Shown here one piece after another: positions 1 to 64,000 of a DNA stretch of 64,000 nt. The notes beneath the pieces were generated by a model. It saw only the letters and a program-made list of their open reading frames with translations. It did no database searches and was not told where the DNA came from. A program made the position numbers and the translations under genes. Position 1 is the stretch's first letter; each line of letters opens with the position of its first letter. The stretch spans positions 1,990,326 through 2,054,325 of the forward strand of contig NZ_RDBN01000037.1 in the NCBI RefSeq assembly GCF_008042075.1, in the 5' to 3' direction. Source of the DNA: Streptomyces sp. UW30. GTDB taxonomy: Bacteria > Actinomycetota > Actinomycetes > Streptomycetales > Streptomycetaceae.

Positions 1-37
1 CCCCCTGCTGGGGCTCGGTGAAGATGCGAAGATCCAT
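1..37 (-). CDS. Inverted partial copy of the LLM oxidoreductase gene, runs off the window
   Basis: On the minus strand an ATG at 37-35 opens a frame that starts MDLRIFTEPQQG, identical to the gene at 605, and is cut by the window start after 12 codons. It exists only because of the inverted repeat. Whether a full second copy lies outside the window cannot be seen. If the repeat is real, two divergent copies of the oxidoreductase gene would flank the small gene in the spacer; if it is an assembly fold-back, this copy does not exist. Confidence 0.5.
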   Translation of the reverse strand, partial: MDLRIFTEPQQG

Positions 38-214
38 GACTCCATCCTGCACGGCGGGACACCTGTCAACCGCACCGGTCCCCCTGGCCTCCACAAACCC
101 GGTCGAGTGAATTCCGTCAACGCCGCAGCCGCCGTCAGCCCAGGCCAGTGACCGCCCCCGACGGTGATCGTTGGCTCGGTCGGAGCCGGAGCGCCCGGCC
201 CTCGCCCCGGCCGG
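1..214. repeat. Left arm of a 214-bp perfect inverted repeat
   Basis: Bases 1-214 are the reverse complement of 428-641; paired positions always sum to 642. I compared the arms block by block and saw no mismatch. The spacer is 215-427. The arm begins at the window edge, so the repeat may continue to the left. It carries, inverted, the upstream region and first 12 codons of the oxidoreductase gene that begins at 605. It is either a real inverted duplication or a fold-back assembly join. Confidence 0.97.
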
Positions 215-359
215 GACCACCGGTCGACTGCAGGTCCGCGTCCAGCGCCGACAGGTCCGCGTTGAGGGCGGCCATCAGCTCCTCCATCTGCTGGAGCAGC
301 CCCTTCGGCTGGCCGCTGCCGCTGCCGCCGCTCTGCTGTGGCGCGAATTCCTCGGACAT
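135..359 (-). CDS. Small hypothetical protein in the inverted-repeat spacer
   Basis: This 74-residue frame starts at ATG 359, with a good GAGGAGG ribosome binding site about 8 bases upstream. The first 48 codons lie in the unique spacer. They give an acidic, probably helical segment (QQMEELMAALNADLSALDA) after a Gln/Ser/Gly-rich N-terminus. The last 26 codons (Arg/Gly/Ser/Pro-rich, from about GRGEGRALRL) lie inside the left repeat arm, so the natural C-terminus may have been replaced at the junction. I do not recognise the family. The start and first half look real; the end is doubtful. Confidence 0.55.
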   Translation of the reverse strand: MSEEFAPQQSGGSGSGQPKGLLQQMEELMAALNADLSALDADLQSTGGPGRGEGRALRLRPSQRSPSGAVTGLG

Positions 360-427
360 GACGGCCTCCTCGGGCCTCCGGCCCCCCCCAGTGGCAGTGG
401 GCCGACACGGTGACGCTCCGGCGTTGA

Positions 428-641
428 CCGGCCGGGGCGAGGGCCGGGCGCTCCGGCTCCGACCGAGCCAACGATCACCGTCGGGGGCGGTCACTGGCCT
501 GGGCTGACGGCGGCTGCGGCGTTGACGGAATTCACTCGACCGGGTTTGTGGAGGCCAGGGGGACCGGTGCGGTTGACAGGTGTCCCGCCGTGCAGGATGG
601 AGTCATGGATCTTCGCATCTTCACCGAGCCCCAGCAGGGGG
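428..641. repeat. Right arm of the 214-bp inverted repeat
   Basis: Reverse complement of 1-214. It holds the upstream region and the first 37 bases of the LLM oxidoreductase gene. Because that gene is complete on this side, the right arm is more likely the ancestral copy. Confidence 0.97.
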
Positions 642-1525
642 CCACCTACGACACCTTGCTCACCGTGGCCAAGGCCACCGAGGACCTCGGCTTCGATGCC
701 TTCTTCCGCTCCGACCACTACCTGAAGATGGGTTCCGGGGACGGTCTTCCGGGGCCCACCGACGCATGGATCACGCTCGCCGGCCTCGCCCGTGAGACCA
801 AGCGGATCCGCCTCGGCACCCTGATGACCGCCGGCACCTTCCGGCTGCCCGGCGTGCTCGCCATCCAGGTCGCCCAAGTCGACCAGATGTCCGGCGGCCG
901 GGTCGAACTCGGTCTGGGTGCGGGCTGGTTCGAGGAGGAGCACAAGGCGTACGGCATCCCGTTCCCGACGGAGAAGTTCGGGCGGCTGGAGGAGCAGCTC
1001 GCCATCGTCACCGGCCTGTGGGCGACCGAGGCAGGCCAGACCTTCGACTTCCACGGCTCCCACTACGACCTCACCGCCTCGCCCGCCCTGCCCAAGCCCG
1101 CCCAGAGCAGGATTCCGGTACTGATCGGCGGCCACGGCGCCACCCGTACGCCGCGACTGGCCGGCAAGTACGCCGACGAGTTCAACATGCCGTTCGCCTC
1201 GATCGAGGACAGCGAGCGGCAGTTCGGCCGGGTCCGGGCCGCCGCGGAGGAGGCCGGCCGCAAGGGCGACGACCTCGTCTACTCCAACGCCCTCGTGGTG
1301 TGCGTGGGCAAGGACGACCAGGAGGTCGCCCGCCGCGCCGCCGCGATCGGACGTGACGTCGAGGAGCTGAAGGTCAACGGGCTCGCCGGCTCCCCGGACG
1401 AGGTCGTCGAGAAGATCGGCCGCTACCGGCAGGCCGGCTCGCAGCGGATCTACCTCCAGGTCCTGGACCTGGCCGACCTGGACCACCTGGAGCTGATCTC
1501 CTCCCAGGTGCAGTCGCAGCTGTAG
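605..1525 (+). CDS. LLM class F420-dependent oxidoreductase
   Basis: A 306-residue luciferase-like (TIM-barrel) protein, probably a coenzyme F420-dependent reductase of the kind common in actinomycetes; the substrate is unknown. Family marks are the N-terminal segment with AKATEDLGFDAFFRSDHY, the DAWITLAGLARET helix, RIRLGTLMTAGTFRLPGVLA, and GGRVELGLGAGWFEEEHKAYG. The ATG at 605 is chosen because the protein begins there with the usual short strand (MDLRIFTEP) and GGATGGAG lies just upstream. The frame is open further upstream, but that part lies in the inverted-repeat arm and is not family-like. A strong hairpin follows the stop. Whether F420 or FMN is used cannot be read from the sequence. 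Confidence 0.9.
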   Translation: MDLRIFTEPQQGATYDTLLTVAKATEDLGFDAFFRSDHYLKMGSGDGLPGPTDAWITLAGLARETKRIRLGTLMTAGTFRLPGVLAIQVAQVDQMSGGRVELGLGAGWFEEEHKAYGIPFPTEKFGRLEEQLAIVTGLWATEAGQTFDFHGSHYDLTASPALPKPAQSRIPVLIGGHGATRTPRLAGKYADEFNMPFASIEDSERQFGRVRAAAEEAGRKGDDLVYSNALVVCVGKDDQEVARRAAAIGRDVEELKVNGLAGSPDEVVEKIGRYRQAGSQRIYLQVLDLADLDHLELISSQVQSQL

Positions 1526-1558
1526 TAGAGCGTCGCGCGGGGGACCGGAAGGGGTTTC

Positions 1559-1596
1559 GTCCGGCGGATCGGGCCGTGGCCTGCGATCCGCCGGAC
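1559..1596 (+). terminator. Hairpin terminator after the LLM gene
   Basis: Perfect 13-bp stem (GTCCGGCGGATCG at 1559-1571, complement at 1584-1596) with a 12-base loop. No U-run follows, which is usual in Streptomyces. It separates the LLM gene from hen1. Confidence 0.75.
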
Positions 1597-1709
1597 GGCC
1601 GGCTCGGCCGGCCGCCGGGAGGTTGGCGGAAATTCCCGAGTGCTGCCGATGCCCGCTCTGTACGGTGTGCGTATCCGCAGTTCAGACCCCTACTCCAAGG
1701 CCACTCACC

Positions 1710-3194
1710 GTGTTCCTGACCATCACCACCACCGGCACCCCGGAGCGTCCGGCCTCCGATCTCGGCTTCCTGCTGCACAAGCATCCCGAGAAGGCCCAGA
1801 TGTTCTCCACCTCCTACGGCACGGCACACGTCCTCTACCCCCAAGCGGACGCCGAGCGCTGCACGGCGGCGCTGCTACTGGAGGTCGACGCGGTGGCGTT
1901 GGTCAGGCGCGGCAAGGGCAAGGGCCGGGGCGGCGCACCCGACGCGGCCCTCGCGCAGTACGTCAACGACCGCCCGTACGCCGCCTCCTCGCTGCTCGCG
2001 GTCGCGCTCAGCGCCGTGTTCTCCAGCGCGATGCGCGGCGTGTGCAAGGCCCGGCCGGAGCTTGCCGCCCAGCCGCTGCCGCTGCGCATCGAGGTGCCCG
2101 CGCTGCCGGCCCGAGGCGGCCCGGCGCTCGTACGGCGGCTGTTCGAGCCGCTCGGCTGGGCGGTGACCGCCGAACCCGTGCCGCTGGACGTGCAGTTCCC
2201 CGAGTGGGGCGACTCGCGCTACGTCGGTCTCGTCCTGGAGTCGCAGGCGCTGACCCTCGCCGAGGCCCTGCGCCACCTCTACGTCCTGCTCCCCGTCCTC
2301 GACGACGCCAAGCACTACTGGGTCTCGCCCGACGAGGTCGACAAGCTGCTGCGGGCCGGTGAGGGCTGGCTGCCGGGTCACCCGGAGCAGAAGGTGATCA
2401 CCAGCCGGTACCTCTCGCGCCGTTGGTCGCTGACCCGCGAGGCGATGGAGCGGCTGGAGCTCGTGCGGCTCGCGGAGGCCGACGACAGCGAGGTCGAGGA
2501 CATCGACAACGCGGTCGAGGCGGAGACCGAGGACGAGGAGAGGCCGACCCCGCTCGCCGTGCAGCGCCGGGACGCGATCCTGGCCGCGCTCAAGGCGTCC
2601 GGCGCCGGGCGCGTGCTCGACCTCGGATGCGGGCAGGGCCAGTTGGTGCAGGCTCTCCTCAAGGACCCGGCGTTCACCGAGATCGTGGGCGTGGATGTGT
2701 CGATGCGGGCGCTGACCATCGCCGGGCGGCGGCTGAAGCTGGACCGGATGGGGGAGCGGCAGGCCTCGCGCGTAAAGCTCTTCCAGGGCTCCCTCGCCTA
2801 CACCGACACCCGGCTGAAGGGCTACGACGCCGCTGTGCTCAGCGAGGTCATCGAGCACCTCGACCTGCCGCGGCTGCCCGCCCTGGAGTACGCGGTGTTC
2901 GGCTCCGCCCGCCCGAGGACCGTCCTCGTGACGACCCCGAACGTCGAGTACAACGTCCGCTGGGAGTCCCTCCCGGCCGGGCACGTCCGGCACGGCGACC
3001 ACCGCTTCGAGTGGACCCGCGAGGAGTTCCGCACCTGGCCGCGGGCGGTCGCCGAACGGCACGGGTACGGCGTGGAGTTCGTGCCCGTGGGCCCCGACGA
3101 CCCCGAGGTGGGGCCGCCGACGCAGATGGCCGTTTTCGAGATGGGCACAGCCGTGGGACACGGCAACGACGAGAAGGAGGCGAAGGCCGCATGA
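1710..3194 (+). CDS. hen1: 3'-terminal RNA ribose 2'-O-methyltransferase Hen1
   Basis: A 494-residue bacterial Hen1. With Pnkp it repairs tRNAs cut by ribotoxins, adding a 2'-O-methyl at the 3' end of the break before ligation so that the repaired site resists another cut. The N-terminal half (about 1-220) is the bacterial Hen1 domain that supports Pnkp ligation. The C-terminal half is the methyltransferase, with the SAM site LDLGCGQGQLVQALL near residue 300 and the metal-site segment SEVIEHLDLPRL near 378. GTG 1710 is chosen because the conserved start (FLTITTTGTPERPASDLGFL) follows it; a TTG at 1623 is in frame but gives an unrelated extension. The acidic linker around 265-285 is variable in the family. 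Its stop overlaps the pnkp start (ATGA), so the two are translationally coupled. Confidence 0.93.
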   Translation: MFLTITTTGTPERPASDLGFLLHKHPEKAQMFSTSYGTAHVLYPQADAERCTAALLLEVDAVALVRRGKGKGRGGAPDAALAQYVNDRPYAASSLLAVALSAVFSSAMRGVCKARPELAAQPLPLRIEVPALPARGGPALVRRLFEPLGWAVTAEPVPLDVQFPEWGDSRYVGLVLESQALTLAEALRHLYVLLPVLDDAKHYWVSPDEVDKLLRAGEGWLPGHPEQKVITSRYLSRRWSLTREAMERLELVRLAEADDSEVEDIDNAVEAETEDEERPTPLAVQRRDAILAALKASGAGRVLDLGCGQGQLVQALLKDPAFTEIVGVDVSMRALTIAGRRLKLDRMGERQASRVKLFQGSLAYTDTRLKGYDAAVLSEVIEHLDLPRLPALEYAVFGSARPRTVLVTTPNVEYNVRWESLPAGHVRHGDHRFEWTREEFRTWPRAVAERHGYGVEFVPVGPDDPEVGPPTQMAVFEMGTAVGHGNDEKEAKAA

Positions 3195-5731
3195 ACAAGG
3201 CAGCGAACGGGCGTGTCCTGCCCGTCACCGACCTCTCCCTCGTCGTCCTCGTCGGCGCCTCCGGCTCCGGCAAGTCCACCTTCGCCCGCCGGAACTTCAA
3301 GCCGACCGAGGTGATCTCCTCCGACTTCTGCCGCGGCCTGGTCTCCGACGACGAGAACGACCAGAGCGCCACCCGGGACGCCTTCGACGTCCTGCACTAC
3401 ATCGCGGGCAAGCGTCTGGCCGCCGGCCGCCGCACGGTCGTCGACGCGACCAGCGTGCAGCAGGACTCCCGCCGCCAGCTGATCGAGCTCGCGAGGCAGT
3501 ATGACGTGCTGCCCATCGCCATCGTGCTCGATGTGCCGGAGGAGGTGTGCGCCGAGCGCAACGCGGCCCGCACCGACCGGGCCGACATGCCGCGCCGGGT
3601 GATCCAGCGGCACATCCGCGAACTGCGCCGGTCGATACGGCACCTGGAGCGCGAGGGCTTCCGCAAGGTGCACGTCCTGCGCGGTGTGGAGGACGTCGAG
3701 AACGCCTCCGTCGTCACCGAGAAGCGCTTCAACGACCTCACCCACCTCACCGGCCCCTTCGACATCGTCGGCGACATCCACGGCTGCGCCTCCGAACTGG
3801 AGTCGCTGCTGGGCAAGTTGGGCTACGTCGACGGCGTGCACCCGGACGGCCGCAGCGCCGTCTTCGTCGGCGACCTCGTCGACCGCGGCCCCGACAGCCC
3901 GGGTGTGCTGCGCCGCGTGATGTCGATGGTCAAGTCGGGCAACGCGCTGTGCGTGCCCGGCAACCACGAGAACAAGTACGGCCGCTACCTCAAGGGCCGC
4001 AAGGTCCAGCACACCCACGGACTCGCCGAGACCATCGAGCAGATGGAGGGCGAGAGCGAGGAGTTCCGCGCGGAGGTACGGGAGTTCATCGACGGGCTCG
4101 TCAGCCACTACGTCCTCGACGGCGGCAAGCTGGTCGTCTGCCACGCCGGTCTGCCGGAGAAATACCACGGCCGCACGTCGGGGCGGGTGCGCTCGCACGC
4201 GCTGTACGGCGACACCACCGGGGAGACCGACGAGTTCGGACTGCCGGTGCGCTACCCGTGGGCGGAGGACTACCGAGGCCGGGCGGCTGTGGTGTACGGC
4301 CACACTCCGGTCCCGGAGGCCACATGGCTCAACAACACCATCTGCCTGGACACCGGCGCCGTCTTCGGCGGCAAGATGACCGCGCTGCGCTGGCCGGAGC
4401 GGGAGCTGGTCGACGTACCGGCGGAGCAGGTCTGGTACGAGCCGACGAAGCCGCTGCGGACCGAGGCGCCCGGCGGGCACGACGGGCGGCCGCTCGACCT
4501 GGGCGACGTGCAGGGGCGCAGGATCGTCGAGACCCGGTACTCGGGCCGTGTCTCGATCCGTGAGGAGAACGCGGCCGCGGCCCTGGAGGTCATGAGCCGC
4601 TTCGCCGTCGACCCGCGCCTGCTGCCGTACCTCCCGCCGACCATGGCGCCGACGGCGACCAGTCAGGTCGAGGGCTACCTCGAACACCCGGCGGAGGCCT
4701 TCGCGCAGTTCGCGCAGGACGGCGTCGAGCGGGTCGTGTGCGAGGAGAAGCACATGGGCTCGCGGGCCGTGGCGCTGGTGTGCCGGGACGCGGAGGCGGC
4801 GCGTAAGCGGTTCGGGGTGGACGGGCCGACGGGATCCATCTACACCCGTACCGGACGCCCGTTCTTCGACGACGAGTCGGTGACGGAGACGATCATCGAC
4901 CGGGTCCGCGCGGCGGTCGACGAGGCCGGGCTCTGGGACGAGCTGGAGACGGACTGGCTGCTGCTCGACGCCGAGTTGATGCCGTGGTCGCTGAAGGCGT
5001 CGGGCCTGCTGCGCTCGCAGTACGCGGCGGTCGGCGCCGCCTCCGGGGCGGTGTTCCCCGGTGCCCTGTCCGCGCTGGAAGGCGCCGCGGCGCGCGGCGT
5101 CGACGTCACCGACCTGCTGGCGCGTCAGCGCGAACGGGCCTCGGACGCCGCCGCGTTCACGGAGGCGTACCGCCGCTACTGCTGGACGACGGACGGTCTG
5201 GACGGCGTACGTCTGGCGCCGTTCCAGATCCTGGCCGTCCAGGGCCGCAGCCTCGCCGCTCTCCCGCACGACCAGCAGCTCGCACAGCTCGACCGGCTGG
5301 TGGAGCACGACGGCAGCGGCCTGCTCCAGACCACCCGGCGCCTGTACGTCGACACCGGCGACCCGGAGTCGGTGCGGGCCGGCGTCGACTGGTGGCTGGA
5401 GATGACGGGCCGCGGCGGCGAGGGCATGGTCGTCAAGCCGCTGGGTGCGGTGGTGCGAAGCGCGGAGGGCCGCCTGGTGCAGCCCGGTATCAAGTGCCGG
5501 GGTCGCGAGTACCTGCGGATCATCTACGGTCCCGAGTACACGCGCTCCGACAACCTGGCCCGGCTGCGGCAGCGGTTCCTCAACCACAAGCGGTCCCTCG
5601 CGATCCGTGAGTACGCGCTGGGCCTCGAGGCCCTGGACCGGCTGGCGGAGGGCGAGCCGCTGTGGCGGGTGCACGAGGCGGTGTTCGGGGTGCTGGCGCT
5701 GGAGTCGGAGCCGGTGGACCCCCGGCTGTGA
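3191..5731 (+). CDS. pnkp: Polynucleotide kinase-phosphatase with ligase domain
   Basis: An 846-residue Pnkp, the end-healing and ligation partner of Hen1 in bacterial RNA repair. Order: 5'-kinase domain with P-loop GASGSGKST near residue 22; calcineurin-type phosphatase domain with GDIHGC near 194, GDLVDRGPDS and GNHE; then an adenylyltransferase/ligase domain with the nucleotidyl-transfer lysine in EEKHMGSRAV near 519 and a distal motif GMVVKP. All three active sites look intact, and the length matches the family (about 830-870). AAGGAGG precedes the ATG, which overlaps the hen1 stop. It ends three bases before the convergent NAD-kinase-like gene, with no room for a terminator between them. 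Confidence 0.95.
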   Translation: MNKAANGRVLPVTDLSLVVLVGASGSGKSTFARRNFKPTEVISSDFCRGLVSDDENDQSATRDAFDVLHYIAGKRLAAGRRTVVDATSVQQDSRRQLIELARQYDVLPIAIVLDVPEEVCAERNAARTDRADMPRRVIQRHIRELRRSIRHLEREGFRKVHVLRGVEDVENASVVTEKRFNDLTHLTGPFDIVGDIHGCASELESLLGKLGYVDGVHPDGRSAVFVGDLVDRGPDSPGVLRRVMSMVKSGNALCVPGNHENKYGRYLKGRKVQHTHGLAETIEQMEGESEEFRAEVREFIDGLVSHYVLDGGKLVVCHAGLPEKYHGRTSGRVRSHALYGDTTGETDEFGLPVRYPWAEDYRGRAAVVYGHTPVPEATWLNNTICLDTGAVFGGKMTALRWPERELVDVPAEQVWYEPTKPLRTEAPGGHDGRPLDLGDVQGRRIVETRYSGRVSIREENAAAALEVMSRFAVDPRLLPYLPPTMAPTATSQVEGYLEHPAEAFAQFAQDGVERVVCEEKHMGSRAVALVCRDAEAARKRFGVDGPTGSIYTRTGRPFFDDESVTETIIDRVRAAVDEAGLWDELETDWLLLDAELMPWSLKASGLLRSQYAAVGAASGAVFPGALSALEGAAARGVDVTDLLARQRERASDAAAFTEAYRRYCWTTDGLDGVRLAPFQILAVQGRSLAALPHDQQLAQLDRLVEHDGSGLLQTTRRLYVDTGDPESVRAGVDWWLEMTGRGGEGMVVKPLGAVVRSAEGRLVQPGIKCRGREYLRIIYGPEYTRSDNLARLRQRFLNHKRSLAIREYALGLEALDRLAEGEPLWRVHEAVFGVLALESEPVDPRL

Positions 5732-5734
5732 CGG

Positions 5735-6634
5735 TCAGTTGACGAGCAGCAGACGGTCCCGGCACACACCCACCCGGACCGTCTGCCCCCACGTCAGCTC
5801 GACCGCGTCCGTCTCCATCCCGTCCCCGAACGCCACGAGCCGCTCGGACTCGACGGTGAGGCGCAGGCGGGTCGCCGCGGCGAGTTCCCCGGCCACCAGT
5901 GACGTACCGGTGGCCGGGGACGGCCAGGCCTCGCGCACGAACCACAGGAGCCGTTCCTCGGTGGGGGAGGGCAACCGCAGTCGCTCTCCCCGCTCCTGCC
6001 ACACCGACCGGATCCAGCCGGTCGCCCCCGTCCCGGTTCCGACGATCACCCCGGACGAAGCCTGGGCCTCGACGACACCCCCGTCGTCCTCCAGGCCCAG
6101 GCGGTATCGGGCCGTCCTGTGTCCGGCGGCGCCCAGGTAGATCTCGTTCAGCGCGACGAGGCGCTGTGTGTCGTCGGCGACGGCCTCGACCATGGTGAGT
6201 TCGTCGAAGTCGCCCCTTGCGGATTGCGTGGACGCGAACAACCTCGCCGCGTCCGCGGGACGGTGGCGCACCAGGACGCCCGGGTTGCGGCCGGGGTCGG
6301 TGTCGATGCCCAGCACCGGCTGCCCGGCCAGGTACTTGGCCACGTTCGCGACCAGCCCGTCCTGCCCGACCACGACCACCACGTCCTCCGGTCCGAACAG
6401 GAACCGGTCCAGGTCGGCTCGCTCCACCCGGGTCTGACGCCAGGTCAGGGGAATCGCGGAGGTCACCTCCGTCAGCGCCTGTCGCGTACGGCGATGGCGT
6501 TCGGCGACCTCCTCGATGTCCCGGCCCCGGGAGGACAGGAAGAAGGCGGCCTGGCCGTGCGTGCCGTGCCGGGCCACCAACTCCTCGTACTCCGAGGTGC
6601 GATGGACGAGGACGACCCGCGGGGCGAGGCTCAC
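5735..6634 (-). CDS. NAD kinase-like protein with altered GGDG motif
   Basis: A 299-residue member of the ATP-NAD kinase fold. The usual GGDGT loop reads VVVVVGQDGLVANVA (near residue 90): the key Asp is kept but one Gly is Gln and the following Thr is Leu. The later motifs are also modified: LNEIYLG for the usual NE motif, and SGVIVGTGTGATGW for the TPTGSTAY-type loop. It may phosphorylate NAD, or bind NAD or a related molecule without being a standard NAD kinase. The GTG start overlaps the stop of the SPFH gene by four bases (GTGA, 6631-6634), so the two are one operon and probably work together. A housekeeping NAD kinase is expected elsewhere in the genome. Confidence 0.75.
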   Translation of the reverse strand: MSLAPRVVLVHRTSEYEELVARHGTHGQAAFFLSSRGRDIEEVAERHRRTRQALTEVTSAIPLTWRQTRVERADLDRFLFGPEDVVVVVGQDGLVANVAKYLAGQPVLGIDTDPGRNPGVLVRHRPADAARLFASTQSARGDFDELTMVEAVADDTQRLVALNEIYLGAAGHRTARYRLGLEDDGGVVEAQASSGVIVGTGTGATGWIRSVWQERGERLRLPSPTEERLLWFVREAWPSPATGTSLVAGELAAATRLRLTVESERLVAFGDGMETDAVELTWGQTVRVGVCRDRLLLVN

Positions 6635-7668
6635 GCCTGCTCCTGATGGCCCAGCTTGGCGAGCAGGCCCGTCAGCACATCCGGGGACACCGTCAGGCTG
6701 TCGATCCGCGGCAGGTTCTCCGCCAGCCGGGTCCCGGTCAGGGCGTGCAGCGTCGCCACGTCCACATCGGCGTGCACCCGCAGCCAGGCCGCCTGGGCCT
6801 GCGCCCGCGCCTCGCCGACCTCACGCGCCCCCTCGGCCTCCGCCCGGGCCAGCCGTACGGACCGGGTGGCCTCCGCCTCCGCGAGGCGTACCGTCCGTGC
6901 CGCCTCCGCCTCGGCCCTGACCGCGTCCGCGGCGGCGTGCTCCTCGGCCTCCCGGCGCGCGTTCGTGCCGCGCTGGTCCACCAACTGCTCCTCGCGGCGG
7001 GCGAGTTCGATCTGGCTGGCCAGTTCGTTCTCGGCGATGGCCCGCTCCCGCTCGACGGCCACCGCCCGCCGCTCGTACGTCGCCCGGTCGGCCTCCTGCT
7101 GGATCTGCTCCCGGGCCGGGGTACGCAGGGCCCGCTCCACCTCCGGTTCCGGGCGCAGCGCCATGACGCGTACGGCGACCACCTCGATGCCGGTCGCGGG
7201 AAGTCTGGGCTCCCCGGCCAGGCCCTGCGCGATCCGCTCCCGCACCGCCGTCACGCCGTCCACCAGGGCCGCCGACAGCGGCGTACGGGACAGGACGTCC
7301 AGCGCGTGCTGCTGCGCCGTCTCGGTGAGCAGGGTGCCGAGCTGCTCCAAGGGCGCGGCGCGCCAGGCCCCCGAGTCCGGGTCGATCGAGAAGTCCAGGC
7401 GTGCGGCGGCCACGGCCGGGTCGCTGATCCGGTAGGTGACCGTCGCCTGGACGGCCACGTCCTGGAAGTCGGACGTACGGGCGTGGAAGGTCATCGCCAG
7501 TTCCCGGTCGTCGACCGGGACTTCGGAGATCGCGGCGGTCAGGGCCCGGAACCAGAAGCTGAGCCCGGGGCCGTCGTGCAGCAGCTTCGTGCCGCGGTGG
7601 TGGCGGATGTGCGCCGTGGGCGCGCCGCGCAGATGGCGCCAGCCCAGGCGCCGGGTGATGTCGGCCAT
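6631..7668 (-). CDS. SPFH/Band 7 domain protein
   Basis: A 345-residue stomatin/prohibitin-like protein. The SPFH domain covers about residues 15-180 ([40 protein letters not shown]). A long Ala/Glu/Arg-rich coiled coil follows at about 190-295. I see no N-terminal membrane segment, unlike many relatives, so membrane contact would need another partner. ATG 7668 is chosen because a GAGGGGGG site precedes it; an in-frame start at 7725 would run through the operator region. It is first in an operon with the NAD-kinase-like gene and divergent from the arginine deiminase gene. SPFH proteins build oligomeric membrane microdomains; the role here is unknown. Confidence 0.82.
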
Positions 7669-7682
7669 GGAGCCCCCCTCTT

Positions 7683-7736
7683 TTTCGTCATGTGGACGAT
7701 AATCGTCCGGCCTGCTTGTCGTCAAGGGGACGAAAA
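7683..7736. promoter_or_regulatory. Operator cluster between the SPFH operon and arcA
   Basis: The divergent control region holds two copies of the dyad TCGTC-N5-GACGA, at 7686-7700 and 7719-7733, with the pattern TCGTCAnGnGGACGA. A palindrome GGACGAT-A-ATCGTCC (7694-7708) overlaps the first. The base pattern suits a dimeric repressor such as a TetR or MarR type binding at several sites. It lies upstream of both gene sets, so one regulator may control both. No candidate regulator gene is adjacent. Confidence 0.6.
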
Positions 7737-7790
7737 GAAGATGGTGGCAAGCAGGGGGTGAACAGGCCCCTCGATGGTCAGGATGGAGGC

Positions 7791-9014
7791 ATGGGATTCC
7801 ACGTCGACTCCGAGGCCGGGCGGCTGCGCCGCGTCATCCTGCACCGGCCGGATCTGGAGCTCAAAAGGCTCACCCCGGGCAACAAGGACGCTCTGCTCTT
7901 CGACGATGTGCTGTGGGTGCGCCGGGCGCGCGCCGAGCACGACGGGTTCGCCGACGTGCTGCGCGACCGCGGGGTCACCGTCCACCTCTTCGGCGACCTG
8001 CTCACCGAGTCCCTGGGGGTCCCGGCAGCCCGCAGGCTCGTCCTGGACCGGGTCTTCGACGAGAAGGAGTACGGGGTGCTCGCCACCGACCACCTCCGCG
8101 CGGCCTTCGAAAGCCTGCCGGCGCCCGAGCTGGCCGAGGCCCTGGTCGGCGGCATGACCAAGCGGGAGTTCCTGGAGGCGCACCCCGAGCCGACCTCCGT
8201 GCGCTTCCACGTCATGGAGCTGGACGACTTTCTCCTCGCGCCCCTGCCCAACCACCTCTTCACCCGGGACACCTCGGCCTGGATCTACGACGGCGTCTCC
8301 GTCAACGCCATGCGCTGGCCGGCCCGCCAGCGCGAGACGGTCCACTTCGAGGCGATCTACCGGCACCACCCCCTCTTCCGTGACGAAACGTTCCACGTCT
8401 GGTCCGAGGGGCAGGCCGACTACCCCTCCACCATTGAGGGCGGGGACGTCCTGGTGATCGGCAACGGCGCGGTTCTGATCGGCATGAGCGAGCGGACCAC
8501 CCCCCAGGCCGTCGAGATGCTCGCCCACAAGCTGTTCGCCGCCGGATCGGCTGAGACGATCGTGGCCCTCGACATGCCCAAGCGGCGTGCGCTGATGCAC
8601 CTCGACACCGTGATGACGATGGTCGACGGCGATGTCTTCACCCAGTACGCCGGGCTCGGCATGCTCCGCTCGTACACCATCGAACCGGGCGTCGGCGACA
8701 AGGAGCTCAAGGTCACCGACCATCCGCCGGAGCACATGCACCGCGCGATCGCCGCCGCCCTCGGCCTGAGCGAGATCCGTGTCCTCACCGCCACCCAGGA
8801 CGTCCACTCGGCCCAGCGCGAGCAGTGGGACGACGGCTGCAATGTGCTGGCCGTCGAGCCGGGCGTCGTCGTCGCCTATGAACGCAACTCCACCACCAAC
8901 ACGCATCTGCGCAAACAGGGCATCGAGGTGATAGAGATCCCGGGCAGCGAGCTGGGGCGGGGGAGGGGCGGACCGCGGTGCATGAGCTGTCCGGTCGAGC
9001 GGGCGCCCGTATAG
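7791..9014 (+). CDS. arcA: Arginine deiminase
   Basis: A 407-residue arginine deiminase that turns arginine into citrulline and ammonia, the first step of the ADI pathway. Visible active-site segments are [46 protein letters not shown] and the nucleophilic Cys near residue 397 in [12 protein letters not shown]. The ATG at 7791 follows GGATGGAGGC. The next gene is a catabolic-type ornithine carbamoyltransferase, the second ADI enzyme. Neither carbamate kinase (arcC) nor an arginine/ornithine exchanger is visible in the window. Confidence 0.95.
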
Positions 9015-9076
9015 AAGACGCATGGAGGGCCCTGTATGGAAATGGCCTGTATAGAAATGCCTACTGTCGTATAGAC
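9009..9076 (+). repeat. GTATAGA repeat cluster between arcA and arcB
   Basis: Four copies of GTATRGA lie at 9009, 9034, 9049 and 9069. The middle two sit in a tandem 15-base repeat, CCTGTATGGAAATGG (9031-9045) followed by CCTGTATAGAAATGC (9046-9060). The first copy overlaps the arcA stop codon. The block is A/T-richer than its surroundings and lies just ahead of arcB. It may be a regulator site or an internal promoter; TATAGA could serve as a -10 element. Confidence 0.6.
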
Positions 9077-9114
9077 TTCCAGAGTCCCTGTTCACGTACC
9101 TCTGGAGCGCCCCC

Positions 9115-10122
9115 ATGGCGACTGTCCCGACCGCCCTCGCCGGCCGCCACTTCCTCAAGGAACTCGACCTCACCGGGCAGGAGTTTCTCGGGCTGGTCGA
9201 GCTGGCCGCAGAGCTGAAGGCCGCCAAGAAGGCCGGGGTCGAGATCCAGTATCTGCGGGGCAGAAACGTTGCGCTGATCTTCGAGAAGACCTCGACGCGT
9301 ACGCGTTGCGCGTTCGAGGTCGCGGCCGCCGACCAGGGTGCCTCGACGACGTACCTGGACCCTGCGGGCTCGCAGATCGGTCACAAGGAGTCCGTGAAGG
9401 ACACCGCGCGCGTGCTCGGGCGGATGTACGACGGGATCGAGTACCGCGGGGACAGCCAGGCGAAGGTGGAGGAGATGGCGGTGTACGCGGGCGTGCCCGT
9501 GTTCAACGGCCTGACCGACGACTGGCACCCCACCCAGATGCTCGCCGACGTGCTCACCATGACCGAGCACACGGACAAGCCGCTGACCGAGACCGCCTTC
9601 GCGTACCTGGGTGACGCCCGCTTCAACATGGGCAACTCGTATCTGATCACCGGCGCGCTGCTCGGCATGGACGTACGCATCGTCGCGCCCGAGGAGTACT
9701 GGCCGAACGGCGACGTCGTGGCCCGGGCCCGCAAGCTGGCGCAGGACAGCGGCGCCGTCATCACGCTGACCGAGGACGTCACCGAGGGTGTCCGGGGCGT
9801 CGACTTCGTGGCGACCGACGTATGGGTCTCCATGGGTGAGCCCAAGGAGGTCTGGGACGAGCGGATCGCGGCGCTCGGCTCCTATGCGGTGACCATGGGC
9901 GTCCTGCGCGCCACCGGCAATCCGAACGTCAAGTTCCTGCACTGTCTGCCGGCCTTCCACGACCTCGGCACGAAGGTGGGACGCGAGATCTTCGAGCGGC
10001 ACGGGCTGGAGTCGCTGGAGGTCACGGACGAGGTCTTCGAGTCGGAGCACTCGGTGGTCTTCGACGAGGCGGAGAACCGGATGCACACGATCAAGGCGGT
10101 CCTGGTGGCGACGCTGGCCTGA
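9115..10122 (+). CDS. arcB: Ornithine carbamoyltransferase
   Basis: A 335-residue ornithine carbamoyltransferase. Signature motifs are the carbamoyl-phosphate loop [14 protein letters not shown] near residue 57, [21 protein letters not shown] and the ornithine-site HCLPAFHD near 272. Its length and its place after arginine deiminase suggest the catabolic role, splitting citrulline to ornithine and carbamoyl phosphate, though the reaction is reversible and arginine synthesis is possible. The ATG follows a GGAG site. arcA ends 100 bases upstream with a repeat cluster between. Confidence 0.94.
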
Positions 10123-10137
10123 CGGCGGCCCCGGGCG

Positions 10138-10590
10138 TTACGACGGGCGGCGCTGAGCCGGTACCACCGGCAGTCTGAACCACACCGCCTTGCCCGAGCC
10201 CGTCGGGCGGTGGCCGCAGGACGAGCTGAGGGTGCGGATCAGCAGCAGGCCTCGGCCGTGCTCCTGCCAGGGGTCCGGGTCGCCCTGGGTGGGGAGGGTC
10301 AGGTTGCCCGGCGGGGCCGGGTCCGGGTCGTGCACCTCGACCTGGCAGCCGGACGGCAGCAGCTCCACCACGAGCTCTATCGGGCCGTTGCCCGCGGTGT
10401 GCTCCACGGCGTTCGCGACCAGCTCCGCCGTGAGCAGCTCCGCCGTGTCGCTGTCCGCGGCGTGGTCCAGCTCGGCCAGCGCGGTACGGACCAGTGCACG
10501 GGCGACGGGCACGGCCGCGGTGGTGTGCGGCAGCGCTATACGCCAGGAGGCGGAGGCTGGGGGGCGATCGTGCAAGGCGGGTCCGTTCAT
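10138..10590 (-). CDS. Anti-sigma-type ATP-binding protein (RsbW-like)
   Basis: A 150-residue stand-alone GHKL ATPase domain of the kind abundant in Streptomyces. The N box is ELVANAVEHTAGNGPIELVV near residue 55 and the G box is HGRGLLLIRTLSSSCG near 113. Such proteins can act as serine kinases of anti-sigma antagonists or as switch proteins. The partner is unknown; no sigma factor or STAS protein is adjacent. It converges with arcB. The start codon has no clear ribosome binding site; a 16-base dyad lies directly upstream of it. Confidence 0.85.
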   Translation of the reverse strand: MNGPALHDRPPASASWRIALPHTTAAVPVARALVRTALAELDHAADSDTAELLTAELVANAVEHTAGNGPIELVVELLPSGCQVEVHDPDPAPPGNLTLPTQGDPDPWQEHGRGLLLIRTLSSSCGHRPTGSGKAVWFRLPVVPAQRRPS

Positions 10591-10591
10591 G

Positions 10592-10607
10592 AGCAGGCTG
10601 TCCTGCT
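10592..10607. promoter_or_regulatory. 16-base dyad just upstream of the RsbW-like gene start
   Basis: AGCAGG-CTGT-CCTGCT is a perfect 6-bp dyad ending one base before the start codon (on the minus strand). It covers the place where a ribosome binding site should be, so it could be an operator or an RNA hairpin that limits translation. Confidence 0.4.
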
Positions 10608-10820
10608 TTCAACCTTATGAATGGTACGGCGCCACCCGGCGAAGCCGCTCGTCGGGCGCCGTTCGGGACCTTCGGCCCCGACTGACATGCGGCTTACCCA
10701 GGTGAACGGTCGGCCTCGCACGGCTGATCCCGTCGTTACGCGGGTGTCGCCGAGCCGTGACGGATGTGACGGGGCCAGGTCACGGATCAGGCCACGACGA
10801 ACCGGCTTATTGCGCGGTCA

Positions 10821-10847
10821 TGACGACAGTCAAAGATGAGTGATAAC
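10821..10847 (+). promoter_or_regulatory. Shared catabolic box upstream of the enoyl-CoA hydratase gene
   Basis: TGACGACAGTCAA at 10821-10833 is identical to 19461-19473 upstream of the acyl-CoA dehydrogenase gene. The similarity continues as TGnGnGATAnC, so 22 of 27 bases match. The outer bases form the dyad TGAC-GACA-GTCA. GATAAC could be a -10 hexamer. The PaaX-family regulator in this cluster is the natural candidate to bind both copies. Otherwise the 336 bases between 10591 and 10926 show only promoter-like sequence. Confidence 0.6.
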
Positions 10848-10926
10848 TTCGGGGAGTAGAGCTCGAAGGGCAGAGGTAGAGCTCACTGAGCCAGTGCCCG
10901 CCGTCCGCCCGAGGAGGCCGCACATC

Positions 10927-11754
10927 ATGAGTCCCTTCACCGGCTCCGCCGCCCGCACCCCCGAGTGGAGGCACCTGCGGGTCGAGCACGCCGACGGGGT
11001 CGTCACCGTCACCCTCGCCCGCCCCGAGAAACTCAACGCGCTCACCTTCGGTGCCTACGCCGACCTGCGCGATCTGCTCGCGGAGCTGTCCCGGGAGAAG
11101 TCGGTACGAGCCCTCGTGCTGGCCGGCGAGGGCCGCGGCTTCTGCTCCGGCGGTGACGTCGACGAGATCATCGGCGCGACCCTGTCCATGGACACCGCCC
11201 AGCTTCTCGACTTCAACCGGATGACCGGGCAGGTCGTGCGGGCCGTACGGGAGTGCCCGTTCCCGGTGATCGCGGCCGTGCACGGGGTGGCGGCGGGTGC
11301 GGGGGCGGTACTGGCGCTCGCGGCCGACTTCCGGGTCGCCGACCCCACCGCCCGCTTCGCCTTCCTCTTCACCCGGGTCGGCCTGTCCGGCGGCGACATG
11401 GGCGCGGCCTATCTGCTGCCGAGGGTCGTCGGCCTGGGCCACGCGACCCGCCTGCTGATGCTGGGCGAACCCGTACGGGCTCCCGAGGCCGAGCGGATCG
11501 GCCTGATCAGCGAACTGACGGAGGACGGGAGTGCCGACGAGGCCGCCCAGGCCCTGGCCCGCCGCCTGGCCGACGGCCCGGCCCTGGCGTACGCCCAGAC
11601 GAAGGCCCTGCTGACGGCCGAGCTGGACATGCCACTGGCGGCGGCGGTGGAGATGGACGCCTCGACACAGGCCCTGCTGATGAACGGCGAGGACTACGCG
11701 GAGTTCCACGCGGCGTTCACGGAGAAGCGCCCACCGAAGTGGCGAGGGAGGTAG
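10927..11754 (+). CDS. Enoyl-CoA hydratase/isomerase family protein
   Basis: A 275-residue crotonase-fold protein acting on a CoA thioester. The oxyanion-hole segment GRGFCSGGDVDEI is near residue 68 and the second one HGVAAGAGAVLALAADFRVAD near 120. The first catalytic Glu of standard hydratases is replaced (GAGAVLA instead of GGGCELA), while an acidic residue remains in VGLSGGDMGAAYLLPR near 160. That suggests a specialised hydratase or ring-acting enzyme. AGGAGG precedes ATG 10927; the frame is open upstream but unlike the family. It is four bases ahead of the hydroxylase/reductase fusion and heads that operon. Confidence 0.88.
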   Translation: MSPFTGSAARTPEWRHLRVEHADGVVTVTLARPEKLNALTFGAYADLRDLLAELSREKSVRALVLAGEGRGFCSGGDVDEIIGATLSMDTAQLLDFNRMTGQVVRAVRECPFPVIAAVHGVAAGAGAVLALAADFRVADPTARFAFLFTRVGLSGGDMGAAYLLPRVVGLGHATRLLMLGEPVRAPEAERIGLISELTEDGSADEAAQALARRLADGPALAYAQTKALLTAELDMPLAAAVEMDASTQALLMNGEDYAEFHAAFTEKRPPKWRGR

Positions 11755-11758
11755 CGGG

Positions 11759-14152
11759 ATGCTCCCGACCGAGGGGACTGTGCCGACCGGAGGGGCGCGG
11801 GGCGGTGCTGAATCTGCGGCTACCGCCGCGTGGGCGCGACCAGCCCCCGCCGGCCCGCAGCCGCCGAACGACACGAGCCACCCCCTACGAGTCGCGATCA
11901 TCGGCGGCGGCCCGGGAGGGCTGTACGCGGCGGCGTTGCTCAAACGCCTCGACCCGTCCCGCGAAGTCACCCTCTGGGAACGCAACGCCCCCGACGACAC
12001 CTTCGGCTTCGGAGTGGTCCTCTCCGACGAAACCCTCGGCGGCATCGAACACGCCGACCCGGTCGTCTACGAGGCCCTCCGCGAGGAATTCGTCCGCTGG
12101 GACGACATCGACATCGTCCACCGAGGCACCCGCCAGACCTCCTCAGGGCACGGCTTCGCGGCCCTCGGCAGGAAACGCCTCCTGGAGATCCTGCACGACC
12201 GCTGCCACGATCTCGGCGTGGTACTCCGCTTCCGCTCCGAGGTCCCGGACCCGGCCCGGCTCGCGGACACATACGACCTGGTCATCGCCGCGGACGGTGT
12301 GCACAGCACCACCCGCGAGGCCTACTCCCATGTGTTCCGCCCCCATGTGGCCACCCACCACTGCCGTTACATCTGGCTGGCCGCCGACTTCGCCTTCGAC
12401 GCCTTCCGCTTCGAGATCGCCGAGACCGAGCACGGCGTGATGCAACTGCACGGCTACCCGTACGCGGCCGATGCCTCCACCGTGATCGTCGAGATGCACG
12501 AAGAGGTCTGGCAGGCGGCCGGGTTCGCGGAACTCGACGAGCAGGAGTCCGTCGAGCGCTGCGCCAAGATCTTCGCGGACGCGCTCGGCGGGCGACCGCT
12601 GAAGTCCAACAAGTCGGCCTGGACCACCTTCCGCACGGTCGTCAACGAGCGCTGGTCGCACGGCAGCATCGTCCTGCTCGGCGACGCCGCCCACACCGCC
12701 CACTTCTCCATCGGCTCCGGCACCAAGCTGGCCGTCGAGGACGCCCTCGCCCTCGCCGCCTGCCTGGAGGAACAGCCCTCCCTGGAGCAGGCGTTGGCGG
12801 CGTACGAGGAGGAGCGCAAACCGGTCGTCGCCTCCACCCAGCGCGCCGCCCGGGCCAGCCTGGAGTGGTTCGAGAACCTCGGCCTCTACCTCGACCAGCC
12901 GTCCCACCAGTTCGCGTTCAACCTGCTCACCCGCAGTCGCCGCGTCACCCACGACAACTTGCGCCTGCGCGACGCCCGCTTCACCGAGGCCGTCGAGCGC
13001 GACTTCGGCTGCCCGCCCGGCACGCCCCCGATGTTCACCCCGTTCCGGCTGCGCGGCCTCACCCTGCGCAACCGGGTCGTCGTGTCCCCGATGGACATGT
13101 ACTCGGCCGCGGACGGTGTCCCCGGCGACTTCCACCTCGTCCACCTCGGCTCCCGCGCCCTCGGCGGCGCCGGCCTGGTGATGACCGAGATGGTGTGCGT
13201 CAGCCCCGAGGGACGCATCACCCCCGGCTGCACCGGCCTCTACACCGGCCGGCAGGCCGAGTCCTGGAAGCGCGTCGTGCAGTTCGTGCACGCCCAGGCC
13301 CCCGGCACCGCCATCGGCGTGCAGCTCGGCCACAGCGGCCGCAAGGGCTCGACCAAGCTCATGTGGGAGGGCATGGACGAGCCGCTGGAGGACGGCAACT
13401 GGCCGCTCGTGGCCGCGTCCCCCATCCCCTACAAGTCGGACAGCCAGACCCCGCGCGAGCTCAGCCGCTCCCAACTCACCGACATCCGCGAGCAGTTCAC
13501 GGCAGCCGCCTGGCGCGCCGCCCAGGCCGGCTTCGACCTGCTCGAACTGCACTGCGCGCACGGCTATCTGCTCTCCGGCTTCCTCTCCCCGCTCACCAAC
13601 CTCCGCACGGACGCCTATGGCGGCTCCCTGGAGAAACGACTCCGCTTCCCGCTCGAAGTCTTCGACGCCGTACGCAGCGTCTGGCCCGAGGAGCGGCCCA
13701 TGACGGTCCGGATCTCCGCCACCGACTGGGCCGACGGCGGCACGAGCGCCGAGGACGCCGTGGAGATCGCCCGCGCCTTCGCCGCGCACGGCGCCGACGC
13801 GATCGACGTGTCGACCGGGCAGGTCGTGGCCGACGAGCGGCCGGAGTTCGGGCGGTCGTACCAGACGCCGTACGCGGACCGGATCCGCCACCGCACCGGC
13901 CTGCCGGTGATCGCGGTCGGCGCCATCTCGTCCTGGGACGACGTCAACTCCCTGATCCTGGCGGGCCGTACGGACCTGTGCGCGCTGGCCCGCCCCCACC
14001 TCTACGACCCGCACTGGACACTGCACGCGGCGGCCGAGCAGGACTACGACGGTCCGGGCGTCGCCTGGCCGGCCCCGTACCGGGCGGGCAGCCGCCGCCC
14101 GCAGACGGGACGCACGGACGCCCCCAAGCCCCGCCTGACGCTCGGGACTTGA
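11759..14152 (+). CDS. Fused FAD monooxygenase / Old Yellow Enzyme reductase for aryl-CoA
   Basis: A 797-residue fusion. Residues about 42-410 are a flavoprotein hydroxylase (IIGGGPGGLYAAALLKRL near 45, GDAAHTAHFSIGSGTKLAVE near 307). Residues about 425-775 are an Old Yellow Enzyme reductase (LRNRVVVSPMDMYSA, ELHCAHGYLLSGFLSPLTN). This architecture is known in 2-aminobenzoyl-CoA monooxygenase/reductase and in salicylyl-CoA 5-hydroxylases. The substrate should be anthraniloyl-CoA, salicylyl-CoA or a relative, made by the CoA ligase at 17783-19396. GGGAGG precedes the start. Choosing between the two substrates needs a closer family comparison than I can make. Confidence 0.9.
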   Translation: MLPTEGTVPTGGARGGAESAATAAWARPAPAGPQPPNDTSHPLRVAIIGGGPGGLYAAALLKRLDPSREVTLWERNAPDDTFGFGVVLSDETLGGIEHADPVVYEALREEFVRWDDIDIVHRGTRQTSSGHGFAALGRKRLLEILHDRCHDLGVVLRFRSEVPDPARLADTYDLVIAADGVHSTTREAYSHVFRPHVATHHCRYIWLAADFAFDAFRFEIAETEHGVMQLHGYPYAADASTVIVEMHEEVWQAAGFAELDEQESVERCAKIFADALGGRPLKSNKSAWTTFRTVVNERWSHGSIVLLGDAAHTAHFSIGSGTKLAVEDALALAACLEEQPSLEQALAAYEEERKPVVASTQRAARASLEWFENLGLYLDQPSHQFAFNLLTRSRRVTHDNLRLRDARFTEAVERDFGCPPGTPPMFTPFRLRGLTLRNRVVVSPMDMYSAADGVPGDFHLVHLGSRALGGAGLVMTEMVCVSPEGRITPGCTGLYTGRQAESWKRVVQFVHAQAPGTAIGVQLGHSGRKGSTKLMWEGMDEPLEDGNWPLVAASPIPYKSDSQTPRELSRSQLTDIREQFTAAAWRAAQAGFDLLELHCAHGYLLSGFLSPLTNLRTDAYGGSLEKRLRFPLEVFDAVRSVWPEERPMTVRISATDWADGGTSAEDAVEIARAFAAHGADAIDVSTGQVVADERPEFGRSYQTPYADRIRHRTGLPVIAVGAISSWDDVNSLILAGRTDLCALARPHLYDPHWTLHAAAEQDYDGPGVAWPAPYRAGSRRPQTGRTDAPKPRLTLGT

Positions 14153-14179
14153 GGGCGCACGCCCAGGGGTGTGCGGGGG

Positions 14180-15385
14180 TTACAACTCGACCATCCCCGC
14201 GGTCAGCGTCGCCCCGTCCGCCGGGTCGATCAGGAGGAACGCGCCCGTGCGCCGGGAGACGGCGTAGTCGTCGAGTGCCAGTGGTTCTGCGGTGCGCAGG
14301 GCGATCCGGCCGAGATCGTTCGCGGTCAGCTCGGCTTCCCCGGCCAGGTCCTCCACGGTTCCCCTCACGGTCCGTGTCGTGTGCCGGACCAGCACGCGGT
14401 CCCCGACCCTGAGCGGCCGGTCGGCGAGATGGCAGACCGCCGCCCGCACCACCTGCGTGAGCGCCGGGACGTCGACACCCGCGGTGATCATGTCGCCGCG
14501 TGAGACGTCCCGCTGGTCGGCGAGGCGCACGCTGATCGACTGCGGCGCGTGGGCCTTCGCGACGTCCCTGCCGAGTACGTCGATCCCGGTGATCTCGGAC
14601 GTCTCGCCCGACGGGTGGACGGTGACACGGTCGCCGACCCGGAGCGCTCCCGACGCCAACTGACCTGCGTAGTGGCGGACTTCGCCGTGCCGGATGACGT
14701 ACTGGACGGGGAAGCGGGCGGGGGCGTCCGCCGGATCGGCGCCGACCGGGACGTTCTCCAGGACTTCCAGGAGCGCCGGGCCAGGGTACCAGTCCATGTG
14801 GGCCGAGCGCTCCACGACGTTGTCGCCGGCCAGCGCCGAGACCGGGATCGGGGTGAAGCCCGGCAGGCCCAGCGCGGCGGAGTGGCCCGCGAAGTCCTCG
14901 ACGATGCGGTCGAACTGCTTCTCCTCGTACCCGACCAGGTCCATCTTGTTGACGGCGAGGACGACGTGGGGGACGCGCAGCAGAGCGGCGATCGCCGCGT
15001 GCCGGCGGGTCTGCTCGACGACGCCGTTGCGGGCGTCGACCAGGATCACCGTCAGCTCGGCTGTCGAGGCGCCGGTGACCATGTTGCGGGTGTACTGCAC
15101 ATGGCCGGGGGTGTCGGCGAGGATGAACCGGCGGCGCGGGGTGGCGAAGTAGCGGTACGCCACGTCGATCGTGATGCCTTGTTCGCGCTCGGCTCGCAGG
15201 CCGTCGGTGAGCAGGGCGAGGTCGGGGGCGTCCTGGCCGCGGCTCGCGGAGGCGCGCTCGACGGCCTCCAGCTGGTCGGTGAGGATCGACTTGGAGTCGT
15301 GCAGCAGCCGGCCCACCAGGGTGGACTTGCCGTCGTCGACCGAACCGGCCGTCGCGAAACGCAAGGTGTCGATGGTCGTGCTCAT
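14180..15385 (-). CDS. cysN: Sulfate adenylyltransferase large subunit (GTPase)
   Basis: A 401-residue CysN. With CysD it makes adenosine 5'-phosphosulfate from ATP and sulfate, driven by GTP. GTPase motifs: GSVDDGKSTLVGRL near residue 15, the switch region EREQGITIDVAYRYF, DTPGHVQYTRNM, and NKMDLVGY. Two beta-barrel domains follow. The start at 15385 lies two bases after the cysD stop. It converges with the aryl-CoA hydroxylase gene, leaving 27 bases between stops. Confidence 0.94.
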   Translation of the reverse strand: MSTTIDTLRFATAGSVDDGKSTLVGRLLHDSKSILTDQLEAVERASASRGQDAPDLALLTDGLRAEREQGITIDVAYRYFATPRRRFILADTPGHVQYTRNMVTGASTAELTVILVDARNGVVEQTRRHAAIAALLRVPHVVLAVNKMDLVGYEEKQFDRIVEDFAGHSAALGLPGFTPIPVSALAGDNVVERSAHMDWYPGPALLEVLENVPVGADPADAPARFPVQYVIRHGEVRHYAGQLASGALRVGDRVTVHPSGETSEITGIDVLGRDVAKAHAPQSISVRLADQRDVSRGDMITAGVDVPALTQVVRAAVCHLADRPLRVGDRVLVRHTTRTVRGTVEDLAGEAELTANDLGRIALRTAEPLALDDYAVSRRTGAFLLIDPADGATLTAGMVEL

Positions 15386-15387
15386 GC

Positions 15388-16290
15388 TTAGAAGTACCCC
15401 TCGCGCTTGCGGTCTTCCATCGCGGCCTCGGACATCTTGTCGTCGGCACGGGTCGCGCCGCGCTCGGTGAGCCGGGACGCGGCGATCTCGGTGATCACCT
15501 TCTCGATGGTGTCGGCGTCGGAGTCCACCGCGCCCGTGCAGGACATGTCGCCGACGGTGCGATAGCGGACCTGACGCTTCTCGACGACCTCGTGCTCGCG
15601 GGGCCCGCCCCAGTCGCCGGCGGTCAGCCACATGCCGCCGCGCTGGAACACCTCGCGCCGATGGGCGAAGTAGATGTTCGGCAGCGCTATGTGTTCGCGG
15701 CCTATGTACTGCCAGACGTCCAGTTCGGTCCAGTTGGACAGCGGGAACACGCGGACGTGTTCGCCGGGGGCGTGGCGGCCGTTGTAGAGGTTCCACAGTT
15801 CGGGGCGCTGCCGGCGTGGGTCCCACTGTGAGAACTCGTCCCGCAGGCTGAACACCCGCTCCTTGGCCCGTGCCTTCTCCTCGTCGCGGCGTCCGCCGCC
15901 GAAGACGGCGTCGAACTTCTCGGCCTGGATCTTCTCGGTGAGGGGCAGGGTCTGGAGGGGGTTGCGGGTGCCGTCGGGGCGTTCGCGGAGCACACCGCGG
16001 TCGATGTAGTCCTGTACGGAGGCCACATGGAGGCGGAGCCCATGTGCGGCCACCACACGGTCGCGGTAGTCGAGGACCTCGGGGAAGTTGTGGCCGGTGT
16101 CCACATGCAGCAGGGAGAAGGGGATCGCCGCGGGGGCGAACGCCTTCAGCGCCAGGTGCAGCATGACGATGGAGTCCTTGCCACCGGAGAACAGGATCAC
16201 CGGCCGCTCGAACTCGCCCGCGACCTCACGGAAGATGTGCACCGCCTCGGACTCCAACGCGTCCAGGTGCGAAAGAGCGAACGCCGTCAC
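15388..16290 (-). CDS. cysD: Sulfate adenylyltransferase small subunit
   Basis: A 300-residue CysD of the ATP pyrophosphatase family and the catalytic partner of CysN. The PP-loop is LFSGGKDSIVMLHLALKAF near residue 32. Other family marks are HVDTGHNFPEVLDYRD, FGGGRRDEEKARAKER and SNWTELDVWQYI. The GTG start at 16290 overlaps the cysC stop (GTGA). An upstream extension of the frame lies inside cysC and is not used. Confidence 0.94.
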   Translation of the reverse strand: MTAFALSHLDALESEAVHIFREVAGEFERPVILFSGGKDSIVMLHLALKAFAPAAIPFSLLHVDTGHNFPEVLDYRDRVVAAHGLRLHVASVQDYIDRGVLRERPDGTRNPLQTLPLTEKIQAEKFDAVFGGGRRDEEKARAKERVFSLRDEFSQWDPRRQRPELWNLYNGRHAPGEHVRVFPLSNWTELDVWQYIGREHIALPNIYFAHRREVFQRGGMWLTAGDWGGPREHEVVEKRQVRYRTVGDMSCTGAVDSDADTIEKVITEIAASRLTERGATRADDKMSEAAMEDRKREGYF

Positions 16291-16838
16291 ACCAGCCCCC
16301 GCTCCGCCAGTACGGCGTACACGGCGTCCGCCGACTCCTGGGGCGTCTGGCGCTGGGTGGGCAGGACGAGTGACGGGTCCACCGGCGGCTCGTACGGGTC
16401 GTCGACGCCGGTGAGCCCGGTCAGCCGGCCCGCGGCCCGGCGGGCGTACAGCCCCTTCACGTCCCGCTCGCTGCACACCTCCACCGGGGTCGCCACATGC
16501 ACCTCGATGTACGGCGTCTCGCTCGCGTCGTGCCGTTTGCGGACGGCCTCGCGGCTGTCGGCGTGCGGGGCGATGACCGGGACGACGGACAGCACACCGT
16601 TGCGCGCGAGCACCTCCGAGACCAGCCCGATGCGCTGCACGTTGGTGTGGCGGTCCTCCCGTGAGAAGCCCAGGCCCGCGGAGAGGAACCGCCGGATCTC
16701 GTCGCCGTCGAGGACCTCCACGCGGTGTCCCTCGGTCTTCAGACGGGCGCCGAGCAGGCGGGCGATCGTGGTCTTGCCCGCGCTCGGCAGCCCCGTCAGC
16801 CAGACCGTGGCTCCCCGGGTTCTTGGCGTGGTGGTCAT
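16287..16838 (-). CDS. cysC: Adenylyl-sulfate kinase
   Basis: A 183-residue APS kinase that makes PAPS. P-loop GLPSAGKTTIARLLG near residue 15; DGDEIRRFLSAGLGFSREDR, the RIGLVSEVLARNG helix, and GLYARRAAGRLTGLTGVDDPYE all fit the family. A GAGGA site precedes ATG 16838. It is the first gene of cysC-cysD-cysN. No PAPS reductase or sulfite reductase gene is near, so this operon may feed sulfation or may be separate from the main assimilation cluster. Confidence 0.95.
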   Translation of the reverse strand: MTTTPRTRGATVWLTGLPSAGKTTIARLLGARLKTEGHRVEVLDGDEIRRFLSAGLGFSREDRHTNVQRIGLVSEVLARNGVLSVVPVIAPHADSREAVRKRHDASETPYIEVHVATPVEVCSERDVKGLYARRAAGRLTGLTGVDDPYEPPVDPSLVLPTQRQTPQESADAVYAVLAERGLV

Positions 16839-16852
16839 GCGCAACAGTCCTC

Positions 16853-16895
16853 GTTCCCTACCTGTGGACGACCCGAAGGACGCTAGGTAAGGAAC
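16853..16895. promoter_or_regulatory. Long dyad upstream of cysC
   Basis: GTTCCCTACCT (16853-16863) and AGGTAAGGAAC (16885-16895) form an inverted repeat matching at 10 of 11 positions, with a 21-base centre. It lies 15-57 bases upstream of the cysC start, where an operator or a leader hairpin for the sulfate operon would be expected. The binding factor is unknown. Confidence 0.5.
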
Positions 16896-16954
16896 TTGAG
16901 AGGAGGCGCAGAGAAAGCTGAGGGTTCCGTTAGTGGCGCTCGGTGTGCCCGAGG

Positions 16955-17767
16955 TCACAGGCCGGCGTAGGTCGCTCCCGCGTCCCGCAGTCGCTCGTGC
17001 AGTCCCCGGAAGACGGCGGCCGAGCGCGCGCCCGGCCAGTCCGCGGGCAGCAGCCGGGCGGGCAGCCCGGGGTCGGTGTAGGGGAGGTGGCGCCAGGAGT
17101 CCAGGGCGAGGAGGTAGTCGCGGTACGCCTCCTCCGGCGGGGTGTCGTCCCGCCGCTCCCAGGCGTGCAGCACGCGCGCGTGCCGGTCCAGGAACGCGTC
17201 GTGCTCCTTGGCGATCGCGGCCAGGTCCCACCAGCGGGCCACGGCCTCGACGGTCGGCGTGAAGCCGAGGTGCTCGCCGCGGAAGAAGTCGACGTACTCC
17301 TCCAGGCGCAGCCGCTGAAGGGTGTGCCGCGCCTCCTCGTACAGCCGCGCCGGCGCGATCCACACGCCCGGAGCCGCCGTCCCGAAGCCGAGCCCGGCCA
17401 GCCGGGAGCGCAGCACATGCCGCTTCTGCCGCTCCGACTCCGGGACCGAGAACACCGCGAGCACCCAGCCCTCGTCGTCGGGCGGCCCGGTGGTGTAGAT
17501 GCGCCGGTCGCCGTCGTCGAGCAACTGGCGGGCGTCCGGCGAGAGTTCGTACCCCGCCGCGCCCTGCGCCGTCCGGGCCGGCAGCAGCAGCCCGCGCCGC
17601 TTCAGCCGGGACACCGACGAACGCACGGAAGGGGCGTCCACGCCGATCGCGGCCAGCAGTCTGATCAGCTCCGCGACCGGCACGGGGCCGGGCATGTGGC
17701 GGCCGTACGCGCCGTAGAGCGTGACGATGAGAGACCGTGGTGCATGCTGGTCGGACACGTTGATCAT
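16955..17767 (-). CDS. paaX: PaaX family transcriptional regulator
   Basis: A 270-residue PaaX-type regulator. The N-terminal winged helix covers about residues 10-85 (LIVTLYGAYGRHM, ELIRLLAAIGVDAPSVRSSVSRLKRRGLL); the long C-terminal part includes WVLAVFSVPESERQKRHVLRS. Founding PaaX proteins repress phenylacetate genes and respond to an aryl-CoA, which fits a cluster that activates and hydroxylates an aromatic acid as its CoA ester. ATG 17767 gives the usual start (INVSDQHAPRS); a GTG at 17758 is possible and neither has a clear ribosome binding site. The CoA ligase gene ends 15 bases upstream, so the two are co-transcribed. Confidence 0.9.
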   Translation of the reverse strand: MINVSDQHAPRSLIVTLYGAYGRHMPGPVPVAELIRLLAAIGVDAPSVRSSVSRLKRRGLLLPARTAQGAAGYELSPDARQLLDDGDRRIYTTGPPDDEGWVLAVFSVPESERQKRHVLRSRLAGLGFGTAAPGVWIAPARLYEEARHTLQRLRLEEYVDFFRGEHLGFTPTVEAVARWWDLAAIAKEHDAFLDRHARVLHAWERRDDTPPEEAYRDYLLALDSWRHLPYTDPGLPARLLPADWPGARSAAVFRGLHERLRDAGATYAGL

Positions 17768-17782
17768 CTTAGGTCGTACGGA

Positions 17783-19396
17783 TCACTGCCGGTCACCCCG
17801 TGGGTCATCGCCGTCGCGCAGCCGGAACCGCTGGAGCTTGCCGGTCGCGGTGCGCGGCAGCGCGTCCAGGAACACGATCTCGCGCGGGGACTTGTACGGT
17901 GCCAACTCGGCCTTGACGAACGCGCGCAGGGCATCGGCGTCCCGTCGCGCACCCTCCCTGAGCACCGCGTATGCCACCACGACCTGACCGCGCGCCTCGT
18001 CGGGGCGTCCCACCACCGCCGTCTCCAGCACATCCGGGTGGCGCAGCAGGGCCTCCTCGACCTCCGGGCCCGCGATGTTGTAACCGGCCGAAATGATCAT
18101 GTCGTCCGCGCGGGCGACGTAACGGAAGTAGCCGTCACTCTCCCGGACGTAGGTGTCACCGGTGACGTTCCAGCCGTGGCGCACGTAGTCGCGTTGCCGC
18201 GGGTCGGTGAGATAGCGGCAGCCGACGGGCCCGCGCACGGCGAGCAGCCCGGGCTCCCCGTCGGGCATCTCCCGGCCGTCCTCGTCGACCACGCGCGCGT
18301 GCCACCCGGGTACCGGCACGCCCGTCGTGCCGGGCCTGATGTGCTCGTCGGCGGCGGAGATGAAAATGTGCAGCAGTTCGGTGGCGCCGATGCCGTTGAT
18401 GACGCGCAGCCCGGTCCGCTCGTGCCAGGCCTGCCAGGTGGCGGCGGGCAGGTTCTCGCCCGCCGAGACACAGCGGCGCAGGGAGGAGACGTCGTAGGAG
18501 TCGAGCTCGTCGAGCATCGCGCGGTACGCCGTCGGGGCCGTGAACAGCACCGACACCCGGTGCTCGGCGATCGCGGGCAACAGCTGCTTGGGGTGGGCCT
18601 GTTCGAGGAGCAGGGCGCTGGCGCCGGCCCGCATCGGGAAGATGACGAGTCCGCCGAGCCCGAAGGTGAAGCCGAGCGGGGGGCTGCCGGCGAAGACATC
18701 GCCCACATGTGGTTGCAGCACATGTGCCGAGAAGGTGTCGGCTATCGCGAGCACGTCCCGGTGAAAGTGCATGCAGCCCTTGGGCCGTCCGGTGGTACCG
18801 GAGGTGAAGGCGATGAGCGCGACGTCGTCGGACGCGGTGTCGGCGGCGGGGTAGGGCGTGTCGGGTGCCGGGCGGCGCAGGAGGTCGTCGGGGGCGTCGC
18901 CGCCGTACGTCGTGATGCGCAGGCCGGGTATCTCGGCCTTGGCGAGGTCGTCCACGGCACGGATGTCGCACAGCGCGTGCCGCACCTGGGCTATCTCGCA
19001 CATGGTCCGCAGCTCGTGCGGGCGCTGCTGGGCCAGCACGGTGACGGCGACCGCGCCCGCCTTCAGCACCGCCAGCCAGCAGGCGGCGAGCCACGGTGTG
19101 GTCGGGCCGCGCAGCAGCACCCGGTTGCCCGGGGCGACGCCGAGGTGGTTGGTGAGCACATGGGCGAGCCGGTCGACGCGGGCCCGCAGTGTGCCGTACG
19201 TCCATGTGTCGCCGGACGGGGTGTGGAACACGGGCCGCTCGTGGTCGGGGCCGTCGAGCAGTTCGGCCGCGGCGTTGAGCCGTTCGGGGTAGTTCAGCCC
19301 CGGCAGGTCGAAACGGAGCTCGGGCCACTGGTCGGGCGGTGGCAGATGCTCGCGGGCGAAGGTGTCGACGTGGGCGGAGCGGTGCAGACCGGCCAT
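17783..19396 (-). CDS. Aryl-CoA ligase (AMP-binding, benzoate/aminobenzoate type)
   Basis: A 537-residue acyl-adenylate/CoA ligase. Motifs: AFTSGTTGRPKGCMHFHRDV near residue 190, NGIGATELLHIF, the hinge GRPDEARG region, GYNIAGPEVEEALLRHP near 420, and the catalytic lysine in RTATGKLQRFRLRD near the end. Overall it resembles benzoate-CoA/2-aminobenzoate-CoA ligases. It probably makes the CoA ester used by the hydroxylase/reductase fusion. ATG 19396 has a GGGGGCG site upstream; an in-frame start further upstream lacks family similarity. It is divergent from the acyl-CoA dehydrogenase gene. Confidence 0.88.
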   Translation of the reverse strand: MAGLHRSAHVDTFAREHLPPPDQWPELRFDLPGLNYPERLNAAAELLDGPDHERPVFHTPSGDTWTYGTLRARVDRLAHVLTNHLGVAPGNRVLLRGPTTPWLAACWLAVLKAGAVAVTVLAQQRPHELRTMCEIAQVRHALCDIRAVDDLAKAEIPGLRITTYGGDAPDDLLRRPAPDTPYPAADTASDDVALIAFTSGTTGRPKGCMHFHRDVLAIADTFSAHVLQPHVGDVFAGSPPLGFTFGLGGLVIFPMRAGASALLLEQAHPKQLLPAIAEHRVSVLFTAPTAYRAMLDELDSYDVSSLRRCVSAGENLPAATWQAWHERTGLRVINGIGATELLHIFISAADEHIRPGTTGVPVPGWHARVVDEDGREMPDGEPGLLAVRGPVGCRYLTDPRQRDYVRHGWNVTGDTYVRESDGYFRYVARADDMIISAGYNIAGPEVEEALLRHPDVLETAVVGRPDEARGQVVVAYAVLREGARRDADALRAFVKAELAPYKSPREIVFLDALPRTATGKLQRFRLRDGDDPRGDRQ

Positions 19397-19460
19397 GGCG
19401 GTTCGCCCCCTTGCCTTGTGGGCGTCGTGGTGGGCTCGCACAGGGAGCGTATCGTGTTGG

Positions 19461-19487
19461 TGACGACAGTCAATGGTGCGCGATATC
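19461..19487 (+). promoter_or_regulatory. Second copy of the shared catabolic box
   Basis: The first 13 bases (TGACGACAGTCAA) are identical to the box at 10821, and the tail matches at TG, G and GATA. It sits between the divergent ligase and acyl-CoA dehydrogenase genes. Read on the minus strand, TTGACT (19469-19474) with TACGCT 16 bases downstream resembles a promoter for the ligase gene; on the plus strand GATATC may be a -10. One regulator could control both directions. Confidence 0.62.
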
Positions 19488-19554
19488 GTCGAGAGGGTTC
19501 ATCGAGGAGGTCCGTCGAGAGGGGCCGTCGCGGACGGTCCGCAGGAGGTCGGCA

Positions 19555-20724
19555 ATGCCCGCATTCTCACTCGATCCGTCACAGACCGCCTGGTGTGCCG
19601 AACTGCGCGCCCTGGCGGCCGAACGGCTGCGCCCGCTCGCGGAGAAGGGCGAACCGGGGCACGTCAACCGCCCTCTCGTCGCCGAACTCGGACGACTGGG
19701 GCTGCTGAAGCGGCCCTTCACCTCCGGGGCGTTCGACCTGTGCCTGATGCGGGAGTCCCTCGCATACGCCTGCACCGAGGCCGAGACCGCGCTCGCCCTT
19801 CAGGGGCTGGGTGCGCATCCCGTCCACGCCTACGGCACCCCGGCCCAGCGGGAGCGCTGGCTGCCCCGGGTGGCCGAAGGGAGCGCGGTGGCGGCCTTCG
19901 CGCTGAGCGAGCCGGGGGCCGGATCGGACGCGGCGGCACTGGAACTGCGCGCTGAGCGGGACCCCGCAGCGCAGACGCAGCCGCCGGTCGCCGAACCCGA
20001 CGGCCCCGCCCGGTGGCGGCTCACCGGCGAGAAGTGCTGGATCTCCAACGCCCCCGAGGCCGACTTCTACACCGTCTTCGCCCGCACCACGCCCGACGCC
20101 GGAGCCCGTGGCGTCACCGCCTTCCTGGTCCCCGCCGACCGCCCCGGCCTCACCGGAACGGGCCTGGACATGTTGTCCCCGCACCCCATCGGCACCCTCG
20201 CCTTCGACGCCGTCCCCGTCACCGCCGACGACATGCTCGGCGAGGCCGACCGCGGCTTCCGGGTCGCGATGGGCACCCTCAACCTCTTCCGGCCCAGCGT
20301 CGGCGCCTTCGCCGTCGGGATGGCGCAGGCCGCCCTGGACGCGACCCTCGCCCACACGGCCGAACGCGAGGCGTTCGGCGGCAAACTGAGGGACCTCCAG
20401 ACGGTCGCCCACCAGGTCGCCGAGATGGCCCTGCGCACGGAGGCGGCCCGCCTCATGGTGTACGCGGCGGCGACGGCGTACGACGAGAAGGCCCCCGACG
20501 TGCCGGGGCGCGCGGCGATGGCGAAACTGCTCGCGACGGAGACCGCGCAGTATGTCGTCGACGCTGCGGTCCAGTTGCACGGTGCCCGTGCCCTGCGCCA
20601 CGGCCATCTGCTCGAACACCTCTACCGCGAGGTGCGCGCCCCACGTATCTACGAGGGCGCCAGTGAGGTGCAACGCGGCATCATCGCCAAGGAGTTGTAC
20701 GCGACCATGGAGGCCGGACAGTGA
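19555..20724 (+). CDS. Acyl-CoA dehydrogenase
   Basis: A 389-residue FAD acyl-CoA dehydrogenase. Marks: AFALSEPGAGSDAAALE near residue 120, GEKCWISNAPEADFYTVFART, the RPSVGAFAVGMAQAALDATL helix, and the probable catalytic Glu in RIYEGASEVQRGIIAKELY near 370. GCAGGAGG precedes ATG 19555. It likely oxidises a CoA-bound ring-reduction or ring-cleavage product of the local pathway. The Rid gene start overlaps its stop (GTGA), so the two are coupled. An open frame upstream of the ATG is not family-like. Confidence 0.9.
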   Translation: MPAFSLDPSQTAWCAELRALAAERLRPLAEKGEPGHVNRPLVAELGRLGLLKRPFTSGAFDLCLMRESLAYACTEAETALALQGLGAHPVHAYGTPAQRERWLPRVAEGSAVAAFALSEPGAGSDAAALELRAERDPAAQTQPPVAEPDGPARWRLTGEKCWISNAPEADFYTVFARTTPDAGARGVTAFLVPADRPGLTGTGLDMLSPHPIGTLAFDAVPVTADDMLGEADRGFRVAMGTLNLFRPSVGAFAVGMAQAALDATLAHTAEREAFGGKLRDLQTVAHQVAEMALRTEAARLMVYAAATAYDEKAPDVPGRAAMAKLLATETAQYVVDAAVQLHGARALRHGHLLEHLYREVRAPRIYEGASEVQRGIIAKELYATMEAGQ

Positions 20725-21119
20725 GTACCGAGCGCGTCAACCCGCCCGAACTCTCCCCACCCACCGGCTTCTCGCACGCGGTCGTCGCCACCGGCTCCCG
20801 CGTCGTCTTCCTGGCCGGGCAGACCGCGCTCGACTCCGACGGCAAGGTGGTCGGGGAGACACTGCCGGAGCAGTTCGAGCGGGCGCTCACCAATCTGCTG
20901 ACCGCGCTGGCGGCGGCCGGCGGTACACCGGCCGACCTCGCCCGGGTCACCGTCTTCGTCACCGACGTCGTGGCGTACCGCGCCCAGGTCGCCGAACTCG
21001 GCCGTATCTGGGGCCGGTTGGCGGGTCGTGACTATCCGGCGATGGCGGTCGTCGGGGTCGTGCGGCTCTGGGACGAACAGGCGATGGTGGAGCTCGACGG
21101 GTTCGCCGTGCTGCCGTAG
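20721..21119 (+). CDS. RidA/YjgF/YER057c/UK114 family protein
   Basis: A 132-residue Rid-fold protein (trimeric chorismate-mutase-like fold). Family segments: RVVFLAGQTALDSDGKVVGE, QFERALTNLLTALAAAGG, VTVFVTDVVAYRAQVAELGR, and YPAMAVVGVVRLWDEQAMVE. Classic RidA enamine/imine deaminases carry an essential Arg in a PARS-type segment; here the matching place reads PAMA, so the classical deaminase mechanism is not supported. It may still bind or protect a reactive pathway intermediate, which would suit an amino-aromatic substrate. The GTG start overlaps the dehydrogenase stop. Confidence 0.85.
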   Translation: MSTERVNPPELSPPTGFSHAVVATGSRVVFLAGQTALDSDGKVVGETLPEQFERALTNLLTALAAAGGTPADLARVTVFVTDVVAYRAQVAELGRIWGRLAGRDYPAMAVVGVVRLWDEQAMVELDGFAVLP

Positions 21120-21126
21120 GCCGTGC

Positions 21127-21324
21127 TCACGCCGCCATGGCGAGGCGCTCGTTCGGTACCCGGTGCGGGGCGACGACACGGCCGTCGGGCAGCAGCTCAC
21201 CGCTGTCGTCGAAGACGATGGCGCCGTCGCACAGCAGGCTCCAGCCCTGCTCGGGGTGTGCGGCCACCACATGGGCGCCGCGGTCGGCGGAGGAGGAAGG
21301 GCACGAAGGCTGGTGGGAACACAT
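21127..21324 (-). CDS. DUF5999 family small protein
   Basis: A 65-residue protein that I recognise as DUF5999, common in Streptomyces. It has a Cys-X2-His-X3-Cys start (MCSHQPSCPSS) and the conserved segments AAHPEQGWSLLCDGAIVFDD and GELLPDGRVVAPHR. The first Cys/His group could bind metal. GGAGGT precedes ATG 21324; longer in-frame starts upstream are unlike the family. It converges with the Rid gene, leaving seven bases between stops. Function unknown. Confidence 0.82.
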   Translation of the reverse strand: MCSHQPSCPSSSADRGAHVVAAHPEQGWSLLCDGAIVFDDSGELLPDGRVVAPHRVPNERLAMAA

Positions 21325-21446
21325 GGCGCACCTCCACATAGGCGGACGAGCCGTGTGGGTCGTCCATATGGGTAGACCATGCTCCCGCTGCGAACTCATA
21401 GGAACGGCCCGCCGTGAACCGTGACAACACGCGGACAACTCTCTGA

Positions 21447-22025
<579 letters not shown>

Positions 22026-22073
22026 CGGCGACCGGCCCCACGCAGCACACTCCACGCAGCACACCGCGCGCCG

Positions 22074-22117
22074 CGCCATACCCGACCGAAGGGGGCGCGG
22101 CGCGCGGAGCGTCCGGG
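22074..22117. terminator. Bidirectional hairpin terminator
   Basis: CCGCGCGCCGCGCC (22074-22087) pairs perfectly with 22104-22117 around a 16-base loop. It sits between the convergent secreted-protein and aldolase genes and ends exactly where the aldolase stop begins, so it can serve both. Confidence 0.75.
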
Positions 22118-23137
22118 TCAGGACGCGGCGTCCGCACGCGCGACCAGGTCCAGCGCGATGTCCGTGATCATGTCCTCCTGCCCGCCGACCATCCGCCGCC
22201 TCCCCACCTCGACGAGGATGCTGCGGGTGTCGAGGCCATGGCGGGCGGCGGCCGTCTCCGCGTGGCGCAGGAAGCTTGAGTACACGCCCGCGTAGCCGAG
22301 GCTGAGGGTCTCGCGGTCCACGCGCACCTCGCGGTCCTGAAGGGGCCGTACGAGATCGTCGGCCGCGTCCATCAGAGGGAACAGATCACACATGTGGTCC
22401 CAGCCCATGAGATCGGCGACCGCGATGAACGCTTCGAGGGGACAGTTCCCGGCGCCCGCGCCCTGCCCGGCCAGCGAGGCGTCCACCCGAACCGCGCCGC
22501 TCTCCACGGCGACGACGGTGTTGGCCACGCCGAGTGCCAGGTTGTGGTGGGCGTGGATGCCCAGCTCCGTCGCCGGGTCGAGGACATCGCGGTAGGCGCG
22601 GAAGCGGTCGCGGACGCCGTCCATGGTGAGCCTGCCGCCGGAGTCGGTGACGTATACGCAGTGGGCGCCGTACGACTCCATCAGCTTGGCCTGGCGGGCC
22701 AGTTCGGCCGGTTCGGCCATGTGGGACATCATCAGGAACCCGGCGACATCCATGCCCCACTCCCGCGCGGCGGCTATGTGCTGGGCGGCTATGTCGGCCT
22801 CGGTGCAGTGTGTGGCGACCCGCACCGAGCGGACGCCCAGGGTGTGCGCCTGCCGGAGGTCGTGGAGCGTGCCGATGCCGGGCAGCAGCAGGGTGGTGGG
22901 CACCGCGTGCCGCGTCGCGTCGACCACGGCCTCGATCCACTCCCAGTCGGTGTGGGCGCCGACGCCGTAGTTGATGCTGGAGCCGGCCAGGCCGTCGCCG
23001 TGGGCGATCTCGATCGCGGCCACGCCGGCCGAGTCCAGCGCGGCGGCGATCGCGCGGGCCTGGCCGACGGTGTAGCGGTGCCGGACGGCGTGCATGCCGT
23101 CCCTCAGGGTCACGTCCTGGACGTACAGACGGGTCAT
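22118..23137 (-). CDS. 4-hydroxy-2-oxovalerate aldolase
   Basis: A 339-residue DmpG/MhpE-type aldolase that splits 4-hydroxy-2-oxovalerate into pyruvate and acetaldehyde. Marks: [16 protein letters not shown] at the start, [17 protein letters not shown], the metal-binding [14 protein letters not shown] near residue 200, and [16 protein letters not shown]. Its start overlaps the acetaldehyde dehydrogenase stop (ATGA). These two enzymes form a channelling complex in known meta-cleavage pathways. Confidence 0.95.
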
Positions 23138-24075
23138 CGCGAGGCCACCTCCGGGGCGATCGGGAGGGCGGCCATGCGTTCCGCGGTGCGCAGCGCGGCC
23201 GAGGTCATGATGTCGAGGTTCCCGGCGTACGCCGGGAGGTAGTGCGCGGCGCCCTCGACCTCCAGGAAGACGGAGACCTTCAGCGCCTTACCCGCGCCGG
23301 GCGCCAGGGTGCGCAGCGGGTCGTCGGACGCCACCCGCTCGAACTGCACCTGCTGTGCCAGCCGGTAGCCGGGGACGTACGCCTGCACCCGCCCGACCAT
23401 CTCCTCGACGGCCGCGGTGACCGCCTCGGTCGCGCACTCGGAGACCAGGCAGTGCACGGTGTCCCGCATGATCAGCGGGGGTTCGGCCGGGTTGAGGACG
23501 ATGATCGCCTTGCCGCGTGCGGCGCCGCCGACCCGCTCGATGGCGGACGAGGTCGTCTCGGTGAACTCGTCGATGTTGGCGCGGGTACCGGGTCCGGCGG
23601 AGCGCGAGGCGATGGAGGCGACGATCTCGCCGTAGTGGACCGGCGTGACGGCGTTGACGGCGGCGACGATCGGGATCGTGGCCTGGCCGCCGCAGGTGAC
23701 CATGTTGACGTTCGGGGCGCCGAGGTGGGCGTCGCCGTTGACCGGCGGGACGACGTACGGGCCGAGGGCGGCCGGGGTGAGGTCGACCAGGGTGCGGCCC
23801 AGCGGGCGCAGCACCTCCTCGTGGTGGCGGTGGGCGCCGGCCGAGGTGGCGTCGAAGACGATCTCCACGTCGGCGAACTCGTCCAGCGCGACGAGCCCTT
23901 CGACGCCCTCGTGGGTCGTGGCGACCTTCAGGCGCCGGGCACGGGCCAGCCCGTCGGAGGCCGGGTCGATGCCGGCCATCGCCGCGATCTCCAGCGATTC
24001 CGACAGCCGTAGGACCTTGATCATGAGGTCGGTTCCGATGTTGCCGGATCCGATGACGGCGACCTTGCTGCTCAC
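23134..24075 (-). CDS. Acetaldehyde dehydrogenase (acetylating)
   Basis: A 313-residue DmpF/MhpF enzyme that converts acetaldehyde, NAD and CoA to acetyl-CoA. The Rossmann loop is [16 protein letters not shown] at residues 5-20, the nucleophilic Cys is in [14 protein letters not shown] near 130, and [20 protein letters not shown] follows. The GTG at 24075 is preceded by a purine-rich GGGGGCGGG and overlaps the hydratase stop (GTGA). Confidence 0.95.
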
Positions 24076-24908
24076 AGCCCGCCCCCTTCCCGCGCGAACC
24101 CGACCCGTACGGAACCCAGCCCCGAGATACGGGCCTCGAAGACGTCCCCCGGTGCGGCGGGCGCCATCGGGCCGAGCGCACCGGTCAGCACCAGGTCGCC
24201 CGCGCGCAGTGGATCGCCCCGCTCGGCGAGCGCGGAGGCCAGCCACACCGCCGCGTTGAGGGGGCTGCCGAGACAGTCGGCGCCGGTGCCCTCGGAGACG
24301 GTCTCGCCGCCCCGGGTCATCGTCATCGTCACCGTCCGCAGGTCCACGCCGGTCAGCGGTACGGGGGTCGCGCCCAGGACGTACAGGCCGCAGGAGGCGT
24401 TGTCCGCGACCGTGTCGACCAGGGAGATGTCCCAGCCCCGCACCCTGCTGTCCACGATCTCCAGCGCGGGCAGCGCGAAGTCCACCGCCCGCAGCACGTC
24501 GACGACCGTGCAGGCGCGGTGCGGCAGATCCCGTCCGAGGACGAGTGCCACCTCGGCCTCCACCTTGGGCTGGAGCAGCCGCCCGGCCGCCACCTCCCCG
24601 CCGTCCGGCACCGCCATGTCCGCGAACAGAGCCCCGAAGTCGGGCCGGTCCACGCCGAGTTGGCGCTGCACGGCCACCGAGGTCAGGCCGATCTTGCGGC
24701 CCACGATCCGACGGCCGGCGTCCAGGCCGCGGCGGACGCCCAGCTGCTGCACGGCGTACGCGGTCGCCAGGTCACCGCCCCCCTCGAACAGCTCACGCAC
24801 CGGAGGGCAGGCGGCCCCGGTGCGGGCGGCCTCCGCCAACAGGTCGGCGGCCTTGACGACGGCCGGTGGGGCGGCGTCCGGGCGGACGCCGTCGGGTGGG
24901 GTCGACAC
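24072..24908 (-). CDS. 2-oxopent-4-enoate hydratase (intact copy)
   Basis: A 278-residue fumarylacetoacetase-fold hydratase of the MhpD/DmpE type, adding water to 2-hydroxypenta-2,4-dienoate to give 4-hydroxy-2-oxovalerate. Marks: [54 protein letters not shown] and the C-terminal [21 protein letters not shown] 24908 is preceded by GGAGGT. It heads the operon hydratase-dehydrogenase-aldolase, all with 4-base overlaps. A second hydratase at 29239-30112 is frameshifted, so this copy probably supplies the activity for both blocks. Confidence 0.92.
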
Positions 24909-24920
24909 GGGATACCTCCA

Positions 24921-24968
24921 GGGTGCGGGGTGCGGGGTGCGGGATGCGGGATGCGGGATGCGGGTGCG
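24921..24968. repeat. 7-bp tandem repeat in the hydratase leader
   Basis: Three units of GGGTGCG (24921-24941), three of GGATGCG (24942-24962) and a six-base partial unit. The array lies right upstream of the hydratase ribosome binding site, inside the probable 5' leader, between the hydratase and IclR genes. Copy number could vary by slippage. The rest of the gap to 25034 shows only promoter-type sequence. Confidence 0.85.
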
Positions 24969-25034
24969 AGGGGCCTTCGGGCGCCGCAACCGCATCACCG
25001 GTATAGACACCGCCACCACGATCGGCCAACCTTT

Positions 25035-25051
25035 GTTCCGTGACACGGAAC
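25035..25051. promoter_or_regulatory. 17-bp palindrome over the IclR start codon
   Basis: GTTCCGTG-A-CACGGAAC is a perfect dyad with one central base. It resembles known IclR-family operators (GTTCCG-type half sites). It includes the GTG start of the IclR gene and faces the divergent hydratase operon, so it fits autoregulation plus control of the pathway. Confidence 0.72.
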
Positions 25052-25789
25052 AACACGAGCGGCAGCATGCTGGACAAGGCCGCTGTCATCCTGGAGAGCT
25101 TCAGCCCGAGCGGCGGCCCGTACCGTCTGTCGGAACTCTCGCAGCACACCGGACTGCCCAAGCCCACCGTGCACCGGCTGGCGGCGGACCTGGTCCGGCT
25201 GGGCTGGCTGGAGCGCTCGGGCGCCCAGTACCGGCTCGGGCCGAAGCTGTTCGAGCTCGGCTCGCTGGTGCCGCACCGGCTCGATCTGCGCGAGGCGGCC
25301 CTGCCGTTCCTCCAGGACCTGTTCGAGGCCACCCGCGAGACCGTGCACCTCGGGATCCGCGAGGGCATGGAGGTGGTCTACCTGGAGCGCATCCACGGCC
25401 ACGAAGCCCTCCAGCTGCCCTCCCGCATCGGCGGCAGCCTGCCGCTGACCTGCACCGGCGTCGGCAAGGCCCTGCTGGCGTTCTCCGGCGCCGAGCTGAC
25501 CGAACAGGTGCTGTCCCGGCCGCTGCCGAGCCTGACGCCCCACTCGATCACCGACCCGGACCGGCTGCGCATGGCCCTGGAGAAGACCCGGGTCTCCGGC
25601 CTCGCCTACGAGGAACAGGAAGCCGCCCCCGGCGTCAGCTGCATCGCGGCCCCCGTCTTCGCAGGCGGCACCGCGATCGCCGCGCTCTCGGTGGCGGTGC
25701 CGCGCTCCCGCTTCAGCCCCGCCCAGCTGGCGCCCGCCGTACGGACGGCGGCCCTGGGGCTGTCCCGGGTCCTGCGCGGGGCGGGCTGA
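25040..25789 (+). CDS. IclR family transcriptional regulator
   Basis: A 249-residue IclR-type regulator: winged helix at about 8-65 ([36 protein letters not shown]) and a GAF-like effector domain at about 80-245 ([46 protein letters not shown]). It is divergent from the lower meta-cleavage operon and probably controls it in response to an aromatic acid. The GTG start lies within a palindromic operator; no separate ribosome binding site is clear. Confidence 0.92.
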
Positions 25790-25855
25790 CGGCGACCGGC
25801 GCCGGGGCGGCCGTACGGTCTGAGGGGTCCGCGAGAGCGGCGTACCGTCGAGTGT

Positions 25856-28081
25856 GTGGAGCCCACGGCCGGTGGTCTGGTGTCGCGCGCGGCGCACGAG
25901 CTCGGCTCGCGAGCGGACGAGCTCAGAGCCGACGTGGAACAGTGCCTGCGGCGCGAACTGCCCACGCTGTGGGAGGCCCCGGACGTGGCCCGGTTGACCG
26001 CCGACAGCCTCGTCGCGCACATCGAGGCCGCCCTGTTCGGGCTTGAGCACGCCATCGAACCGAGCCTGATCGAGCTGCCGTCCGCCGACGCGGAGCGCGC
26101 GCGGAGACTGGCCCGGCACGGCACGCCCCTCAGCGTGATGCTGCGGGCCCTGCGGCTGGGGCAGGGCGTCATCACCGAACGGCTGCTCGCGGAGATGCCC
26201 CGGCTCAGCGACGACGCCGGGCAGGTCAGCGCGGCGGCGCAGGAGCTGATGGCGATGTCGACGACCTATGTGGACCGGGTGTCGGAGCAGACCGTCGCGG
26301 CGCACCAGGAGGAGCGGGACCGGCGGCTGCGGTGGCGGTCGGCGATGGTGAACGCGGCCAGCATGCGCATCGGCACCACCCTGGACATCGCCCGCACCAC
26401 CCAGGAGCTGGCGGACTTCGCCACCGAGCAGTTCGCCGACCTGGTCACCGTCGACCTGCTCGACGCCGTGCTGCCCGGACGGGACGTCGCGGGGGACAGC
26501 CCGCTGATGCTGCGCCGGATGGCTCAGGGGCCCGCGGGCGGGCCCGGCCCGCAGCCGGCGATCGCGCCGCAGCAGGTCCACGCCTGCCCGGAGGGATCGC
26601 CGTGCGCCAACGCCCTGAGCAGCGGGCGGCCCAGCCGGCAGCGCGACGGCAGCGCGTCGGGCGTCCCGCGGGCCCACTCGACCCTGGTCGTGCCGCTGCG
26701 CGCCCGGGGCACCACGCTGGGCGTCGCCGAGTTCCACCGGAACACCACGACCGCGCGCTACGACGACGAGGATCTGCTCCTCGCCCAGGAGATCGTCGCG
26801 CGGGCCGCGATCGCCGTCGACAACGCCCGCCGCTACACCCACGCCCGCACCACCGCCGTCACCCTCCAGCGCAGCCTGCTTCCCCGGCAGGCCCCGCCGC
26901 AGTCGGCCGTCGACGTCGCCTACCGCTATCTGCCGGCCGGTTCCGATGCCGGGGTGGGCGGCGACTGGTACGACGTCATCCCGCTGTCCGGCGCGAGGGT
27001 GGCCCTCGTGGTGGGTGACGTGGTCGGTCACGGCATCCGCGCCGCCGCCACCATGGGCCGGCTGCGGACCGCCGTACGCACCCTCGCCGACATCGATCTG
27101 CCGCCCGACGAGCTCCTCACCCACCTCGACGACGTCGTCATGCGCCTGTTCACCGAAGCGTGCTCGGACCCGGACGCCGAACCCGACGCCGACGTCGGCG
27201 GAGACATCGGTGCCACGTGTCTGTACGCCGTCTACGACCCCGTCTCCCGACGCTGCACCCTGGCCCGCGCGGGGCACGTCCCGCCGGCCGTGGTGGTCCG
27301 GGACGGCACGGCGGAGCTACTGGACCTGCCGTCCGGCCCGCCGCTCGGCCTCGGCGGGCTGCCGTTCGAGACGGTGGAGGTCGACCTGCCCGAGGGCAGC
27401 CTGATCGCTCTGTGCACCGATGGCCTGATCGAGGCGCGCGCACCTGAGGGCGGGGCGCGTGTTCCTGACGGTGAGCCTGACTCCCTCGACGGCGACGGGC
27501 GTACTCCCGTCGGCACCACGCGTATGCCCGACATCGACGCCGGCCTCGCGACGCTGCGGCAGGTCCTCGCCCGCCCGGCCCCCTCCCTGGAAGAGGCCTG
27601 TGACAACGTGCTGCAGGCCCTGCTGCCCTCCCGGCCGGACGACGACGTCGCCCTGCTCCTCGCCCGCACCAGGGCGCTCGGGGCCGACCGGGTCGTCACC
27701 TGGGACCTGGAGTCGGACCCGGCGGTCGTCGCCCGGGCCCGTACGGACGTCTCCCGGCAACTGACCGACTGGGGCCTGGAGGAACACGCCTTCGTCGCGG
27801 AGCTGGTGGTCAGCGAACTGGTCACCAACGCCATCCGCTACGGCCGTTCCCCGATCAGCCTGCGCCTCATCCATGACCGCTCCCTCCTGTGCGAGGTCTC
27901 CGACGCGAGCAGCACCACCCCCCACCTGCGCCGGGCCCGGGTCCTCGACGAGGGCGGGCGCGGCCTGCTGCTGGTCGCCCAGCTCGCCGGGCAGTGGGGC
28001 ACCCGCCACGCCCGGCGCGGCAAGACGGTCTGGGCCGAACTGAACGAGTCCGCCGAGTTCCCGGCCCTCGCCTTCGAGTAG
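25856..28081 (+). CDS. SpoIIE-type PP2C phosphatase with sensor and anti-sigma kinase domains
   Basis: A 741-residue multi-domain stress/development regulator. An N-terminal helical RsbR-like region (about 1-150) is followed by a GAF-type domain (about 160-325, ending VARAAIAVDNARRYTHART), the PP2C/SpoIIE phosphatase (about 345-560: GGDWYDVIPLSG near 368, VVGDVVGHGIRAAATMGRLR, ALCTDGLIEARA) and a GHKL ATPase (about 620-735: SELVTNAIRYGRSP, GGRGLLLVAQLAGQWG). Such fusions can both phosphorylate and dephosphorylate STAS anti-sigma antagonists. The GTG start at 25856 is only 66 bases after the IclR stop and has weak upstream signals. Confidence 0.88.
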   Translation: MEPTAGGLVSRAAHELGSRADELRADVEQCLRRELPTLWEAPDVARLTADSLVAHIEAALFGLEHAIEPSLIELPSADAERARRLARHGTPLSVMLRALRLGQGVITERLLAEMPRLSDDAGQVSAAAQELMAMSTTYVDRVSEQTVAAHQEERDRRLRWRSAMVNAASMRIGTTLDIARTTQELADFATEQFADLVTVDLLDAVLPGRDVAGDSPLMLRRMAQGPAGGPGPQPAIAPQQVHACPEGSPCANALSSGRPSRQRDGSASGVPRAHSTLVVPLRARGTTLGVAEFHRNTTTARYDDEDLLLAQEIVARAAIAVDNARRYTHARTTAVTLQRSLLPRQAPPQSAVDVAYRYLPAGSDAGVGGDWYDVIPLSGARVALVVGDVVGHGIRAAATMGRLRTAVRTLADIDLPPDELLTHLDDVVMRLFTEACSDPDAEPDADVGGDIGATCLYAVYDPVSRRCTLARAGHVPPAVVVRDGTAELLDLPSGPPLGLGGLPFETVEVDLPEGSLIALCTDGLIEARAPEGGARVPDGEPDSLDGDGRTPVGTTRMPDIDAGLATLRQVLARPAPSLEEACDNVLQALLPSRPDDDVALLLARTRALGADRVVTWDLESDPAVVARARTDVSRQLTDWGLEEHAFVAELVVSELVTNAIRYGRSPISLRLIHDRSLLCEVSDASSTTPHLRRARVLDEGGRGLLLVAQLAGQWGTRHARRGKTVWAELNESAEFPALAFE

Positions 28082-28143
28082 CCCCGGCCTGGGGCCGACG
28101 GCGATCAGGGAGGCGGACAGGGCGTCCAGGCAGCGGCAGTCGG

Positions 28144-29193
28144 TCATTCGGTGCCGGGCTGGACGATCTTGAAGAAGAGACGGGCACCGGCACGTTGCGC
28201 GGACTGCCGCAGCCGTACTGGGAGCGGTCGAGACGGGGCCGGCGCGGGGGCGACCTGGGCCAGGCGGGGGAAGAGCGCCTCGGCGTTGGTGCGGTTGACC
28301 GCCGCGAGGGTGCCGGGGTCGACGCCGTCGTCGAGCCCGTTGGCGAAGTACTGCCCCGCCGCGGCCGGCGCGAACGGCCAGTCGCTGCCGAACAGGACGT
28401 GCCCCGGGCGGGCGAAGGCCAGCAGCGTGGGCAGGGCGGCCGGGCTGGAGGACAGCGCGGTGTCGAAGTAGAAGCCCCGGAAGTCCTCCAGGATGTCGCG
28501 CGGACTGCGCCCGATGTCGGCGGCGATGGCGACGGCCATGCGGTGGGAGGCGTACGGCAGGAATCCGCCGCCGTGGCTGAGGACGAACCGGATGTTCGGG
28601 TAGCGGCGCGGGACGCCGCCTCGGACGAGCAGATAGGCGGCGCGGGTGGTGTCGAGGAGGAAGTCCGCGGCGAACGGCGGGATGCCCTCGACAGCGGGCG
28701 CGGGGAGGTCGGCCGGGTGGACGAAGACAACGCCGCCGTGCTCGTCGAGGACCCGCCACAGGGCGTCCTGCCCCTCGGCGCCCAGGTAGACGCCCTGGTT
28801 GTTGGCGAGCAGGGTGACTCCGTCCGCCCCCAGCCGGGTCAGCGCCCGCTCGGCCTCCCGCGCCGACGCGGCGACGTCGGGCATGGGCAGCGTGGCGAAC
28901 CAGCCGAAGCGGGCCGGGTGTTCGGCGGTGAGGGCGGCGCAGTGGTCGTTGAGCCGACGGGCCAGGCCGGCGGCCTCGTCCGGGTCGGTGAGGAAGCCGG
29001 TGCCGGGGGTGGAGACCGACAGGACCGCCGTCTCGGTGCCTAGCAGGTCCATCGCCTCCAGCGCTGCCTCGGGGCTCCAGTCGGGCAGCGCGCGACCGCC
29101 CGCCTCGACGATGCCGGCCTTGGCGAGGGCGTCGCGGTAGAGGGGCGGGACGAGGTGCTGATGGACGTCGATCCGGCGGCGTGCGGTGGTCAT
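28144..29193 (-). CDS. Amidohydrolase family protein (ACMSD-like decarboxylase/hydrolase)
   Basis: A 349-residue amidohydrolase-2 (PF04909-type) protein. Metal-binding marks: RIDVHQHLVPPLY at residues 7-19, GVVFVHPADLP near 155, FVLSHGGGFLPY near 208 and LFGSDWPFAP near 270. The family includes 2-amino-3-carboxymuconate semialdehyde, 2,3-dihydroxybenzoate and gamma-resorcylate decarboxylases, so it may decarboxylate or hydrolyse an aromatic or ring-cleavage intermediate of the local pathway. A GAGG site precedes ATG 29193. It is last in the minus-strand operon TetR-hydratase-amidohydrolase and converges with the SpoIIE-type gene. Confidence 0.82.
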   Translation of the reverse strand: MTTARRRIDVHQHLVPPLYRDALAKAGIVEAGGRALPDWSPEAALEAMDLLGTETAVLSVSTPGTGFLTDPDEAAGLARRLNDHCAALTAEHPARFGWFATLPMPDVAASAREAERALTRLGADGVTLLANNQGVYLGAEGQDALWRVLDEHGGVVFVHPADLPAPAVEGIPPFAADFLLDTTRAAYLLVRGGVPRRYPNIRFVLSHGGGFLPYASHRMAVAIAADIGRSPRDILEDFRGFYFDTALSSSPAALPTLLAFARPGHVLFGSDWPFAPAAAGQYFANGLDDGVDPGTLAAVNRTNAEALFPRLAQVAPAPAPSRPLPVRLRQSAQRAGARLFFKIVQPGTE

Positions 29194-29238
29194 GATGCGG
29201 CCTCTCGGCTGTCTCGGGGGAGTGGGCTTACGACGGCT

Positions 29239-30112
29239 TCAGGGTTGGGGTCGGAAATGGGAGTCGGCGTCGTCCGGTCGCGGCCTGTGGACCGCAGGCA
29301 CACGCGCCCCGGGCGGTCGCCGTCGGACAAAGGTCACCGACACGGACCCGAGGCCGCCGTAGCGTCCCTCGACCTTGCGGCCGGCGCCGACGAACGGGGC
29401 GGTGGTCATGGCACCGGGCAGCACCACCTGGCCCGCTTCCGGAGCGGTGCCGAAGACGGCGAGGGCGTTGGCCGGCCAGGCGACCGCGGCGGCGGGGTGA
29501 CCCAGCACCTCGCGCCCGCTGCCCGACGCGATCTGCGCCCCGTCCAGGATCGGGTCGGCGGTGACAGCGGTGAGGTCGGGCGGCGGCCCGCAGCGGGGTC
29601 CAGGGACCGCAGAGCGGTCCGGCGGCGTTCGCGTTGTCGGCGACGGTGTCGACGAGGGTGATCCGCCAGTCGCGGATCCTGCTGTCGACGATCCCCAGCG
29701 CGGGCGCCACGGCGTCGGTCGCCCGCAGCACGTCCTCGACGGTGATGCCGGGACCAGACAGCGGCTCGGCGAGGTGGAAGCAGACCTCCGGTTCGATGCG
29801 GGGCCGGCAGTAGTGCGCCGCGAAGACCGACGTACCGTCGCGCAGGACCGTGTCGTCCGGCAGATGGCCGAAGTCGGGTTCGTCGACGCCGAGAAGCCCC
29901 CGCAGGGCGGGCGCCGTCAGGCCGACCTTGGGCCCGATGACCGTCGCCCCGTCGGCCGGCCGCCAGGCGACGTTGTCCCGCTGGACGGCGTACGCGTCGG
30001 ACAGGTCGAGGCCCGGCAGCAGGGCCGACAGCGGGTCGATCGGGGCCGCGTGGTGCTCGGCCTCGCGCAGCGGCCGTCCGGCCTCCTCGTGCTGGACGTA
30101 GGTGAGGCTCAT
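29239..30112 (-). pseudogene. 2-keto-4-pentenoate hydratase, frameshifted
   Basis: The frame from ATG 30112 encodes a good hydratase up to [20 protein letters not shown] and then runs into unrelated Arg/Pro-rich sequence. The true C-terminal half (VLGHPAAAVAWPANALAVFG, then GLGSVSVTFV) continues in another frame and stops at 29239. The shift lies at about 29575-29615, in a very G/C-rich stretch. The span is 874 bases, one more than a multiple of three, so a one-base insertion (or two-base deletion) would explain it. It may be a true mutation or a sequencing error. ATG 30112 overlaps the TetR stop. The intact copy at 24072-24908 could cover the loss. Confidence 0.85.
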
Positions 30113-30744
30113 GCCGTGCTCCCTGCCGCCGCCGCGCGGACGGCGGCCTCGTACACGAGCCGCGCGTGCAGCTCGAACATCGCCATCAGGTCGACGCGGT
30201 CGCCGCCGATCTCGCGGTGCACGAACAGGCCGTCGGCGCCCGCCATGGCGTAGGTGGTCAGCGTGCGGACGACGTCCTCGTCCAGGGCCGGGAACAGGGC
30301 GTGGATCATGTCCGTGATCCGCTGCCGCGAGATGTCGCGCACCTGGAGGAACACCGTCCGCCCCCGGGGCTCGGCGGGGCGCCGCTCCAGGGCCAGCATC
30401 AGGCCCAGACGCAGGAAGTCCGGCGCCTCGACCAGCGACCTCGCCACGTTCGCCGCCATCGCCGTCACCCGCTCCAGCGGGCTGCCGGTCTCCTCGCCGG
30501 GCAGCTCGACGGTCGTCAGCCAGGTCGCGAAGCTGCGCTCGATGACCGCGGCGATCAGGTCGTCCTTGCCCTCGAAGTGCCAGTAGATCGAGCTCGCGGG
30601 CAGTCCGCACTTGGCGCTGACCGCGGCGATCGACGTGCCCTCGTAGCCGCGTTCGCCCGCGATCTCGACGGCGGCGTCGAGGATGCGCTGCCGCGACTCC
30701 ACGCCGTTCGCACGCTTTCTGCGCACCGTCCGTGGCCTGGTCAT
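30109..30744 (-). CDS. TetR family transcriptional regulator
   Basis: A 211-residue TetR repressor. HTH at about residues 16-62 (QRILDAAVEIAGERGYEGTS, IAAVSAKCGLPASSIYWHF), then an all-helical ligand domain. It is divergent from the hydroxylase-dioxygenase-hydrolase operon, with a strong dyad between them, and its stop overlaps the start of the frameshifted hydratase. It probably represses both directions until an aromatic substrate or ring-cleavage product binds. Confidence 0.92.
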   Translation of the reverse strand: MTRPRTVRRKRANGVESRQRILDAAVEIAGERGYEGTSIAAVSAKCGLPASSIYWHFEGKDDLIAAVIERSFATWLTTVELPGEETGSPLERVTAMAANVARSLVEAPDFLRLGLMLALERRPAEPRGRTVFLQVRDISRQRITDMIHALFPALDEDVVRTLTTYAMAGADGLFVHREIGGDRVDLMAMFELHARLVYEAAVRAAAAGSTA

Positions 30745-30800
30745 GGGCGCTGCCCTTCCCGTCGTCCCGGCACTTGACCGCCCCGGACACCGAGCTTACC

Positions 30801-30832
30801 GTAGCGTCCATTCCAATTGGAGTGAACGCTAC
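30801..30832. promoter_or_regulatory. 32-bp operator between TetR and hydroxylase genes
   Basis: A dyad with arms GTAGCGT (30801-30807) and ACGCTAC (30826-30832) around a core TTCCAATTGGA (30811-30821, with partner bases). 28 of 32 positions are self-complementary. It is the likely TetR binding site controlling both divergent operons. Confidence 0.75.
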
Positions 30833-30840
30833 AACAAAGA

Positions 30841-30885
30841 GCCGCGAAGAGCCGCGAAGAACCGTGAAGAGCCGTGAAGAGCCGC
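30841..30885. repeat. 10-bp tandem repeat in the hydroxylase leader
   Basis: Four units of the pattern RCCGYGAAGA begin at 30841, 30851, 30861 and 30871, followed by a decayed GCCGC. The period equals about one helical turn. It lies between the TetR operator and the hydroxylase start, probably in the 5' leader. Confidence 0.8.
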
Positions 30886-30911
30886 TACAGGGACGACAGT
30901 GAGGTGGCCTG

Positions 30912-32594
30912 ATGAGTGAGATCAGCGCCGGGAACAGGGTCGGGGCCAGAGCCGAGGACGGGGCCGGCGACGCCGAGTACGACGTGGCGGTGATCGGGTA
31001 CGGGCCCACGGGGGTGACCGCCGCGAACCTGCTGGGCGCGGCGGGCCTCAGGGTCGTCGTGCTGGAGCGCGACGCCGAGATCTTCTCCCGGGCCAGGGCG
31101 ATCTCCACCGACGAGGAGGTCATCCGGATCTGGCAGCGGACCGGCCTGGCCGACCGGCTGAAGCGGGACATGCTGGCCGACCGGCCGCTCGACTTCGTCG
31201 ACGCGCGCGGCCGCGCCTTCCTCAGCGCGCACCCCACGCCGCGCGGCCACGGCCACCCGCCGCAGATGTTCCTCTACCAGCCCGCGCTGGAGCAGGTCCT
31301 GCGCGACGGCGTCGACCGCTATCCGAACGTCGAGGTGTGGCTGAGACACGAGTGCCTGCGGCTGCGCCAGTCCGCAGACGGGGCCGGCGTGGAACTCACG
31401 GTGGTCGGGACGGCCGACGACTCCGTACGACGGCTGCGCGCCCGCTACGTCATCGCGGCCGACGGCGGCTCCAGCCTCACCCGCGCACAGCTCAACGTGG
31501 GCTACGAGGGACGGACGTACGAGGACCGCTGGGTCGTCATCGACACCAGGATCCTGAAACCCTGGCCCGACCACGACCGGCTGCGCTTCCGCTGCGACCC
31601 GGCCCGCCCGGCGGTGGACTGCCCGACACCGCTCGGCCACCACCGCTGGGAGTTCCCGATCCTGCCCGGCGACGACGAGCGGTATCTGACCTCCGACGAC
31701 GCGATCCACGCGATGGTGTCGGGGTACGGGATCGGCCGGGACCAGATCGAGATCCTGCGGGCCACCGTCTACAGCCACCACGTCCGCTTCGCCGCCCGAT
31801 TCCGGGTGGGCCGGGTCTTCCTCGCCGGTGACGCCGCGCACGCGATGCCGCCGTGGATCGGCCAGGGCATGGCCGCCGGCGTGCGCGACGTGGCGAACCT
31901 GTGCTGGAAGCTCGACGCCGTGCTGCGCGGGGAACTGCCCGAGTCGGTGCTCGACAGCTACGAGGCGGAGCGCAAACCGCACGTCAAGGAGGTCACCAGG
32001 CGGGCGGTGTTCGTCGGCCGGATCATCACCGAACGGCGGCTCGCGGTCACCCGCGTCCGCGACTCCGTGCTGCCGCACCTGAACCGGATACCGGGCTTCG
32101 GCGGCTGGCTCCAGGACTCCAACTGGATCCCCGTCGCCCACTATGCCGACGGCTTCCAGGCCCGCCCCCGCACCAAGGCCTCCGGCACCTCCCGTACCCG
32201 TGCCTCCCGCACCACGGCCCCCGGCCACCAGATCCCCCAGCCCTGGGTCACCGGCCCCGACGGCACCCGGGTCCGCCTGGACGACGTGCTCGCCGGGCGC
32301 TGGCTGCTCCTGCACGGCCCGCTGCCGACCGCGCAGCCCGCGTGGGAGCGCTGCGGGGTCCCCTCGCTGACCGTCCTGCCGGCCGGCTCACGTCCGGCGC
32401 AGGGCGCGGTCGTCGACTGCGACGGTGTGCTGCGGGCCTGGATGACCGGGCACCGCGCCGCCACCCTCGCCCTGCGCCCCGACGCCTACGTCTACGCGGC
32501 CGCCCCTGCCGGCGCCCAACTCCCGCCGCCTCCGGCAGGGTTCACGCCGGCCCCGCGTGCGACCACCCCGACCGCCGGCCAAGGAGTGTCATGA
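30912..32594 (+). CDS. FAD-dependent aromatic hydroxylase, MhpA-like
   Basis: A 560-residue class A flavoprotein monooxygenase similar to 3-(3-hydroxyphenyl)propionate hydroxylase. FAD motifs: VAVIGYGPTGVTAANLLG near residue 28, the DG motif AADGGSSLTRAQL near 185, and VFLAGDAAHAMPPWIGQGM near 305. A thioredoxin-like C-terminal region follows after a low-complexity Arg/Thr/Ser linker (about 415-435). It should hydroxylate a phenol to a catechol for the dioxygenase two genes later. Ribosome binding site GAGGTGG; its stop overlaps the next start (ATGA). Confidence 0.9.
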   Translation: MSEISAGNRVGARAEDGAGDAEYDVAVIGYGPTGVTAANLLGAAGLRVVVLERDAEIFSRARAISTDEEVIRIWQRTGLADRLKRDMLADRPLDFVDARGRAFLSAHPTPRGHGHPPQMFLYQPALEQVLRDGVDRYPNVEVWLRHECLRLRQSADGAGVELTVVGTADDSVRRLRARYVIAADGGSSLTRAQLNVGYEGRTYEDRWVVIDTRILKPWPDHDRLRFRCDPARPAVDCPTPLGHHRWEFPILPGDDERYLTSDDAIHAMVSGYGIGRDQIEILRATVYSHHVRFAARFRVGRVFLAGDAAHAMPPWIGQGMAAGVRDVANLCWKLDAVLRGELPESVLDSYEAERKPHVKEVTRRAVFVGRIITERRLAVTRVRDSVLPHLNRIPGFGGWLQDSNWIPVAHYADGFQARPRTKASGTSRTRASRTTAPGHQIPQPWVTGPDGTRVRLDDVLAGRWLLLHGPLPTAQPAWERCGVPSLTVLPAGSRPAQGAVVDCDGVLRAWMTGHRAATLALRPDAYVYAAAPAGAQLPPPPAGFTPAPRATTPTAGQGVS

Positions 32595-33463
32595 GCACCC
32601 ACACCTCACCGCCGCCGATGCAGGAGTCGCTGCTCGACGTCCTCGGCAGGAAGATCTTCGTCGCGGAGACCGGCGACGGCCCGCCCGTCCTGCTGCTGCA
32701 CGGCGGCGGCCCCGGCGCCTCCGGGGTCTCCAACTACAGCCGAAACATCGCCGAGTTGGCCAAGGACTACCGGGTCATCGTCCCCGACCTGCCCGGCTAC
32801 GGCCGCAGCACCAAGGGCGTGGACGGCACGGACCCGTTCGGCGACCTCGCCACCGGCATCCGCGGACTCCTCGACGAACTCGGCCTGGACAAGGCCCACC
32901 TGGTCGGCAACTCCTACGGCGGCGCATGCGCCCTGCGCCTCGCCCTGGACACCCCCGACCGGGTCGACCGCATGGTCCTGATGGGCCCCGGCGGCATCGG
33001 CACCACCCGTGCGCTGCCCACCCCGGGCCTCAGCAGCCTCCTCAACTACTACTCCGGCGACGGCCCTTCGCGTCCGAAGCTGGAGAGGTTCATCCGCACC
33101 CACCTCGTCTTCAACGCCGCCGACGTCCCCGACTCGGTGATCGACGCCCGCTACGAGGCGAGCATCGACCCGGAGGTGATCGCGGCCCCGCCGCTGCGCC
33201 GCCCGTCCGGTCCGAACGCGCTGCGCACGCTGTGGCGGATGGACTTCACCCGCGACGCCCGCCTCGACCGCCTGCCCGTGCCGACCCTGGTCCTGTGGGG
33301 CGCGGCCGACAAGGTCAACCGCCCGTCCGGCGGCCGGATGCTGGCCGACCGCATGCCCAACTGCGACCTGTACGAGGTCGCGGGCACCGGGCACTGGGTG
33401 CAGTTCGAGCGCGCGGGGCTGTTCAACAGGATCTGCGCCGACTTCCTGGCGGGCCGCCGATGA
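32591..33463 (+). CDS. Alpha/beta hydrolase, meta-cleavage C-C hydrolase (MhpC-like)
   Basis: A 290-residue hydrolase. Oxyanion segment LLHGGGPGASGVSNYSRN near residue 38, nucleophile elbow LVGNSYGGACALRLAL near 105, catalytic acid in VLWGAADKVNRPSGG near 240, and His in VAGTGHWVQFE near 268. It matches meta-fission product hydrolases that split the product of extradiol cleavage to 2-hydroxypenta-2,4-dienoate and an acid. It overlaps both neighbours by four bases. Confidence 0.92.
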   Translation: MSTHTSPPPMQESLLDVLGRKIFVAETGDGPPVLLLHGGGPGASGVSNYSRNIAELAKDYRVIVPDLPGYGRSTKGVDGTDPFGDLATGIRGLLDELGLDKAHLVGNSYGGACALRLALDTPDRVDRMVLMGPGGIGTTRALPTPGLSSLLNYYSGDGPSRPKLERFIRTHLVFNAADVPDSVIDARYEASIDPEVIAAPPLRRPSGPNALRTLWRMDFTRDARLDRLPVPTLVLWGAADKVNRPSGGRMLADRMPNCDLYEVAGTGHWVQFERAGLFNRICADFLAGRR

Positions 33464-34494
33464 CCCCGTACAGCGACATTCGCGACAGCCGTGTTGCCCC
33501 GTCGGTCTTCGGCTCGGTGCACCTCGGCCACATCGTCATCGAGACGGAGAGGTTCGCCGACTGGCGCCGCTTCGGCACCGACGCGATCGGCATGCACCAC
33601 GACGACCTGGACACGGGCCTGATGCGCTTCCGCCTCGACGGCCAGGAGTGCCGTTTCCTGCTGCGGCGCGGACCGGCCGAGGACGTCGTCGCCACCGGCT
33701 GGCACCTCGACGACCACTCCACGTTCGAGCAGATCGAGGCCCGCGTGCGCGCCCACGGGGTGCCGTGCGTCGAGGGCACCGCCGAGGAGGCGAGGATCCG
33801 CGGCGTCGAACGGCTGCTGCGCTTCCCCGGCCCCAAGGGCATCACCCAGGAGATCTACACCACCCCGGTCATCTCGCCGCGGCCCCTGAAGATGCTGGCG
33901 TCCGGCTGGGTCACCGGCGACTCGGGCATGGGCCACGTCGCCATCACCTCCGCCAAACCGGCCCTGATGCGCGGCTACTTCAACACCGTCTTCGACGCCC
34001 GCCTCACCGACTACATCGACGAGACGATCAGCGGCGTCAAGCTCAAGATCCGCTTCCTGCGCGTCAACGAACGCCACCACTCCATCGCCATCGCCGCCGT
34101 CCGGGGTCTGCCCATTGACCCCGTCCGCACCCGCGTCCAGCACCTCAACATCCAGGCCGCCACCCTCGACGACGTCGCCCGCAGCTACGAGCGCGTCCAC
34201 GAACTCGGCTTCGACATGGCCCTGTCCGTCGGCCAACACACCAACGACAAGGAGCTCTCGTACTACGCCCGCACGCCCTCGGGCTTCGAATGGGAGGTCG
34301 GCTGGAACCCCGTCGTCATCGACGAGTCCACCTGGAAACCCAGCACCCACCAGGGCATCAGCGTCTGGGGCCACACCCCGGTCGGCCGGACCATCGTCAA
34401 CAAACTCGACCAGTTCCGCCTCGGCGCCCGCTCCCTCGCCCGCCCCGAACGGACGGTCCCCGCCCTCAGCGGCACCGGCATCCCCGACGACTGA
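33460..34494 (+). CDS. VOC-fold extradiol ring-cleavage dioxygenase
   Basis: A 344-residue type I extradiol dioxygenase with two VOC modules (about 15-135 and 150-300). The iron ligands are likely the His in VHLGHIVIE or its counterpart in MGHVAITS (second module, near residue 160), the His in RVQHLNIQAA near 226 and the Glu in SGFEWEVGW near 278. YYARTPSGFEWEVGW is the family signature. It cleaves a catechol made by the MhpA-like hydroxylase. It is last in its operon, followed by a hairpin terminator. Confidence 0.9.
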   Translation: MTPYSDIRDSRVAPSVFGSVHLGHIVIETERFADWRRFGTDAIGMHHDDLDTGLMRFRLDGQECRFLLRRGPAEDVVATGWHLDDHSTFEQIEARVRAHGVPCVEGTAEEARIRGVERLLRFPGPKGITQEIYTTPVISPRPLKMLASGWVTGDSGMGHVAITSAKPALMRGYFNTVFDARLTDYIDETISGVKLKIRFLRVNERHHSIAIAAVRGLPIDPVRTRVQHLNIQAATLDDVARSYERVHELGFDMALSVGQHTNDKELSYYARTPSGFEWEVGWNPVVIDESTWKPSTHQGISVWGHTPVGRTIVNKLDQFRLGARSLARPERTVPALSGTGIPDD

Positions 34495-34515
34495 CGACCC
34501 GCGAGACGCAACACA

Positions 34516-34550
34516 ACGGGCCCGCCCACGCAATGCGCGGACGGGCCCGT
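34516..34550. terminator. Hairpin shared by the dioxygenase operon and the tRNA-like gene
   Basis: ACGGGCCCG (34516-34524) pairs with CGGGCCCGT (34542-34550). The inner bases can extend the stem in part. It lies 22 bases after the dioxygenase stop and just past the 3' end of the minus-strand tRNA-like gene, so it can end both transcripts. Confidence 0.72.
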
Positions 34551-34557
34551 GATACCG

Positions 34558-34627
34558 AGCGCTGGGCAGGCCTTGCACCTGCATCTCCCCGCAGGAAGCG
34601 GGACGTCTTTCCTTGGACCACCAACGC
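34558..34627 (-). tRNA. Atypical tRNA-Gly (anticodon TCC) or tRNA-like RNA
   Basis: A 70-base cloverleaf on the minus strand. Acceptor GCGTTGG pairs with CCAGCGC (one G-T pair). The D arm has a 3-bp stem GTC/GAC with loop CAAGGAAA, keeping the GG pair. The anticodon stem TCCCG/CGGGG carries loop CTTCCTG, anticodon TCC at 34594-34596. The variable loop is AGAT. The T arm is GCAGG-TGCAAGG-CCTGC. Glycine identity bases are present: G1-C72, C2-G71, G3-C70, U73, C35, C36. Oddities: the T loop has G at position 55 instead of U, position 37 is U not a purine, and bases 32 and 38 can pair. CCA is not encoded. It may be a non-translational tRNA. Confidence 0.68.
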
Positions 34628-34944
34628 AACACCAGCCACCCGAACTTGCGGCGACCAGCTCGGGACCAACCTTAACCCACCCGGCCCCGTCCCCCTGCAC
34701 GGCGGGGTCGAGCAAAGGGTGCCCGCCCAGTGCAGAAGTGCGCTCTGAGGGTCGCCGCTGCAAGCGTACACTTCTGGGCAAATCATAGTTTTGGCTATTC
34801 TTACCTTGTAATTCTGGTGGAAAGGTAGCCAGAATCCTCGGATCCGGCGTCCGATCTACCCGAAAGGTCCGCAGTGAGTGGCCGGCGGCAGCCTTGGGAG
34901 GGCGCGCGGGCGGATCACATAGGCGCCAGGAGGAACATTTCTCG
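34628..34944. other. 317-base intergenic region with a hairpin and interlocked dyads
   Basis: No gene is seen. CAGAAGTG-CGCT (34733-34744) pairs with AGCG-TA-CACTTCTG (34763-34776), a strong hairpin with a two-base bulge. The stretch 34780-34815 is A/T-rich and promoter-like (TATTCT as a possible -10). Two dyads interlock: TACCTT/AAGGTA (34802-34807, 34822-34827) and ATTCTGG/CCAGAAT (34811-34817, 34829-34835). They are likely operator sites for the hybrid kinase gene. Confidence 0.5.
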
Positions 34945-37900
34945 ATGACCCGGCCCGATGACCCGAGCACCGCGGCGGCCCGGATGTTCGCCGAGGCCGG
35001 CGCGTTCGGCGAGCTTCTGGCCGGGATCGAGTGGGCGGCGACGCCGCTCGGGCCCCCCGAGTCCTGGCCGGGGCCCCTGGTGGACACCCTGCGCCTCATG
35101 CTCACCTCTGAGCACGGGATGGCTCTGTACTGGGGCGCCGAATTCGCCACCCTGTACAACCTGGGCTCCTCACCCATAGTCGGCGCCAAACACCCCTGGG
35201 CACTCGGCAAGCCCTACAAGGACGTGTTCCCCGAAGTCTGGGCCCACCCCGTGAGCTCCCACTTCCACTATGTGACCGACACCCGCAAGTCCCTGCTGAT
35301 CCCCGATGAGCCGCTCATCATGGAGCGCCACGGCTTTCCGGAACAGTGCTACTTCGACTCCTCCTTCCAGCCCGTGCTGCTGGACGACGGCACCTCCGGC
35401 GGCGTGCTGCAGATCATCACCGAGACCACCGGCCGGGTACTGGGCGAGCGCCGGCTGCGCCTGCTGAGCGAGACCGGCGCCCGCACCGCCGGGCTGCTCA
35501 CCCCGGGCGAGGTCGCCCGCGTCGTCGCTCAGGTGCTGGGCTCCTATCCCGAGGAGATCCCGTTCCTGGGCCTGTACCTGGCCTCCGAGCCGGGGATGCT
35601 GCGGCCGGCGGCCTCCACCGGGCTCCAGCCCGCGCCCGAGTCCGTGTCCCCGAGTGCGGCCGACGGGTCGGAGGTCGCGGCCCTGCTGGCGCAGGTGGTC
35701 GCCGACGGCGCCCCTGCCACGCTGCCGGCCACCGCGTTCACCGGCGGCAACACGGCCGGGCAGCACGCCGCGGCCTCCCGGCTCCCGGTCGAGCAGGCGC
35801 TCGCTCTGCCGCTGGACTGTGCGGGCCAGGTGGGAGGCGCCCTGGTGGTGGGCGTCAACCCCTGCTTCCCGCCGGCCGGGGCCTACCGGGACTTTCTGGA
35901 GGTGCTCGCCGCCGCCGTGGCCGGGGCGCTGACGGCCGCACTCGCCCACGACGAGCAGCGCCGGCGGGCGGAAGCGCTGGCCGAGCTGGACCGGGCCAAG
36001 ACCATCTTCTTCGCCAACGTCAGCCATGAGTTGCGCACCCCGCTCACCCTGCTCCTGGGCCCGCTCCAGCAGGCCCTGGCCGACGAGGACCGGCCCGAGC
36101 GGCACGAGCGGCTGGAGCTGGCCGAACGCGGCGCCCTGCGCCTGCTGAAGCAGGTCAACACCCTCCTGGAGGTCGCCAGGGCCGAGGCCGGGCAGCTACG
36201 CCCGGCCCTCGAGCCGGTCGACCTCGCCGGCGCCACGGCCGAGCTGGCCGGGGTGTTCCGCTCCGCCTTCGAGGCGGCCGGGCTGACGCTGGAGGTGGAC
36301 TGCCCGCCGCTGTCCAGGCCGGTGTCGCTGGACCGGGAGATGTGGGAGAAGATCATCCTCAACCTGCTCAGCAACGCCCTGAAGTTCACCTTCACCGGCG
36401 GCGCCCGGGTGCAGGTGGCCGCGGTCGGAGACCTGGCCCGGCTGACCGTGACCGACACCGGCACGGGCATCCCCCCGGACGAGCTGCCGCGGCTGTTCGA
36501 GCGCTTCCACCGCGTCCGCGGCGCCCGCTCCCGCTCCCACGAGGGCAGCGGCCTCGGCCTGGTGCTGGTGAAGGACCTGGTGGAAGCGCACGGCGGCACC
36601 GTCGGCGTGGACAGCCGGCTCGGCCAGGGCACCGACGTCACCGTGAATCTCCCCTTCGCCGCCGCCCACCGGCCCCGTCCGGACCCGCCCGCGGCCGGCG
36701 CCGGATTCCCCGGGGAAACCCCCACGGAAGACGGAGGCGGCCGGTCCGGCCGCGCCACGGCCTATGTGGACGAGGCGCTGGGCTGGCTGGCGGCCGACCC
36801 TGTCCCCGCCGCGTCGACGTCCGCGGCACGCCCCCCGCGCGCTTCCGCGACCCACGATGCCCCGCACGGCCGCCCCGGTCCGCACGAAACCGAACGCCCC
36901 CACCCGGCCCGCCTGCTGGTCGTCGACGACAACGCCGACATGCGCGCCTACCTCACCCAGCTCCTGCAGCCCGACTACGACGTGCTGCTCGCCGCCGACG
37001 GCCGGGCCGCCCTGGAGATGGCCCTGGCCCAGCCGGTGGAGCTGGTGCTGAGCGACGTGATGATGCCCCGCATGGACGGCTTCGAGCTGGTCCGGGCGCT
37101 GCGTGCGGACCCGCGCACCGCCCGCCTGCCCATCGTCCTGCTCACCGCCCGCGCCGGCGAGGAGGAATCCGTGCAGGGCCGGGAGGCCGGCGCCGACGAC
37201 TACCTGGCCAAACCCTTCTCCGCGCGCCAGCTGTTGGCGCGCGTCCGCGCCGGGTTGGAGCTGTCCCGGCTGCGCGAACAGGCCCTGACCGAGACCCGCA
37301 ACCAGCTGGCCGTGCTGGACTCACTGGCCGAGGCGGGCCTGCGACTGTCCGCCACCCTCGACCCGGACCAGATACTCCAGACTGCCGGCCAGATCTTGCT
37401 GCCCGACTTCGCCGACCAGATCAGCATCCACCCCACCGCCGCAAGACCCGCCCCGGCGCAGTCGCCCCCGGCATACATCGCCGGCACCCCGCTTCTCGCC
37501 CGCGAAGCGCTGGCGACCGCCGCCACCCACGCGATCAACGGCACCGCCCCGGCCCCAGCCGGCCCGCACCCGCCCGCTGCCGTACTGGCCCTGCCGCTGC
37601 AGGCCCACGACCGGACACTGGGGGCCCTGGTACTGGTCCGGCACACCGACTACTCCGCGGTCGAACACAAGTATCTGGAGAACCTCGCCCACCGCCTGGC
37701 CCAGGCCTACGACAACGCCACCCGCTACCACAACGAGCGCCGCCTCGCCCTGACCTTGCAGCGCGCCCTGCTGCCCCACCGCCTGCCCGAGGTACCTGGG
37801 GTGCGCCTGGCCACCCACTACCGGGCCAGCGACCGCGGCGCCGAGGTCGGCGGCGACTGGTACGACGTGCTCGCACTGCCCGACGGCGGGGTGGGGCTGG

Positions 37901-38508
37901 CCATCGGCGACGTCATGGGCCACGACGTCGAAGCCGCCATCGTGATGGGCCAACTCCGCTCCGCCCTGCACAGCCTCGCGATGGAGGGCGCCGGCCCGGC
38001 CCAGGTGCTGGCCAGGCTGGACGCCTACCTGCAGTCGCTCGCCGCCGAGCGCTTCGCCACCTGCCTGTACGCGGTCTACGACCCACACCGCCACCGCCTG
38101 CGCTACGCCGCCGGCGGGCACCTGCCGCCCCTGCTGATAGCCACCGACACCGCCTATCTGGAGCTGCCCCCGGCGTTGCCGCTGGGACTGGGCAGCACCC
38201 CGGTCGACCGCGAGGTGGCGTTCCCGCCCGGCACCAGCCTGCTGCTGTACACCGACGGCCTGGTGGAAAACCGGGCGCTGTCCCTGGGCGACTGCCTGGA
38301 GACCCTGCGCCAGGCCTGCGGCACGCTGTCCGCCGCCGCCCGCACCGACCCCCGGCAGATCACCGAACGAGCCCTGGAGCTGCTGAACACCCCCGGCCGG
38401 GTCGACGACGACACCGCCTTGCTCGCCGCCACCGCCGAACCATCGCGTCGAACCGGCGCCCCGCAGGCTGACGGAGGTGCCGTCCCGACCGCCCCAGGGC
38501 CTGTCTGA
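34945..38508 (+). CDS. Hybrid histidine kinase/receiver/PP2C phosphatase
   Basis: A 1187-residue regulator with an unusual mix of outputs. Order: PAS-like domain (about 15-165), GAF-like domain (about 185-335), HisKA with NVSHELRTPLTLLLGPLQQA near 355, HATPase with a glycine-rich EGSGLGLVLVKDLVEAHGG near 535, receiver domain (about 655-775: VVDDNADMRAYL, SDVMMPRMDGFELV, LLTARAGEEES, YLAKPFS), a second GAF (about 800-930), then SpoIIE-type PP2C (about 945-1165: GGDWYDVLALPDG, IGDVMGHDVEAAIVMGQLR, LLYTDGLVENRAL). A phosphorelay may gate dephosphorylation of a STAS-type target. The ATG at 34945 follows AGGAGGAA. No partner gene is adjacent; a terminator follows. Confidence 0.9.
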   Translation: MTRPDDPSTAAARMFAEAGAFGELLAGIEWAATPLGPPESWPGPLVDTLRLMLTSEHGMALYWGAEFATLYNLGSSPIVGAKHPWALGKPYKDVFPEVWAHPVSSHFHYVTDTRKSLLIPDEPLIMERHGFPEQCYFDSSFQPVLLDDGTSGGVLQIITETTGRVLGERRLRLLSETGARTAGLLTPGEVARVVAQVLGSYPEEIPFLGLYLASEPGMLRPAASTGLQPAPESVSPSAADGSEVAALLAQVVADGAPATLPATAFTGGNTAGQHAAASRLPVEQALALPLDCAGQVGGALVVGVNPCFPPAGAYRDFLEVLAAAVAGALTAALAHDEQRRRAEALAELDRAKTIFFANVSHELRTPLTLLLGPLQQALADEDRPERHERLELAERGALRLLKQVNTLLEVARAEAGQLRPALEPVDLAGATAELAGVFRSAFEAAGLTLEVDCPPLSRPVSLDREMWEKIILNLLSNALKFTFTGGARVQVAAVGDLARLTVTDTGTGIPPDELPRLFERFHRVRGARSRSHEGSGLGLVLVKDLVEAHGGTVGVDSRLGQGTDVTVNLPFAAAHRPRPDPPAAGAGFPGETPTEDGGGRSGRATAYVDEALGWLAADPVPAASTSAARPPRASATHDAPHGRPGPHETERPHPARLLVVDDNADMRAYLTQLLQPDYDVLLAADGRAALEMALAQPVELVLSDVMMPRMDGFELVRALRADPRTARLPIVLLTARAGEEESVQGREAGADDYLAKPFSARQLLARVRAGLELSRLREQALTETRNQLAVLDSLAEAGLRLSATLDPDQILQTAGQILLPDFADQISIHPTAARPAPAQSPPAYIAGTPLLAREALATAATHAINGTAPAPAGPHPPAAVLALPLQAHDRTLGALVLVRHTDYSAVEHKYLENLAHRLAQAYDNATRYHNERRLALTLQRALLPHRLPEVPGVRLATHYRASDRGAEVGGDWYDVLALPDGGVGLAIGDVMGHDVEAAIVMGQLRSALHSLAMEGAGPAQVLARLDAYLQSLAAERFATCLYAVYDPHRHRLRYAAGGHLPPLLIATDTAYLELPPALPLGLGSTPVDREVAFPPGTSLLLYTDGLVENRALSLGDCLETLRQACGTLSAAARTDPRQITERALELLNTPGRVDDDTALLAATAEPSRRTGAPQADGGAVPTAPGPV

Positions 38509-38532
38509 TGCGGCCGGGCCCGTAGGCGGGCT

Positions 38533-38569
38533 GCCTGCGGCCCATGGCCCGGAAAGGCCGGCCGCAGGC
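38533..38569 (+). terminator. Hairpin terminator after the hybrid kinase
   Basis: GCCTGCGGCC (38533-38542) pairs perfectly with GGCCGCAGGC (38560-38569). It lies between the convergent kinase and HTH-MurA genes. Confidence 0.65.
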
Positions 38570-38663
38570 CCAAAGTCCCGGAGAAGTCCTCCGGTTGCCG
38601 CCGACCCCGGCTCTGCCCCGCTGAGTAGCAGGCAGCCGGACGGGATGCGGCGGCATTTGCGTA

Positions 38664-40193
38664 TCAGATGTCCCGGAAGATCTCGATCTGCGCCCCAATG
38701 GAGTTAAGGCGCTCGGCGAGGTCCTCGTAACCCCGGTTGATGACATACACGTTGCGCAGCACGGACGTGCCCTCCGCCGCCATCATCGCCAGCAGCACGA
38801 CCACAGCGGGGCGCAGGGCGGGCGGGCACATCATCTCGGCGGCGCGCCAGCGGGTCGGGCCCTCCACCAGGACGCGGTGCGGGTCCAGCAACTGGAGGCG
38901 GCCGCCGAGGCGGTTGAGGTCCGTGAGGTAGATGGCTCGGTTGTCGTAGACCCAGTCGTGGATCAGGGTCTTGCCCGACGCGACGGCGGCGATGGCCGCG
39001 AAGAACGGGACGTTGTCGATGTTCAGGCCCGGGAACGGCATCGGGTGGATCTTGTCGATCGGCGCCTCCAGCTTGGAGGGCCGGACGGTGAGGTCCACCA
39101 GCCGGGTGCGGCCGTTGTCGGCGAAGTACTCGGGCGTGCGGTCGTGGTCGAGGCCCATCTCCTCCAGGACCGCCAGCTCGATCTCCAGGAACTCGATGGG
39201 CACGCGACGTACCGTCAGTTCCGACTCCGTCACCACCGCGGCGGCCAGCAGGCTCATCGCCTCGACCGGGTCCTCGGAGGGGGAGTAGTCGACGTCGACG
39301 TCGATGGTCGGCACACCGTGGACCGTGAGGGTCGTCGTGCCGATGCCCTCGACCCGAACGCCGAGCGTCTCCAGGAAGAAACAGAGGTCCTGGACCATGT
39401 AGTTGGAGGACGCGTTGCGGATTACCGTGACGCCTTCGTGGCGCGCGGCGGCCAGCAGCGCGTTCTCGGTCACGGTGTCGCCGCGCTCGGTCAGCACGAT
39501 CGGCCGGTCGGGACGTACGCCGCGGTCCACCACGGCGTGGTACTGGCCCTCGGTCGCCGCGACGTCCAGGCCGAAGCGGCGCAGCGCGATCATGTGCGGC
39601 TCGATGGTGCGCGTGCCGAGGTCGCAGCCGCCGGCATAGGGCAGCTTGAAGTGGTCCATGCGGTGCAGCAGCGGGCCGAGGAACATGATGATGGAGCGGG
39701 TGCGTACGGCGGCCTCCGCGTCGATCGCCCCCATGTCCAGCTCGGCCGGCGGCACGATCTCCAGGTCGACGCCGTCGTTGATCCAACGGGTGCGCACGCC
39801 GATGGAGTTGAGTACCTCCAGCAGGCGGTACACCTCCTCGATCCGGGCGACCCGGCGCAGCACTGTGCGCCCCTTGTTGAGCAGCGAGGCGCACAGCAGG
39901 GCCACGCAGGCGTTCTTGCTGGTCTTGACGTCGATCGAACCGGACAGTCGACGTCCGCCGACGACCCTCAGATGCATCGGACCGGCGTACCCGAGCGACA
40001 CGATCTCGCTGTCCAGGGCTTCACCGATTCGGGCGATCATCTCAAGGCTGATGTTCTGGTTGCCGCGCTCGATGCGATTGACGGCGCTCTGGGAGGTGCC
40101 GAGCGCCTCGGCCAGCTGCGCCTGTGTCCAGCCCCGGTGTTGCCGGGCGTCACGGATGAGCTTGCCGATGCGTACGAGGTAATCGTCTGCCAT
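38664..40193 (-). CDS. XRE-type HTH fused to a MurA-like enolpyruvyl transferase
   Basis: A 509-residue fusion. Residues about 8-65 are an XRE helix-turn-helix (LIRDARQHRGWTQAQLAEAL, GTSQSAVNRIERGNQNIS). Residues about 75-505 are a UDP-N-acetylglucosamine 1-carboxyvinyltransferase domain (KTSKNACVALLCASLL with the conserved Lys-Asn, ENALLAAA, ALRPAVVVLLAMMAAEGTSV). The loop that carries the catalytic Cys in MurA reads PYAGGCDLGTRTIEPH, so the Cys is present. It may be a second MurA that also binds DNA, or a sensor of cell-wall precursor that regulates genes. A matching dyad lies right before its start. Aconitase lies two genes away, as I recall for S. coelicolor. Confidence 0.9.
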   Translation of the reverse strand: MADDYLVRIGKLIRDARQHRGWTQAQLAEALGTSQSAVNRIERGNQNISLEMIARIGEALDSEIVSLGYAGPMHLRVVGGRRLSGSIDVKTSKNACVALLCASLLNKGRTVLRRVARIEEVYRLLEVLNSIGVRTRWINDGVDLEIVPPAELDMGAIDAEAAVRTRSIIMFLGPLLHRMDHFKLPYAGGCDLGTRTIEPHMIALRRFGLDVAATEGQYHAVVDRGVRPDRPIVLTERGDTVTENALLAAARHEGVTVIRNASSNYMVQDLCFFLETLGVRVEGIGTTTLTVHGVPTIDVDVDYSPSEDPVEAMSLLAAAVVTESELTVRRVPIEFLEIELAVLEEMGLDHDRTPEYFADNGRTRLVDLTVRPSKLEAPIDKIHPMPFPGLNIDNVPFFAAIAAVASGKTLIHDWVYDNRAIYLTDLNRLGGRLQLLDPHRVLVEGPTRWRAAEMMCPPALRPAVVVLLAMMAAEGTSVLRNVYVINRGYEDLAERLNSIGAQIEIFRDI

Positions 40194-40205
40194 GAGGTTG
40201 AGGCT

Positions 40206-40221
40206 ATCTCAGATATGAGAT
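40206..40221. promoter_or_regulatory. 16-base dyad upstream of the HTH-MurA gene
   Basis: ATCTCA-GATA-TGAGAT, a perfect 6-bp dyad 13 bases upstream of the start codon. It suits the dimeric XRE domain of the protein itself, hence autoregulation. Confidence 0.6.
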
Positions 40222-40257
40222 GGCACATCCCAAGGGGTCCATTCGGGTGACGGCTCG

Positions 40258-40455
40258 TCAACGCCGCCTGGCGGTACGGGTACGACGCCACCCGAAAGGT
40301 CCGGGCAAATCAACCGATGTCGTACGACGTCCGGTGCTGCTGTGCGTGTGTCGCGGGCCGTGCCTGCCGCCCGTGGTGAGGGACCAGGAGCGCCGGTTGA
40401 TGTTCAGCCGCACCCCGGGCAGGATCCGAAAACTCTTGCGAAACGTCAGGGGCAT
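40258..40455 (-). CDS. DUF4236 domain-containing small protein
   Basis: A 65-residue basic protein with the DUF4236 pattern: MPLTFRKSFRILPGVRLNIN, then TGGRHGPRHTHSSTGRRTTS and a Pro/Gly segment. Such short forms are common in Streptomyces. GGGAGG precedes ATG 40455. The gene ends 37 bases before the HTH-MurA dyad, on the same strand, so the two may be read together. Function unknown. Confidence 0.85.
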   Translation of the reverse strand: MPLTFRKSFRILPGVRLNINRRSWSLTTGGRHGPRHTHSSTGRRTTSVDLPGPFGWRRTRTARRR

Positions 40456-40548
40456 GGATGCCTCCCTTCGGAGTCGAGTACGTACCGGAGTCGAGTACGC
40501 GCTTCTCGGGTACCCCGCCCCGGCGAACTGATGGCATGTCGGAAAGCC

Positions 40549-40593
40549 GGAAGGGCCCGGTTCGACGCGCGCGGCGTCGAACCGGACCCTTCC
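40549..40593 (-). terminator. Long hairpin terminator after argG
   Basis: A 20-bp stem with one mismatch (GGAAGGG-C-CCGGTTCGACGC at 40549-40568, partner 40574-40593) and a five-base loop. It lies 31 bases past the argG stop on the minus strand and ahead of the DUF4236 gene. Confidence 0.8.
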
Positions 40594-40623
40594 GCGGTCC
40601 GTCCTCTGGTGGCCCGGTGGCCG

Positions 40624-42116
<1,493 letters not shown>

Positions 42117-42286
42117 CCTTGCGTGAAGGTGCGAGAAGTCCGCGGAAGTGTGGGAAAGGGCAGGCCCGGGCGGGTGTGGCGGGGGCGATCGGGTGCGGCG
42201 GCGCGGCCGGGTGTGCGGAACGACACTGTTGAAAGGCGCGCGGCAAGGAGGCCGGGCATGACCATCCCGGCCCCATGTACTAGAGT

Positions 42287-42304
42287 TATCTCGACATCGA
42301 GATA
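42287..42304. promoter_or_regulatory. 18-bp palindrome upstream of aconitase, TamR-like
   Basis: TATCTCGA-CA-TCGAGATA: perfect 8-bp arms with two central bases. It resembles sites of MarR-family regulators such as TamR, which in S. coelicolor is reported to control aconitase and other citric-acid-cycle genes. The assignment is from memory and similarity only. Confidence 0.65.
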
Positions 42305-42349
42305 TCTGCCGGGGCGCACCGCAGCCGCACGTCATCGCCGGTCTGGCGG

Positions 42350-45162
<2,813 letters not shown>

Positions 45163-45193
45163 GCGATCAAGTACGCGGCAGCGCACGGCAGTT

Positions 45194-45230
45194 GAGGGCC
45201 GCATCCCCGAACAGCGGGGATGCGGCCCTC
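45194..45230 (+). terminator. Hairpin terminator after acnA
   Basis: A perfect 15-bp stem (GAGGGCCGCATCCCC, 45194-45208, with 45216-45230) and a seven-base loop, followed by GTCGTTTTCG. It is the strongest intrinsic-type terminator in the window. Confidence 0.85.
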
Positions 45231-45308
45231 GTCGTTTTCGTCCCGTGACATCGGCAGAGCTCAGCCGGAACACAGGGTTCCCCCAGCGTGCGGGGGCAGG
45301 ATCGGGAC

Positions 45309-45443
45309 ATGACTGGCACTGCTGGGTTCCGAAACGGACGCGTCCGTGTGCTCACCGACGTGCTCGACGGGCCGGGCGCCGGCGCCGACGAGTCCGTGCG
45401 TGTCCTCGGCTGCGCCGTCCGCCCCGTGGAGGACGGCAGATGA
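45309..45443 (+). CDS. Possible 44-residue ORF coupled to the sensor kinase
   Basis: An ATG at 45309 opens a short frame (MTGTAGFRNGRVRVLTDVLD..., ending RPVEDGR) whose third codon positions are almost all G or C after the first few codons. Its stop overlaps the kinase start (ATGA). No response regulator gene lies next to the kinase, so this could be a remnant of one, a small coupled leader peptide, or chance. I do not recognise it. Confidence 0.35.
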   Translation: MTGTAGFRNGRVRVLTDVLDGPGAGADESVRVLGCAVRPVEDGR

Positions 45444-46936
45444 GCGCCCGGCGTCGCCTGCGGCCCCTGCGCACGCGCCTGCTCGTCCTCATCGGCCTCG
45501 CGCTCGCCGCCGTGTGCGCGGCGATGGCGCTCACCACCGTGTTCGTCCAACGCGCCTATCTGCTGGGCAACCTGGACGACCGGGTCGACACCGCCGCCGA
45601 GCGCAGCCTGGGCGGCGCGCGGCTGCACCCCGGGCCGGCGGACGACCTGAGCTTCCTCATGGACAGCGGCCACTCGACCGGCATGCTCGCCGCCCGGCTC
45701 GACGACGACGGCAGCATCCTCGCCGCCGAGGTCGTGAGCGCGAACGCCCCGCCGCGCGCCCTCACCGACGCCCAGCGGACGGCCCTGGCGGGCGTCAGGA
45801 CCGACGGCTCGACGCACACCGCCGCCGTCCCAGGGCTCGGCACGTACCGTGTCACCGTCGCCGAGAGCGACGGGGTGCGCGTGCTGACAGGGCTCCCGAT
45901 GGACGACGTACAGCACATGATCAGCGGCATGGTCGTGGTCGAGGCGGTCGTCGCGGTGGCCGTTCTCGCCGCGGCGGGCGGCCTGTGCGCCGTGGTCGTA
46001 CGACGCCAGCTGCGCCCCCTCGGCAGGGTCGCCGCCACGGCCGCCGAGGTCTCGCGCGCACCGCTCGACCGGGGCGAGGTCACCGGCCTCACCCGAGTCC
46101 CGGCCCGGGACACCGACCCGGCCAGCGAGGCCGGCCAGGTCGGCGCCGCCCTCAACCGCATGATCGACCACGTCGAGTCCTCCCTCACCGCACGCCGGCG
46201 CACCGAGGAACGCATGCGCCGCTTCCTCGCCGACGCGAGCCACGAACTGCGCACCCCGCTCACCTCGATAGCCGGCTATGCGGAACTGATGAAGCGCGGC
46301 AGCGACGGCATCGAGCCGGTCCTTGCCTGGCGCCGCGTCTCCGCCGAGTCGGCCCGCATGACGGGCCTGGTGGAGGACCTGCTGCTCCTGGCCCGCCTGG
46401 ACGAGGGACGGCCGTTGCAGTCCGCCGAGGTGGATGTGGCGGCGCTGGTCGCGGAGGCGGTGTGGGATGCGCGGGCCGCCGGCGCAGGCCACGACTGGGA
46501 GCTCGAACTCCATCTGGACGACGCCCCGTCGGTCCTCGGGGACGAGGCCCGGCTGCGTCAGGTGATGGCCCACCTGCTGGCCAACGCGCGGGTGCACACG
46601 CCGCCGGGCACGACGGTCGTCACCTCCGTCGAATCGACCGCCGACCGCTGCCTGATCCGTCTGCGGGACGACGGCCCCGGCATCCCACCCGCCCTCCTCC
46701 CGCAGGTCTTCGACCGCTTCACCCGCGGCGACACCTCCCGGATCCGTAGCGGCCCGCAGGACGGCGGGTCCGGCCTCGGCCTCGCCGTCGTGGCGGCGAT
46801 CGTGTCGGCGCACGGGGGCCACATCGACGTCGAGAGCGAGCCCGGCCGGACCGAGTTCACTGTCGTCCTGCCGTCTACGGCCGGAGAGCATGCGGGTGAC
46901 CGACGCGTGGACCTCATGTCCATGAACTCGCCGTGA
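45440..46936 (+). CDS. Membrane sensor histidine kinase
   Basis: A 498-residue two-component kinase. Transmembrane segments at about 13-33 (LLVLIGLALAAVCAAMALTT) and 160-182 flank an extracytoplasmic sensor region. HAMP at about 185-250; HisKA with FLADASHELRTPLTSIAGYA near 265; HATPase with HLLANARVHTPPGT, DDGPGIPPALLPQVFDRF and GGSGLGLAVVAAIVSAHGG near 435-460. GGAGG precedes ATG 45440. No cognate response regulator is in the window on either side, so it is an orphan here. The signal is unknown. Confidence 0.9.
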   Translation: MSARRRLRPLRTRLLVLIGLALAAVCAAMALTTVFVQRAYLLGNLDDRVDTAAERSLGGARLHPGPADDLSFLMDSGHSTGMLAARLDDDGSILAAEVVSANAPPRALTDAQRTALAGVRTDGSTHTAAVPGLGTYRVTVAESDGVRVLTGLPMDDVQHMISGMVVVEAVVAVAVLAAAGGLCAVVVRRQLRPLGRVAATAAEVSRAPLDRGEVTGLTRVPARDTDPASEAGQVGAALNRMIDHVESSLTARRRTEERMRRFLADASHELRTPLTSIAGYAELMKRGSDGIEPVLAWRRVSAESARMTGLVEDLLLLARLDEGRPLQSAEVDVAALVAEAVWDARAAGAGHDWELELHLDDAPSVLGDEARLRQVMAHLLANARVHTPPGTTVVTSVESTADRCLIRLRDDGPGIPPALLPQVFDRFTRGDTSRIRSGPQDGGSGLGLAVVAAIVSAHGGHIDVESEPGRTEFTVVLPSTAGEHAGDRRVDLMSMNSP

Positions 46937-47158
46937 AACAACGGAACTTGAGCCAACTGACGCACGACCCGGTTCCCGGAGGGCTAACTTGGGCAAGCAG
47001 TTGTTGGGTCATCTGGCTTGCGGAAACTGTGTGTCATCGCCCGGGTGCCGTGTGCGGTGCCGGGCCTGGCGCAGGGGTATTCGCCTGCGGTAGTGCACAA
47101 CCGTCCACTAACATGGATGGGCACCATCCAGGCGCATCGGGGGAGCAGGGGGGCTGAG

Positions 47159-47359
47159 GTGGTGCATAAGGGGAAACCCTTGTGGCGCAAGAGCAGCCTG
47201 TGTGGCAATGAGAGTGAGTGCGTGGAGGTCGCCGTGGGGGAGGGCAGAGTACTCACGCGCGACTCCAAGAAGCCCAAGCGCGCGCCTCTGCGTTTCACCG
47301 GCCCTGCCTGGACGGAGTTCCTCCATGCCTTGGTGCAGGAGGAGTTGGACGGCCCGTGA
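47159..47359 (+). CDS. DUF397 domain small protein
   Basis: A 66-residue DUF397 protein (LWRKSSLCGNESECVEVAV, RDSKKPKRAPLRF, PAWTEFLHAL). These small proteins usually pair with XRE-DUF5753 regulators; here the XRE gene lies 0.75 kb away on the opposite strand. GTG 47159 or 47162 is the start; a GGGGGAGCAGG stretch is upstream. A dyad TGGATGG/CCATCCA lies at about 47114-47130. Confidence 0.82.
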   Translation: MVHKGKPLWRKSSLCGNESECVEVAVGEGRVLTRDSKKPKRAPLRFTGPAWTEFLHALVQEELDGP

Positions 47360-47398
47360 CGTTCTTGACAAGCCATCGGCGGTAGGTAGGGGGCCTCA

Positions 47399-47692
47399 AT
47401 GGGTGCCGAGGCATCTGCAGTTCAGCATTCGGGCAACGGCGAACGGAAGAGGCCCGCGACCTTGAGCGGAGCCGTCACCTTCTCGCTCGGCGCAGGCGCG
47501 CTGGCGACGGTGACCGCGGCTCTCGCGTCCCTCCTCGTCGACAGCGTTCTCGCCAAGCGGATTCTGTGGGTGGCCGTGGCCCTGGCTGTCGCCGTCGGTG
47601 CGGGGGTGTGGCGGGCCGGATGTGCCGCTATGACGTCCCCACCTGATTCGGGTCGCCTTCCGCAGGGTTCGCGGACGAGTTCTCCGAGGTAG
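47399..47692 (+). CDS. Small putative membrane protein
   Basis: A 97-residue frame 39 bases after the DUF397 gene. It has two likely membrane segments (about 23-45, GAVTFSLGAGALATVTAALA, and 53-72, RILWVAVALAVAVGAGVW) and a polar C-terminus. The start follows GTAGGGGG. The 3' end overlaps the 3' end of the opposite-strand membrane-protein gene by 65 bases. No family is recognised. Confidence 0.55.
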   Translation: MGAEASAVQHSGNGERKRPATLSGAVTFSLGAGALATVTAALASLLVDSVLAKRILWVAVALAVAVGAGVWRAGCAAMTSPPDSGRLPQGSRTSSPR

Positions 47693-48059
47693 CGCCCGCC
47701 GACTGTCGGCGCGCGAGCAGCCGCTTCTTCCACCACCGGGTCACCAGGCCGGTGATGCCGGAGGCTCCCAGGACGGTGACGGCGATCGTGCCGATCCGAG
47801 ACCAGGGCAGCTTCAGCTCACCGGCTGCCTGGACGACGACGATGATCACCGCGGCCACCACGATCAGCCCGACCAGGCCCAGCATTCCGACACGGGTCAC
47901 GAGCCTGAGCTTCATGGCGCCGCGCGCGTTCTCTATCTCTATGAGGTTCTTCGTCTGCACAGGGTCCTGTATGGCCTGCGCCTTGACGTCATCGTCGTTC
48001 AGACCGGATGCTCCGCCGAGTACGCTCTGCAGGCCCTGCCATATCGACCTGAAGACCAC
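47628..48059 (-). CDS. Putative two-helix membrane protein
   Basis: A 143-residue protein. A soluble N-terminal part (FRSIWQGLQSVLGGASGL) is followed by two membrane segments (about 56-80, LGLVGLIVVAAVIIVVVQAA, and 90-107, IGTIAVTVLGASGITGLV) and a basic tail. GGGGGAGG precedes the GTG start. It begins 46 bases after the XRE gene stop, so it is probably co-transcribed with that regulator. No family is recognised. Confidence 0.68.
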   Translation of the reverse strand: MVFRSIWQGLQSVLGGASGLNDDDVKAQAIQDPVQTKNLIEIENARGAMKLRLVTRVGMLGLVGLIVVAAVIIVVVQAAGELKLPWSRIGTIAVTVLGASGITGLVTRWWKKRLLARRQSAGATSENSSANPAEGDPNQVGTS

Positions 48060-48105
48060 GTTGGTCCTCCCCCTGGCTCCACCACCAGAAAAGGGCGCCG
48101 CAGAT

Positions 48106-48966
48106 CTAGCGGGCCGCGAGGTCTTGCTTGATGCGACCGATGAGGTCGAGTGACTCGGTTTCGCCGAGCGCCAGATCCATGATCGCCTGGAAGCACTCCT
48201 GGTAACGGGCCAGCAGTTCCAGGTCTTCGCCGCCGGTCATGCTGCCCGCGGCATGCTCCAGATACAGCAGATCGTCGTCGTCGGGGAAACCCAACAGGAC
48301 GAAGCTGCCCAGTGTGCTGTAGTGGGCCCCGGCCGCGAAGGGGAGTACGCGGATCGTGGTCCCGTCCTGTGCGCCGAAGTCGAGCAATTGCTGCAACTGC
48401 TCGTTCAGTACCGCCTTTCCGCCGATCTGCCGCCGGACCGCTGCCTCGTCCAGGACGAACGTCGCCTCGGGGCCGGCCGAACCGGCGAACATCCTCGTCT
48501 GCCGCTCCATCCGCAAGTCCACGACCCGGCCGATCCGTTGGCGTGCCAGGCCGCGCGGAGTGAGGAGGGCCTCGGCGTATGCGCGAGTCTGGAGATGCCC
48601 GGGAACGACGATGGGGTGATACGTCTGAAGAGACGTCGCAGCACTCTCGTACCCCAGGTACTGGGCAAACTGTGGCGTCACGACGTCGTGGTACCTGGAC
48701 CACCAACTGGCCCCTTTGCTGCCCCGGGCCGCCTCCTCCAGCTCATGCACCGAGGCCGGGTCGGTGACGTCGTACAGGGCCAGCAGTGCTCGCAGGTCGC
48801 TCACGGACACACCGACGGTTCCGGTCTCCACGCGGATGAGCTTGGACTGCGACCACTCCACCCGCTTGGCAGCCTCACGCTGGGTCAGGCCCGCGCGCTC
48901 GCGCGCGTGCCGCAGAGCAAGGCGCAGCTTGCGCCGGTTGAGGCTGGGGTCCACGGGGGGTGTCAT
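48106..48966 (-). CDS. XRE family regulator with DUF5753 (WhiJ-like)
   Basis: A 286-residue regulator. XRE helix-turn-helix at about residues 12-68 (LRLALRHARERAGLTQREAA, SQSKLIRVETGTVGVS) and the DUF5753 domain at about 100-280 (YHPIVVPGHLQTRAYAEALL, FVLDEAAVRRQIGG, TIRVLPFAAGAHYSTLGSFV). AAGGAG precedes ATG 48966. Proteins of this type pair with small DUF397 partners and often affect development in Streptomyces. Here the DUF397 gene is convergent rather than adjacent. Confidence 0.9.
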   Translation of the reverse strand: MTPPVDPSLNRRKLRLALRHARERAGLTQREAAKRVEWSQSKLIRVETGTVGVSVSDLRALLALYDVTDPASVHELEEAARGSKGASWWSRYHDVVTPQFAQYLGYESAATSLQTYHPIVVPGHLQTRAYAEALLTPRGLARQRIGRVVDLRMERQTRMFAGSAGPEATFVLDEAAVRRQIGGKAVLNEQLQQLLDFGAQDGTTIRVLPFAAGAHYSTLGSFVLLGFPDDDDLLYLEHAAGSMTGGEDLELLARYQECFQAIMDLALGETESLDLIGRIKQDLAAR

Positions 48967-49026
48967 CGCCGCTCCTTCGTCCGTGCACGTACCCTGAAGT
49001 CGGTCGGCCATGCACAGAAAGTTCCT

Positions 49027-49072
49027 AGCTCTTGGCATCCTTCATTATGCAGAGAGCAAAAAGGATAGAGCT
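49027..49072. promoter_or_regulatory. Extended dyad in the XRE promoter region
   Basis: AGCTCT...ATCCTT (49027-49042) and AAGGATAGAGCT (49061-49072) form an imperfect dyad with a four-base bulge. CATAAT on the minus strand (about 49045-49050) could be a -10 for the XRE gene. Between 49073 and 49570 the only other recognised element is the CebR box at 49445. Confidence 0.4.
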
Positions 49073-49444
49073 GATTGATGCCGACTGACCGCGGCACGGT
49101 ACGGGCGATGCGCGGACGGGCTGCCGGGGCGGCGTGAGCTGCACCGCTGTCACGACTCCCATTCACCACAGGAACGTCCGAACGGGCGCTTGTGCTCCGA
49201 GGAGACGTTCTCCGGTTCCGAGCCGTCGAAGCAAGGGGGGCTCAGCGGGCGCACGAAATGTCTTGCCGGCGCGTCGTATTGCGCCGGGCGCAAGGGCGCC
49301 GGAGGCGTGCGGTCCAGCTGCAACGGCGACGACCACGGCTCTGCGCCGGTGCGACAGCATCTCGTGACACCGCCCGGACACGGCCCTCCCGCGACAGCCG
49401 TTTACATCCCCGCCTCACAGCGCTACCTTCCGCAACAGACGGGG

Positions 49445-49458
49445 TGGGAGCGCTCCCA
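49445..49458. promoter_or_regulatory. CebR box
   Basis: TGGGAGCGCTCCCA, an exact 14-bp palindrome identical to the CebR operator of Streptomyces cellulose/cello-oligosaccharide genes. It lies 113 bases before the LPMO start, which marks that gene as cellobiose-induced when functional. Confidence 0.85.
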
Positions 49459-49570
49459 TTGCGATGGACCGGAACCCGTCGCCCGGACCGCTCCCGCCCC
49501 GCGCGCGGCACACGCACCCCATACATCCGCATCCGAACGGCCCGTACCCGAAGGAACGGACACGACTGTC

Positions 49571-50671
49571 ATGATCCTGACAAGCAACCGGGAAGGGGCG
49601 CCCGTACGACCGCCCCGCCGATTAACCCACGCCACCCGCACCGGCGCCCTCTTCCTCGTCCTGATCTCCCTCCTCGCCACCATCCCCGCCGTCACCCTCG
49701 TCATGACCGCCGGAGGCAAGGCGGAGGCCCACGGCACCCCCATGAAGCCCGGCAGCCGCACCTTCCTGTGCTGGCAGGACGGCCTCACCGACACCGGTGA
49801 GATCAAGCCGGTCAACCCGGCCTGCAGGGTGGCCGGGCGGGTCAGCGGCACCACGCCCTTCTACAACTGGTTCTCGGTGCTGCGCTCCGACGGCGCCGGC
49901 CGCACCCGCGGCTTCGTGCCCGACGGTGAGCTGTGCAGCGGCAGCAACACCAACTTCACCGGCTTCAACGCCCCCAGCAAGGACTGGCCGCTCACCCACC
50001 TCACCTCGGGCGCGACCGTCGACTTCTCCTACAACGCCTGGGCCGCGCACCCGGGTTGGTTCCACGTCTACATCACCAAGGACGGCTTCGACCCGACCCG
50101 GACCCTCACCTGGGACGACATGGAGGAGGAACCCTTCCTTACGGTCGACCACCCGCCGCTCAACGGCTCACCGGGCACAGTCGAGGCCAACTACTCGTGG
50201 ACATGAAAACTTCCTGACGACAAGTCGGGCCGCCACCTCGTCTACATGGTCTGGCAGCGCTAGGACAGTCAGGAAACCTTCTACTCCTGCTCCGACATCG
50301 TCTTCGACGGCGGCAACGGCGAGGTCACCGGCATCAAGGAGCCCGGCAACCCGACCGACCCGGTGCCCGGCGAGTGCTCCGCGGCTCGTCGTACGACCGG
50401 CAGTTGGTCCGGCGGCTACCAGTCCGAGGTGACCGTCACCAACACCGGCGACGTCCCGATGCTCGGCTGGATGGTCGACTGGACGCTCCCGGCCGGCCAG
50501 AAGGTCGAGAGCCTCTGGAGCGGCAACGCGACTTACACCGGCCAGAACGTGATGGTCCACAACGCCGACTGGAACGGCTCCCTGGATCCGGGTCGGAGCG
50601 CGACGTTCGGATACGTCGTCTCCGGATCCGGTGGCGACGGTACGGCCGCCTTGCCCTGTCGAGTGGGCTGA
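49571..50671 (+). pseudogene. AA10 lytic polysaccharide monooxygenase with CBM2, two in-frame stops
   Basis: One continuous frame of 367 codons. It encodes a signal peptide (residues 1-53, ending KAEA before His54, the copper-binding N-terminal histidine), an AA10 domain (GTPMKPGSRTFLCWQDGL, FVPDGELCSGS, HPGWFHVYITKDGFDP) and a C-terminal CBM2 (about 270-366: WSGGYQSEVTVTNTGDVPML, MVDWTLPAGQ, GRSATFGYVVSGSG). TGA at 50204-50206 sits where relatives usually have Gly (after NYSWT), and TAG at 50261-50263 where Ser is expected (VWQR*DSQETFYSC). Each is one base from a sense codon. There is no frameshift, so the remaining protein is intact in frame. Unless the stops are read through or are errors, the enzyme loses its CBM2 and the end of the catalytic domain. 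Confidence 0.88.
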
Positions 50672-50795
50672 ATCGTCGCTCCGGGCGGACCCGGTGGGCG
50701 TGAGCCGCCGTCCACCGGGTCCGCGAGCCGGACGAGCCCGAGGGGGGGAAGTGGGACCGTCCGGTTGGTGAGTGGCTTGTGCGAGGTTGCGATGC

Positions 50796-50852
50796 GACAA
50801 CGTTGTCGAATGGTATGCACATGACTCTATCGCCTCAACGGACAACGATGTC
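50796..50852. promoter_or_regulatory. LacI-type operators upstream of the first GH92 gene
   Basis: GACAACGTTGTC (50796-50807) is a perfect 12-bp palindrome; GACAACGATGTC (50841-50852) is a near copy 45 bases on. The same 12-mer recurs before the other GH92 gene (58247). Their form suits a LacI-family repressor, which is not in the window. Confidence 0.72.
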
Positions 50853-51044
50853 AAGCCAGTTGGGCACCAAGTGACCTCCGCCATCCCGGACGCCCGGCCG
50901 ACTCGCTGCCCCCGTCCGGGTGATCACCCCGCGTGCCCGCCCATCGGAAGGCGCTCTTCCGTGGTACCGGTGACACACGCTACTGTCCCTGCGGCTTGTG
51001 CGACCTGTGGTGCGCGACCCGTCCGAAGGAGGAGGGGCCGCGTC

Positions 51045-54000
51045 ATGCGTTTGTGTCCCAGACTGTCTCCCCGACCGAGTCGTACGGCCTTGCTGCTGGC
51101 CGCCGTTCTCGCGATCGGCGGCGCCACACCCGCCGTCGCGGCCTCCAGCGCGCCGCCGCCCGAACTCGTCGACGACCCCACCTCGTACGTCGACCCGCTC
51201 ATCGGCACGAAGAACGGCGGCAACGTCTTCCCGGGCGCCGTCACCCCGTTCGGCATGCTCTCCTTCAGCCCCGAGAACACCCGTGGCGACGCCACCCGCA
51301 CCGCCGCGCCCGGCGGATATCACCACGACGCCACCCGCATCCGCGGCTTCAGCCTGACCCACATGTCCGGCACCGGCTGCGCGGGCGGCAGTGGTGACAT
51401 CCCGTTCTTCCCGTACGCGGGTGAAGTCACCTCGTCGCCCGCGAGCGACACCAAGGACGCCGTCTACGCCTCCGACTTCAGCCACGCCGACGAGACCGCC
51501 GAGCCCGGCCGCTACCAGGTCCGCCTCGCGTCCGGAGTCACGGCCGACCTCACCGCGACCACCCGTACCGGCTCGGCGCGCTTCACCTTCCCGTCCGACA
51601 AGCCCGCCTCGCTGCTCGTCCGCACCGCCAACTCCGAGGTGGGGTCCGCCGATTCGACGGTCCGGATCGACCCCGACAAGCGCACGATCTCCGGGTCCGT
51701 CACCTCCGGGAACTTCTGCGGGTACCTCGACCCCGAGGGCCAACGCGCCTACTACACCGTCCACTTCACCGCCCGCTTCGACCGCGCCTTCAAGGCCACC
51801 GGCACCTGGCAGGACGACAGGCTGAACCCCGGCGCCACCTCCGCGAGCGGCGGCACGGGCGGGTTCGCGAACGGCGGACGCCCCGTCGCCGGCAAGGGCG
51901 CCGGCGGATACGTCGAGTTCGCTCCCGGCACCGGACCGGTGAACGTCAAGGTCGGCATCTCCTACGTCAGCCAGGCCGGAGCCGAGGCCAACCTCGCCGC
52001 GGAGAACCCGCCGCACCGCTCCTTCGACGCCGTACGGGACGCCGCCCGCCGCGCCAGGCGCGAGCGTCTGTCCGCGATCCGGGTCGGCGGCGGCACCGAC
52101 GCCGAGCGCACCACCTTCTACACCGCGCTCTACCACGCCCTCCTCCACCCGAACGTCATCAGCGACGCCGACCGCCGCTACCGCGGCCCCGACGGCGAGG
52201 TCCACACCGTCAGCCGCGGTCACCAGGCCCAGTACGGCACCTTCTCCGGCTGGGACGTCTACCGCGACCAGGTCCAGCTGCTCACCCTCCTCAACCCGCG
52301 CGTCGGCTCGGACATCGCCCAGTCGCTGTACGAGCTGGCGGAGCAGAACGGCGGCGTCTGGGACCGCTGGCTGCACGGCGCGAGCGGCACCCACGTCATG
52401 AACGGCGACCCCTCGCCCATCGCCCTGGCCGGCATCCGCGCCTTCGGCGGGACGGACTTCGACCTGCGCGGGGCACTGGCCTCGCTCGTGAAGGCGGCGA
52501 CCGTACCCACCGACAAGGACCTGTCCTCGGCGGGAAAGCCCGTGCTCTCCGTCGGGCAACGCCCCTCCCTGGACAAGTACTTGAAGCAGCACTACATGCC
52601 GTCGGTGTCGAACGCGTGGGGTGGTGCCGCCGAGACGCTGGAGATGTCCGGCGCCGACTTCGCGCTCTCCCAACTCGCCACGGTGGCGGGGCGTAAGGAC
52701 ACGGCCGCCACCTTCGGGGACCGGGCCCAGTGGTGGCAGAACAACTTCAACATCGCCGCCACCCAGGCCGGCGGCTACATCGCCAACCGCAAGGCCGACG
52801 GCAGCTGGGTCACCGGCTTCACCCCGGCCACCGGCAACGGGTTCGTGGAGGGTACGGCGGCCCAGTACACGTGGATGGTCCAGCACAACCCGGCGGGACT
52901 CTTCGCCGCCATGGGCGGTCGTGACGCGGCCTTGAAGCGCCTCGACGCCTTCTTCCACGACGCCGACGGCAACTGGGCCTTCACCGGCAGCGGCGGCGAG
53001 AAGTCGGAGCTGGACAACGAGCCGTCCATCAACGTGCCCTACCTGTACGCCTACGCGGGTGCCCCGCACAAGGCGCAGGAGACGGTCCGGGCGGCGATGC
53101 GCGAGCTGTGGTCCACCGGGCCCGGCGGCATTCCCGGCAACGACGACCTCGGCGCCATGTCGTCCTGGTACGTCTTCTCCGCGCTCGGCATGTACCCCCA
53201 GGTGCCCTCCCGTGCCGAACTGGTCCTCGCCTCACCGCTGTTCCCGCGCGTGGAGATCGACCGGCCGGGCGGCGGCGACATCTCCGTGCGCGCGCAGGGC
53301 GCGGCCGCCGACGCCCCGTACATTCGTTCCCTGAAGGTCAACGGCCGTACGAGCGAGCGCCCTTGGCTCCCGTCCTCCTTCGTGCGGGACGGCGGCCGGC
53401 TGGACTACACCCTGTCCGCCGCGCCCGACCCCGCCTGGGGAGCCTCCGAGGCGCCGCCGTCCTTCCGCGCGGGCGAGCAGCCGTACCAGATCGGCGTCGG
53501 CCCGACGACGGCGACCGTCGCGCCCGGCGGGAGTGCCAAGGTCGGCATCCGCGCCCTGTCGATGAGCGGAGGCCAGGGCCCCGAGGTGCGCTTCCGGGTC
53601 GACGTGCCCGACGGCATCACCGCCACGCCCGCCGAGGGCACGGTGACCGACGGCTCGCAGGAGATCACGCTGACCTCCGCCGAGGACACGACCCAGGGCT
53701 TCCACGCCGTCGAGGTCACCGTGACCTCGGGCGACACCTCGTACGCACAGCCCGTGTCCCTGACCGTCGCGGCCCCGGGCACCCTGCTGGCCGCCTACAA
53801 CAACACCGGCATCTCCGACGACACCGGCGACCACGACGAGGCCGACTACGACGGCGGCGGCTGGAGCTACTCCCGCCAGGCCCTCTCCGACGCCGGTCTG
53901 ACGCCGGGCAAGCAGGGCACGGCGGGCGGCCTGACCTTCACCTGGCCCAGCTCGCCGAACGGTCGCCCGGACAACGTCACGGCAGCTGGCCAGACGATTG

Positions 54001-54338
54001 AACTCGCCGTCCCTGCAGGCCAGTTGTCCTTCCTCGGCAGTGGCGTCAACGGCAATCAGCAGTCCAAGGCCACCGTCACCTACACCGACGGCACCGCCGA
54101 CACGATCGACCTCGCCTTCACCGACTGGACCGTCGGCGGGGGCGCCGGCACCGTCCAGTACGGCAACGAGGTCGTCGCCAGGGCCGCGTACCGGAACGTC
54201 GCGGGCGCGGACCGGGATCCGGTCGACACCTACGTCTTCGCCACCAAGCCGTTCGCGGCGCCGGCGGGGAAGACGATCGCGCGCGTGAAGCTGCCGGACG
54301 ACGGCGACCTGCACGTGTTCACGCTGGCCGTGGGCTGA
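51045..54338 (+). CDS. Secreted GH92 alpha-mannosidase
   Basis: A 1097-residue exported glycoside hydrolase of family 92 (calcium-dependent exo-alpha-mannosidases). A signal peptide (1-33, LLLAAVLAIGGATPAVAA) precedes the N-terminal beta domain (YVDPLIGTKNGGNVFPGAVT) and the (alpha/alpha)6 domain with TFSGWDVYRDQVQLLTLLNP near 400 and GIPGNDDLGAMSSWYVFSAL near 700. An NEW3-type beta domain follows at about 810-905, and a final sugar-binding-like module at 910-1097 (NPCBM-like: GGLTFTWPSSPNG, GNQQSKATVTYTDGTA). AAGGAGGAGG precedes ATG 51045. Likely targets are mannans or fungal N- and O-glycans. It converges with the second GH92 gene. Confidence 0.92.
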   Translation: MRLCPRLSPRPSRTALLLAAVLAIGGATPAVAASSAPPPELVDDPTSYVDPLIGTKNGGNVFPGAVTPFGMLSFSPENTRGDATRTAAPGGYHHDATRIRGFSLTHMSGTGCAGGSGDIPFFPYAGEVTSSPASDTKDAVYASDFSHADETAEPGRYQVRLASGVTADLTATTRTGSARFTFPSDKPASLLVRTANSEVGSADSTVRIDPDKRTISGSVTSGNFCGYLDPEGQRAYYTVHFTARFDRAFKATGTWQDDRLNPGATSASGGTGGFANGGRPVAGKGAGGYVEFAPGTGPVNVKVGISYVSQAGAEANLAAENPPHRSFDAVRDAARRARRERLSAIRVGGGTDAERTTFYTALYHALLHPNVISDADRRYRGPDGEVHTVSRGHQAQYGTFSGWDVYRDQVQLLTLLNPRVGSDIAQSLYELAEQNGGVWDRWLHGASGTHVMNGDPSPIALAGIRAFGGTDFDLRGALASLVKAATVPTDKDLSSAGKPVLSVGQRPSLDKYLKQHYMPSVSNAWGGAAETLEMSGADFALSQLATVAGRKDTAATFGDRAQWWQNNFNIAATQAGGYIANRKADGSWVTGFTPATGNGFVEGTAAQYTWMVQHNPAGLFAAMGGRDAALKRLDAFFHDADGNWAFTGSGGEKSELDNEPSINVPYLYAYAGAPHKAQETVRAAMRELWSTGPGGIPGNDDLGAMSSWYVFSALGMYPQVPSRAELVLASPLFPRVEIDRPGGGDISVRAQGAAADAPYIRSLKVNGRTSERPWLPSSFVRDGGRLDYTLSAAPDPAWGASEAPPSFRAGEQPYQIGVGPTTATVAPGGSAKVGIRALSMSGGQGPEVRFRVDVPDGITATPAEGTVTDGSQEITLTSAEDTTQGFHAVEVTVTSGDTSYAQPVSLTVAAPGTLLAAYNNTGISDDTGDHDEADYDGGGWSYSRQALSDAGLTPGKQGTAGGLTFTWPSSPNGRPDNVTAAGQTIELAVPAGQLSFLGSGVNGNQQSKATVTYTDGTADTIDLAFTDWTVGGGAGTVQYGNEVVARAAYRNVAGADRDPVDTYVFATKPFAAPAGKTIARVKLPDDGDLHVFTLAVG

Positions 54339-54351
54339 GGCCCGAACGCGC

Positions 54352-54389
54352 CGGACGCGGTGACGGTCGTACAGCCGTCACCGCGTCCG
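54352..54389. terminator. Bidirectional terminator between the two GH92 genes
   Basis: CGGACGCGGTGACGG (54352-54366) pairs perfectly with 54375-54389 around an eight-base loop. It lies between the two convergent stops. Confidence 0.85.
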
Positions 54390-54421
54390 ATCGACTTGAG
54401 CCGTGGCCCCAATGCCGCTGC

Positions 54422-57400
54422 TCAGGCGAGCAGCTCGACCTCCGACACCACCGCCTCACCGTCGAGCACCAGGCGGTACTTCGCGTACGTACCCGGTGAC
54501 CCCACGGAGAACGCCCGTGTCTGCCGGTCCCAGGTGAAGGACTGCCCTGAGCGCTCGTCGAGGGTCTGCCATGTGGTGCCGTCGTTCGACCCCTGGAGCT
54601 TCCAGCCGGTCGGCGCCTTCGTGCGGTCCGACGGGGAGGTCAGGGTGTACTGCACGGCCTTGGCGGACTCGGACACCGGCAGATCCAGCGAGGTGACGCT
54701 CTCCTGGGTCGCCGAGGTGTTGTCGAACAGCGCCCCGACCCCCTTCAGCACGTCCGCCCTCGGTGTCGGCACCTTGTCGTCCTTGGCGATCGACACGGGC
54801 GCCGCGTTCTTGCCCGTACCCCACGAAGAGGGCCGCGGACCCATGTCGAACTCCAGGACCCCGCCCTTCGCGATCAGCTTGTGGGGGAGCGAAGTCGACT
54901 TCCACGGAACGCCGTTGACCTTCAGGCCCTGGACGTACACATTGCGGGTGCTGTTCCTCGGCGCCTTGACGACCAGCTCACGGCCGTTCTCCAGATGGAC
55001 CGTCGCCTTGGTGAACAGCGGCGATCCGATGGCGTACTCGCCACTGCCCATCACCAGCGGATAGAAGCCGAGCGAGGAGAACAGGAACCAGGCCGACTGC
55101 TCGCCGTTGTCCTCGTCGCCGTGGTAGCCCTGCCCGATCTCGCTGCCCGTGTACAGCCGCGACAGCACCTCACGGATGCTCGACTGTGTCTTCCACGGCT
55201 GCCCGGCCGCGTCGTACATGTAGAGGGCGTGGTGGGCGACCTGGTTGGAGTGCCCGTACATGCCCATCCGTACGTCTCGCGCCTCCGTCATCTCGTGGAT
55301 GACACCGGGGTACGAGCCGATGAAGTCGGGCGAGGCCGTCTCCGGGGTGGCGAGGTACTCGTCGAGCTTGTCCGCGAGCCCGCCGCGGCCGCCGTAGAGG
55401 TTGGCGAGGCCGCGGCTGTCCTGCGGGGCGGTGAAGGCGTAGCCGTAGCCGTTGGTCTCGGTGTAGTCGTAGCCCCACACGCGCGGGTCGTACTTGGACG
55501 ACTCGACCCGCCAGTCGCCCTTGGCGTCGCGGCCCTGGAAGAACCCGGCCTTGGAGTCGAACAGGTTCACGTAGTCCTGGGCGCGGTTGAGGAAGTACGC
55601 CGACTCCTCCTTGTAGCGCTTCTCGCCGGTCTCCTCGTACAGCTTCCGGCCCATCTGCGCGATGCCGTAGTCGTTGAGGTAGCCCTCCAGCGCCCAGGAC
55701 AGGCCCTCGTGGGTCTCGGTGCTGGTGTAGCCGAGGAAGGGCGAGGTCTCCATGCCCTTGCGGCCCACACCGGACGACGGGGGCACCACGGTCGCGTTCT
55801 TCACGGCCGCGTCGTACGCCGACTTCGCGTCGAAGTCGACGCCCTTGACGTAGGCGTCGGCGAACGCGACGTCCGACGAGGTGCCAGTCATCAGGTCCGC
55901 GTATCCGGGCGACGACCAGCGCGAGGTCCAGCCGCCGTCCTTGTACTGCTGCACGAACCCGTCGACCATCTCACCCGCCTGACTCGGGGTCAGGAGCGAG
56001 TACGCCGGCCAGGTCGTCCGGTACGTGTCCCAGAAGCCGTTGTTGATGTACACCTTGCCGTCGACGATCTTGGCGCCGGTGTGCGTCGGGGTGTCCTGAC
56101 CCGTCATCGGCGAGAACGGAGAGGCGTACTGGTACTTCGAACCGACCTTCTCGAACCCGGAGTTGGGGTACAGGTACAGCCGGTACAGGCTGGAGTACAG
56201 CGTGGTCAGCTGGTCCGGCGTGGCGCCCTCCACCTCGACCTTGCCGAGCAGCTTGTCCCACTGGCGCTGGGCCCGGTCCTTCACCGTGTCGAAGGAGGTG
56301 CCGTCCGGGATCTCCTGGCGCAGGTTGTCCTTCGCCTGGTCGAGGCTGATGAGCGAAGTGGCGATGCGCAGCGTGACGGTCTTGTTCGCGGGCTTGAACC
56401 GCAGATAGCCCTTGACCCCGCTCGACGACCCCTCTTCCACCGGCGCGTCGAACACGCCGTAGACGAACAGCCGGGTCGCCCCCGTCGACAGGCCCGACTT
56501 CACGTCGGAGTAGCCGGTGAACGTCCCGCTCTCCTTGTCGAGCGTCAGCCCCGCCTGGTCGGTGACGTTGTCGAACAGCACGCTCGCGTCGTCGCCGGGG
56601 TAGGTGAAGCGCATGACGGCCGCGTGGTCGGTCGGCGCCATCTCCGTCTTGAGACCGTTCTCGAACCGCACGCCGTAGTAGTACGGCCGAGCCGTCTCGC
56701 TCTCGTGCCGGAAAGCCAGCTGCCGTGCCTCACGGCCCAGGTCGGGCGTGCCGGACGCGACGGACGGCATCACCTGGAAGGTCTGCCGGTCGCCCATCCA
56801 GGGGCTGGGCTCATGGCTGGCGCTGAACGCCTGGATCGTCGGCAGGTTGTCGTCGTTGTTGGCGCGGGCGTAGTCGTACAGCCAGCTCAGCGAACCCGCG
56901 TTGGTCACCGGCGTCCAGAAGTTGAATCCGTGCGGCACCGCCGTCGCGGGGAAGTTGTTGCCGCGCGAGAAGCCGCCGCTGGAGTTGGTGCCGCGGGTCG
57001 TCACCGCGTAGTCCGACAGATGGGCCTTCGGCTTCTCCCGCGGCACGGCCTTCAGCGCCACGTCGTCCAGCCAGCCCCGGAACTTCGCCGGGCCCTTGGG
57101 GGAGTCGTACGCCACCAGGATCCGGTCGACCGTCTTGCCGGCCGCGACCGACCCGATCCGCGAGGCCACGTTGTTCCACTGGTTGACGTAGAGGACCTTG
57201 GCCGCCCCCTGCCCCTGCGGGGTCAGCGCGAACCCGTGCTGGTCGGTCGCCTTCAGGTCGCTCAGATACGTCCCGTCCGTGAAGGCGAGGTCCACGGAGA
57301 CGTTCGTGGCGTCGTAGTCCCGGTCGCGGTCCGCCATCGACGGGAAGATCCGGTACGACAGCTGCGTATCGCGTCCTACGGCCACATCGACGTCGAAGAC

Positions 57401-58222
57401 CTTGTTGTACGAGTACGCCCGGGCGTCGGCGGTGTGCCGCCCGGCGTAGCGCAGTGCCCGCTTGCCGGTGAAGCCGGCGCCCGCCTTCGCCGTCGGCGAG
57501 CCGCTGGGGCCCTTGTCGACCAGCGAGAGCATGTCCTGAGGTATCGGGTTGGCGCTGCCGCCCTTGGAGAACTGGACGTCGGCGAGCTGGAGGATGTCGC
57601 CGCCGTTGTTCTTGGAGATCTCCAGCCGGAAGTGCCGGTACTCGGCCGGCTCGGCGATGTCGTACGTCTTCGTCTGGAACGGTTCGGAGAAGGACTCCCC
57701 GGTGCGGGTGTCCAGGGTGGTCCAGTTCGAACCGTCCGTGGAGCCCTGCAGGGTCCAGTCCTGCGGGTTGCGCTCGTCGTGGTCGTTGGCCGACGTGAGC
57801 GCGTAGGTGACCACCTTGACCGGCGCGGCCAGGTCGAACTCCGCCCAGCCGGTGGGGGCGAACGTCAGCCACTTGGTGGTCGGCTCGACGTCGACGAGGT
57901 TCTCCTTCACCTCACGCGCGCCGGCGTTCTCGCCGCTGGCCCGGACGTCCGTGACCTGGTCGGTCACATTGCCCGGAATGCCCGTGCTGTATCCGCCGTC
58001 CACGCCCGCGGTGCGTCTGCTGCCGTCCGCCGCGGTGTCGACGGTATTGAGCCAGTCGGGTGCCGGGTCGCCCGCCTCGAACGAGGAGGCGAACTCCCGG
58101 TCGGCCGCCGCGGGTGCCTGAGGCAGGGCGACGACCACCCCCTGTGAGCCCACTGCCAATGCAAAGGCGGCCGCCGACACGACCGCCGTTCCACCCCATC
58201 TGTGCCGAGCTCTCTGCTGCAT
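54422..58222 (-). CDS. Secreted GH92 alpha-mannosidase with F5/8-type modules
   Basis: A 1266-residue exported GH92 enzyme. After a signal peptide (1-40), an F5/8 type C-like module covers about 50-225 (KWLTFAPTGWAEFDLAAPVK, NPQDWTLQGSTDGSNWTTLD). A concanavalin-like spacer follows, then the GH92 core at about 400-1130 (GFSRGNNFPATAVPHGFNFW, NNGFWDTYRTTWPAYSLLTP, GYHGDEDNGEQSAWFLFSSL). A second F5/8-like module ends the protein (TGWKLQGSNDGTTWQTLDER). GGGAGGG precedes ATG 58222. The acidic motif GDEDNGEQSAW differs from the GNDDLGAMSSW of the neighbour, so the two probably prefer different linkages. A LacI-type operator lies 25 bases upstream of the start. Confidence 0.92.
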   Translation of the reverse strand: MQQRARHRWGGTAVVSAAAFALAVGSQGVVVALPQAPAAADREFASSFEAGDPAPDWLNTVDTAADGSRRTAGVDGGYSTGIPGNVTDQVTDVRASGENAGAREVKENLVDVEPTTKWLTFAPTGWAEFDLAAPVKVVTYALTSANDHDERNPQDWTLQGSTDGSNWTTLDTRTGESFSEPFQTKTYDIAEPAEYRHFRLEISKNNGGDILQLADVQFSKGGSANPIPQDMLSLVDKGPSGSPTAKAGAGFTGKRALRYAGRHTADARAYSYNKVFDVDVAVGRDTQLSYRIFPSMADRDRDYDATNVSVDLAFTDGTYLSDLKATDQHGFALTPQGQGAAKVLYVNQWNNVASRIGSVAAGKTVDRILVAYDSPKGPAKFRGWLDDVALKAVPREKPKAHLSDYAVTTRGTNSSGGFSRGNNFPATAVPHGFNFWTPVTNAGSLSWLYDYARANNDDNLPTIQAFSASHEPSPWMGDRQTFQVMPSVASGTPDLGREARQLAFRHESETARPYYYGVRFENGLKTEMAPTDHAAVMRFTYPGDDASVLFDNVTDQAGLTLDKESGTFTGYSDVKSGLSTGATRLFVYGVFDAPVEEGSSSGVKGYLRFKPANKTVTLRIATSLISLDQAKDNLRQEIPDGTSFDTVKDRAQRQWDKLLGKVEVEGATPDQLTTLYSSLYRLYLYPNSGFEKVGSKYQYASPFSPMTGQDTPTHTGAKIVDGKVYINNGFWDTYRTTWPAYSLLTPSQAGEMVDGFVQQYKDGGWTSRWSSPGYADLMTGTSSDVAFADAYVKGVDFDAKSAYDAAVKNATVVPPSSGVGRKGMETSPFLGYTSTETHEGLSWALEGYLNDYGIAQMGRKLYEETGEKRYKEESAYFLNRAQDYVNLFDSKAGFFQGRDAKGDWRVESSKYDPRVWGYDYTETNGYGYAFTAPQDSRGLANLYGGRGGLADKLDEYLATPETASPDFIGSYPGVIHEMTEARDVRMGMYGHSNQVAHHALYMYDAAGQPWKTQSSIREVLSRLYTGSEIGQGYHGDEDNGEQSAWFLFSSLGFYPLVMGSGEYAIGSPLFTKATVHLENGRELVVKAPRNSTRNVYVQGLKVNGVPWKSTSLPHKLIAKGGVLEFDMGPRPSSWGTGKNAAPVSIAKDDKVPTPRADVLKGVGALFDNTSATQESVTSLDLPVSESAKAVQYTLTSPSDRTKAPTGWKLQGSNDGTTWQTLDERSGQSFTWDRQTRAFSVGSPGTYAKYRLVLDGEAVVSEVELLA

Positions 58223-58246
58223 AAGCCGGTACCCTCCCTGCGCACG

Positions 58247-58258
58247 GACAACGTTGTC
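58247..58258. promoter_or_regulatory. LacI-type operator upstream of the second GH92 gene
   Basis: GACAACGTTGTC, identical to the perfect site at 50796. It is between the divergent GH92 and ngcE genes and may act on both. Confidence 0.72.
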
Positions 58259-58450
58259 AGCATCGCTGCGCAAGGACCAGTTGTGGCTCAAGTGCTAAGT
58301 ATTGTCAAGGGTGTTGGGTGTGGCATTCGGGGCTTATGTCGCGGATTTTTCGGGCAAGCCGCGCACAGGCCCCTCATATTTCCGGGAGGTCTCAACTCGG
58401 AAAAGACCACCGGCCAACCTTGCATTCGATCTTGCTCCGCTGGCGGGAAG

Positions 58451-58462
58451 TGGACTATACCT
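58451..58462. promoter_or_regulatory. DasR-like site (dre) upstream of ngcE
   Basis: TGGACTATACCT matches 9 of 12 bases of the DasR core TGGTCTAGACCA. DasR, the GlcNAc-responsive repressor, would be a sensible regulator of a chito-oligosaccharide transporter. The match is partial. The 353-base gap 58223-58575 shows no gene. Confidence 0.42.
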
Positions 58463-58575
58463 GTCGGCACTTCACATGATTCCGCACTTCCTGCACGAAC
58501 CCAGCTTGACCCGATCGCGGTGCCGGGGAGGATCCGGTTCACCGCCTGAGTCCTGGAGAAGGCGAGGACTTGAGC

Positions 58576-60039
58576 ATGGGATCCACTTCTGCCCAGAATC
58601 CCGGTAAGAACGGCTCCGCGGGTGTCGGACGCCGCGATCTGATCAAGCGGTCCGCCGCGCTCGGCCTGATTTCCGTGCCCACGATGAGCTTCCTGTCCGC
58701 GTGTGCGAGCAGCGGGGGCGGCGGCAACGGCGACAAGGCCAAGGAAGGCAAGAAGACCGAGAAGAACCCGCTCGGTGTCAATGACACGGCGCAGATGGAG
58801 TTCGTACTCTTCGACGGCGGATTCGGCAAGGAGTACGCCGAGGACGCCGTGAAGATCTACGAGAAGAACTTCCCGGAGGTGACGGTGAAGTTCGCCGCCA
58901 CCCAGAAGATCCAGTCCACCCTCCAGCCCCGCTTCAACCAGGGCACCCCGCCGGACCTCATCGACAACTCCGGCGCGGAGCAGATGGACATGGGCGTCCT
59001 GGTCGGCAAGGACCAGCTCGCCGACCTCACACCCCTGCTGGACGCCCCGTCCTTCGACGACCCGAGCAAGAAGGTCCGCGACACGCTGCGCCCCGGCATC
59101 GTGGAGATGGGCCAGTTCGACGGCGACCCGGTCTGGATCATGTACTACGCCTATACGGTCTACGGCGTCTGGTACTCGCAGAAGGCCCTGGACTCGCTCG
59201 ACGAGCAGTACCCCGAGACCTGGGACCAGATGCTCGCGGTCTGTGCGAAGGCCAAGAAGAAGGGCATGGCGGGCTGGACGTACGCGGGCAAGTATCCGTA
59301 CTACCTCCCCTTCTCGCTCTACCCGATGATCGGCAAGGTCGGCGGTGTCGAGGTCCTCGACGCCATCGACAACCTGGAGGCGAACGCCTGGAAGCACCCG
59401 GCGGTCAAGGCGTGCTTCGAGGCCTACTACGAGCTCTACAAGAAGGGCTACGTCCTCAAGGGCACCCCGGGCCTGGACCACATCCAGTCGCAGACCGCGT
59501 GGGCCCAGGGCAAGGCGCTGTTCATCCCGAACGGCTCCTGGGTGGAGAACGAGTCGGCGAACGTCATCCCGAAGGACTTCGGCCTCGCCGTCTCCGCGCC
59601 GACCGGTATCGACTCCTCCGACAAGATGCCCTTCGGCACGATCTGGGCCTCCGGCGGTGAGCCGTTCATCGTCCCGGCCAAGGCGAAGAACACCGCCGGC
59701 GGCATGGAGCAGCTGCGGATCATGCTGAGCGAGGCGAGCTCCAAGAACTTCACCAGCAAGGTCAAGTCGCTGACCGCGTACAACGGCGGCACCGACGGCA
59801 TCACCCTCACCCCGGGCCTCAAGTCCGGCGTCGCGGCGCTCGACAAGGCCGGCCAGAACGTGGTGAACCCGCGGCTGCAGGACTGGTACGTGCAGCTCCA
59901 GAAGGAGAAGATCGGTGTCTCCGGTCTCGGCGAGATGATGGCCGGGCGTCTCACCCCCGCCGAGGCCATCAAGAAGATCCAGGCCTTCGCCGACGAGGCC
60001 GCCAAGGACTCGTCGATCAAGCACTACAAGCACCAGTAG
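58576..60039 (+). CDS. ngcE: N-acetylglucosamine/chitobiose ABC transporter binding lipoprotein
   Basis: A 487-residue solute-binding lipoprotein of the NgcE type, taking up GlcNAc or chitobiose-like sugars. The N-terminus has a Tat motif (GRRDLIKRSAALGLIS) joined to a lipobox (SFLSAC, Cys near residue 44), so it is exported folded and lipid-anchored. The binding-protein fold follows (NFPEVTVKFAATQKIQSTLQ, RFNQGTPPDLIDNSGAEQMD). ATG 58576 is preceded by GAGGAC; an in-frame TTG at 58570 is less likely. The next two genes are permeases. No ATPase is present, as is usual in Streptomyces, where one shared MsiK serves many sugar transporters. Confidence 0.9.
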   Translation: MGSTSAQNPGKNGSAGVGRRDLIKRSAALGLISVPTMSFLSACASSGGGGNGDKAKEGKKTEKNPLGVNDTAQMEFVLFDGGFGKEYAEDAVKIYEKNFPEVTVKFAATQKIQSTLQPRFNQGTPPDLIDNSGAEQMDMGVLVGKDQLADLTPLLDAPSFDDPSKKVRDTLRPGIVEMGQFDGDPVWIMYYAYTVYGVWYSQKALDSLDEQYPETWDQMLAVCAKAKKKGMAGWTYAGKYPYYLPFSLYPMIGKVGGVEVLDAIDNLEANAWKHPAVKACFEAYYELYKKGYVLKGTPGLDHIQSQTAWAQGKALFIPNGSWVENESANVIPKDFGLAVSAPTGIDSSDKMPFGTIWASGGEPFIVPAKAKNTAGGMEQLRIMLSEASSKNFTSKVKSLTAYNGGTDGITLTPGLKSGVAALDKAGQNVVNPRLQDWYVQLQKEKIGVSGLGEMMAGRLTPAEAIKKIQAFADEAAKDSSIKHYKHQ

Positions 60040-60096
60040 TCCGGTGAGGATCCGTCACCAGCGGCGGCACCCGCGCGCAGATCGGGGTCGATAGCA

Positions 60097-61023
60097 ATGC
60101 AGCACGGCAAGTACCGGTTCATCGTGGGGTTCCTCGCGGTGCCCCTGGGGTTGTACGCGCTCTTCGTCGTCTGGCCGTTCATCCAGTCCATCTACTACTC
60201 GTTCACGGACTGGACCGGGCTGAGCCCCGAATTCAAAATGGTCGGCTTCGACAACTACGAGAGGATGCTCGACGACGACATCTTCTGGAAGTCGTTGCAG
60301 CACAGCCTCTTGTTCGCGTTGCTGCTGCCGCTGGTGACACTCAGTTTCGCGCTGTTCCTCGCCTTCATGATCAATGTGGGCGGGCGGCGGAGAAAGGGCG
60401 GCCCGGCGATCACCGGTGTCCGTGGGTCCGGGTTCTACAAGATCGTCTATTTCTTCCCGCAGGTGCTGTCGATCGCGATCGTCGCGTTGCTGTTCGCCTT
60501 CGCGTACAACCCCGACAGCGGAGCGATCAACTCGATCCTGCGCGGGATCGGGCTCGACAGCGTCCAGCCGCTGTGGCTCGGCGATCCGAACCTGGCGCTG
60601 TGGGCCGTCATGGGCGTGATCGTCTGGTCCACGGTCGGATTCTTCGTGGTCCTGTTCTCCGCCGGTATGGCCTCCATCCCGGCGGATCTGTACGAGGCCG
60701 CGCTGCTCGACGGCGCCGGCCGCGCCGCCACGTTCTTCCGGATCACCCTGCCGCTGCTGTGGGACACCGTGCAGTCCGGCTGGGTCTACATGGGCATCCT
60801 CGCCCTGGGTGCCGAGTCCTTCGCGGTCGTACACATCATGACGACCGGGCCCGGAGGCCCCGACTACTCGACCACGGTCATGGTCCTGTACGTGTACCAG
60901 AAAGCGTTCCGTGACGGGCAGGCCGCCTACGCCACCACGATCGGTGTGGCCCTGCTCATCGTCACGCTGGCCTTCGCCGCGATCATCATGCGGCTGGGAC
61001 GGCGCGAGCGGCTGGAGTTCTGA
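60097..61023 (+). CDS. ngcF: Sugar ABC transporter permease
   Basis: A 308-residue MalF-type permease with about six membrane segments (for example FIVGFLAVPLGLYALFVVWP at the start and VLSIAIVALLFAFAY). The EAA loop, the contact with the ATPase, reads YEAALLDGAGRAATFFRITL near residue 200. The ngcG start is three bases after its stop. The ngcE gene ends 57 bases upstream. Confidence 0.92.
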   Translation: MQHGKYRFIVGFLAVPLGLYALFVVWPFIQSIYYSFTDWTGLSPEFKMVGFDNYERMLDDDIFWKSLQHSLLFALLLPLVTLSFALFLAFMINVGGRRRKGGPAITGVRGSGFYKIVYFFPQVLSIAIVALLFAFAYNPDSGAINSILRGIGLDSVQPLWLGDPNLALWAVMGVIVWSTVGFFVVLFSAGMASIPADLYEAALLDGAGRAATFFRITLPLLWDTVQSGWVYMGILALGAESFAVVHIMTTGPGGPDYSTTVMVLYVYQKAFRDGQAAYATTIGVALLIVTLAFAAIIMRLGRRERLEF

Positions 61024-61026
61024 CAG

Positions 61027-61950
61027 ATGAAGACGACCGAGACCACCGCCCCCGTACCGGCCGAGTCCGGGATGCCCATCACCAAGACCGGGGTGCCGGC
61101 AAAGGCGCCGGCCAAGGAGAGGAAAGAGGGCACCGTCCTCAACGTCTTCTCCCACGGCGTTCTCGTCATCTGGGCGTTCATGGTCGCCATGCCGCTGCTG
61201 TGGGCGGTGATGACGTCCTTCAAGGACGACGCCTCGATCTTCGGCTCGCCCTGGTCGCTGCCGGACAAACTGCACTTCTCGAACTGGTCGCGGGCCTGGA
61301 CCCAGGCCAATATGAGCGACTACTTCCTGAACACCATCCTGGTGGTGGGGGGTTCGCTGATCGGCACCCTGGTGCTCGGCTCGATGGCGGCCTACGTCCT
61401 CGCCCGCTTCGACTTCCCGGGCAACCGCTTCATCTACTTCCTGTTCATCGGCGGCATGAGCTTCCCGATCATGCTCGCGCTGGTCCCGCTCTTCTACGTC
61501 GTGAACAACATGGGACTGCTGAACACGATCCACGGGCTGATCCTGGTCTACATCGCGTACTCGCTGCCGTTCACCGTGTTCTTCCTCACGGCGTTCTTCA
61601 GAACGCTGCCGACATCGGTGGCCGAGGCGGCCTTCGTCGACGGTGCCTCGCACAGCCGTACGTTCTTCCAGATCATGCTCCCGATGGCCAAGCCGGGACT
61701 GATCAGCGTGGGCATCTTCAACTTCCTGGGCCAGTGGAACCAGTACATGCTGCCCACGGTGCTCAACACCGACCCCGACAAGCGGGTACTCACCCAGGGC
61801 TTGGTGCAGTTGGCCGTCAGCCAGGGCTACAAGGGTGACTGGTCCGGCCTCTTCGCCGGCCTCGTGATGGCGATGCTGCCGGTGCTCGCGGCCTACATCA
61901 TCTTCCAGCGCCAGGTGGTCGCGGGGCTGACCGCGGGGGCGCTGAAATAG
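61027..61950 (+). CDS. ngcG: Sugar ABC transporter permease
   Basis: A 307-residue MalG-type permease with a cytoplasmic N-terminus of about 35 residues, six membrane segments and the EAA loop AEAAFVDGASHSRTFFQIML near residue 200. It is last in the ngcEFG operon, which ends at a strong hairpin. Confidence 0.92.
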   Translation: MKTTETTAPVPAESGMPITKTGVPAKAPAKERKEGTVLNVFSHGVLVIWAFMVAMPLLWAVMTSFKDDASIFGSPWSLPDKLHFSNWSRAWTQANMSDYFLNTILVVGGSLIGTLVLGSMAAYVLARFDFPGNRFIYFLFIGGMSFPIMLALVPLFYVVNNMGLLNTIHGLILVYIAYSLPFTVFFLTAFFRTLPTSVAEAAFVDGASHSRTFFQIMLPMAKPGLISVGIFNFLGQWNQYMLPTVLNTDPDKRVLTQGLVQLAVSQGYKGDWSGLFAGLVMAMLPVLAAYIIFQRQVVAGLTAGALK

Positions 61951-61980
61951 CCCCGGGGTAGCGCTCCGAAACCGCTCGCA

Positions 61981-62014
61981 TGCACGCCGTTCCCACGCTC
62001 GGGAACGGCGTGCA
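61981..62014 (+). terminator. Hairpin terminator after ngcG
   Basis: TGCACGCCGTTCCC (61981-61994) pairs perfectly with 62001-62014 around a six-base loop. Confidence 0.85.
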
Positions 62015-62144
62015 CAGGTGTGTGCACGTACCCGGATCCGGTTCAACCTCTTGACGGGAGGCAACCCGAACGGCTCAGCTTAGAGTTCACTAGTTGGACA
62101 CGAACGGGGCCCCATCGATGCGGTCCCGCGCGCAGGAGGTCGTC

Positions 62145-63344
62145 GTGGAGACTCCGGGGTCGCAGTCGTCGCTGCACCGAGCCAACCTGGAGCGGGTCGT
62201 GCGGGCCGTACGGCTGGCCGGATCCCTCACCCAGGCGGAGATCGCTAGGACCACCGGTCTGTCCGCGGCAACGGTCTCCAATATCGTCCGTGAACTCAAG
62301 GACGGCGGAACAGTCGAGGTCACGCCGACCTCGGCGGGTGGCCGCCGGGCCCGCAGCGTCTCGCTGAGCGGGGACGCCGGCATCGTCATAGGGGTCGACT
62401 TCGGCCATACCCATTTGCGCGTCGCGGTCGGGAACCTGGCCCATCAGGTGCTGGCCGAGGAGTCCGAGCCGCTGGATGTGGACGCCTCCTCGACACAGGG
62501 CTTCGATCGCGCGGAACAGCTGGTCAACCGGCTGATCGGGGCGACCGGCGTCGACCGTTCCAAGATCGCCGGGGTCGGTGTCGGCGTGCCCGGCCCGATC
62601 GACGTCGAATCCGGCACCCTCGGCTCCACCGCCATCCTGCCGGGCTGGACCGGCACCAAGCCCGCCGAGGAGCTGCGCGACCGCCTCGGGGTGCCCGTGC
62701 ACGTCGACAACGACGCCAACCTGGGCGCCCTGGGCGAGCTGGTCTGGGGCAGCGGGCGGGGCGTGCGGGACCTGGCCTACATCAAGGTCGCCAGCGGTGT
62801 CGGCGCCGGTCTGGTCATCAACGGCAAGATCTACCGGGGCCCGGGTGGCACCGCTGGAGAAATCGGGCATATTACTCTTGATGAATCCGGCCCGGTCTGC
62901 CGCTGTGGAAACCGGGGCTGCCTGGAGACCTTCGCGGCCGCGCGCTATGTGCTCCCGCTGCTCCAGTCCAGTCATGGCACCGATCTGACCATGGAGGGCG
63001 TCGTACGGCTGGCCAGGGACGGAGACCCGGGCTGCCGTCGGGTGATCGCCGACGTCGGCCGACATATCGGCAGTGGAGTCGCGAATCTCTGCAATCTCCT
63101 GAACCCGAGCCGCGTGGTCCTGGGCGGTGATCTCGCCGAGGCCGGTGAGCTGGTCCTCGGGCCCATCCGGGAGTCTGTCGGCCGCTACGCGATCCCCAGC
63201 GCCGCGCGCCAACTGTCCGTTCTTCCGGGGGCACTTGGCGGCCGTGCCGAGGTGCTCGGCGCACTGGCGCTCGCGCTCAGCGAGATGGGTGATTCAACCC
63301 TTTTGGACAGTACGCTGCACGCGGCCGCTCCTGCCTTCACTTAG
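62145..63344 (+). CDS. ROK family transcriptional regulator (Rok7B7-like)
   Basis: A 399-residue ROK regulator. Winged helix at about residues 8-65 (GSLTQAEIARTTGLSAATVS, NIVRELKDGG), then the actin-like ROK domain (GVDFGHTHLRVAVGN, GVPGPIDVESGTLGS, VDNDANLGALGE) with the zinc-binding Cys cluster CRCGNRGCLET near residue 255. GTG 62145 is chosen because AGGAGG lies 6 bases upstream; ATG 62118 and TTG 62094 are in frame but lack good sites. TTGACG at 62051 may be a -35. In S. coelicolor the regulator at this position (Rok7B7) affects xylose uptake, carbon repression and antibiotics; identity by context and memory. Confidence 0.88.
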   Translation: METPGSQSSLHRANLERVVRAVRLAGSLTQAEIARTTGLSAATVSNIVRELKDGGTVEVTPTSAGGRRARSVSLSGDAGIVIGVDFGHTHLRVAVGNLAHQVLAEESEPLDVDASSTQGFDRAEQLVNRLIGATGVDRSKIAGVGVGVPGPIDVESGTLGSTAILPGWTGTKPAEELRDRLGVPVHVDNDANLGALGELVWGSGRGVRDLAYIKVASGVGAGLVINGKIYRGPGGTAGEIGHITLDESGPVCRCGNRGCLETFAAARYVLPLLQSSHGTDLTMEGVVRLARDGDPGCRRVIADVGRHIGSGVANLCNLLNPSRVVLGGDLAEAGELVLGPIRESVGRYAIPSAARQLSVLPGALGGRAEVLGALALALSEMGDSTLLDSTLHAAAPAFT

Positions 63345-63465
63345 AGAACGGATGGCACCGTTGCCAACCCGTTAAGGATTTACTTCTTGACGTCGCACGT
63401 GTGGCCGAGTTGACTTCCAGCCACCTCGGCCGCAACGACGCGGCCTCGTCAGGGAGGTTTCTGAA

Positions 63466-64000
63466 GTGAACACGCGTATGCGTCGTGCCGCCGTTGCCAT
63501 TGCCGCAGGTGCGATGGCCGTCTCGCTGGCTGCCTGTGGCAGCGCCGAGGAAGCCGGTGGCGGCAGCGACTCCACCGCCAGCGCCGGCAAGGGCGACAAC
63601 ATCAAGGTCGGTCTCCTGCTCCCGGAGAACCAGACCGCCCGGTACGAGAAGTTCGACCGGCCCCTGATCGAGAAGAAGATCAAGGAGCTGACGAACGACA
63701 AGGCCACGATCGACTACAACAACGCCAAGCAGGACGCCAACCTGCAGGCGCAGCAGGTCGACACCATGATCACCAACAAGGTGGACGTCCTCATCCTGGA
63801 CGCCGTCGACGCCAAGGCGATCAAGAACTCCGTGCAGAAGGCCGTCGACGCCGGCATCAAGGTCGTCGCCTACGACCGCCTGGCCGAGGGCCCGATCAGC
63901 GCCTACACCTCGTTCGACAACGTGGCGGTCGGCAAGACCCAGGGCGAGGCCCTGCTGACGGCGCTGGGCGACAAGGCGACCAAGGACTCCAAGGTCGTCA
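63466..64000 (+). CDS. xylF: Sugar-binding lipoprotein, XylF-like, 3' end outside the window
   Basis: The first 178 codons of a periplasmic-binding-protein-like lipoprotein. Signal peptide with lipobox SLAAC (Cys near residue 24), a Gly/Ser linker, then the sugar-binding type 4 fold (KVGLLLPENQTARYEKFDRP, YNNAKQDANLQAQQVDTMIT, VLILDAVDAKAIKNSVQKAV, VVAYDRLAEGPISAYTSFDN). It resembles D-xylose-binding proteins. GGGAGG precedes GTG 63466; an ATG at 63478 is also in frame. The place after a Rok7B7-like gene supports xylF. A short dyad AACGG/CCGTT at 63347-63362 lies between the two genes. Confidence 0.85.
   Translation, partial: MNTRMRRAAVAIAAGAMAVSLAACGSAEEAGGGSDSTASAGKGDNIKVGLLLPENQTARYEKFDRPLIEKKIKELTNDKATIDYNNAKQDANLQAQQVDTMITNKVDVLILDAVDAKAIKNSVQKAVDAGIKVVAYDRLAEGPISAYTSFDNVAVGKTQGEALLTALGDKATKDSKVV

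What the first reader, a model, noticed from the sequence alone, without database searches (positions are those of the whole stretch)
5735..9014. SPFH protein coupled to an altered NAD-kinase-like protein, divergent from arginine deiminase
An SPFH/stomatin gene and a NAD-kinase-fold gene overlap by four bases, so they are made together. The NAD-kinase motif GGDGT is changed to GQDGL and the other loops also differ. No pathway I know uses this pair. Together with a shared operator facing arcA it may be an undescribed unit, for example a membrane scaffold with a nucleotide enzyme or sensor.
Basis: partly seen in the sequence, partly recalled or inferred. Interest (0 to 1): 0.68.

Follow-up and report, generated by a model that had tools for sequence, protein, structure and literature searches.

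The report
NrtR-controlled SPFH and NAD-kinase-like pair
Two overlapping genes, one for a ring-forming scaffold-type protein and one for an altered relative of the mitochondrial NAD kinase, form an inseparable unit found in several bacterial phyla and apparently switched on by a sensor of NAD breakdown, which points to an undescribed NAD-related function.

Summary
An SPFH gene (6631-7668, minus) and a NAD-kinase-fold gene (5735-6634, minus) overlap by GTGA. In 120 related genomes, 50 carry both genes, none has the SPFH gene alone, and two have only a kinase match (one of them broken). The pair is always adjacent and co-oriented, and recurs in Pseudomonadota and Spirochaetota. GQDGL is a family signature (143 of 145 distinct motifs), not a local change; the closest solved fold is human NADK2 (Z 24.9). 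The arginine deiminase link is incidental: it occurs in 28 of 80 long loci.

The main new result is the control. In 122 of 126 pair promoters there is at least one TCGTC-N5-GACGA operator (exact or with one mismatch), in 97 two, about 34 bp apart, over -35 and -10. The same operator lies in front of an NrtR gene near hrdB, in 30 of 30 relatives. In distant genera an NrtR gene adjoins the pair. NrtR regulators sense ADP-ribose and NAD status.

Best reading: a soluble SPFH assembly plus an NADK2-related nucleotide enzyme or sensor, de-repressed when NAD is broken down. Control is well supported by sequence; chemistry is inferred. No membrane anchor was found.

The parts
6631..7668 (-). SPFH/Band 7 protein, 345 aa, no hydrophobic anchor, long C-terminal helix (residues 175-298)
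5735..6634 (-). NADK2-related protein, 299 aa, with GQDGLVAN signature; catalytic Asp92, Asn163-Glu164 kept
6631..6634 (-). 4-base overlap of SPFH stop and kinase start (GTGA), conserved, suggests translational coupling
7716..7736 (.). distal NrtR-type operator TTGTCGTCAAGGGGACGAAAA (core 7719-7733), over the -35 element
7682..7702 (.). proximal NrtR-type operator TTTTCGTCATGTGGACGATAA (core 7685-7699), over the -10 element
7696..7725 (-). predicted promoter of the pair: -35 TTGACG (7725-7720), 18-base spacer, -10 TATCGT (7701-7696)
   Evidence: read from sequence; TTGACG is part of the conserved distal operator

Best explanation
The pair is a two-protein NAD/ADP-ribose stress module. In its resting state NrtR1, a Nudix-type repressor encoded near hrdB, sits on two operators that cover the -35 and -10 of the pair's promoter and on one operator over its own -10. 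When NAD is consumed and ADP-ribose rises, NrtR1 lets go and the two overlapping genes are made together. The SPFH protein assembles into a soluble ring or cage through its SPFH domain and long helix. The NADK2-related protein, bound to that assembly, uses a NAD-type binding site (Asp92, Asn163, Glu164, the SSG..GTGTGATGW loop) to act on NAD or an NAD-derived adenosine diphosphate, either phosphorylating its ribose or sensing it. The fixed Gln in GQDGL probably changes the phosphate-donor side. Shown by sequence: the obligate pair, the coupling, the operators and their sharing with NrtR genes. Inferred: repressor identity and its ADP-ribose response here, protein-protein contact, substrate, and whether catalysis occurs at all.
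For: 50 of 120 relatives have both genes, 0 SPFH alone, 2 kinase match only, always adjacent and co-oriented. Both are lost together: G003 keeps only SPFH remnants plus an operator, G007 has one deletion across both. Operators in 122 of 126 promoters at up to 1 mismatch versus 0.65% of shuffles; two in 97, spacing 33-34 in 93. In this genome the 18-base form marks only the pair promoter, NrtR1 and two other places; it is in front of NrtR1 in 30 of 30 loci. NrtR genes adjoin the pair in L044 and L152-L155 and in Rhizobium, Methylomonas, Providencia and Acinetobacter; NCBIfam's best match for two of these is the ADPR-responsive repressor, 223-267 bits, below its 400-bit cut-off. ADP-ribose releases NrtR from DNA in M. 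smegmatis (PMC6800001). Fold: NADK2 Z 24.9. A separate NAD_kinase gene above the cut-off exists in the genome, so this is unlikely to be the housekeeping enzyme.
Against: No binding, activity or interaction data exist. NrtR1 matches occur in 71 of 73 Streptomyces genomes, the pair in about half, so NrtR1 has a role without it. Some NrtR-type regulators respond to sugars (AraR, PMC4666351), so the signal need not be ADP-ribose. GQDG breaks the GGDG motif said to be in all NAD kinases (PMC8553519).
Confidence: 0.55

Rival explanations
1. The kinase-like protein is a pseudoenzyme: it binds NAD, NADP or ADP-ribose and reports it to the SPFH assembly, without phosphoryl transfer.
For: The second Gly of GGDG is Gln in 143 of 145 distinct motifs and Pro in two, never Gly, while the substrate-side residues (Asp, Asn-Glu/Asp) are kept.
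Against: The catalytic Asp is invariant; a pure sensor would not need to keep it so strictly. Changes at the last motif position (N, S, M, L) are tolerated in NAD kinases (PMC8553519).
Confidence: 0.3
2. It is an ordinary extra NAD kinase (NADK2 type) that raises NADP supply on demand; the SPFH protein is a loose partner.
For: Closest sequence and fold is human NADK2, an active NAD kinase; NrtR control fits NAD metabolism.
Against: Score far below every NAD kinase family cut-off, no Pfam match at all in distant members, altered GGDG, and complete linkage to an SPFH gene.
Confidence: 0.15
3. The pair is an arginine-deiminase accessory: it serves arginine fermentation or hypoxia and shares regulation with arcA.
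For: Divergent from arcA with a common intergenic region in the window and in 28 of 80 long loci.
Against: 52 of 80 long loci lack arcA, OTC and PNKP nearby while the pair and its operators stay; NrtR, not an arginine regulator, is the recurrent neighbour.
Confidence: 0.05
4. It is an anti-phage or anti-toxin defence module acting on NAD.
For: Patchy presence in a genus, joint loss, occurrence on plasmids; a RES NAD+ phosphorylase lies 3 kb away in Rhizobium.
Against: No PADLOC match; none in phage records or viral contigs; no recurrent defence-type neighbour seen; tight metabolic repressor control.
Confidence: 0.12

Closest known systems
NADK2 (human mitochondrial NAD kinase, C5orf33)
   Same: Best sequence and structure match; shares ALNE, SSG..TGTG..W and the PVIG(V/I)(N/D)TDP loop
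   Different: GQDGL in place of GGDGT; about 20% identity; bacterial; tied to an SPFH protein
SPFH/Band 7 proteins (stomatin, HflK/C, Erlin, flotillin, prohibitin; also the vault protein shoulder)
   Same: SPFH domain followed by a long helix; Foldseek matches to all of these
   Different: No N-terminal hydrophobic anchor; partner is a nucleotide-kinase-fold protein, not a protease or NfeD protein
NrtR regulons (Nudix-related, ADP-ribose-responsive control of NAD metabolism)
   Same: Regulator family, autoregulation, palindromic operator over the promoter
   Different: Known targets are NAD synthesis and salvage genes; an SPFH plus kinase-fold pair is not reported in the papers I could search; operator differs from the mycobacterial one (GTTTTCGA-N7-TCGAAAAC, PMC6800001)

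Membership tests
NAD kinase (NADK/PpnK) | NAD kinase fold | tested here: met
   Model pLDDT 91; VIA-align Z 24.9 to 7r4l over 281 residues, rmsd 3.1
NAD kinase (NADK/PpnK) | GGDG motif | tested here: not met
   GQDGL 143, GPDGL 1, GPDGM 1 of 145 distinct motifs
NAD kinase (NADK/PpnK) | NE/D short motif | tested here: met
   NE in 128, ND in 6, 11 not located by the pattern; N163 invariant in A3
NAD kinase (NADK/PpnK) | Conserved region II (D..STPTGSTAY) | tested here: inconclusive
   Kept in the NADK2 form SSG..GTGTGATGW; Asp and Tyr of the PpnK form replaced by Ser and Trp
NAD kinase (NADK/PpnK) | Curated family score | tested here: not met
   16.7 of 25.5 bits in Pfam; 30.5 of 316 in NCBIfam
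NAD kinase (NADK/PpnK) | NAD phosphorylation | not testable with these tools
   needs enzyme assay
SPFH/Band 7 | Band_7 domain above cut-off | tested here: met
   54.4 of 23.6 bits; Foldseek to HflK/C, Erlin, stomatin
SPFH/Band 7 membrane scaffold | N-terminal hydrophobic membrane segment | tested here: not met
   Highest 19-residue hydropathy 0.9-1.6 in 18 homologues
SPFH/Band 7 | Ring or cage oligomer | not testable with these tools
   only a monomer model
NrtR regulon member | Operator shared with an NrtR gene's own promoter | tested here: met
NrtR regulon member | NrtR gene adjacent in other taxa | tested here: met
NrtR regulon member | NrtR binding, released by ADP-ribose | not testable with these tools
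   needs gel shift
Known anti-phage defence system | Match to a catalogued defence protein | tested here: not met
   PADLOC-DB none

The most novel reading that the evidence does not exclude
A previously undescribed, multi-phylum NAD-surveillance machine: an ADP-ribose-triggered SPFH cage that holds a new class of nucleotide kinase or sensor (GQDG family) acting on NAD breakdown products rather than on NAD itself.
Probability: 0.3. Interest if true: 0.85.

Novelty: new variant of a known kind. Interest (0 to 1): 0.64.

Why it matters
It gives a testable function to a gene pair that public annotation calls 'SPFH domain-containing protein' plus 'sugar kinase' or 'hypothetical protein' in several phyla. 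It links SPFH assemblies, whose bacterial roles are mostly unclear, to NAD status through a defined repressor and operator, and it singles out a branch of the NAD kinase superfamily with a rewritten active-site motif.

Tried and rejected
The palindrome GGACGATTATCGTCC in the window is not conserved; rejected as the operator. My first neighbour scan used out-of-frame queries for arcA and the RNA ligase; redone in frame with the same conclusion. arcA partnership rejected. Phage or virus origin: no matches. Defence: no PADLOC match. Literature: no held paper has SPFH, sugar kinase and Nudix together, or SPFH, NAD kinase and Streptomyces; the 2008 NrtR regulon paper is not held, so a listing of this pair there cannot be excluded. 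A search centred on Rhizobium genomes was not possible. In Rhizobium, Methylomonas and Treponema no GTC-N5-GAC operator was seen; in Providencia and Acinetobacter three each, but the palindrome test was not significant in Providencia.

Full report
Observation. The window encodes an SPFH protein (6631-7668, minus) and a NAD-kinase-fold protein (5735-6634, minus) that overlap by GTGA. The SPFH protein passes Pfam Band_7; the second protein falls below the NAD_kinase cut-off and matches human NADK2 best among solved structures. arcA (7791-9014) and an ornithine carbamoyltransferase gene lie on the other side, divergent.

Conservation of the pair. In 120 related genomes 50 have both genes, none has this SPFH gene alone, and two have only a kinase match, one a fragment with a stop. 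All located pairs are adjacent; in 80 long loci all are co-oriented, and the 4-base overlap recurs in 136 of 167 loci. About half of the Streptomyces genomes have the pair. Losses take both genes: G007 has a deletion from inside SPFH into the kinase, and G003 has only SPFH remnants beside a surviving operator. Outside the genus it occurs in other actinobacterial families and, at 34-45% kinase identity, on replicons of Rhizobium, Roseomonas, Treponema, Methylomonas, Cupriavidus, Providencia and Acinetobacter. An SPFH gene is annotated directly upstream in the Rhizobium, Roseomonas, Treponema, Methylomonas and Providencia records; the Cupriavidus record is unannotated and none is listed in the incomplete Acinetobacter table.

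arcA is a bystander. Of 80 loci over 15 kb, 28 have arcA and OTC nearby; 52 have neither.

Control. At least one TCGTC-N5-GACGA operator (up to one mismatch) occurs in 122 of 126 distinct pair promoters against 0.65% of shuffled ones; 97 have two, 33-34 bp apart in 93. They lie over a TTGACG -35 and a TATCGT -10. In this genome the pattern with its flank is found at both window sites, in front of an NrtR gene near hrdB, and at two other places. It precedes that NrtR gene in 30 of 30 relatives; in the seven Streptomyces genomes without the pair that were scanned it is present there in all, and in five it is the only site. In distant actinobacterial genera an NrtR gene is the direct neighbour of the pair, and again in Rhizobium, Methylomonas, Providencia and Acinetobacter. 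NrtR from M. smegmatis is released from DNA by ADP-ribose (PMC6800001). That this NrtR binds these operators and responds to ADP-ribose is inferred.

The kinase-like protein. Its model (pLDDT 91) matches NADK2 at Z 24.9. The Asp of the GGDG motif and the NE/D motif, both vital in M. tuberculosis PpnK (PMC8553519), are kept; region II has the NADK2 form. The second Gly of GGDG is Gln in 143 of 145 distinct motifs across phyla. So the substrate side looks NAD-like and the donor side looks changed. The genome has another NAD_kinase gene above the cut-off.

The SPFH protein. Its model shows an SPFH domain and a helix from 175 to 298, with matches to HflK/C, Erlin, stomatin, flotillin and the vault protein. 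No homologue tested has a hydrophobic segment of membrane-spanning strength. A soluble or peripherally bound assembly is more likely than a membrane-anchored one; this is inference.

Verdict. A real, conserved, NrtR-linked two-gene module, undescribed in the open papers I could search. The regulatory link is strong on sequence; the biochemical role is open between an altered kinase and a sensor.

Noticed in passing
window 3140-5731 (+): A polynucleotide kinase-phosphatase-ligase (PNKP_ligase, E 2.5e-176), an RNA-repair type enzyme, lies directly downstream of the kinase-like gene, convergent; kept with the arcA-type locus in 24 of 28 long loci.
   Followed up: partly
L169:4615-6380 (G000:C123): A second NrtR gene followed by an ADP-ribosylglycohydrolase gene; its upstream site reads TATAGTC-N5-GACTAT, same GTC-N5-GAC core with different flanks. 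Some pair promoters (e.g. L099, L106) carry AGTC-type sites.
   Followed up: partly
L231:5772-8304 (G074): A perfect TTATCGTC-N5-GACGATAA operator in front of a 368-aa protein with no Pfam match (VWA-like by eye) followed by an adenylosuccinate synthetase paralogue: a possible further NrtR target.
   Followed up: partly
L237:10517-11074 (Rhizobium sp. Pop5): A RES family NAD+ phosphorylase gene about 3 kb from the pair.
   Followed up: no
L244:5980-6924 and L245:4980-5924: On Acinetobacter plasmid pALWED1.1 and on pHHV216 the kinase-like gene sits beside tetR(H)/tet(H); on pHHV216 a transposase gene ends about 0.6 kb upstream and no SPFH gene is annotated there.
   Followed up: no
L055:7192-7955 (G007) and L230:6221-6799 (G003): Decayed copies of the pair; the operator persists in G003 after loss of the kinase gene.
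   Followed up: yes
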